From Catenovulum agarivorans DS-2 (lineage in GTDB: Bacteria; Pseudomonadota; Gammaproteobacteria; Enterobacterales; Alteromonadaceae), in assembly GCF_000568405.1 (NCBI RefSeq), contig NZ_ARZY01000037.1:1-45880 (forward strand): DNA of 45,880 nucleotides, in the 5' to 3' direction. This document shows positions 1 through 45,880 of the stretch, piece after piece (within the stretch, counting starts at the first letter, position 1; each line of letters starts with the position of its first letter). Below the pieces are notes generated by a model. It worked only from the letters and a program-made list of their open reading frames with translations. It made no database searches and was not told the origin of the DNA. Both the position numbers and the translations under genes were made by a program.

Positions 1-88
1 GAAGGGAAGCCTTGTGTGAGCGACTCATGGAGCGAGCTTGAAGCGTTTTGTGAGTAATACTCCATTTAACTTCGACTTATGGTAGCAC
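1..88. repeat. Direct repeat copy A (upstream of GntP gene)
   Basis: About 88 bases resemble 435-520. Both begin GAAGGGAAGCCTTGTGTGAG and share AAGCGTTTTGT, AATACTCCATTTA and CTTCGACTTAT in the same order and spacing, with scattered substitutions. This copy may start before the window edge. I do not recognise the family; it may be a MITE-like or intergenic dispersed element. Confidence 0.7.
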
Positions 89-434
89 GTGTTAAATGGC
101 GCTGGTGGATGTGTGCAACTGAGCCCACTCGATGTTCAATTTTTAAAAGACGCTGAAAGCCAAGTGCTACATAATCAGCCTAGGTTAAGGTTTCTAACAC
201 AGACACGCGGTAAACCCATCCGTGGGCGCTCGCGACAAATCATCCACGATTTGTACGGTCTGTTTATAGAAACCTCAACCCAGTCCTCAGTAGAAAGATG
301 TTTGCTAGTATTTGGGTTTTGAAAACTAGCTGCTGGGCAAATCCGCTAGCATTTTTATTGCGGAGGGCATTAGTTTGCAGCTATAAAAAATGCCGAGAAG
401 ATGAATGGATGTTTTGCGAACAAAACTTCATAAG
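89..434. other. Gene-poor spacer between the two repeat copies
   Basis: No convincing gene. The only open frame (89-322) has no ribosome-binding site and no recognisable family. Complementary segments near 349-358 (GCATTTTTAT) and 384-394 (ATAAAAAATGC) can pair imperfectly. The stretch may be decayed sequence of a mobile or repeated element, but nothing seen proves it. Confidence 0.5.
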
Positions 435-520
435 GAAGGGAAGCCTTGTGTGAGCGACACAAGGATGCGCTAGAAGCGTTTTGTAAGCAATACTCCATTT
501 AGCTTCGACTTATATAGCAC
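435..520. repeat. Direct repeat copy B (upstream of GntP gene)
   Basis: Second copy of the element at 1-88, 434 bases downstream. Here the start can fold: CCTTGTGT and ACACAAGG form an 8 bp stem around GAGCG; in copy A the right arm is mutated. Directly before it lies another short hairpin (GTTTTG-CGAA-CAAAAC, 411-426). The copy ends about 45 bases before the GntP start, so it may carry part of that gene's promoter or leader. Confidence 0.7.
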
Positions 521-564
521 CTAGTGCTCATTGGATTTAAAAACAATAATAACGAGGAACATAG

Positions 565-1902
565 ATGTTTGACTTACAACTCATAACCGCCGCCATAACA
601 GCAATAGTCGCGTTGCTGATCATGGTGATAAAACTACGTGTGCCCGCTTTTATCGCCCTACTGCTCAGCTGCCTATTACTCGGTATAACCACAGGCATGC
701 AAACACAAGACATTATCAACTCAATCAAAAATGGCATGGGTGGTACACTTGGATTTGTTGCTGTGGTTGTTGGGTTAGGTGCAATACTTGGACAAATACT
801 CGAAGCCAGCGGTGGTATTGAGCAAATAGCCAAAGTGCTAATGAACAAATTTGGCGAAAAAAATATTCAATGGAGTTTAGGTTTCACCGGCTTTTTAGTC
901 GCCATTCCTGTATTTTTTGATGTCGCCTTTATCATACTCGCACCACTATTGTACGGACTCACCAATAAAAGTGGGCGCTCACTTTTATACTATGCAATAC
1001 CACTACTTGCTGGTTTAGCGGTAACTCATGCATTCATTCCACCAACACCTGGGCCAATTGCAGTTGCTGAAATTATCGGTGCAAATTTAGGTTGGGTAAT
1101 TATTTTTGGTGCCGTGGCCGGTATTCCGTCTATGATAATTGCAGGGCCGCTATTCGCACGTTTTATTGCGAAAAGAATCCACGCTGAGGTCCCTGAAGCT
1201 CATCAATCAGACAATAAACAGCTAACGCAACGACTGAGTTTTAATCTTGTTCTCAGCTTAGTTTTGCTACCGCTTGTATTAATTATGTTAGGTACACTCG
1301 CACCTTTCTTATTTGTGAAGGATACCAGCCTATTCTGCACAGCCAAGTTTATAGGTCACCCATTTGTCGCATTAAGCTTAACAACAGTAATAGCGATGTG
1401 GGCATCTGCAAAATACTGTCAATTCAACAAAAGTCAATTGCTTAACCTAGCCAACAAAGCACTCGAGCCCGCAGGCATTATTATTTTAATTACCGGTGCA
1501 GGCGGCGCATTTAAACAAATATTAATCGACTCGGGTGTAGGCCAAATGCTCGGCAACAGCATGGCTGACAGTTCAATGCCACTGGTATTATTGGCCTTTT
1601 TAATAGCAGCGATTACACGCATAGCCCAAGGTTCGTCTACTGTTGCAATGATCACAGCTGCAGGTTTAATGGCACCGATTTTACAATTACAAACATTAAC
1701 ACCCGCGTATTTAGGTTTGTTGGTGATTGCCATTTCATCAGGTGCAACCATAATGTCACATGTTAATGATTCGGGCTTCTGGCTAGTCAGTCGCTATTTG
1801 GGTATCAGTGAACCGGACACATTAAAGTCTTGGACTGTCCTAACCACTTTAATAGCAGTTGTTGGTTTAATCACCTGTTTAATCCTAAGTGCATTTTTAT
1901 AA
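565..1902 (+). CDS. GntP-family gluconate/organic acid:H+ symporter
   Basis: A very hydrophobic 445-residue protein with about twelve predicted membrane helices, the usual length for the GntP family (GntT/GntU, about 440). Family-like features are the N-terminal hydrophobic pair, the loop IPVFFDVAFIILAPL near residue 115, THAFIPPTPGPIAVAE near 155 and the C-terminal ISSGATIMSHVNDSGFWL near 395; the last two are GntP signatures. It should import gluconate or a related sugar acid with protons across the inner membrane. The exact substrate cannot be read from sequence; no sugar-acid kinase or regulator is adjacent, so it stands alone. The ATG is preceded by GAGG at a suitable distance. A sugar-acid transporter would suit an organism living on algal polysaccharide. 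Confidence 0.9.
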   Translation: MFDLQLITAAITAIVALLIMVIKLRVPAFIALLLSCLLLGITTGMQTQDIINSIKNGMGGTLGFVAVVVGLGAILGQILEASGGIEQIAKVLMNKFGEKNIQWSLGFTGFLVAIPVFFDVAFIILAPLLYGLTNKSGRSLLYYAIPLLAGLAVTHAFIPPTPGPIAVAEIIGANLGWVIIFGAVAGIPSMIIAGPLFARFIAKRIHAEVPEAHQSDNKQLTQRLSFNLVLSLVLLPLVLIMLGTLAPFLFVKDTSLFCTAKFIGHPFVALSLTTVIAMWASAKYCQFNKSQLLNLANKALEPAGIIILITGAGGAFKQILIDSGVGQMLGNSMADSSMPLVLLAFLIAAITRIAQGSSTVAMITAAGLMAPILQLQTLTPAYLGLLVIAISSGATIMSHVNDSGFWLVSRYLGISEPDTLKSWTVLTTLIAVVGLITCLILSAFL

Positions 1903-1986
1903 ATAAGCTGAATTCTGGATAATACTTGACGCTGCTAACTGCTTTATGTTGAATAAGCTTTAATGTAAATACAAGGAACAGTCACA

Positions 1987-2541
1987 ATGTTAAACAAAAC
2001 TATCCTAGCAAGCGCTTTAATTGGTCTATCCTTTAGTGCTTTATCTGGGGAATTTAAGCTAACTAGCACAGATATCAACCATGGCGATTTTATGCCCAAA
2101 GCGCAAGAGTTTAACGGCTTTGGTTGTACTGGTGATGACAAATCGCCACAACTAAAATGGACTGGCGCACCTGCAGGCACTAAAAGTTTTGCAGTAACAG
2201 TGCATGACGCAGACGCGCCAACTGGCAGTGGTTGGTGGCACTGGCAAATTATCAATATTCCAGCGTCAGTGACTGAATTAAAAGCGGGGGCCGGCGATAA
2301 ATCAGGCAAGTTTAAGCCAAAAGCCAGTCAACAAATCGAAAACGATTATGGTGTTGCTGCATTTGGCGGAGCTTGTCCGCCGCCTGGACATGGGGCACAT
2401 AAATACAAATTCACCGTGCATGCATTGTCAGTTGAAAAGCTCGAGCTACCACAAAATTCCTCTGGTGCATTAACAGGTTATATGATCAACGCCAATGCAA
2501 TCGACACAGCCACTATCGAAGCTTTATATAAGCGCGATTAA
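1987..2541 (+). CDS. YbhB/YbcL-family Raf kinase inhibitor-like (PEBP) exported protein
   Basis: A 184-residue protein with a cleavable signal peptide (MLNKTILASALIGLSFSALS, cleavage about residue 20). The PEBP fold is recognised from DADAPTGSGWWHW near residue 75 and the ligand-pocket segment PPPGHGAHKYKFTVHAL near residue 130, both typical of the bacterial YbhB/YbcL branch. E. coli YbcL is similar in length and exported, whereas YbhB is shorter and cytoplasmic. The biochemical role of the branch is not settled; binding of small anionic ligands or proteins is assumed. The start has a good AAGGAA site. The gene is separate from its neighbours by 84 and 197 bases, so it is probably monocistronic. 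Confidence 0.9.
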   Translation: MLNKTILASALIGLSFSALSGEFKLTSTDINHGDFMPKAQEFNGFGCTGDDKSPQLKWTGAPAGTKSFAVTVHDADAPTGSGWWHWQIINIPASVTELKAGAGDKSGKFKPKASQQIENDYGVAAFGGACPPPGHGAHKYKFTVHALSVEKLELPQNSSGALTGYMINANAIDTATIEALYKRD

Positions 2542-2574
2542 GCTAACTAACCATTAATACCCAACTTACTTTGC

Positions 2575-2602
2575 TGGAAGCCCAGGACCTGTTGAGCTTC
2601 CA
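2575..2602 (+). terminator. Possible terminator after the PEBP gene
   Basis: TGGAAGC (2575-2581) pairs with GCTTCCA (2596-2602), a 7 bp stem with a 14-base loop, followed by AGTACAATTTTTAG. The loop is long, so this is only a modest candidate. Confidence 0.35.
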
Positions 2603-2738
2603 AGTACAATTTTTAGCTTGGTTTATAGTTTAAATAGCCTATTGCTCAAAAATAACACAAAGATAAACACGCTCTAGCATCTGCTAGTAGCTTGGGTATA
2701 CAATAGCGCCAATTCTAGTTTTAAATTATAGGTTTATT

Positions 2739-3014
2739 ATGGCTCGCACCGTTTTTTGTCAGTACTTAAACAAAGAAGCAGAAGGTCTAGACTTTCAACT
2801 ATACCCAGGTGATATTGGCAAACGCATCTTTGACAATATCTCCAAAGAAGCTTGGGCGTTGTGGCAAAAAAAACAAGTTATGTTAATTAACGAGAAAAAG
2901 CTCAATATGATGAACCCAGAAGACCGCAAATTACTTGAAGGTGCCATGATTGGTTTTTTATTTGAAGGCCAAGACGTAGAAATTGAAGGTTATACTCCGC
3001 CTGAGAAGAAATAA
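2739..3014 (+). CDS. yggX: YggX-type Fe(II)-trafficking / oxidative damage protection protein
   Basis: Exactly 91 residues, as in E. coli YggX. The start [10 protein letters not shown] with its conserved cysteine at position 7, the [19 protein letters not shown] segment and [11 protein letters not shown] are diagnostic. YggX is a small cytosolic protein tied to iron handling and protection of Fe-S clusters from oxidative damage. In many gammaproteobacteria it follows mutY in one operon; here mutY is absent and the gene stands alone, with topB 140 bases downstream on the same strand. AGG lies a short distance upstream of the ATG. Confidence 0.96.
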
Positions 3015-3154
3015 TCCACTCATACAAGCTAGCATCACAATCTAGTGATGCTAGCATACCTGCATCTACAGGTCCGTTTGCCCAACGGGATAAATTTGAC
3101 CTGTTTATATATACAGTTATACTTATACACACCTAATCATTGTAGTTTTGAAAA

Positions 3155-5203
3155 ATGCAGCTGTATATTGCCGAAAAACCATCGCTGGCGCGTGCTATTG
3201 CCAGCGTTTTGCCTAAACCACAAAAGAATCAACAAGGTTATATTGAACTCGCTAATGGCGATTGTATAACTTGGTGTATCGGCCATTTACTCGAAAACGC
3301 TCAGCCAGAAGATTACGATGCACGTTATAAATCTTGGCGCATGCAAGACTTACCCATTTGCCCAGAAAAATGGCAGTTAAAAAGTAAAAAGCAAACCAGC
3401 AAACAACTGACTGCGGTTAAAAAACTAATCAAACAAGCAGCGCATATTGTTCATGCAGGCGATCCAGATAGAGAAGGTCAACTGCTGGTCGATGAAGTTA
3501 TTCACCATTGCCAATACAATACAAAAAAAGGTGTATCTCGTTTATTAATTAGCGATTTAAATCCAAGCGCGGTGAAACAAGCGTTAAACAAATTACAGAA
3601 TAATCAAAACTTTAAAAACTTATCAACTTCAGCATTAGCACGTAGCCGCGCTGATTGGTTGTACGGAATTAATTTAAGCCGAGCATTTACGATAAAAGCA
3701 AAACAAGCGGCATATTCAGGTGTCGTTTCTATCGGCCGTGTGCAAACGCCTTTGTTAGGTTTAATTGCACGGCGCGATGAAGAAATTGACGCTTTTGTGC
3801 CACACCCGTTTTACCAAGTAAAAGCACATTTATTAAGCCCAACTGAGCAGCCGTTTATTGCCTGGTGGCAACCGAGTGAGGCCTGCGCGCCACACCAGGA
3901 CAGCGAAGGTCGAGTCATCAATAAAAAGCTCGCAGAGCATGTGGTTGGGCGCATTCAGCAACAAAACGCAACAGTAACTAAAACCTCAGCACAAAATAAA
4001 AAACAAAATGCACCGCTGACTTATAATTTATCCGCTTTGCAAATAGATGCAGCCAAAGCGCTGTCGCTAACCGCGCAACAAACTTTGGACATTTGCCAAA
4101 GTTTATACGAGAAACACAAACTAATCACCTACCCAAGATCAGACTGTCGTTATTTACCTAAAGAGCAATTTAATCAGGCATCATCGGTTACACAAGCGAT
4201 CGCTAACAATTTACCGGATATGCAAAACGCGGTGAACAATGCCAACCTCAAACAAAAAAGCGCCTGTTGGAATGATAAAAAAGTTACAGCACATCACGCG
4301 ATTATTCCCACCAGCAAAAAAACATCAGTACAGTTAACAGCACAAGAAAAAGCTGTCTATCAACTAATCAGTCGCCAATATTTAATGCAGTTTTATCCTG
4401 CCTACGAATACAAACAACAAAAAATCGAGCTGGATATTGCAGGTGGTGTTTTTGTTGCCAAAGCGAATACACCAACTCAATTAGGTTGGAAAGCGCTATT
4501 ACCACAAAAAAAACAGACAAAGAACAAAAGCCAAAGCATTACAGCTGATGCCAATCACTTAGATAAAGAAGAACAAACTTTGCCTGAGCTAAAACAAGGC
4601 GAAATCTGTTTTTGCCAACAAGGTGAATTGGTTGAAAAAATGACCTCGCCACCCGAGCACTTTACCGATGCAACTTTATTAGCCGCCATGACAGGCATTA
4701 GCCGTTTTGTTAAAGATGCTGAAATTAAAAAAATTCTTAAAGAAACCGACGGCTTAGGTACAGAAGCCACCCGTGCAAGCATGATAGAAGTGCTACAAAA
4801 ACGCGGATTTATTCAGCGCCAAGGCAAACAAATACGCGCTAGCCAAACAGGTCGAGATTTAATCAAACAATTACCAGAGCAACTGACCCTGCCAGATATG
4901 ACGGCACAATGGGAAGCAACCCTTGAGCAAATTTATCAAGGCGAAAACAGCTATCAAAACTTTATCAGTCCATTACAACGCCAGTTAGTTGCTTTAGTTG
5001 AACAATGCCAAAATTTAACTGAATTTAAGTTAACTCAAAGCGAGCAGAAAAAGCGTTTTTATAATAGTAGCAAAGGCAAAAATGGCCGAGCTACGAGTAA
5101 CAGCCGCAGCCGCAATCGCAATCGCTCAAGCACAAAATCAGCCAACAAAAATAAAGTAAAGCTACCGAAAAAAGCTAAGAACCAGCAGAAGTTGTATCAA
5201 TAG
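3155..5203 (+). CDS. topB: DNA topoisomerase III
   Basis: A 682-residue type IA topoisomerase. The Toprim domain is at the N-terminus (MQLYIAEKPSLARAIASVLP; acidic motif HAGDPDREGQLLVDE near 102-117). The catalytic tyrosine is Y326 in LITYPRSDCRYLP, close to Y328 of E. coli TopB. SIGRVQTPLLGLIARR and GLGTEATRASMIEVL complete the family signature. It cuts and passes single strands to decatenate DNA, usually with RecQ. The last ~35 residues are a Ser/Asn/Arg/Lys-rich tail, and the protein is slightly longer than E. coli TopB (653). The ribosome-binding site is weak (TTTTGAAAA), but the N-terminus matches the family, so the start is secure. A second copy of the last ~24 codons occurs downstream at 5962-6034. 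Confidence 0.97.
   Translation: MQLYIAEKPSLARAIASVLPKPQKNQQGYIELANGDCITWCIGHLLENAQPEDYDARYKSWRMQDLPICPEKWQLKSKKQTSKQLTAVKKLIKQAAHIVHAGDPDREGQLLVDEVIHHCQYNTKKGVSRLLISDLNPSAVKQALNKLQNNQNFKNLSTSALARSRADWLYGINLSRAFTIKAKQAAYSGVVSIGRVQTPLLGLIARRDEEIDAFVPHPFYQVKAHLLSPTEQPFIAWWQPSEACAPHQDSEGRVINKKLAEHVVGRIQQQNATVTKTSAQNKKQNAPLTYNLSALQIDAAKALSLTAQQTLDICQSLYEKHKLITYPRSDCRYLPKEQFNQASSVTQAIANNLPDMQNAVNNANLKQKSACWNDKKVTAHHAIIPTSKKTSVQLTAQEKAVYQLISRQYLMQFYPAYEYKQQKIELDIAGGVFVAKANTPTQLGWKALLPQKKQTKNKSQSITADANHLDKEEQTLPELKQGEICFCQQGELVEKMTSPPEHFTDATLLAAMTGISRFVKDAEIKKILKETDGLGTEATRASMIEVLQKRGFIQRQGKQIRASQTGRDLIKQLPEQLTLPDMTAQWEATLEQIYQGENSYQNFISPLQRQLVALVEQCQNLTEFKLTQSEQKKRFYNSSKGKNGRATSNSRSRNRNRSSTKSANKNKVKLPKKAKNQQKLYQ
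5125..5197. repeat. topB 3' tail, original copy of a duplicated segment
   Basis: The 3' end of topB coding for the Lys-rich tail. The same segment recurs at 5962-6034, exactly 837 bases downstream. In the clean core (5132-5197) only two of 66 positions differ by my reading. Confidence 0.85.
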
Positions 5204-5360
5204 TGAATTTGTGACGTATTCTACAAAACCCTAACCTGAAAAAGTTCATAGAAACAATAAATTACGATATTATCCAGCTGAACTGACACACAATATAACA
5301 AGTTAATTTTTAATCAACGGAATGGGCAAACCTATAGCCCCTCATTATTTAGGATAGACA

Positions 5361-5918
5361 ATGAAATTACTAACCTTATCAGCTTTAACAAGCCTTTCTC
5401 TTTTTAGTAGCGTATTATCAGCAAACGACTTGTATATTGGAGGCTCTATAGCGTCCTTAACTCACAGCAAGTCTGACTTTAATGACCTAGATTTACTCGC
5501 ATTTTCGGCCAAAATGGGTTTTCAGTTTAATGATTCGTTTTCGACGGAAATCAGATATGCTGGTGGAATTGAAGGTGATTCAAGTCCTTCTTTGATTGGC
5601 CGCTATGAAGATCCTACTAGCGACTTTACTATGGATGTTGATCTCAAAAAGCTTTACGGCGTATATCTTCGAGCGGGAGTAGCTAACGACAGTAACATTT
5701 ACCCATACACGGTTATAGGTATTGCGAGAACCGACATCAAATATGCAAGTATGTATGGTGCATCCTCAAACTCAGAAACAGGTTTGTCATATGGCTTTGG
5801 CGCGGACATTAAGCTAGATGGATTCTCTTTCACAGCTGAGTACACTATATATAGCGATAGAACCAAAGACAATTCAAAAGTCAACGGTTTCTCGATAGGT
5901 TTAACTAAGTACTTTTAG
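5361..5918 (+). CDS. Small outer-membrane beta-barrel protein (OmpA/OmpW-like fold)
   Basis: A 185-residue exported protein with a signal peptide of about 20 residues (MKLLTLSALTSLSLFSSVLSA). The mature part starts DLYIGGSIAS and consists of alternating polar/hydrophobic strands such as KMGFQFNDSFSTEIRYAGG, and ends KYF, a C-terminal aromatic typical of outer-membrane barrels. The size fits an eight-stranded barrel of the OMP_b-brl type. No ligand can be assigned. AGGA sits properly ahead of the ATG. The gene lies between topB and a displaced second copy of the topB tail, which suggests it arrived by a recombination event rather than being ancestral at this site. Confidence 0.8.
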   Translation: MKLLTLSALTSLSLFSSVLSANDLYIGGSIASLTHSKSDFNDLDLLAFSAKMGFQFNDSFSTEIRYAGGIEGDSSPSLIGRYEDPTSDFTMDVDLKKLYGVYLRAGVANDSNIYPYTVIGIARTDIKYASMYGASSNSETGLSYGFGADIKLDGFSFTAEYTIYSDRTKDNSKVNGFSIGLTKYF

Positions 5919-5929
5919 TGACAAGTCAC

Positions 5930-5951
5930 AGCGGAGATTTACCTCTCCGCT
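5930..5951 (+). terminator. Hairpin after the outer-membrane barrel gene
   Basis: AGCGGAGA (5930-5937) pairs with TCTCCGCT (5944-5951), an 8 bp GC-rich stem 12 bases after the stop codon. There is no clean T-run after it, so termination may be weak. Confidence 0.5.
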
Positions 5952-5961
5952 CTCTGTCGGC

Positions 5962-6034
5962 CTCAGCTACAAAATCAGCCAATAAAAATAAAGTAAAGCT
6001 ACCGAAAAAAGCTAAGAGCCAGCAGAAGTTGTAT
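5962..6034 (+). pseudogene. Displaced remnant of the topB 3' end
   Basis: A non-coding copy of the last ~24 topB codons, still in an open frame that ends at TGA (6038-6040). Compared with 5125-5197, the core differs at one silent site (AAC/AAT) and one coding site (AAC/AGC, Asn to Ser). A silent plus a conservative change is what one expects between two functional alleles. The simplest reading is that the barrel gene arrived together with, or displaced, one allele of the topB tail. Confidence 0.8.
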
Positions 6035-6087
6035 GGGTGATTTAGAGCTATACTGAAATCGGTGAATATTTCTTAAGGACAATCCCC

Positions 6088-6489
6088 ATGCTTTACCCTA
6101 TGTTTTCTATGGTAATCCTCACTTTTATAATTGGTGTAATTACCCTGGTGGTTCGTGTAAATAGCGTGCGCAGTGGTCGAGTAAAAATAAAGTATTATCG
6201 GGCCATGCAAGGGCAAGAGGTACCAGATATTGTTAATCGCACATCTAGATGTTTTAGCAATATGTTTGAAATACCTGTGTTATTTTATGTTGCCGCAAGC
6301 CTTTTTCTTAGCCTAAATATCCACAGCCAAACAGCGGTTATTTGTGCCTGGCTATTTGTTGCATTTAGGTGTCTGCAAGCATTAGTGCATTTGACTTATA
6401 ACAATGTCCTGCATCGCATGTTGATGTTTTGGGGCTGCGTAATATCAATGTTGGTGATGTGGGTATTAGTTTTAGTCAACGCTTCTTAG
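6088..6489 (+). CDS. MAPEG-family membrane protein
   Basis: A 133-residue protein with four predicted helices. MAPEG features are the polar segment after helix 1 and the motif NRTSRCFSNMFEIPVLFYVA near residue 50, where Arg/Asn and Glu-x-Pro sit as in glutathione-binding members. Family members include glutathione transferases and related eicosanoid enzymes; most bacterial ones are uncharacterised, so no substrate is proposed. AAGGA precedes the ATG. It converges with the large gene on the other strand and probably shares its terminator hairpin. Confidence 0.85.
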   Translation: MLYPMFSMVILTFIIGVITLVVRVNSVRSGRVKIKYYRAMQGQEVPDIVNRTSRCFSNMFEIPVLFYVAASLFLSLNIHSQTAVICAWLFVAFRCLQALVHLTYNNVLHRMLMFWGCVISMLVMWVLVLVNAS

Positions 6490-6500
6490 GGTCAATGAAC

Positions 6501-6538
6501 ATAACCGCCTCACCAGACATGAATGATGAAGCGGTTAT
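6501..6538. terminator. Shared terminator hairpin between convergent genes
   Basis: ATAACCGC (6501-6508) and GCGGTTAT (6531-6538) form an 8 bp stem between the ends of the MAPEG gene (+) and the large LamG gene (-). It lacks a strong T-run on either side but is in the right place for both. Confidence 0.5.
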
Positions 6539-6550
6539 ACATAAAAGCAA

Positions 6551-9500
6551 TTAGTTTGCAGTTAATACAAAATCATCTGCGAAATAATCACCACCTTGGT
6601 TGTTCCATATAAATATATTATGTGTGCGTTCAGAGTTGCCAGTAGTAAAGATGAGTGTATGCAGCTGATAGCCTCCAGCGTTAGTGACTAACTCATTGTC
6701 TAACGTCGTACCTGTCGACAAATCAGTTACCCCTAACCAAAAACTTTGACCATTATTAGCAACACGTGCTCGCACGGTTAAAGTGTACTGAGTGTTGGCG
6801 GCTAGAGTAATATTGTAGTTAAAGCTGCCTGCCCCATCGACAAAAGCGACATTATTACCATTGTCACTTTGCACACTTGCAGCACCATTCAACGTCCAAC
6901 CTGTTGCCCCATTGTTAAAATCAGGGTTGGCAATTAAGTTATTGGTTACAACATTCACGACAGCCGAATCCGACAATCCATTAACTGTCGTAGCAGTTAT
7001 GGTCGCAGTCCCCTCAGAAATTGCGGTAATTTGACCATTGGCATCAATGGTTGCAATATTGGTGTTGCTTGAAGCATAAGTTACCGTGTCGTCATCAACA
7101 TTATTAGGGTTGATAGTCACTACCGTTTGCATTGAATCACCAATAGGCAATTCGGTTTGTGGTAAAACCAGCTCAATTGATGTGGGTAAATTTGCCTGCT
7201 GACCTTCAGTTAAAACAAAGTCATCCGCGTAATATTCACCGCCGCCATTGTTCCAAATAAAGATGTTATGCACACGCTCACTGCCAGCTGTGGTAAATGT
7301 TAACGTATGAGTTTGGTAACCCGTATTGTCGACACTCGTGCTGACTAAGTTGTTTGGTGCAGCGGCATTAGAAATATCTGTAACCCCAATATAAAAGTCT
7401 TCACCTTGGCTACCAACACGGGCTCGCACGGTTAGGGTGTACTGTGTATTGGCTGCTAATGAAATATTGTAGTTAAAACTACCTGCACCATCGACAAAAG
7501 CAACATTATTGCTATTGTCATTTTGCACACTTGCAGCACCATTTAACGTCCAGTTTGTTTCACCATCATCAAAACCAGAATTGTTTATTAAGTTAATAGG
7601 CGCAACTGGGCCAGACGACTGTTCAACTAAGTCAAAATCATATGCGTAGTAGTCACCACCTGCATTGTTCCAAATAAAGATGTTGTGGTTTCTGTCTCCA
7701 GCATAATCAGCTGTGGTAAATGTTAAAGTTTGCAACTGGTAGTTAGTATTGGTAATTGAGGTATTCGCCAGTGTAGTTGCTGTAACCAGATCTGTTACCC
7801 CCAACCAAAAACTCTGACCATTGTTTGCAACACGTGCCATAACCGTCAAGGTATATTCGGTATTACCCGCCAGTGCAATGTTGTAGTTAAAGCTGCCTGC
7901 ACCATCAATATGAGCAACATTACTATTGCCATTATCGTTGATAACATTGGTATTGCCATTGGTTGTCCAACCATTTTCACCAGGTTGTGGTAGCTCACCG
8001 CTGTTTCCGCCATTGTTTCCGCCGTCGTTTCCGCCGTCGTTTCCACCGTTGTTTCCGCCGTTGTTGTCATCTAATTGACCATCAGCTAACAATAAGGTGT
8101 CGATATTAAAACCGTTTGCAGGAGCAACAAAAGCTTGAGCAGGTAAACCTTGACCCAACCAATTAGCAGGAATATTCCCAAAAACTAATGGATCAGGTTG
8201 CATAGGTTGGCGGCGAGGATCGTCCGGTGCGTTAACATTAGCATTAAATGTTAATGCTGCAACACTCAGTGTTGGACGTTCATTAGCAGGTTCTGTATGG
8301 CAGCTTAAACAAAACGCATTTTGTGATGAGTCAGGTCTTGGCTGATTTCTTAACAATGGACCTTCAGGGAAGTTAATGCTTTCACGCACACTCACCAAAC
8401 CATTCGGGATATTGCCTAAATGCGCGGCATAATCAGTTGTGTAATCGTGATAACAAACATATTGGTTGAATGACGGCTCATTATTCGCATCTAACACATT
8501 GGTAATTTGATTATGTGTACTCGCAGGGTAGCTATTCGCCATATTTTGCCAAACATTAGCCGCATTGCCTAAAACGCCTACTAAGGTACCGTTCGCATGA
8601 TTACAAGCCACCTCGGCATTCACTTCTTCAGCGAAAATTTTAAAGTCATCAATCCAGCCTCTAAACCCATTTGCATCACCTTGGCCGACCAATAAATTAC
8701 CAGGGGTAAGCTGGAACAAAGCTAAATTATTCGCTGTATTGTAAGTATCAACCACCATACCATTTACATAGGTTTGAATGGTCGAGTTGGCATTGGTTAA
8801 TTGAAAAGCAATATGCGACCAAGCATTTGCCGATATATCAATAGGTGAGTTTACAACATGAATTTGCCCACCAGTGGCATTGAAGAAGACAATTTGATCA
8901 TTGCCGCGCAAGCGGATTTCACTACCATCCGGAAATGAAATTAAGTTTCTGGTGCCAGCAACGCTGCGCGGGTCAACAAAAATACTATAGTACCAACTTG
9001 ACGCCAATACATTTCTGTTTTGCGCTGGAATCGTAAATTCTATGCCATCATTTTGGCCGTCTAACCATAAACCTTTACCATGAATACCACCATTACTGAT
9101 GGGTTCAACTCGAGCATCTGAGTTATTTACGTTTGATAATAAACGACCTCTGTCTGGGATTAACCATTCCGAATTCGGCACAACCCCATTTAAATTAGGT
9201 CGGCCACCTGTTGCAGCATTTTGCACATGGTTGTGATATTCACCACGCGCATTGTTATCAGCGACATTCACAGCATACGTCATATTCGCGTTAATAAAGC
9301 TATTTGGGTTAAGGTAATCATCAAAACGCACTTCATCAGTACTTCGGCCCGTACTCATTAACCAAGTCACATCTGCAGGTGATACTGGACGCATATTAAA
9401 ATGGTAGTTAAACCTATGTTCGTTGGTATCAAAAAAGTTAGTATTGGCAGAATTACTCGCAGGCATATCACTGTATTCACGCTGACGCCCCATGCCAACT

Positions 9501-10738
9501 CGTTTTGGAGTACCGTCATCGTATAAGTTAAAATTTCGCTGCTGAGTCAACATAAAGTCAGTATGGTTTAGTTGATTATCTAACACGACCATTTTACCGC
9601 GTGTCCATAAGCCCATCATAGAACGGCCTTGAAAATTAGAGCCCTCTTCATAGTTGTTACCGCATGGTTCGCCTGCAACGCAACTAGGTTGGATGCCAGT
9701 TCTGTTGGTAAAATTATTGATGGAATCAAAATATCCAGTAAAAGCTATATTGGCACCGTCTTTGTCCATCCACGGGTAACTACCAAATTCGTAGTTTTCA
9801 CCAATCAAATCACCTTCAGAATCGCGGAAAGGCTGCATGGCTAAACCATAACGGGTATTAATGGTGTCATCATACGGAGCGTGTGCCATTGGTCGAATAT
9901 CACTCGCTTGCCATTGTCTTACATCACAAGGACCATAAGCAGGATTATCGATATTTTCCGGCACTATATAAGTAATATCCGAGTGACCATTATTGCGCTG
10001 ATTACCGTTATTATCATACCAAGTGTAATTACTGTTGTTGCCAACCCGCATCACCATCATACGTCCATCGCTGGTAATGGTCGGCTCAAAAAAGGATGCT
10101 AAACCGGGTATAGTTGGACCAGTAGTTTGGTTAGTCACAGTGACATCAGCAATTTGTGCATTAACCGTTTTTGGGTTTTGTACACGAACCCGAACATCTA
10201 TCCCATATATAGTTCGCGAAGCTCCGCCGTTATTGCCGCTACCACGAATTAAAGTTAAGTCGTAACAATCAAATACACCATTGTTTTGCTCTACCCCATT
10301 TACATTACAAGCGTAAGGATTATTACGTCCTGGGTTATCGGGTGCTAAAGTAGCATCACACAAACCAGCATGCGCTTGACCGCCACTGCCCAAAATTTGC
10401 CCTGTTGGGATAGTCGCTTGATTTGGCGCATCTTGGTTTGGAAATGCCAAGATCTCGGTCCCAGCTGCTGAATTCATAAATGGAGTGTTTAGTTTTTCAG
10501 GCACTAATAGCCTAAATGCTACGCGCGCATCAGTCCGAAGGTTTTGTGGTCTGTGTGCCACACCAATTCGACCATCAGCACTGGTTTGTAAAGGTGGGAT
10601 TGTCGGTGCAATATACTGAGGTTGACCTTGCACAGTTTCTTGCATATGTACATCACGATCTATCACTGGTCGTTCTGGTAAAGCATGAGCAATACCAGAC
10701 ACCAGTGTCATCGCTGACGCTAGTAGTAATTTTCTCAT
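6551..10738 (-). CDS. Very large secreted LamG / CxxCH multidomain protein
   Basis: 1395 residues with signal peptide MRKLLLASAMTLVSGIAHA. Residues ~30-550 are an unassigned region with sparse propeller-like blades. A LamG/concanavalin-like domain follows (~555-700, GKGLWLDGQNDGIEF to GWIDDFKIFAEEV). At ~809-813 is CLSCH, a c-type haem attachment motif (CxxCH). A Gly/Asn/Asp linker (~890-915) leads to three repeats of a ~120-residue beta-sandwich module (~919-1041, ~1048-1178, ~1267-1395), with shared GAGSFNYNI, YTLTVRARV and HNIFIWNN, resembling carbohydrate-binding modules. A bacterial Ig-like (Big_2) domain lies between the second and third (~1184-1266). It is probably an envelope or extracellular protein handling polysaccharide or attachment. 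The haem site may be real or fortuitous. No catalytic domain was recognised. Confidence 0.8.
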   Translation of the reverse strand: MRKLLLASAMTLVSGIAHALPERPVIDRDVHMQETVQGQPQYIAPTIPPLQTSADGRIGVAHRPQNLRTDARVAFRLLVPEKLNTPFMNSAAGTEILAFPNQDAPNQATIPTGQILGSGGQAHAGLCDATLAPDNPGRNNPYACNVNGVEQNNGVFDCYDLTLIRGSGNNGGASRTIYGIDVRVRVQNPKTVNAQIADVTVTNQTTGPTIPGLASFFEPTITSDGRMMVMRVGNNSNYTWYDNNGNQRNNGHSDITYIVPENIDNPAYGPCDVRQWQASDIRPMAHAPYDDTINTRYGLAMQPFRDSEGDLIGENYEFGSYPWMDKDGANIAFTGYFDSINNFTNRTGIQPSCVAGEPCGNNYEEGSNFQGRSMMGLWTRGKMVVLDNQLNHTDFMLTQQRNFNLYDDGTPKRVGMGRQREYSDMPASNSANTNFFDTNEHRFNYHFNMRPVSPADVTWLMSTGRSTDEVRFDDYLNPNSFINANMTYAVNVADNNARGEYHNHVQNAATGGRPNLNGVVPNSEWLIPDRGRLLSNVNNSDARVEPISNGGIHGKGLWLDGQNDGIEFTIPAQNRNVLASSWYYSIFVDPRSVAGTRNLISFPDGSEIRLRGNDQIVFFNATGGQIHVVNSPIDISANAWSHIAFQLTNANSTIQTYVNGMVVDTYNTANNLALFQLTPGNLLVGQGDANGFRGWIDDFKIFAEEVNAEVACNHANGTLVGVLGNAANVWQNMANSYPASTHNQITNVLDANNEPSFNQYVCYHDYTTDYAAHLGNIPNGLVSVRESINFPEGPLLRNQPRPDSSQNAFCLSCHTEPANERPTLSVAALTFNANVNAPDDPRRQPMQPDPLVFGNIPANWLGQGLPAQAFVAPANGFNIDTLLLADGQLDDNNGGNNGGNDGGNDGGNNGGNSGELPQPGENGWTTNGNTNVINDNGNSNVAHIDGAGSFNYNIALAGNTEYTLTVMARVANNGQSFWLGVTDLVTATTLANTSITNTNYQLQTLTFTTADYAGDRNHNIFIWNNAGGDYYAYDFDLVEQSSGPVAPINLINNSGFDDGETNWTLNGAASVQNDNSNNVAFVDGAGSFNYNISLAANTQYTLTVRARVGSQGEDFYIGVTDISNAAAPNNLVSTSVDNTGYQTHTLTFTTAGSERVHNIFIWNNGGGEYYADDFVLTEGQQANLPTSIELVLPQTELPIGDSMQTVVTINPNNVDDDTVTYASSNTNIATIDANGQITAISEGTATITATTVNGLSDSAVVNVVTNNLIANPDFNNGATGWTLNGAASVQSDNGNNVAFVDGAGSFNYNITLAANTQYTLTVRARVANNGQSFWLGVTDLSTGTTLDNELVTNAGGYQLHTLIFTTGNSERTHNIFIWNNQGGDYFADDFVLTAN
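8003..8062. repeat. Five 12 bp tandem units in the Gly-rich linker
   Basis: Five consecutive 12-base units of the form GTTTCCGCCGTC, with small changes in units 1, 4 and 5, encode the Asn/Asp-Gly-Gly linker of the large secreted protein. Units are a multiple of three, so copy-number change would alter linker length without breaking the frame. Confidence 0.9.
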
Positions 10739-10988
10739 TGTGTGGAGCCTTATGTTTGCTGTGTGTCGTCTTCAACTGCAATATCCTCAGGCCCGCGAAA
10801 AACAACAGGCCCCAGCAGTTGAAATAATTAACTTGTGCCAAGGAGAGAAACTTGCAACCTTGCAGTCGCTCCCCAGCAAGTTGTGTGTACTATATAAACA
10901 TATGACTTTGTGGCAATGACAATGTAACCCACAGGTTACAATATTTCAACAAAACTCTTAAAATTAATACTCAACAACACAAATCAAA
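10739..10988. other. Upstream region of the large secreted gene
   Basis: 250 bases without a gene. TGTAACC (10923-10929) and GGTTACA (10934-10940) form a 7 bp inverted repeat with a 4-base centre, which may be an operator or a weak terminator for the GNAT-nitrilase gene. CAACTGC / GCAGTTG near 10773 and 10817 could pair in the leader RNA. No known riboswitch consensus was recognised. Confidence 0.4.
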
Positions 10989-12524
10989 CTATTCACTTTT
11001 ACTGGCTTTCCACTCAACTGTATATAAATCTTTGCGGCGATCTTTTAGATTTGTAACCGCACCTTCGGCATGCAACACCTTTAACGCAGCAAGATCTAAG
11101 TCGGCAAACATCAACATCTCGGTATTTGGTGTCGTTTCAGACAACACTGCATCATGTGGAAACGAAAAGTCAGACGGGGTAAACACGGCTGACTGCGCGT
11201 ATTGCACATCTAAGCTATCCACCGAAGGTAAATTACCGACACTGCCTGCAATAGCCACATAACATTCGTTTTCAATTGCTCGAGCTTGCGCACAATGGCG
11301 TACACGTAGATAGGCATTTTTGGTATCAACCCAAAAGGGTACAAATAAAATATCCATACCTTGTTCAGCTAATAGCCTTGGTAGCTCAGGGAATTCAACA
11401 TCGTAACAAATCAAAATGCCAACCCGGCCAGCGTCAGTATCAAATACTTTAAGCTGATTGCCCCCTTCAATTACCCAATCCCATTTTTCATGTGGGGTTA
11501 TATGCAGTTTCCGCTGCTCCTCTACCGTACCGTCGCGGTGACACATATAACTGACGTTAAACAGTCGGTTATTTTCAACCAGCGGCATAGAACCTGTAAT
11601 AATGTTAATGTTATACGACACTGCCATGCGCGACATCTGCGTTTTAAATTCCTCAGTAAATCCAGCTAAAAAGCGGATCGCTTCAGTCCGGCTTTTATCT
11701 GGCGACAGACCCATTAACGGCGCATTAAAAAATTCAGGGAACAGGGCAAAATCACTTTCGTACTCAGACAGGGCATCAACAAAATACTCAACCTGCTGCA
11801 GCAGCTCTTCAACATTTTCGACTTCACGCATTTGCCATTGCACCACACCAAGCCGAACTTGCGTTTTGGTGGTATCCACCACCAAAGCATCAGGTTCAAA
11901 TAGTATGTTGCTCCATTCCAATAGCGTTGCATAACCAGCCGACTTTTCATCTTCCGGTAAATATTGCTTTAATAAGCGCTTAACTTGAAAGTCATTTGAC
12001 AATTGAAAGGTTAAAATCGGGTCGTAAATTTCTTTGCGGCTAACACGCTTTATATATTGAGTTGGTGATAACTCATCACTGTATTTATGGTATTCGGTGA
12101 TTCGTCCACCCGCTAAAATCGCTTTAAAGTTGTATTGGCGACAAAGCTCTTTACGTGCATCGTATAAACGACGGCCTAAACGGTAACCACGGTAGTCTGG
12201 GTGAATCAACATATCCAAACCATAAATCGCATCACCGTCGGGATTATTTAAAATTTGGCTCTGTGGGCCAATTAAGTCATCGTATGTATGCGGGTTAGAG
12301 AATCTATCGTAATCAACTTGTACAGACAACGCGATACCGACTAACTTTTCGTCATCCATCAAACCGATTTGCCCTTCAGGGAAATCTTTAATCAACTGAT
12401 TAATGGTTTCTTTTGGCCAAGCGCCGCCAATGTCTGAATAAACGCGATCCATTAACTTTTTTATTTGTGGATAATCTGACGCTTGTAAATTCGCCAAACT
12501 CAAATGCAAATCTTTGTTGCTCAT
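10989..12524 (-). CDS. GNAT acetyltransferase-carbon-nitrogen hydrolase fusion protein
   Basis: 511 residues in two parts. Residues ~8-200 form a GNAT domain, with the acetyl-CoA loop region at LIHPDYRGYRLGRRLYDARK near 105. Residues ~225-495 form a nitrilase-superfamily domain with the complete triad: Glu in FALFPEFFNAP, Lys in QRKLHITPHEKW and Cys373 in GILICYDVEFPELPRLL. Such fusions are widespread in proteobacteria and annotated as bifunctional GNAT/carbon-nitrogen hydrolase, but their substrates are not established as far as I know. The protein is cytosolic. GGGGAG precedes the ATG. The stop is 250 bases from the next gene; the DUF2279 gene lies upstream on the same strand with a 42-base gap and may be co-transcribed. 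Confidence 0.92.
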   Translation of the reverse strand: MSNKDLHLSLANLQASDYPQIKKLMDRVYSDIGGAWPKETINQLIKDFPEGQIGLMDDEKLVGIALSVQVDYDRFSNPHTYDDLIGPQSQILNNPDGDAIYGLDMLIHPDYRGYRLGRRLYDARKELCRQYNFKAILAGGRITEYHKYSDELSPTQYIKRVSRKEIYDPILTFQLSNDFQVKRLLKQYLPEDEKSAGYATLLEWSNILFEPDALVVDTTKTQVRLGVVQWQMREVENVEELLQQVEYFVDALSEYESDFALFPEFFNAPLMGLSPDKSRTEAIRFLAGFTEEFKTQMSRMAVSYNINIITGSMPLVENNRLFNVSYMCHRDGTVEEQRKLHITPHEKWDWVIEGGNQLKVFDTDAGRVGILICYDVEFPELPRLLAEQGMDILFVPFWVDTKNAYLRVRHCAQARAIENECYVAIAGSVGNLPSVDSLDVQYAQSAVFTPSDFSFPHDAVLSETTPNTEMLMFADLDLAALKVLHAEGAVTNLKDRRKDLYTVEWKASKSE

Positions 12525-12566
12525 ACACCATACTCCCCATTCAAACGAGTTGACACTTTTATGGCT

Positions 12567-13517
12567 CTAACGTGCAGGTTGACGTCGCTGATGCATATCA
12601 GAACGCAAACTGATCCCAGGCACCTGTAAATAGTGCGTAGCGGTTCTTAAATACTGGCCAACTTTGCCTAGCTGTTGCCGATACGGATTAAACAATAATT
12701 CATCGAGGTTTATACTAATACCAACAAAGGTTTCAGTGCTACGAAAATCTGTATAAGGTCGATCATCTTTATTAAAACCACGGGTAAAATAACCCAGTTG
12801 CAATTCAAAGTACTTAAGCGGGGTATTTTTTAGCACATCAATACCGTTGAGTTTAGCCACCGCCATGTACTTCATCCCAGAATAATCTGTCACTGGATGA
12901 AAGCCTTTCATGCCTTTTGATGGCTTATATTCAATTCTTAGATCAAGTGTATCGCCCCAAGTATCAGGGTAAACTGTTTTTAAGTACGACACCCCAACTC
13001 CCATGGTATTTGCAATTAAATCTTCATAACTAAAACCATGATCAGCCGAGTAACCGTCAAAAACTTCAACATATAACATTAAAGCAGATGCAGCATAAGC
13101 GCTATACAAAGCAGAAGATTCAGCACTGTAACCTTTGTCTATCATGTTGTGCGCCAAATATTCAGTCATCACATAACTAGAATACAGATGACCCAATTTA
13201 TCCGCACCACCACTGCCTGAATCCATACCAAACCAGCCTTCATTATTAAATTTAAAGCTGGCGCTGCCCCAATCCCACTCTTTCACACCTAAATAAGTAA
13301 TACCGCTAAATACCAGCCCTAGTTCTAGCCAGTTTACTTCGCTGGCATGCCAAAAACTTTGATAGTCAGGTGCAATACTGATTGGCTGTTTTTCAGAAGC
13401 CTTTAACGCTGTGTGCTGCGCTGCACCTGCCGAAATACTTGAAATGAATAATAGAGAAGTTGCTAAACAACGAATGTAACTGAACAATAGGTATCCCACC
13501 CTAATCAATTGCCCCAT
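12567..13517 (-). CDS. DUF2279 (YfiM-like) exported protein
   Basis: 316 residues with a hydrophobic N-terminal export signal (LLFSYIRCLATSLLFISSISAGAA). The DUF2279 core is clear: GGADKLGHLYSSYVMTEYLA near residue 104 and DGYSADHGFSYEDLIANTMG near 158, where conserved His and Asp residues sit in a helical, membrane-facing fold. The family is predicted to be in the envelope and has no known activity. The last third, with strands such as LKYFELQLGYFTRGF, resembles a beta-rich outer-membrane-like extension. The start used gives a plausible signal peptide but lacks a strong ribosome-binding site; a GTG six codons later is an alternative. Confidence 0.75.
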   Translation of the reverse strand: MGQLIRVGYLLFSYIRCLATSLLFISSISAGAAQHTALKASEKQPISIAPDYQSFWHASEVNWLELGLVFSGITYLGVKEWDWGSASFKFNNEGWFGMDSGSGGADKLGHLYSSYVMTEYLAHNMIDKGYSAESSALYSAYAASALMLYVEVFDGYSADHGFSYEDLIANTMGVGVSYLKTVYPDTWGDTLDLRIEYKPSKGMKGFHPVTDYSGMKYMAVAKLNGIDVLKNTPLKYFELQLGYFTRGFNKDDRPYTDFRSTETFVGISINLDELLFNPYRQQLGKVGQYLRTATHYLQVPGISLRSDMHQRRQPAR

Positions 13518-13609
13518 TACGGGCTGGCTAAATAAGCGCGCAATTTTCTACGAGTGGGATAGTAAAATCAATAAATTGTACTTTTAATAACAATTATTTA
13601 GCGTTTAGT

Positions 13610-14509
13610 TTAAGGAACATTATGTCCATTTGACGCCACCCATACTCTAAACCATTGCTCATTGGTCAGTTGAATTGAACTAGCATCGACAGCCATTTTA
13701 ATGCGTTTAATATTGCCAGAGCCAATAATAGGTAAAGGATTGCATGGCATTTTAAGCACCCAAGCATAGATCACCTGATCCATAGTTGCGCCAACTTCTT
13801 CGCCGATTTCGGTTAACACAGCACGAACCCGGTTTGCTTGTGGGCTATCTTCACCAAAAATGCGTCCACCTGCTAAACAAGACCAAATCATAGGAGCAAC
13901 CTTATGCATTTGTAAGTGCTCAAAAGTACCATCAGCACTGCATTGCATATTCATTGGGTTAAATTCAACTTGATTCGTAACTAATTTATCGGTTAAGCGT
14001 GACTGCAATAAATCGAATTGCATTGGGGTAAAGTTTGACACACCAAAGTGACGCACCTTGCCTGCTTGTTTAAGCTCAGCAAAGGTATCTGCAACTTCAT
14101 CAGCGCTCATCAGTGGATCTGGTCGATGCAATAACAACACATCAATATAATCGGTTTGTAAATTTTGCAGCGAAGCATCGACTGAAGCCAGAATATGCGC
14201 GGCAGATGTATCATAGTGGCCAATCTGGCGAGATGGGTGTTTTTGTGAAACCAACTTAATATCACACTTAGTAACCAACTCAATTTGACTGCGCAAATCT
14301 GGCGCCAACTTGAGGGCTTGGCCAAACGCCACTTCACATTCATAGTCGCCATAAATGTCGGCGTGATCAACAGTGGTTATTCCCAATTCAATATGTTGTT
14401 TAGCAAAATTGACCATTTGAACAGGCGTTAAATCCCAGTCCAACAAGCGCCAATATCCTTGAATAAATTGAGAAAAAGATAAGCCATCGGCTAGTTGAAT
14501 GCGCTGCAT
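13610..14509 (-). CDS. ydhF: Aldo/keto reductase, YdhF-type
   Basis: 299 residues, full length for the family. It starts MQRIQLADGLSFSQFIQGYWRL, as in E. coli YdhF. The catalytic tetrad region is visible: Asp in TTVDHADIYGDYECE (also the Tyr), Lys in ELVTKCDIK and His in DVLLLHRPDPL. PLPIIGSGNIKRIK near 255 binds the 2'-phosphate of NADPH in this branch. It should be a cytosolic NADPH-dependent oxidoreductase; the substrate is unknown. GAGG stands well ahead of the ATG. It is divergent from the XRE/GH13 pair, and the paired palindromes at 14576-14608 lie in the shared upstream region. Confidence 0.9.
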   Translation of the reverse strand: MQRIQLADGLSFSQFIQGYWRLLDWDLTPVQMVNFAKQHIELGITTVDHADIYGDYECEVAFGQALKLAPDLRSQIELVTKCDIKLVSQKHPSRQIGHYDTSAAHILASVDASLQNLQTDYIDVLLLHRPDPLMSADEVADTFAELKQAGKVRHFGVSNFTPMQFDLLQSRLTDKLVTNQVEFNPMNMQCSADGTFEHLQMHKVAPMIWSCLAGGRIFGEDSPQANRVRAVLTEIGEEVGATMDQVIYAWVLKMPCNPLPIIGSGNIKRIKMAVDASSIQLTNEQWFRVWVASNGHNVP

Positions 14510-14575
14510 GTTATTGCCTCTAATTGCGAGTTACTAAATTCGACGCCTATGCTAATGGCGCTTTACCCAATCAAC

Positions 14576-14608
14576 AACTATAGTTCGAGTTGTTTTCGAA
14601 CTATAGTT
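14576..14608. promoter_or_regulatory. Double palindrome, candidate operator for the XRE regulator
   Basis: The ten-base palindrome AACTATAGTT occurs at 14576-14585 and 14599-14608, centre to centre 23 bases apart. They also form one larger inverted repeat with 13 bp arms (AACTATAGTTCGA / TCGAACTATAGTT) around GTTGTTT. The site lies between the divergent ydhF and XRE genes, about two helical turns between centres, as expected for a dimeric repressor binding cooperatively. A hairpin in RNA is the alternative reading. Confidence 0.65.
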
Positions 14609-14649
14609 CGCAAGTTAAAAATTAGCCAGTAAACAACTAACAAGCACAT

Positions 14650-14657
14650 GGTAAAAT
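14650..14657 (+). promoter_or_regulatory. Possible extended -10 promoter of the XRE/GH13 operon
   Basis: TGGTAAAAT resembles an extended -10 element (TGnTATAAT), 34 bases ahead of the XRE start codon and about 40 bases from the second palindrome. No clear -35 element is seen. Confidence 0.35.
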
Positions 14658-14690
14658 ATCCACTACTTTAGTATATGGGAGATCAGTCTA

Positions 14691-15092
14691 ATGAGCTTTG
14701 CAGACAGGTTAAAAAGTCTGATTGGAGAAGAAAGCGTCAGTGGTTTTGCTCGCCGAGTTGGCTTAAACGAAGCGCTGATTAGAAAGTATTTAAATGGCAG
14801 CGAACCGAGCTTAGCTAAAGCGAACCAAATAGCAGAACGCGCTAATTGCTCACTTGAATATTTAGCAACAGGCTGTGGCTATTTGTATCGGCATGCAGAA
14901 GTTGTTGATGCTCAAGCGGCAAAATTGGCACACAAAATAGTCTATCGCCAGTCACTCGAGCAAACGCAGCTCAATGAACTGACTAAAATGATATCTGCGT
15001 ATCAATATCTTAGAACACACAAAAAGCCAGACGGTTATTTAGACCAAGCTGGAGCCGAACGATTTTTACAAGTAGCCGCCAGCAAGCAATAA
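14691..15092 (+). CDS. XRE-family helix-turn-helix regulator
   Basis: 133 residues. The N-terminal ~65 form a Cro/CI-type helix-turn-helix: SFADRLKSLIG, then GFARRVGLNEALIRKYLNG as helices 2-3, and PSLAKANQIAERANCSLEYLATG. The C-terminal half is helical and has no recognised ligand or protease domain, so this is not a LexA-like repressor. The context says it controls itself and the GH13 gene 10 bases downstream, probably through the AACTATAGTT palindromes 85-115 bases upstream. GGAG lies upstream of ATG. It could be a sugar-responsive regulator, but no sensor domain is visible. Confidence 0.85.
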   Translation: MSFADRLKSLIGEESVSGFARRVGLNEALIRKYLNGSEPSLAKANQIAERANCSLEYLATGCGYLYRHAEVVDAQAAKLAHKIVYRQSLEQTQLNELTKMISAYQYLRTHKKPDGYLDQAGAERFLQVAASKQ

Positions 15093-15102
15093 GGAAAAAG
15101 AC

Positions 15103-16626
15103 ATGCCAAACACCAAACACTCTGAACAACAATTGGCTAAAGTAATTGAAAATAGATTATCCGATTGGCGTTGTGGCGCTTTGGTGTATCAAGTTTTAGT
15201 TGACCGATTCGCGCCAGCAGAAAATTTGGCCGCCAAACAAACATTGTACCCTGCACCGAAAAAGCTAAAACAGTGGCACGAAACACCCAAACATGGCGAA
15301 TATTTAGCAGAGCATGGTTTGTGGAGTCACGAAATAGAATTTTGGGGTGGCGACCTAACAAGTTTACAAAACAAACTAGATTATATTGCTGAGCTAGGCA
15401 TGGATATCTTGTATTTAAACCCGATCCACCATGCATACACCAACCACAAATACGATAGCTTAGACTTCCATCAAGTTTCGCCTGAATTTGGCGACAGGCA
15501 AGCAGTAAAAAGCCTGACAGATGCGACCCATGCCAAAGGCATGAAAATTGTGTTAGACGGCGTGTTTAACCATATGGGGCAAAATGCACCAATTTTTAAA
15601 CAAGCGGCTGCAGATAAACATAGTCAGTATAGAGACTGGTTCGATTTTAATCCTGATTATCCAGCTGGCCACAGGTCATGGAGCAACGCAGTTAACTTAC
15701 CTGAGCTCAACTTAGAAAATATCCAAGTGCGCCAACATATTTGGTTAGATGAAGATTCAGTCGTGCAGTCTTACTTAGCCCAAGGTATAGATGGCTGGCG
15801 TTTGGACGTCGCACACGATATTGGTTTTGACTATTTAGCCGAATTAAAAGCCGCAGCTCAATCGGTCAAAGCTGATGCGCTGATTGTCGGCGAAATATGG
15901 TGTTATCCGCAGCAATGGTTTCCAAGCGTAGATGGAGTAATGAACTTTACTGCTAGAGAAATATTCTGGCATGTCTGTGAAGGCACAATCGCACCCGCGA
16001 CTGCCAACCAAATGCTAGCACAAATGGTCAGCGATGCTGGTATCGACAATTTGCTCAAGTCATGGCTGGTATTAGACAATCATGATACCGCCAGGCTACC
16101 GAATATGCTGCCCGAGCAAAAGTCACAACGGCTCGCGCAAATTTTGCATTTTACCTTTCCTGGCTCACCTACCATTTATTACGGCTCAGAGCTAGGCATG
16201 ACAGGCGGAGACGATCCAGAAATGCGTGCGCCAATGCGCTGGGATTTGCTCAACAATAATGCAATTTTAGATTGGCACAAACACCTACTCAAAATTCGTA
16301 AAAACAATCCAGCACTCAAAGTTGGGGAGTTTCGCACAATCATAACCCAACAATTAGTCGCCTACGAAAGGTACACAGACCAAGTTGCCGATAGTGTTTT
16401 TGTTGTGGTTAATCCCAACCCACATCCAGTTGAAGAATATCTAATGTTAAGCAACTCAAAGCTAATGAATATGGGCGGCATGTACGACTTGCTTGGTAAT
16501 ATTAGTGAAAGTATTTATATCAAAGCGGGTGTAATTAAACTAGCCCTGCCTGCGCACAGCGCTGCGCTGTTAAAAGCGGATACCAGTGCAGCACATGGCT
16601 ATACAACCTACAAGCGCGTGAAATAG
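15103..16626 (+). CDS. Glycoside hydrolase family 13 (alpha-amylase/cyclomaltodextrinase-like)
   Basis: 507 residues with all four GH13 regions in order: I, DGVFNHMG (~162); II, GWRLDVAHD with the nucleophile Asp; III, IVGEIW with the acid/base Glu; IV, VLDNHDTAR with the transition-state Asp. GGDLTSLQNKLDYIAELGMD and LYLNPIHHAYTNHKYD are typical of the maltogenic/neopullulanase subgroup. It has no signal peptide, so it should act in the cytosol on imported maltodextrin-like or cyclic oligosaccharides. It follows the XRE gene by 10 bases with AAGGAAA as ribosome-binding site, and its stop is six bases from the convergent histidine kinase stop. Confidence 0.9.
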   Translation: MPNTKHSEQQLAKVIENRLSDWRCGALVYQVLVDRFAPAENLAAKQTLYPAPKKLKQWHETPKHGEYLAEHGLWSHEIEFWGGDLTSLQNKLDYIAELGMDILYLNPIHHAYTNHKYDSLDFHQVSPEFGDRQAVKSLTDATHAKGMKIVLDGVFNHMGQNAPIFKQAAADKHSQYRDWFDFNPDYPAGHRSWSNAVNLPELNLENIQVRQHIWLDEDSVVQSYLAQGIDGWRLDVAHDIGFDYLAELKAAAQSVKADALIVGEIWCYPQQWFPSVDGVMNFTAREIFWHVCEGTIAPATANQMLAQMVSDAGIDNLLKSWLVLDNHDTARLPNMLPEQKSQRLAQILHFTFPGSPTIYYGSELGMTGGDDPEMRAPMRWDLLNNNAILDWHKHLLKIRKNNPALKVGEFRTIITQQLVAYERYTDQVADSVFVVVNPNPHPVEEYLMLSNSKLMNMGGMYDLLGNISESIYIKAGVIKLALPAHSAALLKADTSAAHGYTTYKRVK

Positions 16627-16632
16627 CCTAAC

Positions 16633-18774
16633 TTAAAGTGTGGTTGTGGAGTATTTCGCCAATACCCGATAAAACGCCTCTAAATTTATCGGCTTAGCAA
16701 GGCACTCGGTCATACCAGCCGCTAAATAGTCACCGACCTCGTGTGTCATTACATTTGCGGTCAGAGCAATAATTGGGACACGAGGGGCAAACTCGCGTAT
16801 CGCTTTGGTAGCACTGACCCCGTCTAAATTAGGCATTTGGATATCCATCAAGATTAAATCTGGCATGTTAACTTGGCACTGTCTAACCGCCTCTAAACCA
16901 TCTTCAACAAAAGTGATATCGGCTTGAGTATCCAAAAGCATAGCTTTAACCACTTCTTGGTTAATTTCGTTATCTTCTGCTATCAGAATCTTACAGCCAG
17001 CTAATATCGGCCGAGTCGTTTTTTGTTCACCACCAGCTTTAATTGTTTGTGGTTTAAGCGTTATTGGGATCGCAAGTTCAAAAGTAGACCCTTTACCCAA
17101 GGTACTCGAAAAGGTTAAATCTCCCCCCATCATTTGCGCTAAACGTTTAGAGATGGCTAAACCTAACCCAGTTCCACCAAATTTACGACTGGTTGATTTA
17201 TCCGCCTGTTCAAAGGCACTAAACAATTTGTTTTGAGCCTCCTTAGCGATGCCAACACCAGTATCATAGACTTGCATACTGAGAATATAAGACTTATCCC
17301 GCTGCTCAACTAGATCGGAAAAGACAATAACCATGCCTTGAGGGGTAAATTTTATCGCATTGGCACAAAGATTATTTACAACCTGAACAATACGCACCGG
17401 ATCGCCCAATAGTACTCTATCTTTAAAGCGGCATTTTTTAACGTCAAACGTCAGTCCTTTCTCTTTGGCGATATAACCATGAGTTGCTTCAAGCTGTCGG
17501 TAAATATCATTTAAGCTAAACTCAATTTCTTCTATTTCTAATTTACCCGCTTCTATTTTGGAAAAATCGAGTACGTCATTAATGATGGATAAGAGCGAAC
17601 GTGCTGATATAGAAACTTTAGATAAATAGTCTTTTTGCTGGTCATTTAACTCAGTTTGTAGGCATAACTGAGTCATACCAATCACACCATTCAATGGCGT
17701 GCGTATTTCGTGCGACATATTTGCCAAAAATTGAGATTTAGCAAAATTAGCGGCTTCCGCTTTGCTTTTGGCTTCTTTTAACCTTTGGTCTGCAAACTTT
17801 TGTTCCGTGATATCTTCATAAGTACCTAACATACCTACAATTTGACCTTGGCTATCTCGCAAGGCGATTTTACTGGTTCGTACCCAAGCTACTGAACCGT
17901 CCTGCCGCGTTTGCTGTTCAATATAGTTTATTTTTGATGTGCCATTTTGAATAACTGAATAATCATCTGCTCGATAAGCATCGGCTTGCTCTTTCCATAC
18001 CTGTTGGTAATCATCTTTGCCGACAATATCAGCAGGTGCTGCTAAGCCAGCATCGTTAGCAAAAGCTTTATTACAGCCGCGATATATCAGTGCTTGGTCT
18101 TTCCAAAAAACGCGTACATGTATATGGTCCAACACTAATTGCAAAAACTCAGCAGTATCATTTAGTTCTTTGTTAGATTGCATTAGCGCCTGATTTTTTT
18201 GCTCAATCGTCTGGTCTGCCAATTGCAGGGCCGAGCCAAAATGACTAATTTGTAGCCCATTCAACAAAATAACCGCACTACCAAAGCAGCAAAGCATAAA
18301 TGCTTCAAGCACCCAAGCAATATAAATAATGTTGCTGTTGCTATAGGTTAAATCATGTTGATTCCAGCCCAAGTGAATTAAGCTTGCTGATACAAAATAA
18401 CTTAAGGTGAAGCCAACCAAAAAGAAATATGCGCGCTTATACCCCCAAAAAATCGACACTAGGTACAAACAAAATATCGCTGTTAATCCTGCCGAACCAG
18501 CAACACCAAATCGGACCAAGCCAGTCAGCGCGATTAAAAACATCAACCAAATTAAGCTATGAGCTTTAATTGCATAAGACAGTTTTGTACGAAATGCATA
18601 AACACACCAGAATGACCCAACTAAAATCAATTGAACCAAATTGACCAAATCCATTTCAAGGTATTGCAAACGCACAGCAGCTAAAACAGCCGCAGGGATA
18701 GAAAATATCACCATAATGCTCATTGCTTTGTGGATAATTAAATTTCTAAAGTTAGCTTTATCAGAAGACTTCAT
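16633..18774 (-). CDS. Membrane hybrid sensor histidine kinase (PAS-HisKA-HATPase-REC)
   Basis: 713 residues. The first ~180 contain about six membrane helices of a MASE-like sensor region. A short coiled stretch is followed by a PAS/PAC domain (~210-335; GSVAWVRTSKIALRDSQGQIVG, GTYEDITEQK). HisKA has its phospho-acceptor H355 in FLANMSHEIRTPLNGVIG; HATPase has NLCANAIKFTPQG, DTGVGI and FGGTGLGLAISKRLAQMMGG. The C-terminal receiver has Asp644 in LILMDIQMPNLDG and a conserved Lys in CLAKPIN. All catalytic residues are present, so it should autophosphorylate and pass phosphate to its own receiver. No separate response regulator or Hpt protein is adjacent, so the output is unknown. The start lacks a strong ribosome-binding site. 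Confidence 0.92.
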   Translation of the reverse strand: MKSSDKANFRNLIIHKAMSIMVIFSIPAAVLAAVRLQYLEMDLVNLVQLILVGSFWCVYAFRTKLSYAIKAHSLIWLMFLIALTGLVRFGVAGSAGLTAIFCLYLVSIFWGYKRAYFFLVGFTLSYFVSASLIHLGWNQHDLTYSNSNIIYIAWVLEAFMLCCFGSAVILLNGLQISHFGSALQLADQTIEQKNQALMQSNKELNDTAEFLQLVLDHIHVRVFWKDQALIYRGCNKAFANDAGLAAPADIVGKDDYQQVWKEQADAYRADDYSVIQNGTSKINYIEQQTRQDGSVAWVRTSKIALRDSQGQIVGMLGTYEDITEQKFADQRLKEAKSKAEAANFAKSQFLANMSHEIRTPLNGVIGMTQLCLQTELNDQQKDYLSKVSISARSLLSIINDVLDFSKIEAGKLEIEEIEFSLNDIYRQLEATHGYIAKEKGLTFDVKKCRFKDRVLLGDPVRIVQVVNNLCANAIKFTPQGMVIVFSDLVEQRDKSYILSMQVYDTGVGIAKEAQNKLFSAFEQADKSTSRKFGGTGLGLAISKRLAQMMGGDLTFSSTLGKGSTFELAIPITLKPQTIKAGGEQKTTRPILAGCKILIAEDNEINQEVVKAMLLDTQADITFVEDGLEAVRQCQVNMPDLILMDIQMPNLDGVSATKAIREFAPRVPIIALTANVMTHEVGDYLAAGMTECLAKPINLEAFYRVLAKYSTTTL

Positions 18775-18807
18775 AAGAGGGTCAATTAACTCGTATTATG
18801 TAAAGCA

Positions 18808-19461
18808 TTATGGTTTGGTAAAAAAGACCACATCTTTGTCTATTATTTCAAACGTCCAATTAAATTTAGTCGCTAAATAGCAAAAGGTAAATTCACAATA
18901 ATAACTAATATGCGTCGGGTCGTTTTTATAATGCCATTTGGCAAAATCATTTAAGCTTAATACCCGCTTAGTCATCACAGCAAGAATGCCTTGCTGTGCC
19001 AACAAACTATCTAGCTGTCGCCAAATTTTATCAGAATCAGCTATATGCTCTATTACTTCAGTTAAGGTTATAAAATGGTACTGCTGCTGCAAAACTTGTT
19101 GGTCAGGGTGGTAAAATAAGTCGTAATTCTCCATGTGATAACCATCTTCTTTAGCCATTTGACTTAATACGGCACCTTCACCACAACCAAAATCTAACCC
19201 TCGCATATTATGGGTTAAGCGTTTTTTTAATGGCTGCCATGTTCTAGATAAAAACCGCCGATAACCTTGATCGGCAGAACAATTGTCATGCATGTCATAC
19301 TCGGCTTTTTCATCTGCGGGTGACAAATGGTATTGTTTGGGGACAAAAACGAGCTGGCAAGTACTACAGTTTAAATAAGGGCGTTTTTTATCTTGATGAT
19401 AAAGCTGCGTATCTTCAGATAAACACAATGGACAGGATGTCGGCACTAAATCAACTGGCAT
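18808..19461 (-). CDS. Class I SAM-dependent methyltransferase with N-terminal zinc knuckle
   Basis: 217 residues from the ATG at 19461. I chose this over the upstream frame start at 19578, which would nearly abut the divergent EVE gene and encode an unlikely extension. The N-terminus has CPLC and CSTC, about 20 residues apart, likely binding zinc. The methyltransferase core follows: motif I GLDFGCGEGAVLSQMA (~85), post-I acidic NYDLFY and motif HFITLTEVIEHIADSDKIW (~125). This arrangement is common in Shewanella/Alteromonas proteins of unknown substrate and in sugar or lipid methyltransferases. It lies 33 bases upstream of the histidine kinase gene on the same strand and may be co-transcribed. 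Confidence 0.8.
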   Translation of the reverse strand: MPVDLVPTSCPLCLSEDTQLYHQDKKRPYLNCSTCQLVFVPKQYHLSPADEKAEYDMHDNCSADQGYRRFLSRTWQPLKKRLTHNMRGLDFGCGEGAVLSQMAKEDGYHMENYDLFYHPDQQVLQQQYHFITLTEVIEHIADSDKIWRQLDSLLAQQGILAVMTKRVLSLNDFAKWHYKNDPTHISYYCEFTFCYLATKFNWTFEIIDKDVVFFTKP

Positions 19462-19582
19462 AATAAAATCACAGTGGCAAATAACATAAGGTTTTACTAT
19501 AAAATGCCGCAAGATGTTAGCGCAGCTAATGATAGAGTGGCAATTTTTGTTATCATACGCTAAAAACCAACCAGACAAACAA

Positions 19583-20047
19583 ATGAACTATTGGCTATTT
19601 AAAACCGAACCAGATGTATTTGGCATAGATCACCTAGCAACCAACCCAAACCAAAGTGAAATGTGGGATGGTGTACGCAATTACCAAGCACGTAACTTTT
19701 TACGTGACCAAGTAAAAGTAGGCGATTTAGTATTTATTTATCACTCCAGCTGCAAAAATATCGGCATTGCAGGTATTACTGAAGTGGTCAAAGCAGGTTA
19801 CCCAGACCCAACTCAATTTAACCCCGAGTCTAAATACTTCGACCCCAAATCCAATATAGACACACCTCGCTGGTATTGCGTGGATATTAAATTTAGCCAA
19901 AAATTCGACCAAGTTTTACCATTAAAACAAATCAAATTAATGCCTGAAATTACTGAGCTCGGCTTAGTTAAAAAAGGCCATAGATTATCAATAATGCCTG
20001 TTGTCCCAACAGAGTGGCACAGTTTGTTACAACAATGTAGTCAATAA
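19583..20047 (+). CDS. EVE-domain protein
   Basis: 154 residues, almost all one EVE (PUA-like) domain. Family signatures are MNYWLFKTEPDVFGIDHL at the N-terminus, MWDGVRNYQARNFLRD, VGDLVFIYHS and GIAGITEVVKAGYPDPTQF. EVE domains bind modified bases in DNA or RNA; the human relative is THYN1. Some bacterial members are linked to restriction or defence, others are stand-alone housekeeping proteins like this one appears to be. The start at 19583 is fixed by the conserved N-terminus; an upstream in-frame ATG would overlap the divergent methyltransferase. The cyclase gene follows immediately. Confidence 0.92.
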   Translation: MNYWLFKTEPDVFGIDHLATNPNQSEMWDGVRNYQARNFLRDQVKVGDLVFIYHSSCKNIGIAGITEVVKAGYPDPTQFNPESKYFDPKSNIDTPRWYCVDIKFSQKFDQVLPLKQIKLMPEITELGLVKKGHRLSIMPVVPTEWHSLLQQCSQ

Positions 20048-20111
20048 CCGTTTGTCTATCGGCCAATATTTCAACTATAGTCAACTAACCCATAGCAAAT
20101 TCCTGAGTATC

Positions 20112-21392
20112 GTGAAGCTGATTTATCGCAAAACAGAGCTGTTCTACCTGTGTGTATTTATCTGTACCTGCGCAGTATTGCTGTGGCATCACTTTGGTAT
20201 GAATCATACTAAGCGTATTCAACCAACAGAGTACAACCAGCCAGTTGCTATTGATGACAAACCAGACGGAGGGATATCGACAAGCACGACAACAAGCTCT
20301 CAAGCAGGTTTTCATACCAACTGCACAGTACGCGCCAGCACTGCCGCCCACGCCTATTGTGGAATATTAATCCCGCTATTTAACTGGGGAGAAGAGCGGT
20401 TTGTTTCGACTGAGGATTATCAATTTTTAGAGATGGACTTTAGCTACAGCGCTTCCAGTATAGACAGTCTAGCCATTTCGTTGATTAACCAGAGGCAAAC
20501 TCAAGGCACACAATTCATCCATTATGTATATCCGCAGCAAGGACAACAACAAATTAAGCTTCCATTACGACAATTTATGGTCCCCGCATGGAATGCATTT
20601 GACCTCTACCAAGCGAATAAACCTTTTGAGCACACCTTTACCCAAGCCAACTTGCTGCAAGTTGTAACTGGAGACTCGAAAAAAGACCGCCAAGTAACAT
20701 TCGACATCCACCATATAGCATTAACTGGCAAGTGGCTGTCGCAAACCCAGCTATTTGCCAGCATACTCGTTGTTTGGGGCGTCATCTTACTCACCCATTT
20801 ATTGCTCGTTACTTATAATTCAGTCCAACAACTACAACAACAAAACCGCACCAATGCCAGTTTGCAAAAGCTTAATCAGCATTTAAAAGCACAAGCAGTT
20901 CATTTTAAAAACTTAGCGAAATATGATGAATTAACTGGGTTATTAAACCGCAAAGGCCTAAACGCATGTTATGAGCAAGCCATACGTGCTTATTTTAATA
21001 AGTCGCAACCTTATGCGATGATCTTGTTAGATATTGACCATTTTAAACAAATTAATGACTCATTTGGCCATGATGTCGGCGATGATGCACTACGCCAAGT
21101 TGCCAAAACAGTCCAGTTTGAACTGAGAGAGCAAGACACCTTAGCACGCTGGGGAGGCGAGGAATTAGTTATTATTTCTCCAGTCGAAAATATAACCAGC
21201 GCGGCGAGATTAGCAGAACGAATTCGTCGAAGCATTGCAAATGCTCAAATCCTCCCGTCACATAAAATAACTGCCAGTTTTGGCGTCGCCATGCTGCCCA
21301 ACGATGATGTTGAACAATGGTTTAAATTGGCCGATGCTGCATTATATCGCGCCAAACAAAAAGGCCGCAACCGAGTTGAGCAGGTTGATTAA
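20112..21392 (+). CDS. Membrane-anchored GGDEF diguanylate cyclase
   Basis: About 426 residues from GTG 20112; the frame is open from TTG 20001, inside the EVE gene, and TTG 20052 is another possible start. GTG gives a normal signal-anchor (YRKTELFYLCVFICTCAVLLW) and GAG upstream. A periplasmic region of ~200 residues follows, then a second membrane helix (LFASILVVWGVILLTHLLLV). A short coiled coil leads to a complete GGDEF domain: DELTGLLNRKG, LDIDHFKQINDSFGHDVGDD, RWGGEELVII. RxxD (REQD) five residues before GGEEL is an intact product-inhibition I-site. It should make c-di-GMP in response to a periplasmic signal. The periplasmic domain is not recognised. Confidence 0.88.
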   Translation: MKLIYRKTELFYLCVFICTCAVLLWHHFGMNHTKRIQPTEYNQPVAIDDKPDGGISTSTTTSSQAGFHTNCTVRASTAAHAYCGILIPLFNWGEERFVSTEDYQFLEMDFSYSASSIDSLAISLINQRQTQGTQFIHYVYPQQGQQQIKLPLRQFMVPAWNAFDLYQANKPFEHTFTQANLLQVVTGDSKKDRQVTFDIHHIALTGKWLSQTQLFASILVVWGVILLTHLLLVTYNSVQQLQQQNRTNASLQKLNQHLKAQAVHFKNLAKYDELTGLLNRKGLNACYEQAIRAYFNKSQPYAMILLDIDHFKQINDSFGHDVGDDALRQVAKTVQFELREQDTLARWGGEELVIISPVENITSAARLAERIRRSIANAQILPSHKITASFGVAMLPNDDVEQWFKLADAALYRAKQKGRNRVEQVD

Positions 21393-21424
21393 CGCACTTG
21401 TTCGCCATTAAATCCAACTATTTA

Positions 21425-21452
21425 TTGAGTATTTTGTTTTGCTTACTATAAT
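21425..21452 (+). promoter_or_regulatory. Sigma-70 promoter of the TonB/PepSY operon
   Basis: TTGAGT (21425-21430), 16 bases, then a perfect TATAAT (21447-21452), with 32 bases from the -10 to the TTG start of the small exported protein. Good spacing and -10 make it a credible promoter for the three-gene operon. Confidence 0.6.
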
Positions 21453-21465
21453 CAAGCTAATTATA
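21447..21465. promoter_or_regulatory. Fur-box-like palindrome over the -10 element
   Basis: A 19-base near-palindrome with arms TATAAT (21447-21452) and ATTATA (21460-21465). By my alignment it matches about 12 of 19 positions of the classical Fur box. It overlaps the -10 element, where a repressor would block transcription, and the operon has TonB/PepSY content. It is a suggestion, not a proof, because AT-rich DNA yields such matches easily. Confidence 0.35.
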
Positions 21466-21484
21466 ACTTTACACTTAATGTCCA

Positions 21485-21901
21485 TTGCGCTTATCTGTCG
21501 TTAAATTTATTTGCTACTTAAGTTTTGCCAGCATACTGCTTAGCAGTGTTTGGCAACCTTTTGCTGCAAGCTTGCATAGCCAGCAGGCCCAACAATATAC
21601 AAATGACGATACCGTGCTAATTTGTACCGGTGCGCAATTTCAATGGATTTCTTTATCCGCCACTCAATCTGCCGGACAACTTGTATTTGTAGAACCACCA
21701 CAAGATACACCAACTGAATACCAACAAATTGATTGTAGCTGGGGTTTATTGGCAGAACCCGCGTACCAAGCGGATATTTTGCTCACCGCCAATGTGAGTT
21801 TTGCCCAGTATCAAGCTTTGCAAACTCGCTTATATCAGCAAGCTTACGCAACATTTAATTACCGCCCCAACCTATCACGCGCACCGCCAGAATTCGTTTA
21901 A
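21485..21901 (+). CDS. Small exported protein upstream of a TonB receptor (possibly DUF2946-like)
   Basis: 138 residues; the frame has no ATG, so TTG at 21485 is the most likely start. It gives a good signal peptide (MRLSVVKFICYLSFASILLSSVWQPFAAS). The mature part has two cysteines, in VLICTGAQFQWISL and QIDCSWGLL. Similar short exported proteins precede TonB receptor genes in Shewanella and Alteromonas and are loosely placed near DUF2946; I am not sure this one is a member. It is 92 bases ahead of the TonB receptor in the same direction, so a shared role in metal or ligand uptake is likely. No catalytic motif is visible. Confidence 0.6.
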   Translation: MRLSVVKFICYLSFASILLSSVWQPFAASLHSQQAQQYTNDDTVLICTGAQFQWISLSATQSAGQLVFVEPPQDTPTEYQQIDCSWGLLAEPAYQADILLTANVSFAQYQALQTRLYQQAYATFNYRPNLSRAPPEFV

Positions 21902-21993
21902 TTTAACCTCAATAACAACCAAATTGACGCCCGAGTTTACGCAGTGCATTTAACCTGCTTAAGCTAGGATTAATAAATTAAACGGAATATTTT

Positions 21994-24087
21994 ATGCAAA
22001 ATCATTTATCGATAGCGCCCGTTGTTGCAGCGCTATGCACCAGCTTTGCTGTGCATGCAAACCCCGAACAAGACACAATAGTGGTAACAGGTACCCGTGA
22101 AGCACAAAGCAAACAAGATGTTGCTGAATCAATTAGCTTATTGTCGCAACAAGCGCTAGAAAATATTGGCGCATCACATCCAGCTGAAGCGCTTAATCGC
22201 CTTGCTGGTGTGCATATCAATAATTTAGGTGGCGAAGGCCATATGACGTCTATTCGCCAGCCTATCACTACATCAGCTGTGTATTTATTTTTAGAAGATG
22301 GTTTACCCATTCGCCCAACCGGCTTTTTTAACCACAACGCGTTATACGAAATTAATATGCCGCAAGCAGGCCGCTTAGAAGTGGTTAAAGGGCCTGGTTC
22401 AGCTTTATACGGCAGCGATGCAATAGGCGGGGTGATTAATGTTTTAACCGCGCCAGCACCACAACAAACCTTGCTAAAAGCCAATGTCGAGTTAGGTGAA
22501 AATGACTGGCAGCGTTTGTTAGTTAGCTACGGCAACAAGATAAATACACAACATGCAGGCAAACTTGATATTAATTTAACAGACAACCAAGGCTATAGAG
22601 ATGCCGCCGACTATTCACGTTATTCAGTAACCGCACGTTTAGATAGTAATTTGTCAGATAACCTCAGCGCCAAAACATTATTAACCGCATCTGATATCCA
22701 GCAAAGCGGCACATCAAACCTAACAGAAAGCCAATACAAAGCCGGTTCAACTTTTAACGCTTACCATGGTGATATTGGTTATCGTGAAGTATCAGCTTTA
22801 CGTTTTTCGTCGGACATTTCTTGGTATGTCAATGAACAAACACTGGTTAGTGCTGTGCCCTACTATCGCAGTAACTCAATGCAAATGATGCCAAGTTGGA
22901 TGATTACCTACGATCCGAATATACGTGATTACCAATTCAAATCTTACGGTTTAATGTTGAAATATCGCCAGCACATTAATCAAGGTACAGTGATTGTTGG
23001 TTTAGATACAGACGTTACCCCATCTGATTATGTTGAAGAGCAAATCAGCTTAACCAAACAAGATGATATTTACACAGATTACAGTCGAACAGGCCAATTA
23101 AATTACGACTTTAGCGCGACGCAAACATCATTATCACCTTACATACACACAGAGTGGGATTTAACCGACAATTGGCGCTTAACTGTTGGCGTACGCTATG
23201 ATTCGTTTGACGTTGACTATACGGATAACTTAGCAGGGCAAGTGGAAGACACTAGCCATCTGCGCCCACAATCACAAACCAAAAGCTATCAACACACTAG
23301 CCCCAAATTCAGCTTGTTATATCGAGTCGCAGCCGACCATACTGCCTATTTTAACTACCGGAACGCCTTTGTTGCGCCATCGGTAGGGAGCTTATTTAGA
23401 CCCGGCAGCTCAAAAGGCAGTGAAAATTTACAACCAACTGAAGCCGACAGTTTTGAAATTGGTTTGCGTGGTCAATTGGCTGCTGATTGGTTATACGAAT
23501 TAGCCGTATATGACTTGCAAAAATCAAACGATATTGTCAGCGTGATCAATGGCAGTGATCGTATTGTCACCAATGCAGGTGAAAGCCGCCACTTAGGTTT
23601 TGAAGCCGCCATCCAAGGTAAATTGACCGATGAATGGTCTTTGTCGACTTCTATTGCGATTACCAATCAGTATTACCAAGACTTTGCTTATTTATTCCAA
23701 TGTTTTAGCCCAGCGTGTGGCGGATTCAAAAAGGAAAACCGCAACTACGCAGGTTTTAAAGTGGGCAAAGCTCCTGCAGAAATGGCCAATTTAACGCTTA
23801 AGTACCAACCAACTTGGTTGCAAGGTTTTAGCAGCGAGGTGGAAGTTGAACATTTAGGCGAATATTTTACCGACGAAACCAATACCCAAACCTATGCTGG
23901 CCACACGTTAGTAAACTGGCGCAACCACTACCAAATCAATGCAAACTGGCAAGTGTATTTGCGCATTATAAACTTAACCGACAAGTTATATAGCGTCTAT
24001 ACCAGCAACCAAGTGGGCAATCCCAACTTAGGCTATCGCCCTGGTACGCCGCGTAGCATTTATGTAGGTGCAACATGGCAACTTTAA
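21994..24087 (+). CDS. TonB-dependent outer-membrane receptor
   Basis: 697 residues with a signal peptide (cleavage near AVHA). A TonB box-like DTIVVTGTRE lies just after it. The plug domain includes the conserved RLEVVKGPGSALYGSDAIGGVINV around 130, and the remainder is a 22-strand barrel ending in IYVGATWQL. The length is normal for metal-chelate receptors. Plug and barrel do not reveal a ligand, but coupling to a PepSY membrane protein (13-base overlap, TAA within ATGGCAACTTTAA) and a Fur-like site suggest an iron or copper complex such as a siderophore. It uses TonB-ExbBD energy; those genes are not in this window. Confidence 0.92.
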   Translation: MQNHLSIAPVVAALCTSFAVHANPEQDTIVVTGTREAQSKQDVAESISLLSQQALENIGASHPAEALNRLAGVHINNLGGEGHMTSIRQPITTSAVYLFLEDGLPIRPTGFFNHNALYEINMPQAGRLEVVKGPGSALYGSDAIGGVINVLTAPAPQQTLLKANVELGENDWQRLLVSYGNKINTQHAGKLDINLTDNQGYRDAADYSRYSVTARLDSNLSDNLSAKTLLTASDIQQSGTSNLTESQYKAGSTFNAYHGDIGYREVSALRFSSDISWYVNEQTLVSAVPYYRSNSMQMMPSWMITYDPNIRDYQFKSYGLMLKYRQHINQGTVIVGLDTDVTPSDYVEEQISLTKQDDIYTDYSRTGQLNYDFSATQTSLSPYIHTEWDLTDNWRLTVGVRYDSFDVDYTDNLAGQVEDTSHLRPQSQTKSYQHTSPKFSLLYRVAADHTAYFNYRNAFVAPSVGSLFRPGSSKGSENLQPTEADSFEIGLRGQLAADWLYELAVYDLQKSNDIVSVINGSDRIVTNAGESRHLGFEAAIQGKLTDEWSLSTSIAITNQYYQDFAYLFQCFSPACGGFKKENRNYAGFKVGKAPAEMANLTLKYQPTWLQGFSSEVEVEHLGEYFTDETNTQTYAGHTLVNWRNHYQINANWQVYLRIINLTDKLYSVYTSNQVGNPNLGYRPGTPRSIYVGATWQL

Positions 24088-25604
24088 AGCGCAGCACAAA
24101 CCACTTTGCAAACTGGGCGCACAAGTTTTTCTTGTGGCCTGCTTTGTTTGCCTGTTTTGTTTGGTTAATTAGTGGTTTTAGTCACCCATTAATGACATGG
24201 ATTGGCCCACAACCCGCCAACTTTCGTGCACCAGTGGTTAAGCAGATTGATTACGATGCTCAAACCACCAGCAATTTACTGGCGCAAACAAGCCAGCAGT
24301 CAGCCAACTTAGTTAAAGTAATTGCCAGCGAAAACGGCGCTTTGTTACAAGCCACCTATGAACAGAATCAACCACGCCAGTATTTTGATTTAACCACAGG
24401 AGCGCAAGTAGCAGAGCAAGACAAACAACAAGCCATTTGGTTAGCCGGATATTACTCAGGTTTACCCGCTGAACAAATTGAACAAGTTGAATTTATTAAT
24501 GAGTTTAGCGCTGAATACCCTTGGGTGAATCGATTATTACCTGTCTATCGTGTCAGTTATAGCGATGACGCTGGTCATATTGCATTTATTTACACAGAAA
24601 CCAATACGTTAGCGTCACTAACCAACGATACCCGCATCGTTTTGCAAAGTGTTTTTCGTGCTTTGCATACATGGAATTGGTTAGAATTTACTGGGCCATT
24701 TAGAGTGCTGATTATTGGCTATTTAATGCTCGCATTATTGGCTATGAGTGTGTCAGGGTTAATTTATTTAATTAATCGCTCATGGCGCAGAATGCCTGCC
24801 CATAACAAGCTACATAGAGCTAGTGCTTACTTAGTTGTTATCCCATTATTTATGTGGAGTTTTAGTGGATTTTATCATTTATTAACCGCTGAATATTCAC
24901 CAGCCAGAGCTGGGTTAAAACTCAGTACAGATTTGCCAAAAACCCCCGTTTCTGAGCAAGCGATGAATTTAGTGTTGACGCAAATTCAACAAAGCCGTCA
25001 GGTAAATTCACTCAATTTAATTGCCGCACCCAGCAATAAAAATGAACAAACGAAAAGCAGTAAAACCACACCGGTTTTACGCTTGTCGTATCAAGCTGAA
25101 GGTGCACAACAACACAAAGCTTTAACCAAAGAAGATAAATACAAAGGCATTAGCCAAGAAGCTAAGGTCGTTTATTTTGATGGCAAAACTGGCCAAGCGT
25201 TAACCGACTTTAACGATAAACAATACGCCATGTGGTTAGCCGAACAATACAGTGAATCGGCCACAGCGGCTGACGCCCAAATTGTGCGCTTTTTTGGTAT
25301 GGGTTATGACTTTAGAAATAAACGCCTGCCCGTTTGGCGCGTTAGTTTAAATGACGTGGATAAAACTCAATTGTTTATTGATAGCCAGTCGGGTGTATTA
25401 GCAGATGCCAGTACTGCAAGTTCACGCTTAGAATCTCTATCTTTTTCTATGCTACATAAATGGAACTTTTTAGTGCCATTAACCGGCCGGCAAGTGCGCG
25501 ATTATTTTATAGTCGCCTTTATCTTTTTCTCAGTTGTATTAACTTACTTTGGCTTAAAGTTACAACTTGAGCGAATGGGAATACGCAAAGCAAAAGCGCG
25601 CTAA
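24075..25604 (+). CDS. PepSY-associated TM (PepSY_TM) inner-membrane protein
   Basis: 509 residues with four predicted helices in PepSY_TM order: HKFFLWPALFACFVWLISGF at the N-terminus, FRVLIIGYLMLALLAMSVSG (~210), HRASAYLVVIPLFMWSFSGF (~250) and RDYFIVAFIFFSVVLTYFG (~480). His residues near helix ends (WAHKFFLW, LHTWNW, LHRASAY, LHKWNF) could bind haem, as in related flavin/haem reductases. Two PepSY-like periplasmic domains fill the loops. Such proteins accompany siderophore receptors and are thought to reduce or handle the imported metal. It overlaps the receptor gene by 13 bases, implying translational coupling. The middle loop has a low-complexity, linker-like part (NEQTKSSKTT). Confidence 0.88.
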   Translation: MATLKRSTNHFANWAHKFFLWPALFACFVWLISGFSHPLMTWIGPQPANFRAPVVKQIDYDAQTTSNLLAQTSQQSANLVKVIASENGALLQATYEQNQPRQYFDLTTGAQVAEQDKQQAIWLAGYYSGLPAEQIEQVEFINEFSAEYPWVNRLLPVYRVSYSDDAGHIAFIYTETNTLASLTNDTRIVLQSVFRALHTWNWLEFTGPFRVLIIGYLMLALLAMSVSGLIYLINRSWRRMPAHNKLHRASAYLVVIPLFMWSFSGFYHLLTAEYSPARAGLKLSTDLPKTPVSEQAMNLVLTQIQQSRQVNSLNLIAAPSNKNEQTKSSKTTPVLRLSYQAEGAQQHKALTKEDKYKGISQEAKVVYFDGKTGQALTDFNDKQYAMWLAEQYSESATAADAQIVRFFGMGYDFRNKRLPVWRVSLNDVDKTQLFIDSQSGVLADASTASSRLESLSFSMLHKWNFLVPLTGRQVRDYFIVAFIFFSVVLTYFGLKLQLERMGIRKAKAR

Positions 25605-25631
25605 CAACCTTAACCACAGAGTGGTGAGCAA

Positions 25632-25660
25632 TGGGCACTGATAAAGATTATCAGTGCCCA
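25632..25660. terminator. Strong hairpin between convergent PepSY and membrane-protein genes
   Basis: A perfect 13 bp stem (25632-25644 / 25648-25660; arms TGGGCACTGATAA and TTATCAGTGCCCA) with the 3-base loop AGA. It lies 28 bases after the PepSY stop and 66 before the converging gene's stop. The following sequence is only moderately T-rich (GATCTTCTAACT), but stem stability is high. Confidence 0.7.
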
Positions 25661-25725
25661 GATCTTCTAACTAACTAGAACTCGGGATAACAAGTTAACA
25701 ATACTCACTTGTCGTCTAGCATTTT

Positions 25726-26367
25726 TCACTTTCGCAACTCTTGCATATCCGCAATCAGTTCTTCTAGTTTTTTAAACTGGCGACCATAAATAATATTCAG
25801 ATCTAGTCTATATAAAGCATCTGAAAATCGAGCGACAATCAGGATTAGCCCCACAATAATTAACAGCAGATAATAAGGTACACCCCAGAGCAAAAATTCA
25901 GTTGGCCAAACATCCATCATCAAACCAATTATTTTTCCTCCAGCATCACTCACCACAGCTTGAACCGCCATACCGATAAACAACAATGGATAAAAATACT
26001 TATAATAGCCTGCGTACACAGCAATTGAGTGCTGCAGCCAATCATTGAAATTTATAATGTAGTCGTAACTGCTCAGTCCTTTAGATAATTGATATGATTT
26101 ACCCAGCTCCCTTTTAGCAATAAGCACCAGTGGCACAAGCAATAAACAAATATACACACCCAAAAAGGGCGCGCCAATTAAACTAAACATCACCAGTGCA
26201 ACTAAACTACCGCCAATAATGGCTTTAATGTTAATCGCAAACATTCGCTGCAATTTATCCACAATGTTTTGCGATTTGCGGTTATACAGGTCATTAATTT
26301 TTGGCGCGGTTAGTTGCGTTTCGTTTACAAAACCGTCTTTCCACATTTGTTCAATTGATTTACTCAT
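25726..26367 (-). CDS. Hypothetical membrane protein paired with an ECF sigma factor
   Basis: 213 residues with a soluble N-terminal ~45 and C-terminal ~25 and about four membrane helices (~45-85 as two, ~120-145, ~160-185). I recognise no domain. It follows the sigma-factor gene by 15 bases, with GAGGGTGGG ahead of its ATG, so the two are one operon. Membrane proteins in that position are frequently anti-sigma factors; the cytosolic N-terminus (SKSIEQMWKDGFVNETQLTA) could be the sigma-binding part, but I see no ZAS or zinc motif and cannot confirm this. The call is by context only. Confidence 0.65.
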   Translation of the reverse strand: MSKSIEQMWKDGFVNETQLTAPKINDLYNRKSQNIVDKLQRMFAINIKAIIGGSLVALVMFSLIGAPFLGVYICLLLVPLVLIAKRELGKSYQLSKGLSSYDYIINFNDWLQHSIAVYAGYYKYFYPLLFIGMAVQAVVSDAGGKIIGLMMDVWPTEFLLWGVPYYLLLIIVGLILIVARFSDALYRLDLNIIYGRQFKKLEELIADMQELRK

Positions 26368-26382
26368 TATCCCACCCTCTAG

Positions 26383-26871
26383 TTAATCTACTTGATTAAT
26401 AAACTTGGTTAATCTGCTTTTAATTCGCGTAATGCGCACACCTATGTTGTTGCTATTGCTACCAATAATGTCGGCAATTTCTTCGTAGGTTTTCTCTTCC
26501 AAATACAGCAAAATTACCGCTCTATCTGTTTCGGAAAGGTGTTTAATCGCGTTGTACAACAAGTTAATTTCATCATTCGCAAAGGCCTTACTGTCGTCGA
26601 TAACCTCATCTGGCAAAGAATCGGAAACAATATGTTTGTCACCGTTTTTGCTCTGTTTGAGATAGGTTAAACAGACATTAAGCGTAATGCGGTAAATCCA
26701 AGTAGACCACTGGCATTGCTGATTAAAATTGTCTTTGCTGCGCCAAATTTGCAGGCAAACTTCTTGGTAATAATCTTCAAAATCTGCTTGGCTATTGGTA
26801 TAAGCCCGACAGATTTTGATGATGATGCCCGCGTGCGGCAGAATGTATTGCAGATAAAAGTCACTTCCCAT
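26383..26871 (-). CDS. ECF-type RNA polymerase sigma factor
   Basis: 162 residues, normal for ECF sigma factors. Region 2 spans ~1-75 (YILPHAGIIIKICRAYTNSQ, DFEDYYQEVCLQIWRSKDNF with the conserved acidic/aromatic -10-binding segment, WSTWIYRITLNVCLTYLKQ). Region 4 spans ~105-155 (HLSETDRAVILLYLEEKTYEEIADIIGSNSNNIGVRITRIKSRL), a helix-turn-helix for the -35 box. There is no additional domain. It is expressed with the membrane protein 15 bases downstream. Its target promoters and signal are unknown; no nearby gene shows an obvious ECF promoter that I can defend. Confidence 0.93.
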   Translation of the reverse strand: MGSDFYLQYILPHAGIIIKICRAYTNSQADFEDYYQEVCLQIWRSKDNFNQQCQWSTWIYRITLNVCLTYLKQSKNGDKHIVSDSLPDEVIDDSKAFANDEINLLYNAIKHLSETDRAVILLYLEEKTYEEIADIIGSNSNNIGVRITRIKSRLTKFINQVD

Positions 26872-26964
26872 AAAAAAGTAATGTCCTAAATTATGTTATG
26901 ACTGGTTAGTGGTTGGACGAATGAGTTTATTACAGGCTAGGTAAAATTAATTATTGCTACCGCG

Positions 26965-28356
26965 CTAATAATCAGATTTTGGGGAAATTATTTCAGGAAA
27001 TATGATTTCCCCTGGCGGCTCGAACGCTGGTGAAAAACCACCAAAACAAATTGGCAGTGGGTCGCCGTTTGACACGTCAAACTGGCTTAAACTCAGCACA
27101 GCATCATCCTTGATTAACACAAATAACGTACTGGTAATATCCACTTCGTAAGAAGAAGGGCCACTGCAACCTCCAATTGCAGAAATAGCAACTGAACTGG
27201 AATTTGACCCATTTGAATAAAAATAGTCGATATTTTTCAACTCAGTTAAACTTGTTTCCAACACAAAACTATAGGTTAGTTTATCTTGTTTAATAGACAC
27301 GGCTTGCTCGCCAGCAAAATCTGCATAAGTTAAGTTTTCAGAGGTGATTCTATTGTCGTCACCAAACCCCTCTTCTTCATCTAGTATGGATGACTCCATC
27401 GCAAAGTTTAAGTTGGACCAATAATCACTTGAGAAATTAGTGTGAGGGATCTCGATAGAGGTCGATTGCAAACTGTTGTTCTGGTTAAAATCGGCCAACC
27501 ATTGAGCCAAATTATTTCTGACCGAAGCAAATTTATACGGACTGGTTTGCACCACCAATATTTTCCACTCTGAGTTGCTTGGTAGCAAATTAACTATTTT
27601 TACATCGTCTTGCTCAAATAACTGCATATCGCCACCAATATCAAGAGTTGATATTCGCCAGTAGTCTCTAGCGCTATTTTTAAAAATTCTATCTTTTAAT
27701 GGCCTGACGGAAAAATTATCTGTTAGCGAAAAAGACAGCTCAAGGCTATCCAACCAATATAAGCGTGTATCAGCAGAGGTGGTTAAACTAGGCTGATAGA
27801 AGTGAGACAATTCAGCTAACTTTGCATTTTTTAGCTTAAGTGCATTTTCAGTGTCCGCATAAAAGTCTATGACTTCACTATCACCTAAATAATTGTATAA
27901 GTCTTGCTGAAAGCTGAACTTGTAGGGGTAATTAGCTTGTAGAACCAACCAATGTGATTGTTTGTTGTTTAAATAGGCTGATTGTTCAAACTGCTCGAAA
28001 TAGCCCATTAGGTAGGGAGCATAATCAGCTAGCTCAACATCAGCCAATAAAGGCACTTGCCAATATACATCTTTAGGTTGAGCAGCAACTGATAAAAAAT
28101 GTAACTGTTTTAATCGGCCCCAAGCGGCGTAGTGAACATTTGTTTCAGTACTATTGTTATTACTAAAACTTTGTAAAAGCGCGCTGTTAACAGCCTGATT
28201 AAACTGATTAACTTGCTCTGTATTTACACGTGCTGCTGGCTGAAAATTAGCCTGCGCTAAGGTGATATTTTGCTCTGCACTCGGTTGGCTGTCATTTCCT
28301 TTACAGCCCAACTGAGCGACAAATAGAATAGCAATGAAGAAATAGCGAAAAAACAT
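26965..28356 (-). CDS. Hypothetical lipoprotein
   Basis: 463 residues with a lipoprotein signal: MFFRYFFIAILFVAQLGCKG, lipobox cysteine at 18 with Lys at +2, which favours neither inner-membrane retention nor a special route. The mature protein is rich in aromatic and acidic residues with no motif I recognise. The C-terminal ~60 residues include a hydrophobic strand region and end with a Pro-rich stretch (FSPAFEPPGEIIFPEIISP). It is preceded by a weak GGA site. It lies downstream of the truncated spermidine synthase on the same strand but is separated by a terminator hairpin, so is likely independent. Confidence 0.7.
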   Translation of the reverse strand: MFFRYFFIAILFVAQLGCKGNDSQPSAEQNITLAQANFQPAARVNTEQVNQFNQAVNSALLQSFSNNNSTETNVHYAAWGRLKQLHFLSVAAQPKDVYWQVPLLADVELADYAPYLMGYFEQFEQSAYLNNKQSHWLVLQANYPYKFSFQQDLYNYLGDSEVIDFYADTENALKLKNAKLAELSHFYQPSLTTSADTRLYWLDSLELSFSLTDNFSVRPLKDRIFKNSARDYWRISTLDIGGDMQLFEQDDVKIVNLLPSNSEWKILVVQTSPYKFASVRNNLAQWLADFNQNNSLQSTSIEIPHTNFSSDYWSNLNFAMESSILDEEEGFGDDNRITSENLTYADFAGEQAVSIKQDKLTYSFVLETSLTELKNIDYFYSNGSNSSSVAISAIGGCSGPSSYEVDITSTLFVLIKDDAVLSLSQFDVSNGDPLPICFGGFSPAFEPPGEIIFPEIISPKSDY

Positions 28357-28479
28357 AAGTCCATTTCCATAGGAACTTTTACAGTTAGGCGAAATTATGC
28401 CCTAAAGTTTGCGGGTTTTGTATAACTATTACCTTACATTTACACTCAACCCGCTAAACATGCTGTTTAAACATGTGAT

Positions 28480-28507
28480 AGATCACGAGTAAAACTACTT
28501 GTGATCT
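28480..28507 (-). terminator. Terminator hairpin after the spermidine synthase remnant
   Basis: On the minus strand AGATCACAAGTA pairs with TACTCGTGATCT (12 bp, one mismatch) around GTTT, about 20 bases after the synthase stop. It is followed by a mixed sequence rather than a clean T-run. Confidence 0.5.
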
Positions 28508-28528
28508 ATTTGAGCTATTACTACTGAG

Positions 28529-29269
28529 TTAGCTCCAATACTTCCAACCTTCCAAGTAATAATACAATACGTGTGGTTTATCCAAGCTGCTCACTTTACT
28601 TGCTCGGTTGGCAATATCAACGGAAAACAGCATCAGAGCACTTTCTAGTTGGGTTGAATAAAACCGAGTGGGTGGCAGTGTTTTGTCAACCAATGGGCAA
28701 GTAGATTTGCACGCCATCACAAATCCCCAGTCACCGAAAGATGGGACATCAACATGGTATGGGGTTACTTGCTGATAACCACTGGCAAGTACTGTATTAT
28801 GAATAGACCAAAACGCATCGGTCGCAAAAAAGGGGCTGGTTGCTTGTGTGACTAAAATGCCGTTGTTTGTTAAACGGCGTTTTGCGATTTGATAAAACTG
28901 TTTGCTGTACAAACGCGCGAGGCTAACGGTTTTGGGGTCGGGTAAATCAACCACAATTAAATCAAATACATTTGTAGTTTCGGTTAAATAAACAAATGCA
29001 TCTTTATGCTGTATTTGTACTTTGTTGCTAAAAAAAGACTGCTTATTAAGCTGTGTTAAATACACATTGTTTTTAGCTAATTCAGCTACCGCAGGGTCGA
29101 GGTCAACAACGGTAATCGACTTAACCTTTGAGTATGTCAGTAATTCTCGTGCTGCTAAACCATCGCCGCCACCTAAAATTAAAATAGATTGTGGATTGGT
29201 TAAGCGCTGCATTGCGGGGTGAATTAACGACTCATGATAACGGTATTCATCTATCGATGAGAACTGCAA
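28529..29269 (-). CDS. 5'-truncated spermidine synthase-like protein (probable remnant)
   Basis: 246 codons of an aminopropyltransferase fold. It begins QFSSIDEYRYHESLIHPAM, then the SAM-type site ILILGGGDGLAARELL (~30), acidic VVDLDPAV, catalytic Asp in DLIVVDLPDPKTVSLARLYS, and GDWGFVMACKS. In complete enzymes this is preceded by an N-terminal beta domain, and in many marine homologues also by a block of membrane helices. Here the frame is only open from a TTG; in-frame residues LNGS immediately before still look like the family (LxLNGxLQFSS) and a TAG stop then ends the homology. So it has lost its 5' part. No ribosome-binding site is visible. It may be non-functional, or a solitary catalytic domain. 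The missing half was not found in the window. Confidence 0.7.
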   Translation of the reverse strand: MQFSSIDEYRYHESLIHPAMQRLTNPQSILILGGGDGLAARELLTYSKVKSITVVDLDPAVAELAKNNVYLTQLNKQSFFSNKVQIQHKDAFVYLTETTNVFDLIVVDLPDPKTVSLARLYSKQFYQIAKRRLTNNGILVTQATSPFFATDAFWSIHNTVLASGYQQVTPYHVDVPSFGDWGFVMACKSTCPLVDKTLPPTRFYSTQLESALMLFSVDIANRASKVSSLDKPHVLYYYLEGWKYWS

Positions 29270-29421
29270 ACTTCCGTTTAGCTTCTATCCGCTTGGGTAT
29301 TGCGCTTAGCTGAATCAGATAAAAATAAAAAATACTCGCCTTTTTTCGGAAATCGAATATCTAAGTGAGCATGGCATTTGCGCAATGCTATTAGAGCAAT
29401 ACTGCAGCACATGAGTGCTTT

Positions 29422-29448
29422 CGGGTTAGGGATGAGCCCCCTAACCCG
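29422..29448 (-). terminator. Hairpin overlapping the stop of the secreted-protein gene
   Basis: CGGGTTAGGG (29422-29431) and CCCTAACCCG (29439-29448) form a perfect 10 bp stem. The stop codon of the 188-residue gene (29441-29443) lies inside it. No T-run follows. Confidence 0.55.
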
Positions 29449-30004
29449 ACTTGAGCCATGTACCAGCAAGTATGTTTCTACACAAACAAACGACCAAACA
29501 AAAACAGATAAATGCCAACGGCGCAGACCCACCAGAACTTTTACCTTCAGAAGCGTTATCTTTATGGCTGCCAAAACTCACTTGCTGCTCCAATACAGAG
29601 ATGTTCTCCACATCGTGGGGAAATGCAAGCAGTGAAGGCTGATTGCCATTGTTGGTTAAACGAAATTCAAGATCGGCCTGTTGCCCTTGCACATAGGTAG
29701 TGTCAACCAGAAATTGACTAGTCGCATTGTGTATATCGGCCAAATCAGAATAAACATCCAACAAAGAACCATTAAAATATACTGCGATTTCATTACTTGC
29801 CAAATCACCTTCAAACAGCAAAGGAACAATAGTTGTTGCATACTCTACTGAAAAGTTATTGAACCTAACCGAAGCTGTATTTTGCGAATCGGCGGGTGAA
29901 GTTTCAAAGCCATAGAATTTAACTTCAACTTGGTCTGCTGCAATCAAATGGCTAGATATAAGCGTTAAACATACAACAATAACACGTGTTAGTTTTTTCA
30001 TCAT
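29441..30004 (-). CDS. Exported protein with a GlyGly-CTERM-like tail
   Basis: 187 residues; start at the ATG pair at 30004, which follows the upstream stop by one base and has GAGGG in front (the longer upstream frame lacks this). A signal peptide (KKLTRVIVVCLTLISSHLIA) precedes a beta-rich domain of ~135 residues (VEVKFYGFETSPADSQ...). The C-terminus has SSGGSAPLAFICFCLVVCLC then Arg, resembling GlyGly-CTERM tails (Gly-Gly, hydrophobic stretch, Arg) cut by rhombosortase in Vibrio and Shewanella, although ~11 extra residues follow. It is translationally coupled to the 213-residue protein upstream, so they may act together in the envelope. I recognise no functional domain. Confidence 0.65.
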   Translation of the reverse strand: MMKKLTRVIVVCLTLISSHLIAADQVEVKFYGFETSPADSQNTASVRFNNFSVEYATTIVPLLFEGDLASNEIAVYFNGSLLDVYSDLADIHNATSQFLVDTTYVQGQQADLEFRLTNNGNQPSLLAFPHDVENISVLEQQVSFGSHKDNASEGKSSGGSAPLAFICFCLVVCLCRNILAGTWLKSG

Positions 30005-30005
30005 A

Positions 30006-30647
30006 CTACCCTCTTGGCCCAATAGATGCTGTTTTGCTAAACTCTTTGCTTTGGCTGGTGTCAACTCCATTAAACCTTTCTCTGGCTTTGCTCATCAACC
30101 ACACATAAACTTCACCAAATATATTTTTGCCTTCTTGTTGCACCTCTAATTTTTCGAACGGAACTTTTAGTTTTCCAACAATTTTGGCGACATGTTCACA
30201 ACCGGCTTCATTCTTAAACCTAACTGTGCCTGAAAGTTCCTGACCAGCCTGTTGAGAATTGAAGCGACCGACAAAAGTTAAAGTTGCTCCGAAATCATCT
30301 GTAACTTTAGCCTTAATCGTACCTAGATACTGTCCATTAGGTCTTTCATCGTCTCTATTTGCATACACATCTGTATATTCGCCAACTGCACCTGTAGTAA
30401 AAGTCGATAACATCGCACCTGTGCTTTCATCTAAATTAAAATTAGTTTGCCAGCTAGTGTCGGAGGCATTACACAACTCTAAGCCAGAGCCTTGCTCTTT
30501 TACCGAGTTTTGACTGATTATGGTTTGAGTTATGGTGAGGTCTTTGGTGATATTGCGAGTTTCTTCTGCTTGAGTGCTATCCGCCGCTTGAATGGAAAAA
30601 GCACACAATATGGTTAATACACTTACTGAAGGTACGAGTGTCTTCAT
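30006..30647 (-). CDS. Hypothetical exported protein, first of a two-gene unit
   Basis: 213 residues with a signal peptide (MKTLVPSVSVLTILCAFSIQAAD, cleavage near residue 21). The mature part holds two cysteines (ELCNASDTSW and EAGCEHVAKI) that could form a disulphide, with a beta-rich middle (AVGEYTDVYANRDDERPNGQYLG, GATLTFVGRFN). I recognise no family. Its TAG is one base from the ATG of the next gene and the final codons contain that gene's GAGGG site, so the pair is translationally coupled. Function is unknown; by context it is a periplasmic or outer-membrane pair. Confidence 0.65.
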   Translation of the reverse strand: MKTLVPSVSVLTILCAFSIQAADSTQAEETRNITKDLTITQTIISQNSVKEQGSGLELCNASDTSWQTNFNLDESTGAMLSTFTTGAVGEYTDVYANRDDERPNGQYLGTIKAKVTDDFGATLTFVGRFNSQQAGQELSGTVRFKNEAGCEHVAKIVGKLKVPFEKLEVQQEGKNIFGEVYVWLMSKARERFNGVDTSQSKEFSKTASIGPRG

Positions 30648-30787
30648 ATACTTATGGCCTATACTGCTAGATAAAATCTTATTGTATTTTTGATACTATC
30701 CAATTAATCCAGCAGAGTAAACAGCTAACGCTTACAGGTGTGAATTACCCGTATCTTCGGCTATAAAGTTAATTTACTCAAACGGAG

Positions 30788-31030
30788 TTACTTGTAAAAA
30801 GCTTCCACTTCGCCTTTTAATTTAATCAACAAAGGTTGTCCACGACGGTCTAACGCTTTTGGTGATGGTACTTTTACCCAACCTTCGCTAATGCAGTATT
30901 CTTCAACATTGTTACGTTCTTTACCATTTAAACGAATGCCTATTTCGTGTTCAAAACATTCTTTAACAAAAAATTTGCTGCGTGAATCGCTAGCTAAACG
31001 GTCGGGTAATGCGGGTTTGTTATCACTCAT
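30788..31030 (-). CDS. DUF3297 family protein
   Basis: An 80-residue protein that fits DUF3297 over its whole length (LPDRLASDSRSKFFVKECFE, GIRLNGKERNNVEEYCISEGW, LLIKLKGEVEAFY). The family is small, cytosolic and uncharacterised, widespread in proteobacteria. It runs opposite to the defence locus that begins about 175 bases upstream of its start. Confidence 0.9.
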   Translation of the reverse strand: MSDNKPALPDRLASDSRSKFFVKECFEHEIGIRLNGKERNNVEEYCISEGWVKVPSPKALDRRGQPLLIKLKGEVEAFYK

Positions 31031-31204
31031 ACTAAAAATATAACTAAATTTGACGTGCAGCCATGTTACTCAATAAATAAACACCAAACAATCTCAAAGA
31101 ACTGGTTGACATTAAAACAACAAAAAAATGAATTTTATGCTATGTTAATGTTAATGTAATTTGTACATCAGCTAAATCTAACACTTAGTTTTATATTAAT
31201 TATA
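31031..31204. other. Divergent intergenic region before the defence locus
   Basis: About 175 very AT-rich bases with no gene. TTGACA is present at 31106-31111, but no -10 at the normal distance follows, so it is not called a promoter. TATGTTAATGTTAATGTAATTT is a short repeated GTTAAT run. Confidence 0.4.
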
Positions 31205-31233
31205 TTGTCTATTGGCATTCAGATAGGTAAAAT
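31205..31233 (+). promoter_or_regulatory. Promoter of the avcI-like locus
   Basis: TTGTCT (31205-31210), 17 bases, TAAAAT (31228-31233). Four of six and five of six positions match the sigma-70 consensus. A transcript would start near 31240, giving a ~46-base leader before the 55-codon ORF; the deaminase could be read from the same promoter. Confidence 0.55.
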
Positions 31234-31285
31234 CGGCGCCTGAAAGCCATCTCTTAAACTTTATTTATTCTAACTAGGACAGGTT

Positions 31286-31453
31286 ATGAAAAATCTATAC
31301 TCTGAAAAACCTATTGTTGAGATATCAACGCCGAATAATAATAAATTGAGAGCAAGAAATGTCGTTGAGTGCTTTGCTAGTGCAAAATACAAAAAGCGCG
31401 AAGATGAGGCTAAACAAAAAGTTTACAAAGCAGCTAAAAGCTTGAATTGGTAA
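31286..31453 (+). CDS. Small ORF in the AvcI/DifV position upstream of the anti-phage deaminase
   Basis: 55 codons from ATG 31286 to TAA 31451-31453. A strong ribosome-binding site (AGGACAGG) stands about four bases in front. The product is basic and hydrophilic (starts MKNLYSEKPIVEI; the C-terminal half KYKKREDEAKQKVYKAAK looks like an amphipathic helix) and has one cysteine. In Vibrio and E. coli systems this site encodes a small RNA antitoxin that restrains AvcD/DcdV. I cannot tell whether here the RNA, the peptide or both act. It was too short for automated ORF lists. The stop is 48 bases before the deaminase start. Confidence 0.6.
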   Translation: MKNLYSEKPIVEISTPNNNKLRARNVVECFASAKYKKREDEAKQKVYKAAKSLNW

Positions 31454-31466
31454 CAATTTTTGTCAT

Positions 31467-31498
31467 AATCCTTTGATAACACTTTTTATTAAGGGATT
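31467..31498 (+). promoter_or_regulatory. Hairpin covering the deaminase ribosome-binding site
   Basis: AATCCTTT (31467-31474) can pair with AAGGGATT (31491-31498), eight pairs including one G-U, with a 16-base loop. The right arm contains AAGGGA, the ribosome-binding site of the deaminase at 31502. Folding would reduce translation, and an antitoxin RNA or ribosomes ending at the small ORF could change it. Confidence 0.45.
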
Positions 31499-31501
31499 AT
31501 T

Positions 31502-33046
31502 ATGGCTAAGCCTGCTTCAAAAATTACAAACCTCGCTCAACAATCACCAGTTCAATCTGAAAATCCAACAACAATACCAACCGTCACAACTATAAAGCAA
31601 AGACGCTCCCAAGAACTTATAATAGGGCTCTGCGGCACAGTTGGTTCTGGTGTGCGTAGCTTACAGAAAACGTTAGCTACAAAATTAAAGGAATCAGGCT
31701 ACTACGTCGAGCATATAAGACTTAGTGATTTGATTATTTCATCTCAAGATGATCCAAAAGCACTAGAAAATTTATCTGGTTTTGAACGATACGATACCCT
31801 ACAAAATCATGGCGATGAGTTAAGAAAAAAGCATGGCGGAAGTATCTTGGCTGAGCTAGCAATACGAAAAATAACTATTTCAAGAGAAACTAATTTTGGT
31901 TCCGGTGAATCCCAAAATGTAGTTCGAAATCAAAAAAAAGCTGCTTATATTATTGATCAGTTAAAACACCCTGACGAAATCGACTTATTTAAAGAAGCCT
32001 ATAGAAACAATTTTTATTTACTAGGCTTGCTTAGAACCGAAAATGAAAGGCGCTCTAACCTTAAAGAAGAACAGATTAGTGATTCTGAAATTGGGCAATT
32101 AATCGAACGTGATAGGAAGGCTTCTCAATCTCATGGCCAACATGTAGAAAAATCGCTGCATAAATCTGACTATTTCATCAGAAATATGACTAATGACAAG
32201 GCAATTGGTGAGTCCGTCATTAGGTTTATTAAGCTCATTCATGGCACAGAATTGATTACACCAACCAAAGATGAAACTGGTATTTATAGTGCATATTCAG
32301 CCTCATTAAAATCAGCGTGCCTATCTAGGCAGGTCGGAGCGGCTATTTGCGATGATGATGGCAATATTATTGCCACTGGGTGTAATGATGTCCCTAGATT
32401 TGGAGGCGGTTTATACAATGCGGAAAGTCCAATTGACCAACGCTGCTTCAACTATGGAAGGAAATGCTACAACGACAGTCATAAGTTGTTCTTAAAAAAA
32501 GAAATTGAACAAATTTTACAATCAAATAACGTTAGTGGCGCACCTGAAATCGCGACTCAAATATTAGAAGAATCCAAAGCAAAATCAATCATAGAGTACT
32601 CCAGAGCAATTCATGCAGAAATGGATGCGATAACAACTATCGCAAGAAATCCAAATACAAGCACTGTAGGTAAAACCTTATATTGTACAACATACCCTTG
32701 TCACGTCTGTGCTCGGCATATAGTTGCATCTGGAATTAAGAGAGTTGTATACATTGAGCCATATGAGAAAAGTTTAGCAACAAGCCTACATGGGGACACC
32801 ATTTACCACCCTGATAATCAGACCAATGAATCTAAAGTGTTACTTGAGAATTTTGAAGGGGTATCACCATTAAGATACTCAAAATTTTTCAAATATAGTC
32901 AACGAAGAAAAAACAGTTCAGGTGAATTAATAGACTATATTGTGACTGACTCAGGTCATGTAGACTTCCAACACTTAGATGGTTATGGGGATTACGAATT
33001 GAAAATAGTGGACTTGGTAAATGAAAAAATCCCAGATTCAGAATAG
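31502..33046 (+). CDS. avcD: Anti-phage dCTP/dCMP deaminase, AvcD/DcdV type
   Basis: 514 residues in two parts. Residues ~35-260 form a P-loop kinase-like domain (IIGLCGTVGSGVRSLQKTLA). The loop is degenerate: Val/Arg replace the usual GK[ST], so ATP binding may differ from a true kinase. Residues ~265-500 form a cytidine/deoxycytidylate deaminase domain with the zinc site His371-Ala-Glu373 (IHAEMDAITTIARN) and C400-H-V-C403 (TTYPCHVCARHIVASGIKRV), plus the preceding conserved CFNYGRKCYND. The known family (AvcD, DcdV) deaminates dCTP and dCMP during infection, depleting the nucleotide pool; it is held by a small RNA upstream. The upstream promoter, small ORF and hairpin fit that pattern. A terminator hairpin follows. 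Confidence 0.9.
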   Translation: MAKPASKITNLAQQSPVQSENPTTIPTVTTIKQRRSQELIIGLCGTVGSGVRSLQKTLATKLKESGYYVEHIRLSDLIISSQDDPKALENLSGFERYDTLQNHGDELRKKHGGSILAELAIRKITISRETNFGSGESQNVVRNQKKAAYIIDQLKHPDEIDLFKEAYRNNFYLLGLLRTENERRSNLKEEQISDSEIGQLIERDRKASQSHGQHVEKSLHKSDYFIRNMTNDKAIGESVIRFIKLIHGTELITPTKDETGIYSAYSASLKSACLSRQVGAAICDDDGNIIATGCNDVPRFGGGLYNAESPIDQRCFNYGRKCYNDSHKLFLKKEIEQILQSNNVSGAPEIATQILEESKAKSIIEYSRAIHAEMDAITTIARNPNTSTVGKTLYCTTYPCHVCARHIVASGIKRVVYIEPYEKSLATSLHGDTIYHPDNQTNESKVLLENFEGVSPLRYSKFFKYSQRRKNSSGELIDYIVTDSGHVDFQHLDGYGDYELKIVDLVNEKIPDSE

Positions 33047-33058
33047 TTCAAGATTTAT

Positions 33059-33082
33059 TTAAGCCCACTCGCTTGGGCTTAA
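33059..33082. terminator. Terminator after the anti-phage deaminase
   Basis: TTAAGCCCA (33059-33067) and TGGGCTTAA (33074-33082) form a perfect 9 bp stem with loop CTCGCT, then TTGTTTAATC. It may also serve the convergent xdhC gene. Confidence 0.75.
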
Positions 33083-33108
33083 TTGTTTAATCACCAAAAT
33101 AAATCAAT

Positions 33109-34095
33109 TTATTCACACTTTGACAAAAACCCAGCATCCCTTCGTTCTAACACGGCATGTATTTCAGCCAAGATGGCTAAGGCAATCGACTCTGGCAATT
33201 CGCCCCCAATATTTAAGCCAATAGGCCCATAAATAGGCATGGATGTTTGTTGTAATTGTAATTGTGCTTGTTTAAGTACCTTTTCTTTGCGGTGTGTTGG
33301 CCCTAATAAACCAATATATTTAGCAGTTGATGTTTGCAAAATTGCTAAAGCAGCGGCGTCAAATTGCAAATTGTGCCCCATCACCACGGCTGCATCTATA
33401 TTTTGCAGCAGTTGATGTTCAGCCAATTGCTCTGGTGCTTGACGAATTATCTGCGTTGCCGCGGTAAAATATTGCGCACGTGCGTTGTTGGTTCTGTGAT
33501 CAATTAAGCTTATCTGCCAACCTAAGTTACCAGCCATTGCCACGAGAGGCCTTGCATCTATGCCTGCGCCAAATATCGCTATATGCGGGACGGGTTTTAA
33601 TTGGACATTCAATACATCACTTTGGATAGATGTTTTGTGGCTGTCGATAGACTTGTTCACCACTGCCAAATTAGAATTATCTGGTGCGGTGAGATTGATT
33701 TGATAACTAACGTTTTGTCTGCCCTGTAACAACTCCAACAACACTGGCAAATTATGATAGTGGTTTTGTGCGCTAACAGGCTGTAATAATATTCGTACCA
33801 TACCACCACAACCTATACCAAGTTTCCAGCTAATGTCATCTTCTTCGCGCATATCATATTGAATAACCATGGCCTGTTGGTCATCCATCACTTTTTGTGC
33901 TTGGCGCATAATGTCAGCTTCTAAACAGCCGCCACTGAGCAAGCCAAAATACTGACCGAGGTTATTAATAAATAACATGGCACCTGCTTTGCGGTATGAC
34001 GAACCTTGGGTTTCAATTATAGTACCCAGTACCCATTGGTATTGGTCTTTTTGTTGATGCCAATTGGTTAATAACTCAGTTAATTGGTTGGTCAT
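33109..34095 (-). CDS. XdhC-family molybdenum cofactor insertion/maturation protein
   Basis: 328 residues from the ATG at 34095, which has GGAG seven bases upstream; an upstream GTG gives seven extra residues and is less likely. XdhC features: GTIIETQGSSYRKAGAMLFI near 25, GLLSGGCLEADIMRQAQ near 50, DISWKLGIGCGGMVRILLQP near 95 and the Rossmann segment HIAIFGAGIDARPLVAMAGNLGW near 175, and GLLGPTHRKEK and YGPIGLNIGGELPESIALAILAEI at the end. XdhC binds and sulfurates the cofactor for xanthine-dehydrogenase-type enzymes. Its likely partner is the molybdenum hydroxylase at 38935-41651, with the alpha-agarase gene between them. Confidence 0.92.
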   Translation of the reverse strand: MTNQLTELLTNWHQQKDQYQWVLGTIIETQGSSYRKAGAMLFINNLGQYFGLLSGGCLEADIMRQAQKVMDDQQAMVIQYDMREEDDISWKLGIGCGGMVRILLQPVSAQNHYHNLPVLLELLQGRQNVSYQINLTAPDNSNLAVVNKSIDSHKTSIQSDVLNVQLKPVPHIAIFGAGIDARPLVAMAGNLGWQISLIDHRTNNARAQYFTAATQIIRQAPEQLAEHQLLQNIDAAVVMGHNLQFDAAALAILQTSTAKYIGLLGPTHRKEKVLKQAQLQLQQTSMPIYGPIGLNIGGELPESIALAILAEIHAVLERRDAGFLSKCE

Positions 34096-34164
34096 GCAAA
34101 ACTCCGCCACTGCCACTCATGAAAAATAAATCATCTTGTTTTTACATCACATATTAAATGGAAA

Positions 34165-34186
34165 AAGGGCTTCAATTGAAGCCCTT
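34165..34186 (-). terminator. Intrinsic terminator of the alpha-agarase gene
   Basis: AAGGGCTTCA and TGAAGCCCTT form a perfect 10 bp stem with loop AT (34165-34186). On the minus strand it is followed by a T-run (TTTTTCC), a textbook intrinsic terminator, ~30 bases after the alpha-agarase stop. Confidence 0.85.
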
Positions 34187-34214
34187 GTTAAAGGTTAACA
34201 AAATTCTTAATAAA

Positions 34215-37200
34215 TTAGTGAGCTAATTCTAAGATACCCCAAACTTCAAGGTTGTTAACCGATACCACAGCATCACCATTTGCGTTAGTTGAAACCGCAA
34301 CAGTTGAGCTTGAACCGTCTGGTAAGTGTAATTTCGCTGAAGTTACCCCTTGTGGGAAATAACTTGCAGGAATTGCCACTTCAACATTATTTAAGGTAGG
34401 TGTTACCCCACCAGCAAATGGACGGTTAATTAAGTGCACAACATAAGGCGCTGACGAATCAGTTTCGTGAATGCGAGAAACCGCAGATACAGTTTCGTTA
34501 GCAACACTACCGTTAATACTGACGTTAATTTGTAAACCGTCTATTGTGCCGCGTTGACCAATATGTCTAACTTTGCTGCCTTGCGCATCTAGCACTGCTC
34601 TTTGCTCAGGCGTTAAGTAGTTTAAGTCACCGTCATAGAAGATATGCTCAAACTTATCAAAGTCAGCTTGGCGTGGTACAACTGGGTAACCAGCATCACC
34701 AAACACCAACATGTCAAAGTTGATATTATCTTCGGTTAATATTTTCACGCTTGATTGAACTTGGTTACCACCGTCAATAAAACCAGCTTTCATTGACGAG
34801 TACATAGCATGTACATAACCCGCTTTCGAGTACGATGTATATCCATCCAACAAGTTAGCTTGCGCGCGAACAAATTGATAAATGTCACGGTAGTTATCTG
34901 CACCTGGCGACCAAGTCCAAACTTCGCCACCTACCCATACATTAGCAGGGACAGAGAATAAACCACCATATGCGTATGCTTGTGCAACCCAACCACGACC
35001 AAAGCGCGGAGCATTTTGAATACGAAGCTCATCAAACTCCCAAGGGTACGGGAAGTATGCTAAGGTTTTATCGACCGCTTGCGCACCTTTTAAGTGAACA
35101 AGAATATTGGTTGGTAACTCAGAAATTGTTGTTCTAGCACCTAAGTTCAACTCACCAGATAAGAAGGTAATATTCTCATTGAAGATATAACCACGCGACT
35201 CAAATAAGTGAGTACTTGCTCCAATTTCAATGTTAGGGCGCTGCTGGCGAATATACTCTAATACTTCAGCAAACTTTTGGTTCCAAACGTCACGGTTAAA
35301 GTAAATGAAATCTTCCAACATTGGAATGTTGCCAGATATGGTGTCCCCTGCGTTCGTCCATTCGGTATGCGTTATACCTTGTGATCGCAAATAAGCTCCA
35401 TAGTCGAAGGTATTAATGTCGTTAATACCCATAGAAGCTAACTGTGCACTGCTATACTTTTTCGACAACCATACACGGAAGTTTGCCATTGCATAAGGCG
35501 AGAAGTCTCCACCAAAAGTACGCATGTCGGTTGATCGTGTTGAGTTGGTTTGCGTATCAAACATCAACTTATCAGGGTTTGCTTTTAATAATTGGTCAAC
35601 TTGTGACTTCATAAATGGTACAAACGCTGGGCTGTGATTACTCAGCCAATTGTTGTTATAACCGTCATGGCTTAAATAACCCATGAATGTCATACGCACA
35701 TTTCGGCCGTCTAATGTTTGTACATAGTGTGGTTGTGGATTAGTAGTGAATTCAGTAAACCAACCATAACCCCAGTCAAACTCACCACGTGCAGTGTATT
35801 CAAAACCTTCACTTTGGAAGTCATCAACTACATTAACCGCCCAATCCATGATGACAGTATCATCATAAAAGTCGTGTTCTGGTGGGTGACCCCAGAATGC
35901 ACCTGTTGCGCCAAAATCATCAAAACCTTCTAACTCTCGGTTTTGTGGGTAGGTATACCAAACATCTGATTTTAATACTTTATTTGCTAGTGGAATTTGC
36001 ACTGGCTCTTTTAAGTATTGTAAACCTGTTGCTGGACCATCAATTTCAGCCACTACATGATCGTTCGGGTTATATACACGCGGTTGTTTAGCTGTGCTGT
36101 CGCTCACTTTGGCAAAACAAACAAAGTCACCACTCCACTGCCAATCAGAACCACCAATTGCTTCGATATGAACAGTATGATTACCCGTGCTATCTACAAC
36201 TAAATCACCACCATAGAGCTCGTATTCAGCCGCGATATCCCAACCCCCTGTACTGTCAAAATAACCCCAAGCAAAGGGTTCGGCGTCTATATCAATACGC
36301 GCGCCATAACTACCACCCGCAGGTGTAGACACAGTGATAAATGCACGATAAGTACCGGCTTCAAGGAACACATTATGGTATTTACCGAAGTCACCATTGG
36401 TTACCCAACCAACGTTTGTATCACCAGCAACAAAACCGTCGTTTGGATCACTGGCAACTCGGCCAACTGTGCCGGTTTCATCAAAGTGTTCTAATTCAAT
36501 TTGAATGCCACATGGCGGAGGTAAAATTGGGTCAACCACAACTTGGCCACTTGATCTAAACATACTTGGGCTTAACGTACTTGGGTGAACAAAATTGCTG
36601 CCACCGTTTATATCAATACCAAAACCTATACCACTCACAGCGCCACTGCCGCCGTCTGCGTTGCCAAGACGTAATTCAAAGTCATGCCAACCTGGGGTTA
36701 AGTTTAAATCCGTTGTTTGTGATGAATTTTCCCAACTGTCGTTGGAAAGCACTAATTGGCCATCAATATATAAACGGACGCTGTCGTCTATGTGTTCGTA
36801 GAATGAGATATGACCATCCGCATCGTAAATTTCACCACGGAATACTTCGGTAGAATTACCACGAATGGCATCGTCTGTTTCTAACAAATCAGTTGTAACA
36901 TCATAATTAGGTGGATTAGCAACATAACCTGCTTCGCCTGCAAAGTTCATCGCACCATCTACACGGCCAAATAATAAACCTTGTCCATTGTGATAATACT
37001 CATCTTCACCTGGCTCGCCACCGTTGCCCGGATCTCCACCATTGTTAGTTTCACAGCCTGCCGCATCTACTGGTGTTCCGGCTGGTGTATTCGGACATTG
37101 GTCAAGGTTATTGTTTACACCGTCGTTGTCGTCATCTAATTGTGACGCACCACAACCTGCACCATTAACAGCTTCACCTGCTGGTGTATTTGGACACATA

Positions 37201-38510
37201 TCAACATTATTGTTGACGCCGTCGTTGTCTGAATCATTATCGACAGCAATTTCACAGCCATTGGCATCTACACTTGCGCCAGGTGTGGTGGATGGGCATT
37301 GATCAATATTATTATTCACCCCATCGTTATCATCGTCTAGTTGCGAATCACTACAACCATTTAAGTCTGTTGGTTCGCCTGCAGGCGTATTCGAGCAAGA
37401 ATCTGAGCCATCCAATACACCGTCGTTGTCAGCGTCTTGAACTGGATCACCACCGCCATTGTCGCCATCTAAATTTGTAAATGTTAATGCATCACCAAAC
37501 CATAACCAGCTAAATTCACCTGTCGAGCTTTGCGCTTGAACACGCACTGTATGGGTACCTGCAGTAACATATACCGAGCCAGCTAATTGGAATTCTTCAA
37601 ATTCAGCTTGATTGCCTGTATGAACGGGAACTTCGTTAATTTCAGTACCATCAATAAATAATACCGCCGTTGCATGCGAGGTTTGCCCTGATGCCAACAT
37701 TGATATGCTGTAGTTACCTGATGATGGGAAGTTAATTGTGTAGTCAACCCAGTCAGTTGTTTGCACACTATCAACAACAGTATGCTTGTCTTGTGGGTAA
37801 CCACGTTCGCCAACTAACACGCCTTGTGCACGAGCATCGTCGCTACCTGTTGCATCAAATGCTTCCATTTGAATCACAAAAGATTCGCCGCTAGGAGGAG
37901 GCGTTGTACCACCGCCAGTTGGGCAGCCATTTGCGTCTACCGCAGTACCTGCAGGTGTACCAGGACATTGATCTTGGCTGTCGTTGACACCATCGTTATC
38001 TGAATCAGTAACAGGTGCAGAGGTTTGAGTTAATACGAAAGATTCTAAATTCCACTGCCAAGTAGAGCCTACCGCCAATAAACGAACAGTTGACGCCCCA
38101 GCAGGTAAATTAACCTTATGAGAAGGTGTTAAAGATTGGAAGTCATCCCAATGACCAAATGGCACAGCAACTGATCCTTGGCTTTGCCAAGTACCGTTTG
38201 AGTTGACTAAAACTTCAATATTAGGACCTGATTGAACACTGGTGCCAACAAAATATTCTATGCTGTATTCACCGCCCTGAGCGTTAATGTTGTAGTCAAC
38301 AAAATCACCTGCGTTAACAAAGTTAATCGCACCTTGTCCATTAACGTTATAAATGGTTACCGGATTCGGCTGACCATCACTATAAGTTCCGCCTAGGTTA
38401 TCAAAAGATTCCGCTTCCAATACTAGGACCTCTGCTTGTGTATGAGCTCCAAACAAAGCACACGCGAGTGCAATGCCTGAGCTCAGCAGAGGATGTTTAA
38501 GTTTAAACAT
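34215..38510 (-). CDS. agaA: Alpha-agarase, GH96, with CBM6 and TSP3 modules
   Basis: 1431 residues from the ATG at 38510 (GGAG in front; a TTG four codons earlier is rejected). After a signal peptide (~1-26): a CBM6-like module (~28-165; LEAESFDNLGG, NAGDFVDYNINAQGG), one TSP3 repeat (DSDNDGVNDSQDQCP), a second CBM6-like (~209-350), four more TSP3 repeats (~358-490), a PA14-like module (~500-655), a third CBM6-like module (~666-805), and a ~620-residue catalytic region (~810-1431). Five calcium-binding TSP3 repeats, three CBM6 and overall length match the GH96 alpha-agarases of Alteromonas and Thalassomonas as I remember them. These cut alpha-1,3 links in agarose, secreted. The catalytic residues cannot be assigned by eye. 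Confidence 0.85.
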   Translation of the reverse strand: MFKLKHPLLSSGIALACALFGAHTQAEVLVLEAESFDNLGGTYSDGQPNPVTIYNVNGQGAINFVNAGDFVDYNINAQGGEYSIEYFVGTSVQSGPNIEVLVNSNGTWQSQGSVAVPFGHWDDFQSLTPSHKVNLPAGASTVRLLAVGSTWQWNLESFVLTQTSAPVTDSDNDGVNDSQDQCPGTPAGTAVDANGCPTGGGTTPPPSGESFVIQMEAFDATGSDDARAQGVLVGERGYPQDKHTVVDSVQTTDWVDYTINFPSSGNYSISMLASGQTSHATAVLFIDGTEINEVPVHTGNQAEFEEFQLAGSVYVTAGTHTVRVQAQSSTGEFSWLWFGDALTFTNLDGDNGGGDPVQDADNDGVLDGSDSCSNTPAGEPTDLNGCSDSQLDDDNDGVNNNIDQCPSTTPGASVDANGCEIAVDNDSDNDGVNNNVDMCPNTPAGEAVNGAGCGASQLDDDNDGVNNNLDQCPNTPAGTPVDAAGCETNNGGDPGNGGEPGEDEYYHNGQGLLFGRVDGAMNFAGEAGYVANPPNYDVTTDLLETDDAIRGNSTEVFRGEIYDADGHISFYEHIDDSVRLYIDGQLVLSNDSWENSSQTTDLNLTPGWHDFELRLGNADGGSGAVSGIGFGIDINGGSNFVHPSTLSPSMFRSSGQVVVDPILPPPCGIQIELEHFDETGTVGRVASDPNDGFVAGDTNVGWVTNGDFGKYHNVFLEAGTYRAFITVSTPAGGSYGARIDIDAEPFAWGYFDSTGGWDIAAEYELYGGDLVVDSTGNHTVHIEAIGGSDWQWSGDFVCFAKVSDSTAKQPRVYNPNDHVVAEIDGPATGLQYLKEPVQIPLANKVLKSDVWYTYPQNRELEGFDDFGATGAFWGHPPEHDFYDDTVIMDWAVNVVDDFQSEGFEYTARGEFDWGYGWFTEFTTNPQPHYVQTLDGRNVRMTFMGYLSHDGYNNNWLSNHSPAFVPFMKSQVDQLLKANPDKLMFDTQTNSTRSTDMRTFGGDFSPYAMANFRVWLSKKYSSAQLASMGINDINTFDYGAYLRSQGITHTEWTNAGDTISGNIPMLEDFIYFNRDVWNQKFAEVLEYIRQQRPNIEIGASTHLFESRGYIFNENITFLSGELNLGARTTISELPTNILVHLKGAQAVDKTLAYFPYPWEFDELRIQNAPRFGRGWVAQAYAYGGLFSVPANVWVGGEVWTWSPGADNYRDIYQFVRAQANLLDGYTSYSKAGYVHAMYSSMKAGFIDGGNQVQSSVKILTEDNINFDMLVFGDAGYPVVPRQADFDKFEHIFYDGDLNYLTPEQRAVLDAQGSKVRHIGQRGTIDGLQINVSINGSVANETVSAVSRIHETDSSAPYVVHLINRPFAGGVTPTLNNVEVAIPASYFPQGVTSAKLHLPDGSSSTVAVSTNANGDAVVSVNNLEVWGILELAH

Positions 38511-38522
38511 CTCATTCTCCAA

Positions 38523-38934
38523 ATTTTCTGTTGCGTTAGTAAGTTATTTAACAATTAATTGATAACAAAACTTAATTGGCAAAAATAGTCAGTTTACGAC
38601 TACAGAGTGGTAAAATTTGTGTGATTTCCAGCTCTTTAATTTGCGTAATCAGATTAGTTTAATTAACACCAAAGAACAAGCACATTATTTTTACTTTATT
38701 GCAACAAAAACATAAACCTTTGATTTTAATAAATAAAAAACAAAAACACCCAACACTTAGATAACTGTTAACAATATAATGATATATATAAATAAAAAAC
38801 AGTTGACTAAAACAAGTTTGGCGCAGGTACACACAGAGAGTATTTACAGGCAAATCTAAAAAATTGTATAAAAACAAATTGAGATGGATATTTGCAAGAA
38901 ATAGGACTGCTCCGCAGCCCTATTTAACAAAGTA
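38523..38934. other. Upstream region of the alpha-agarase gene
   Basis: About 410 AT-rich bases with no gene. CAATTAATTG (38552-38561), a ten-base palindrome ~45 bases ahead of the start, could be an operator. No promoter is called with confidence. The hairpin at 38901-38923 belongs to the molybdenum hydroxylase operon. Confidence 0.4.
38901..38923 (-). terminator. Terminator of the molybdenum hydroxylase operon
   Basis: On the minus strand ATAGGGCTGC pairs with GCAGTCCTAT (ten pairs, one G-U) with a GGA loop, followed by TTCTTGC, just after the catalytic-subunit stop. Confidence 0.65.
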
Positions 38935-41181
38935 TCAAACAGTCAGGTATTGATTGATAGGCAGCTCTCGATAACGTTTGCCAGTCGCGGTAAAAATGGC
39001 ATTGACCAAGCTTGGCGCAACAGGTGGTACACCTGGCTCACCCACACCGCCTGGGTATGCGTCACTTTGAATGATAGCTACAGACAACTCAGGGCACTGC
39101 TGCATTCGTAACACAGGATAGTCGTGAAAATTAGATTGACTAACCGCACCTTGTTTAATATCAATGCGGCCCATTAACGCAAGTGATAAGCCGAAGATCA
39201 TCGCGCCTTCAAGTTGCGATTCAACTCGATCAGGATTAACCGCAACACCACAATCAATCACGGAGTGCATGGCCAATACGGTTAATTTGCCATCTTTTAC
39301 CTCAACCTTACTTGCAACGCCGACGTAACTGACAAAACTACGATGAATCGCCAAACCCCAACCTTGTCCCGCGGGTAAAGCTTCATCAAAATTAACGGTT
39401 TGCTCAAGTTTATCGAGTACAGCTTTGAAACGTTGGGTACTAATAGGATGACGCTGCAAACTTTCATCGTAATTTTTATACCCCTTAAAGCCATAGTCGG
39501 TTATCGGATCAATCAACCTGTCTTCAGCATATAACTGCCGCAAATATTTATGAGTCGGAATATTGTTCGCGTGCGCTAACTCATCAACAAAACTATGCAA
39601 AGCAAAGGCATGTGGAATATTACTAACCGAGCGCAACCAACCGATTCGCACAGGGTTTACATACCCTGACGATTCTCCCTGCAAGCTTTCAAGCTGAAAC
39701 GGAATATCGTTAAAACCAAGCGACAACTCAACATCAAGCAAATCATCTGTTGAAGGCGCAAAGGTAGTTTTAATACTCGGCATAACTGACCGTTGTTGCC
39801 ACGCGGTAATATTTGCGTGCTTATCAACCCCAGCTTTTATAAACGCAGTTGCGCCAGCATGGAAATAACCCATTTTAAGGTCATCTTCACGTGTCCAAAC
39901 AACTTTGACCGGCTTGCCAAGTTTCTTGGATAAATACACAGCTTCACAAACAAAATCAGCTTTAGATTTTCGTCCAAAACCGCCACCTAATAAAGTAACA
40001 TTGACTTTAATTTGTTCTGGCTTTAGCCCAACCATACCAGCAACATTATCCATAACCGCTTGTGGATTTTGTGTCGCAGCCCATATTTCACAGCTTGTGT
40101 CTGTAACTAATGCCGCAGCTGCTGGCGGCTCCATTGGTGCATGCGCTAAAAACGGTACCTTGTATGTCGCTTCTAAAATTTGTTCTGCTTTAGCAAAGCC
40201 AGCGGTAATATCCCCTTTTTCAGCGCTGCGTTTAGCTGGATTTTGCGCTTTACTGGCCATATCAGCGAACGCTTGTTCGCTATCAAAATCTTTATTTTCG
40301 CCTAAATCCCATTCAATTTTTAGCGCTTTGCGACCTTGATTGGCCGCCCAAGTATTGGTTGCGATAACAGCAACACCGCTACCAGCACTAAATACCACTG
40401 GCTTAACGGTTTCTGGCATATTAATTACATCAACCACACCCGGAATTGCTTTTGCGCCTGAGGCATCGAAAGATTTAACCTTGCCATACAGCACAGGACA
40501 ACGCTCGATACTAGCCACCAGCAACCCATCCAATTCCACGTCGATACCGTAAGTTGCTTTGCCTGTTGTCATATCATGCAAATCAACGATTGGTACAGGC
40601 TTAGTAATGTATTTAAATTGCTCTTTGCTTTTAAATGTTAGTTTGGCAACATTCGGTATCGGCTGCTTAGCCGCAAGCTCTGCTAAATCACCATAATTTA
40701 GGCTATTGCCATTAGTTAAATTAAATACCTTATGCTGTTTTGCCTGAACCTGAGAGACGTCAACTTGCCAGTATTCAGCCGCAGCTTGTTCTAACATAGT
40801 TCGAGCGGATGCGCCGATTTCTCGCAATTTTGAGTAGAATTTGCGAACACTAGTTGAGCCATCAGTGTTTTGACTGCCATAAGCTTTGTCACCCAAACCT
40901 TGAACAACGTTGATTTTTTCCCAATCAACATCCAACTCATCGGCAATCATTTGAATCACGCCGGTTTTGGCGCCTTGGCCCATTTCCGACCTATGGTTAA
41001 TAATGTCCACACGATTGTCTGGCCGAACTGATACAAATATATTCAGCTTGTGTGCTTGATTGTTTTTGACAAACATAGCTTGCGAGCTATTACTGCTGCT
41101 CGAGCAACCCAACAACAACCCACCACCAGCGACGCCAGTTAAAGTTAAAAATTCACGTCGGTCCAATTTAAAGGTGTTCAT
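38935..41181 (-). CDS. Molybdopterin-binding subunit of a xanthine dehydrogenase/isoquinoline oxidoreductase-type enzyme
   Basis: 748 residues. A Tat signal ([21 protein letters not shown]) suggests export, and the Cys at 26 may even be lipidated. The molybdenum domain contains [41 protein letters not shown] (~405) and the catalytic-end segment [20 protein letters not shown] near 720 with the Glu that acts as base in this family. It pairs with the Fe-S subunit in an ATGA overlap. Enzymes of this two-subunit type (IorAB-like) oxidise aldehydes or N-heterocycles by hydroxylation and pass electrons to an outside carrier. The substrate is unknown. XdhC at 33109 is its likely maturation factor. 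Confidence 0.9.
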
Positions 41182-41651
41182 GATTTAGCTCCTTTATTTT
41201 GGTTCATCACCTTCGCGGCATCTTTAATCGCTTGTTTTATCCTTGGATAAGTACCACAACGACAAATATTACCCGACATTGCGCTATCAATATCTTGGTC
41301 TGTTGGCGTGGAATTATTGCTGAGTAAATTTAACGCCGACATAATTTGCCCTGACTGACAATAACCACACTGAGGAACATTATTCTCACGCCACGCAATT
41401 TGGATTGGATGGTTGCCTTGCTCATCGACCCCTTCAATTGTGGTCACTTCAGAATTCTTTGCAACGGCAACTGGGGTAATACAAGAACGCATAGGTTGTC
41501 CGTTTACATGTACTGTACACGTCCCACATAAACCTTGACCACAGCCAAATTTAGTACCTTTTTTGCCTAGTAGATCTCTAAGCACCCATAATAATGGCAT
41601 CTCATCTGGTGCATCTACCTGATGTATTTGATTGTTTATTTTAAGTTCCAT
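41178..41651 (-). CDS. (2Fe-2S) subunit of the molybdenum hydroxylase
   Basis: 157 residues, the usual length. The plant-ferredoxin-type cluster is [21 protein letters not shown] (~38-58); the second helical cluster is CGYCQSG with [11 protein letters not shown] (~95-140). There is no signal peptide; Tat export would carry it with its partner. It is first in the operon and overlaps the catalytic-subunit gene by four bases. A perfect 12 bp inverted repeat in the leader ends at its start codon. Confidence 0.95.
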
Positions 41652-41743
41652 ATTTTACTCTCGCGGCTCAATTGGTTCAGCTTAAATGTATATTGTCTAC
41701 AAAAACAACAATACAATAACCTGTTGTAAGACGAGAGTAAAAT
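41652..41743 (-). promoter_or_regulatory. 12 bp inverted repeat in the molybdenum-hydroxylase leader
   Basis: ATTTTACTCTCG (41652-41663) and CGAGAGTAAAAT (41732-41743) are a perfect 12 bp inverted repeat, 68 bases apart. The gene-proximal arm ends at the base before the ATG (41651) and contains GAGAG, the likely ribosome-binding site. A TAAAAT-like -10 (41742-41747) with TTACAA 17 bases upstream overlaps the outer arm. The repeat may be an RNA switch or a DNA element. Confidence 0.5.
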
Positions 41744-41854
41744 TTTAGTAAAAATTAGCTTAGGTTGTAATGGTCTAATACAAGCACACACCTTAAGCAG
41801 CTAGTTTAAAACTGTCTCTGGTTCTATCGGAGCACACCATCAATGTGCGTTTTT

Positions 41855-42961
41855 TTAACTCAAGTGCGCCAGCTTATACCGAGTACTCCTCCCCCCGGCT
41901 TCACTTTTTACCAAGCAACCAAGCTCGACCAAAGCGGCTAAATGACGAGAAGCGGTTGGCTTACTCACTTTCGCTACTTTATGGTATTGCGACGTATTAA
42001 TGCCTTGGTCAAAATCTCCATCAAGCATTCGATTGAGCACTTTTACTTGTTCCGAGGACAGTCGCGTTTGATCGACATTTCGCCAGAAGTTTGTTTTAAA
42101 AACCGTTTGGTCGATTTCTTCGATCACATTGGTGAATGTTTCACCTAAGATGTTTAAAAACCACATAAGCCAAGCGGTAATATCAAGTTCACCTTTCTGG
42201 GATTGCTCTAATATTTCGTAGTAGCTTTTACGGTTGGCTAAAATCGCCACTGACATTGCATAAAAACGGACAGATTGACGCTCAGCCTGGGCCAGCGCCA
42301 AATCAGTGAGTAAGCGGGTGATCCTGCCATTGCCGTCATCCAAAGGGTGGAGCGTCACGAACCAAAAGTGCGTGATCGCAGCCCTAAGCAAAGGGTCTAA
42401 AGCGGGGTCCTCACGAGAGTCATTAAACCAGCGAATAAACACGTCTAGTTCTGACTCAAGCACATCTCGGCTCGGTGCTTCAAAATGCACCGTGGGTTTA
42501 TCAATCCTGCCCGACACAACCTGCATAGGCTCTTCGCCGCGCAACTGCCCTCCTATAACAGGATTGAACAAGGTGTAGCCCTCAGGAAACAGTCGTTCAT
42601 GCCACTGCAATATCCTCTCAAGTGAGAGCGGCGAGTCTAAATTATCCACCGCATCTAGCATTATTTCTGCTAAGCCATCAGTGCGTTCAGTAGTTGGAAA
42701 TGGTTTTTCTTCAGAAAGACCAAGCTTATTGGCCAAAGACGAGCGAACAGAAAAAGCATTGAGCTTCTCACCTTCAATGGCACTCGAATGAATAATGTTC
42801 GCCAATAGCGTGTCTAACATACTTTGCCTTTGGTCTTTAGATTGGCTCGACATCTTGCCCAACAACATTCCTTGGTGAAAGCGAATGTCGCGTAACTTGG
42901 GTTCAATGACTTTTTCATCCCAGATAAAGTTCGGCCAGTCAGCTTGTTGCCAGATCCACAT
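41855..42961 (-). CDS. Fic-family AMPylator-type protein (DUF4172-Fic-winged helix)
   Basis: 368 residues from the ATG at 42961 (AAGG upstream); a TTG at 42997 is rejected. The N-terminal DUF4172 domain (~1-80; MWIWQQADWPNFIWD) carries the inhibitory helix motif SSAIEGE near 60. The Fic core has HPLDDGNGRITR near 215, the complete catalytic loop. The C-terminal ~65 residues (TRLSSEQVKVLNRM, YHKVAKVSKPTASRHLAALVELGCL) form a winged-helix DNA-binding domain. The enzyme should transfer AMP to a protein, held back by its own helix. The DNA-binding domain and the operator array just upstream argue for self-regulation. The target is unknown. Confidence 0.93.
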   Translation of the reverse strand: MWIWQQADWPNFIWDEKVIEPKLRDIRFHQGMLLGKMSSQSKDQRQSMLDTLLANIIHSSAIEGEKLNAFSVRSSLANKLGLSEEKPFPTTERTDGLAEIMLDAVDNLDSPLSLERILQWHERLFPEGYTLFNPVIGGQLRGEEPMQVVSGRIDKPTVHFEAPSRDVLESELDVFIRWFNDSREDPALDPLLRAAITHFWFVTLHPLDDGNGRITRLLTDLALAQAERQSVRFYAMSVAILANRKSYYEILEQSQKGELDITAWLMWFLNILGETFTNVIEEIDQTVFKTNFWRNVDQTRLSSEQVKVLNRMLDGDFDQGINTSQYHKVAKVSKPTASRHLAALVELGCLVKSEAGGRSTRYKLAHLS

Positions 42962-42990
42962 CTTGTCGCCTTTTGATTTAAATAACAGCC

Positions 42991-43017
42991 TATTCAAATC
43001 ATATTATGATTTGAATA
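42991..43017. promoter_or_regulatory. Fic operator copy 1 (perfect palindrome)
   Basis: A 27-base inverted repeat with 12 bp arms TATTCAAATCAT / ATGATTTGAATA and ATT in the middle, 30 bases ahead of the Fic ATG. It covers the candidate -10 (TATGAT, minus strand, 43003-42998; -35 TTGTGG at 43027-43022). Confidence 0.8.
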
Positions 43018-43024
43018 ACCCCCA

Positions 43025-43051
43025 CAATCAAATCTAATTGTGATGCGAATA
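43025..43051. promoter_or_regulatory. Fic operator copy 2
   Basis: Matches copy 1 at about 20 of 27 positions with no gaps, including TCAAATC, ATT, TGAT and GAATA. It starts exactly 34 bases after copy 1. Confidence 0.6.
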
Positions 43052-43058
43052 ATACAGA

Positions 43059-43085
43059 TATTCATATCATATTTCGATATTTCCA
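43059..43085. promoter_or_regulatory. Fic operator copy 3
   Basis: Matches copy 1 at about 19 of 27 positions, 17 of them in the first 20. It starts exactly 34 bases after copy 2, continuing the spacing. Confidence 0.55.
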
Positions 43086-43791
43086 GCCTTTCTTAGTAGC
43101 CATTACACCTTATATGATTCATTGTTTTTGGTCGAATGATCGGATCATGGTGCGGGCATTTAGTTCCCGCCTATTTAATTTTTCTTATCCAGAACTCAGG
43201 TTAGATTAGTTCGGATAGGCTCAGATAAAACTGGCCATTGGCAAGTGCAAGAATAAAGCAAAGGGCTCATGGAGCCCTCAATATTGTTTTGTAGAAGAGG
43301 AATAAAGTTTCATACTAAACATCCCATTAACCCTGTTCGTACCGATTTAGATTAAATGTGTTCAAAAATAAACATTAATACTATTTGCTACTACCAAGCG
43401 TGAATCGTTCTACAACTGAGAATTAAAGTATCACACTGTTGTAACTCATTTTTGGACAAAAACAATCTAGAGGCGAAGGACGGATCTGTGCCAATTGCAG
43501 AATCTGCCTTTAAAATTTTCAATGTCAGCTACTGGTGACAAGCAGACATTTTAATAACTCAAATTTTGCATAAGTAGTAGGTCTGGTAAGCTGGAAGCGC
43601 ACCTGACAATGTCATTATAAACTGGGGCCGCACCCGACATTTCGGCAGTTGAATAAAAGTGTTGATTTTGAACAAGGCGCACTTGGGGTAAACCCGCATG
43701 TAGGATGTTGTGGGGACTGAGGGGTAGATACCCTCGGCTACCCGACTATATTTTTTAACATAGCTCGATGAAACCTGATTTTGTTAGGCAT
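43086..43791. other. Gene-free region with orphan terminators and a short repeat
   Basis: About 700 bases with no credible gene on either strand. Two plus-strand hairpins lie here without an obvious upstream gene: GCGGG (43152-43156) / CCCGC (43166-43170), followed by TTTAATTTTTCTT, and AGGGCTC (43262-43268) / GAGCCCT (43272-43278) with ATG loop, followed by ATTGTTTTG. CTGGAAGCGCACCTGACA (43591) and CTGGGGCCGCACCCGACA (43622) are an imperfect 18-base repeat. This may be decayed mobile or accessory DNA. Confidence 0.5.
43262..43278 (+). terminator. Orphan plus-strand terminator hairpin
   Basis: AGGGCTC and GAGCCCT form a 7 bp stem with loop ATG, followed by CAATATTGTTTTG. There is no plus-strand gene upstream, so it could end a small RNA or be left from a lost gene. 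Confidence 0.45.
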
Positions 43792-44208
43792 TTAGCCTCC
43801 CATTCTTGGCGGTAGAATGTCAAATTTTGGCACATCACTGGGGAAGATTGCCCATGATGGTGCTGAAGAGGCGTAGATTGACATTTTAGGAGTAAAAATA
43901 TTATTTTTCAGTGAAGTTGCTGATACTGAGTAAAAATTACCCGCTGTTACCTCAGCACACAGAACAGAACTACAACTGGTACAGAAATGATAAATTACCT
44001 TTTTTCCTGAGTCCCCTGTTCGCGTATATGATGAAGATGTGCCTTTTGTTAATTTAAAACTATTTTTTGGCACCCAAAGACCAAACCACTTATCTGAGCC
44101 AGTGAGCGCTTGACACTCCTTGCAATAACAAAAAATGGAATTCATAGGGTCGCCTTCAAAGCTAAATTCAACGTCGCCGCATATACAGCTTCCAATATGT
44201 TTCTCCAT
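43792..44208 (-). CDS. GFA-family (CENP-V/GFA) zinc protein
   Basis: 138 residues, standard length. Zinc ligands are visible: GSCICGDVEFSF at the start, FCYCKECQALTGS near 27 and HFCTSCSSVLCAE near 73. The family was named for glutathione-dependent formaldehyde activation, but that activity is disputed for many members, so I claim only the fold and a possible thiol/aldehyde role. GGAG is seven bases before the ATG. It is divergent from a TetR regulator 144 bases away, so that regulator is the likely controller. Confidence 0.9.
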   Translation of the reverse strand: MEKHIGSCICGDVEFSFEGDPMNSIFCYCKECQALTGSDKWFGLWVPKNSFKLTKGTSSSYTRTGDSGKKVIYHFCTSCSSVLCAEVTAGNFYSVSATSLKNNIFTPKMSIYASSAPSWAIFPSDVPKFDILPPRMGG

Positions 44209-44306
44209 GTTATCTCCAATTTGATTGATGCCTAGCGTAGTATGGGAAACTCAATATTCAGATTTAGTTTCCCTGCGAAAGATGAGGCTTCATACTAGGC
44301 TAGATT

Positions 44307-44332
44307 TTATATATGATAAAGAACATATATAA
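44307..44332. promoter_or_regulatory. Candidate TetR operator
   Basis: TTATATATG (44307-44315) and CATATATAA (44324-44332) are perfect 9 bp inverted arms with an 8-base centre. It lies between the divergent GFA and TetR genes, 20 bases before the TetR start. AT richness weakens it. A second inverted pair, TAGTATG (44238-44244) / CATACTA (44291-44297), is also present. Confidence 0.5.
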
Positions 44333-44352
44333 AAACAGAGAAACTCATACCA

Positions 44353-44934
44353 ATGCCCTATACAAAGACTCACAAAAATAGCACCCGTGAAAGAATCCTT
44401 GAAAGTTCCTTCAGGCTATTTGCAATGAAAGGTTTTGAAGGGGTTACTATTGATGGTTTGATGAATAATTGCGGGCTTACCCGAGGCGCTTTTTACGCAC
44501 ACTTTAAAAGTAAAGCGGAGCTTTACAGTGAGGCATTAAAATTTAGAGCTAGCAGCACTAAACTTGCTAACCTTAAGCCAGAGGGTATATCTAACAAACA
44601 GTGGTTGTCTTTGCTGCTAAATAACTACCTGAGCTTGGAGCATGTAAAAGGAGAGCTCTCTTTATCTTGTCCGTTAGCGTTCCTAGCAACAGACATCAAT
44701 ATGCAGGATACAGCAATAAAAGAAGCTTATGCCGATGTTTACTATGGGATGAATACAGCGATCATGGAGTACGCGAGTAGCTATTGTGATTGTGACGAGC
44801 AAGATATTTTTTCGGTAACAGCAATGATGATTGGTGCCGTAGCTATAGCCAGAACTCTTCAGAGCCAAGATTCCATTGAGAATTTGTTAGCTGCGTGCCG
44901 ACGAGAAGCAGGTATAAAGTTGGGGGGAATATAG
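44353..44934 (+). CDS. TetR/AcrR-family transcriptional regulator
   Basis: 193 residues. The N-terminal HTH is RERILESSFRLFAMKGFEGVTIDGLMNNCGLTRGAFYAHFKSKAELY (~12-57), full TetR consensus. The C-terminal ~130 residues form the helical ligand-binding and dimer domain; SCPLAFLATDI and FSVTAMMIGAVAIAR resemble the AcrR C-terminal subset. It probably represses itself and the divergent GFA gene via the operators between them. Ligand unknown, perhaps a reactive aldehyde if it guards the GFA gene, which is inference. Confidence 0.93.
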   Translation: MPYTKTHKNSTRERILESSFRLFAMKGFEGVTIDGLMNNCGLTRGAFYAHFKSKAELYSEALKFRASSTKLANLKPEGISNKQWLSLLLNNYLSLEHVKGELSLSCPLAFLATDINMQDTAIKEAYADVYYGMNTAIMEYASSYCDCDEQDIFSVTAMMIGAVAIARTLQSQDSIENLLAACRREAGIKLGGI

Positions 44935-45362
44935 CGCCACAATTACCGGCCTCCACTTAAATACTTGTCTCGCTATTTATATCTCGGTGTGATTTTTGAA
45001 AAAATATTCTTGCTTTGGATAACCACAAGGTGCTTGCCCCTGTTGCCACAATGAAATGCTGTGCACTGGTGTTATACGCAATCGAATAAATGTTGTGACG
45101 AGTTAAAACAAGGAGGTGTCCACGACCGCATGGATGATGGTCCGCCACAGCACTAAACAAACTAAAAGGAGCAGAAACTTATATGAAAACAATGTGTTAA
45201 TAATATCGGCCGAAAGCGGTCTAGCGACACTCGCCTTGAAAAAAGTCACCCATGACGACTAATCTATTTATTTCCTTATATAAGCAGAACTCAGCACCGG
45301 GCTTGTTCAACAATAGGATTAAGTTGCGGCTTCGCGCAACATATCCTTATTTATTATATGTA
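44935..45362. other. Gene-free region after tetR
   Basis: About 430 bases with no supported gene. A near-perfect ribosome-binding site (AGGAGGTG, 45111-45118) precedes an ATG (45130), but the frame is only eight codons; AAAGGAG with ATG 45183 gives five codons. Both may be remnants of gene starts. GTTGCG and CGCAAC around GCTTCG, near 45326-45343, form a short hairpin. Confidence 0.45.
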
Positions 45363-45830
45363 TTATTCACCGCGCCAAACGAATTCTGCTTCTTGAGTTA
45401 TTTTATTAAATGCCGTTTCGTCAATATTACCTTTAGCAAAGCGTTTTTCTGCATCAACTATTTTGAGGTAATATTCATATTCGATTGCAGCGAGAACATA
45501 CCCTAGTTTTCTTTCCGTTATTTTACCGTTTTTAAAGTGGCTCATCGCCAGCTTTTTATTCCAAGACTCACCTTCAGGAGGCTTAGGGAGAGTATAATCT
45601 CGATCTAAAGGGAGAACGCCAGAAACTTTATAGCCTTTATCAATAAAACCCTTAGCGCACTGATATAGCATATAATCAATAGAGTCTTCTAACCCATAAA
45701 AATGTAGATAATAACCAGCAGTACATTCTCCTACCTCTTTACCATTATCATCAACAAGATGAATTACTCTGTTAGAACAACCAATGAGAGAAAACAACAA
45801 GAAAAGTGAAATTACTATCTTAGAATACAT
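45363..45830 (-). CDS. Small hypothetical lipoprotein
   Basis: 155 residues with a lipoprotein signal MYSKIVISLFLLFSLIGCSN, lipobox Cys at 18 with Ser at +2, which favours the outer membrane. The mature part (VIHLVDDNGKEVGECTAGYY, then Lys/Glu-rich helices ending with EFVWRGE) has two further cysteines. I recognise no family. The start has AGG upstream and its promoter lies in the last ~50 bases of the window or beyond. Confidence 0.7.
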   Translation of the reverse strand: MYSKIVISLFLLFSLIGCSNRVIHLVDDNGKEVGECTAGYYLHFYGLEDSIDYMLYQCAKGFIDKGYKVSGVLPLDRDYTLPKPPEGESWNKKLAMSHFKNGKITERKLGYVLAAIEYEYYLKIVDAEKRFAKGNIDETAFNKITQEAEFVWRGE

Positions 45831-45880
45831 GACAAAACCTGATATACATATAACGAGACTGTAGAAAAACCCAAATACCA

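What the first reader, a model, noticed from the sequence alone, without database searches (positions are those of the whole stretch)
31205..33046. Complete AvcD/DcdV-type anti-phage locus between housekeeping genes
Seen: a 514-residue P-loop plus zinc deaminase fusion with HAE and PCHVC sites, a promoter, a 55-codon ORF and a hairpin, all on the plus strand and flanked by minus-strand genes. Known: this fusion architecture is the AvcD/DcdV deaminase that destroys dCTP/dCMP during infection and is restrained by a short RNA encoded just upstream. Inference: this is a chromosomal defence locus inserted beside DUF3297 and xdhC.
Basis: partly seen in the sequence, partly recalled or inferred. Interest (0 to 1): 0.8.

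Follow-up and report, generated by a model that had tools for sequence, protein, structure and literature searches.

The report
Phage-defence deaminase with hidden small protein
This is a known kind of bacterial anti-virus gene that destroys a DNA building block, but the stretch in front of it, described in the literature as a non-coding RNA off-switch, also appears to encode a conserved small protein that no database we searched names.

Summary
Confirmed. window:31502-33046 encodes a 514-residue kinase-like plus deaminase protein above the cut-off of NCBIfam 'anti-phage dCTP deaminase' (502.9 against 400 bits): AvcD/DcdV. It is patchy: 14 of 295 family genomes hold the family; of 8 genomes in the genus only the window's own has this clade.

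The 55-codon ORF upstream is not incidental. In a tree of 83 AvcD rows, the 40 with an upstream small ORF all lie in one 41-row clade; the 41st is cut at a contig end. The frame is under protein-level selection (5.8-7.2 sd above column shuffles, flanks flat). Its synonymous sites diverge less than those of avcD in 10 of 10 informative non-overlapping pairs, as expected if the RNA is constrained too. In about half of the long-spacer loci, strongly here, a hairpin covers the avcD ribosome site. The small protein has no convincing match in Pfam, NCBIfam, PHROGs, PADLOC or PDB.

Reading: an AvcID-like toxin-antitoxin locus whose antitoxin transcript is both RNA and mRNA. The small protein's function is inferred. 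The 2022 founding papers were not readable.

The parts
31205..31233 (+). candidate promoter TTGTCT-17-TAAAAT, followed by a G+C-rich CGGCGCC (31234-31240)
   Evidence: Consensus scan, 9 of 12, weak alone; a -10-like box upstream is visible in many relatives, but that scan picked the best site per locus and is biased
31276..31279 (+). ribosome-binding site (AGGA) of the small ORF
   Evidence: Seen in sequence; 29 of 41 small ORFs have a match of 4 nt or more, against 18.9% of 460 other ATGs upstream
31286..31453 (+). conserved small ORF, 55 codons and stop; lies where the AvcI antitoxin is encoded in AvcID systems; codes an undescribed small protein
   Evidence: Frame-specific conservation, lower synonymous divergence than avcD, confined to one AvcD clade, no database family
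31376..31450 (+). last 25 codons of the small ORF: conserved lysine/arginine-rich helix, tryptophan before the stop
   Evidence: 35 of 41 distinct ORFs end in Trp (a Trp end was one of the criteria by which ORFs were picked); in those 35, Ala -6 in 28 by four codons and Leu -3 in 26 by five codons; predicted helix, residues 30-52
31465..31500 (+). hairpin, 15 bp stem and 6 nt loop, that holds the avcD ribosome-binding site AAGGG (31491-31495)
   Evidence: Fold; z -4.64 and ribosome-site pairing 1.00
31502..33046 (+). avcD/dcdV, anti-phage dCTP/dCMP deaminase, 514 aa
   Evidence: NF041025 502.9 bits over cut-off 400, profile positions 1-437 of 437; PADLOC dCTPase, positions 136-551 of 630
31625..31651 (+). 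GLCGTVGSG loop of the N-terminal kinase-like domain (no Lys at the usual place of a P-loop, as recalled)
   Evidence: Sequence and alignment; fold matches adenylate-kinase-related proteins 3h0k and 3lw7
32612..32620 (+). HAE zinc/catalytic motif
   Evidence: Pfam dCMP_cyt_deam_1 residues 256-418, alignment
32696..32710 (+). PCHVC zinc motif
   Evidence: Same
33059..33082 (+). terminator-like hairpin after avcD
   Evidence: 3 such sites found in the region, 1.7 expected

Best explanation
An AvcD anti-phage locus that works like the AvcID toxin-antitoxin systems. AvcD, once freed, deaminates dCTP and dCMP and starves an infecting phage of dC nucleotides (established for relatives, inferred here). 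In uninfected cells it is held down by the short transcript made just upstream. That transcript carries two constraints at once: it encodes a conserved small protein of 51-72 residues, and its synonymous sites are also held back. The most likely reading is a bifunctional antitoxin unit, an RNA and the small protein it encodes acting in the same switch. When phage infection stops host transcription the unit is lost and AvcD acts. In about half of the relatives with a longer spacer, and strongly here, a hairpin over the avcD ribosome site would keep avcD translation low relative to the upstream unit. Shown here: AvcD identity, coding selection on the small ORF, lower synonymous divergence, linkage to one AvcD clade, the predicted hairpin. 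Inferred: enzymatic activity, inhibition by the RNA, loss at transcription shut-off, and any part of the small protein in inhibition.
For: AvcD. Coding selection: last 25 codons of 32 non-redundant W-type ORFs score +0.24 in frame 0, -1.07 and -1.37 in the other frames, 300 column shuffles mean -1.00 sd 0.17 max -0.48; with stops skipped z 5.8, the preceding 25 codons z 5.5, without the Trp codon z 7.5, four D-type ORFs z 3.4; 75 nt upstream (z -2.0, -0.2, 0.1) and 30 nt downstream (0.9, 1.0, -0.6) give nothing. pN/pS 0.18-0.63 in 5 close pairs, three of them sharing sequences. No conserved RNA fold inside the ORF in four groups, so the signal is not structural conservation in disguise. Synonymous divergence lower than avcD in 10 of 10 informative non-overlapping pairs; in five of these at most 0.4% of avcD windows of the same length are as low. 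Co-occurrence: the same picking rule, applied to all 102 locus rows, found the ORF in 55, none with AvcD under 38% identity; 3 of 295 family genomes hold it, all with clade AvcD; in the tree 40 of 41 clade rows and 0 of 42 others. Ribosome sites: 29 of 41. Hairpin: 16 of 32 long-spacer loci z below -2 against 13 of 116 control starts; site pairing above 0.8 in 15 of 32 against 9 of 116. RNA antitoxin, transcription shut-off and in vitro complex: PMC10511110, three sections read; its minimal functional AvcI of about 171 bases is close to the small ORF (168 nt here).
Against: Published work calls AvcI a noncoding RNA, reports an RNA-AvcD complex in vitro, and reports that rifampicin but not spectinomycin activates AvcD in V. 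cholerae, which argues against a labile protein as the main inhibitor. AlphaFold confidence gives no sign of docking: the small-protein helix is less confident in the read-through fusion (83-84) than alone (95-96), though no coordinates could be inspected. Lower synonymous divergence could also come from codon bias in a short, highly expressed gene; in five of the ten pairs 3-34% of avcD windows are as low. 17 of the 32 long-spacer loci do not reach 0.8 pairing of the ribosome site, and the control starts are first ATGs of long ORFs, not annotated starts. No experiment was run. Whether the V. cholerae and V. parahaemolyticus loci carry the ORF was not checked.
Confidence: 0.62

Rival explanations
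1. The antitoxin is RNA only (type III, like ToxIN), and the ORF is a chance open frame in it.
For: Published AvcI work: noncoding RNA, in vitro complex, transcription shut-off. An ORF of this length is not very rare by chance: 49 of 2000 shuffles.
Against: Frame-specific amino-acid conservation with synonymous codon variety, ribosome sites before the start, 40 of 41 clade rows against 0 of 42 others.
Confidence: 0.08
2. The small protein itself is the antitoxin (type II): it binds and inhibits AvcD, and the RNA is just its mRNA.
For: Directly upstream on the same strand in all 41 distinct loci; fast-evolving short protein with a conserved C-terminal helix; minimal AvcI length is close to that of the ORF.
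Against: Spectinomycin did not activate AvcD and RNA bound AvcD in vitro; synonymous sites are also held back; no docking signal.
Confidence: 0.15
3. The small ORF is a regulatory upstream ORF: its translation opens or closes the hairpin over the avcD ribosome site, setting AvcD dose.
For: Hairpin sequesters the site; spacers in one group (L073, L074, L075, L077, L078, L138, L139) are only 8-19 nt, the distance of coupled genes.
Against: In several relatives (L048, L050, L072, L120) the hairpin starts well after the stop codon, out of reach of a stopped ribosome; a pure uORF would not need a conserved C-terminal helix.
Confidence: 0.13
4. An ordinary metabolic dCMP deaminase.
For: Shares the zinc deaminase domain with T4 and human dCMP deaminases.
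Against: Kinase-like fusion, NF041025 over cut-off, patchy occurrence.
Confidence: 0.02

Closest known systems
AvcID (V. cholerae, V. parahaemolyticus, E. coli ETEC; PMC10511110, three sections read)
   Same: AvcD family, short unit directly upstream, unit length near the published AvcI; the ETEC H10407 p58 avcD lies in the same AvcD clade and has an annotated 61-aa hypothetical ORF 12 nt before it
   Different: Published AvcI is described as noncoding RNA; here the unit is under protein-level selection. The ETEC ORF lacks the terminal Trp and does not match the family profile significantly (E 1.5 among the candidate ORFs)
Anti-phage dCTP deaminase, NCBIfam NF041025 / PADLOC dCTPase
   Same: Over the NCBIfam cut-off with the whole profile matched; PADLOC positions 136-551 of 630
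   Different: No model of either library matched the small ORF family convincingly; at least 42 of 83 AvcD rows in the tree lack it
ToxIN-type (type III) toxin-antitoxin systems
   Same: Proposed logic: labile RNA lost at transcription shut-off frees a toxin (as said in PMC10511110)
   Different: No Rfam RNA found at the locus; the upstream unit is coding; the repeat arrays of ToxI (recalled) were not searched for here
PBCV-1 dCMP/dCTP deaminase (7fh4) and T4 dCMP deaminase (1vq2)
   Same: Deaminase half
   Different: Chains of 142 and 193 residues, too short for the kinase-like half

Membership tests
AvcD/DcdV anti-phage dCTP deaminase | N-terminal P-loop kinase-like domain fused to a zinc dC deaminase with HAE and PCxxC | tested here: met
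AvcD/DcdV anti-phage dCTP deaminase | Score over the curated family cut-off | tested here: met
   502.9 bits against 400
AvcD/DcdV anti-phage dCTP deaminase | Accessory, patchy distribution as expected of defence genes | tested here: met
   At E 1e-60: 14 of 295 (family), 5 of 369 (class), 10 of 227 (genus of G699), 16 of 343 (family of G701), 13 of 129 (genus of G700)
AvcD/DcdV anti-phage dCTP deaminase | Deaminates dCTP/dCMP and protects against phage | not testable with these tools
   Needs expression and phage assay
AvcID type III toxin-antitoxin | Antitoxin is an RNA encoded just upstream | tested here: inconclusive
   A short unit is there; lower synonymous divergence fits an RNA role; no conserved fold inside the ORF; inhibition not testable
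AvcID type III toxin-antitoxin | Antitoxin gene is noncoding (as described in print) | tested here: not met
   Protein-level selection on the upstream ORF. The ETEC system studied by others also has an ORF there, so the description, rather than this locus, may be what differs. I therefore claim AvcD membership and 'works like AvcID', not type III membership
Type II toxin-antitoxin | A small protein antitoxin binds the toxin | not testable with these tools
   Fusion model gives no sign of docking by confidence values; coordinates not available

The most novel reading that the evidence does not exclude
The AvcI antitoxin is a hybrid: one short transcript that is at once an RNA inhibitor and the mRNA of a co-inhibitor protein, both needed to hold the deaminase in an RNA-protein-enzyme complex. 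That would be a toxin-antitoxin arrangement that fits neither type II nor type III.
Probability: 0.3. Interest if true: 0.8.

Novelty: new variant of a known kind. Interest (0 to 1): 0.58.

Why it matters
AvcID is described as a type III system with a noncoding RNA antitoxin (PMC10511110, abstract and sections). If the unit that holds AvcD in check also encodes a conserved protein, its classification and the model of how phage infection releases the deaminase need a second look, and the small protein becomes a direct target for experiments. The coding test, the synonymous constraint and the clade-wide linkage point to a clear, cheap experiment: separate the RNA from the protein by recoding.

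Tried and rejected
Metabolic dCMP deaminase: rejected. Known RNA family: none at gathering threshold in the window. Conserved RNA fold inside the small ORF: four groups tested, none better than column shuffles. Docking of the small protein on AvcD through the read-through fusion: no support from confidence values; coordinates not available. Small protein in databases: 30 members against four libraries give only single-member matches, the best at E 0.002 (Pfam), and none in PADLOC; none in PDB at E 1. Clean insertion with an empty site: not found; the flanks are not adjacent in G004, and in G003 the xdhC side runs into different genes. What lies beyond DUF3297 in five relatives was listed but not used. 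Strict sigma-70 promoter pattern: no match in the window. The promoter survey of relatives picked the best-looking site and is not used as evidence. Second structural aligner: library not available. The founding papers (10.1038/s41564-022-01162-4, 10.1101/2021.03.31.437871, 10.1038/s41564-022-01158-0; identifiers recalled) are not held. I have a vague, unchecked recollection that the original work may have considered an ORF in AvcI, which lowers my confidence in novelty. Literature searches. What I saw of each paper: PMC10511110, outline and sections 4, 7 and 11 read, passages otherwise; PMC9934689, PMC9455884 and PMC12409362, passages only; other hits, listing only. 'orf' has no occurrence in the main text of PMC10511110 or PMC9934689; 'open reading frame' none in PMC10511110 or PMC9455884, and one in PMC12409362, about another island; PMC12409362 labels AvcI as ncRNA.

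Rows dropped: of 102 locus rows with an avcD hit, the tree used 87 with different open frames of 400 aa or more and without copies of the window (L109, L159), then 83 after near-identical ones were collapsed. Left out for length are, among others, L145 (has the ORF) and L058 (39% identity, frame interrupted, no ORF picked). L107 (G692), one of the 14 family genomes, gave no BLAST hit at 1e-20 and was not placed. Of the 40 small-ORF rows in the tree, 34 match the family profile at E 0.01 or better among the candidate ORFs: 29 are in the profile itself, 5 are held out (L039 and L071, near copies of members; L148 at 6.9e-11; L078 at 6.5e-4; L138 at 0.0095). Six (L051, L052, L053, L075, L080, L139) were counted by position and C-terminus only, in part with end patterns that I wrote after seeing them. 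AvcD of 38% identity or more without a picked ORF: 16 listed, of which L064, L082 and L109 are cut at a locus end. The coding test used 32 of 35 W-type ORFs (85% identity filter). Control for the hairpin: 116 first-ATG starts of other ORFs of 200 codons or more in the same loci. One search tested 14 pairs; 11 do not share a sequence, and one of these (L069-L070) is uninformative.

Full report
What is there. window:31502-33046 (+) encodes 514 residues. NCBIfam NF041025, anti-phage dCTP deaminase, matches over the whole profile at 502.9 bits, over the cut-off of 400. PADLOC calls it dCTPase at 9.9e-179. Pfam finds the zinc deaminase at residues 256-418. An AlphaFold model (pLDDT of ten-residue blocks mostly 75-96 over AvcD, with dips to about 60; mean 80.3 over the whole read-through chain) matches dCMP deaminases, including the PBCV-1 dCMP/dCTP enzyme, in one half and adenylate-kinase-related proteins in the other. 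No solved AvcD chain appeared among the 5 distinct PDB sequences matched at E 0.001 or the 50 fold matches shown.

Distribution. Over the family cut-off: 2 of 98 relatives including the window's own genome and 12 of 295 genomes of the family. In the genus (8 genomes) the other carrier, G005, has a distant AvcD (37% identity) that lies outside the clade and beside other genes. So the gene is accessory. The xdhC side is conserved with G004 and G003 up to window 33144, and the DUF3297 side with G004 up to 31048. In G004 these two sides lie on different contigs and the xdhC side runs on into other genes, so the locus sits at a synteny break and a simple insertion is not shown.

The upstream unit is a gene. 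A small ORF lies directly upstream of avcD in 41 distinct loci, 51-72 codons long when counted from the first ATG (40 of 41 start with ATG). They come from Pseudoalteromonas, Alteromonas, Shewanella, Vibrio, Photobacterium, Rahnella, Pantoea, E. coli, Klebsiella and others. ORFs were picked by length and C-terminal end, among them a tryptophan end; the same rule applied to all 102 locus rows picked 55, none of them with AvcD under 38% identity. 35 of the 41 end in tryptophan, and the stop that follows varies among TAA, TAG and TGA. In these 35, conserved alanines and a leucine are written with four or five different codons. With the last 25 codons anchored at the stop and ungapped, frame 0 scores +0.24 (mean BLOSUM62 of changed codons), against -1.07 and -1.37 in the other frames and -1.00 sd 0.17 in 300 column shuffles. 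Skipping stop-containing codons leaves z 5.8; the 25 codons before these give z 5.5; the 75 nt upstream of the ORF and the 30 nt after it give nothing. A ribosome-site match of 4 nt or more precedes 29 of 41 starts, chosen without regard to it, against 18.9% of 460 other ATGs (Fisher 1e-11).

The unit may carry a second, RNA-level constraint. In 10 of 10 informative pairs that share no sequence, the small ORF has a lower synonymous divergence than avcD of the same pair. In five of the ten (L040-L039, L043-L071, L049-L056, L038-L042, L122-L148) at most 0.4% of equally long avcD windows are as low; in L138-L078, L073-L074, L159-L032, L072-L120 and L034-L036 the fraction is 3-34%. Its nonsynonymous divergence is higher than that of avcD in 9 of the 10, and about equal in L040-L039. 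That pattern fits a fast-evolving small protein read from an RNA that is itself constrained. Codon bias in a short gene could also contribute.

Linkage. A profile of the small protein finds it in 3 of 295 family genomes: G000, G574 and G680, the three of the 14 AvcD-bearing family genomes whose AvcD is in the window's clade (L097 and L098 have the same AvcD match as L032 and L035). Ten of the other eleven are placed outside the clade in the tree; L107 was not placed. In the tree of 83 AvcD rows all 40 small-ORF rows lie in one 41-row clade (support of that fork 80; 96 for the 37-row core) whose 41st row, L082, starts at the contig end; 0 of 42 rows outside have it. Six of the 40 were assigned by position and C-terminus only. 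The ETEC H10407 p58 system lies inside the clade and has a 61-aa annotated hypothetical protein 12 nt before avcD; an E. coli ETEC AvcID was tested by others according to PMC10511110 (passage).

The hairpin. In the window a 15-bp stem (31465-31500) covers the avcD ribosome site. Among 32 loci with a spacer of 30 nt or more, 16 fold at z below -2 and 15 pair the site above 0.8; among 116 other ORF starts 13 and 9 do (Fisher 7e-6 and 2e-6). The other half of the long-spacer loci do not show it clearly. Where it is present, the arms differ in sequence between relatives while pairing persists (by eye). Seven loci of one group (L073, L074, L075, L077, L078, L138, L139) have spacers of 8-19 nt and no strong fold.

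How it most likely works. Relatives: AvcD depletes dCTP and dCMP after phage-induced loss of the labile AvcI transcript (PMC10511110, sections 4, 7 and 11 read). Here the corresponding region is a coding gene, and the published minimal functional length of about 171 bases is close to the length of the ORF (168 nt). I therefore read the unit as bifunctional. Against a protein-only antitoxin: spectinomycin did not activate AvcD, and RNA bound AvcD in vitro. Against an RNA-only antitoxin: the coding selection. The function of the small protein is not shown, and AlphaFold confidence gives no sign of docking.

Novelty. AvcD here is a member of a known family. The unrecognised part is the conserved small protein, with no convincing match in Pfam, NCBIfam, PHROGs, PADLOC or PDB and not mentioned as an ORF in the passages of the papers I could search. 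The founding papers were not readable, so I cannot exclude that the ORF was noted there.

Noticed in passing
L044:4919-4970 (Marinomonas fungiae): A G+C-rich hairpin followed by TTTTTT lies between the small ORF and avcD, an apparent intrinsic terminator that would make the upstream unit a separate short transcript.
   Followed up: partly
L003 (G005, same genus): A distant AvcD (37% identity) stands 12 nt after an ORF that looks like a type I restriction-modification methylase (recalled resemblance), without the small ORF: a different AvcD lineage in the same genus.
   Followed up: no
L105, L106, L125, L126, L127, L129, L141, L142, L143, L156: A deep clade of about 600-residue AvcD-like proteins (24-29% identity to the window in the aligned part), without a picked small ORF.
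   Followed up: no
L073, L074 (plasmids of about 4.6 kb), L077 (integrative element in E. coli C11), L080 and L081 (phage records): avcD on very small plasmids, an integrating conjugative element and sequences deposited as phage; the small ORF is clear in the first three, weak in L080 and not found in L081.
   Followed up: partly
L036: An avcD with small ORF in a genome bin labelled Simkania (Chlamydiota); either transfer across phyla or a binning error.
   Followed up: no
window:34215-38522: A 1435-residue protein with CBM6, CBM35 and thrombospondin type 3 repeats, probably a secreted polysaccharide-degrading enzyme.
   Followed up: no
window:41855-42997: A Fic-domain protein with DUF4172.
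   Followed up: no
window:25726-28356: A sigma-70 family factor (26383-26871) between two proteins without any Pfam match at E 1e-5.
   Followed up: no
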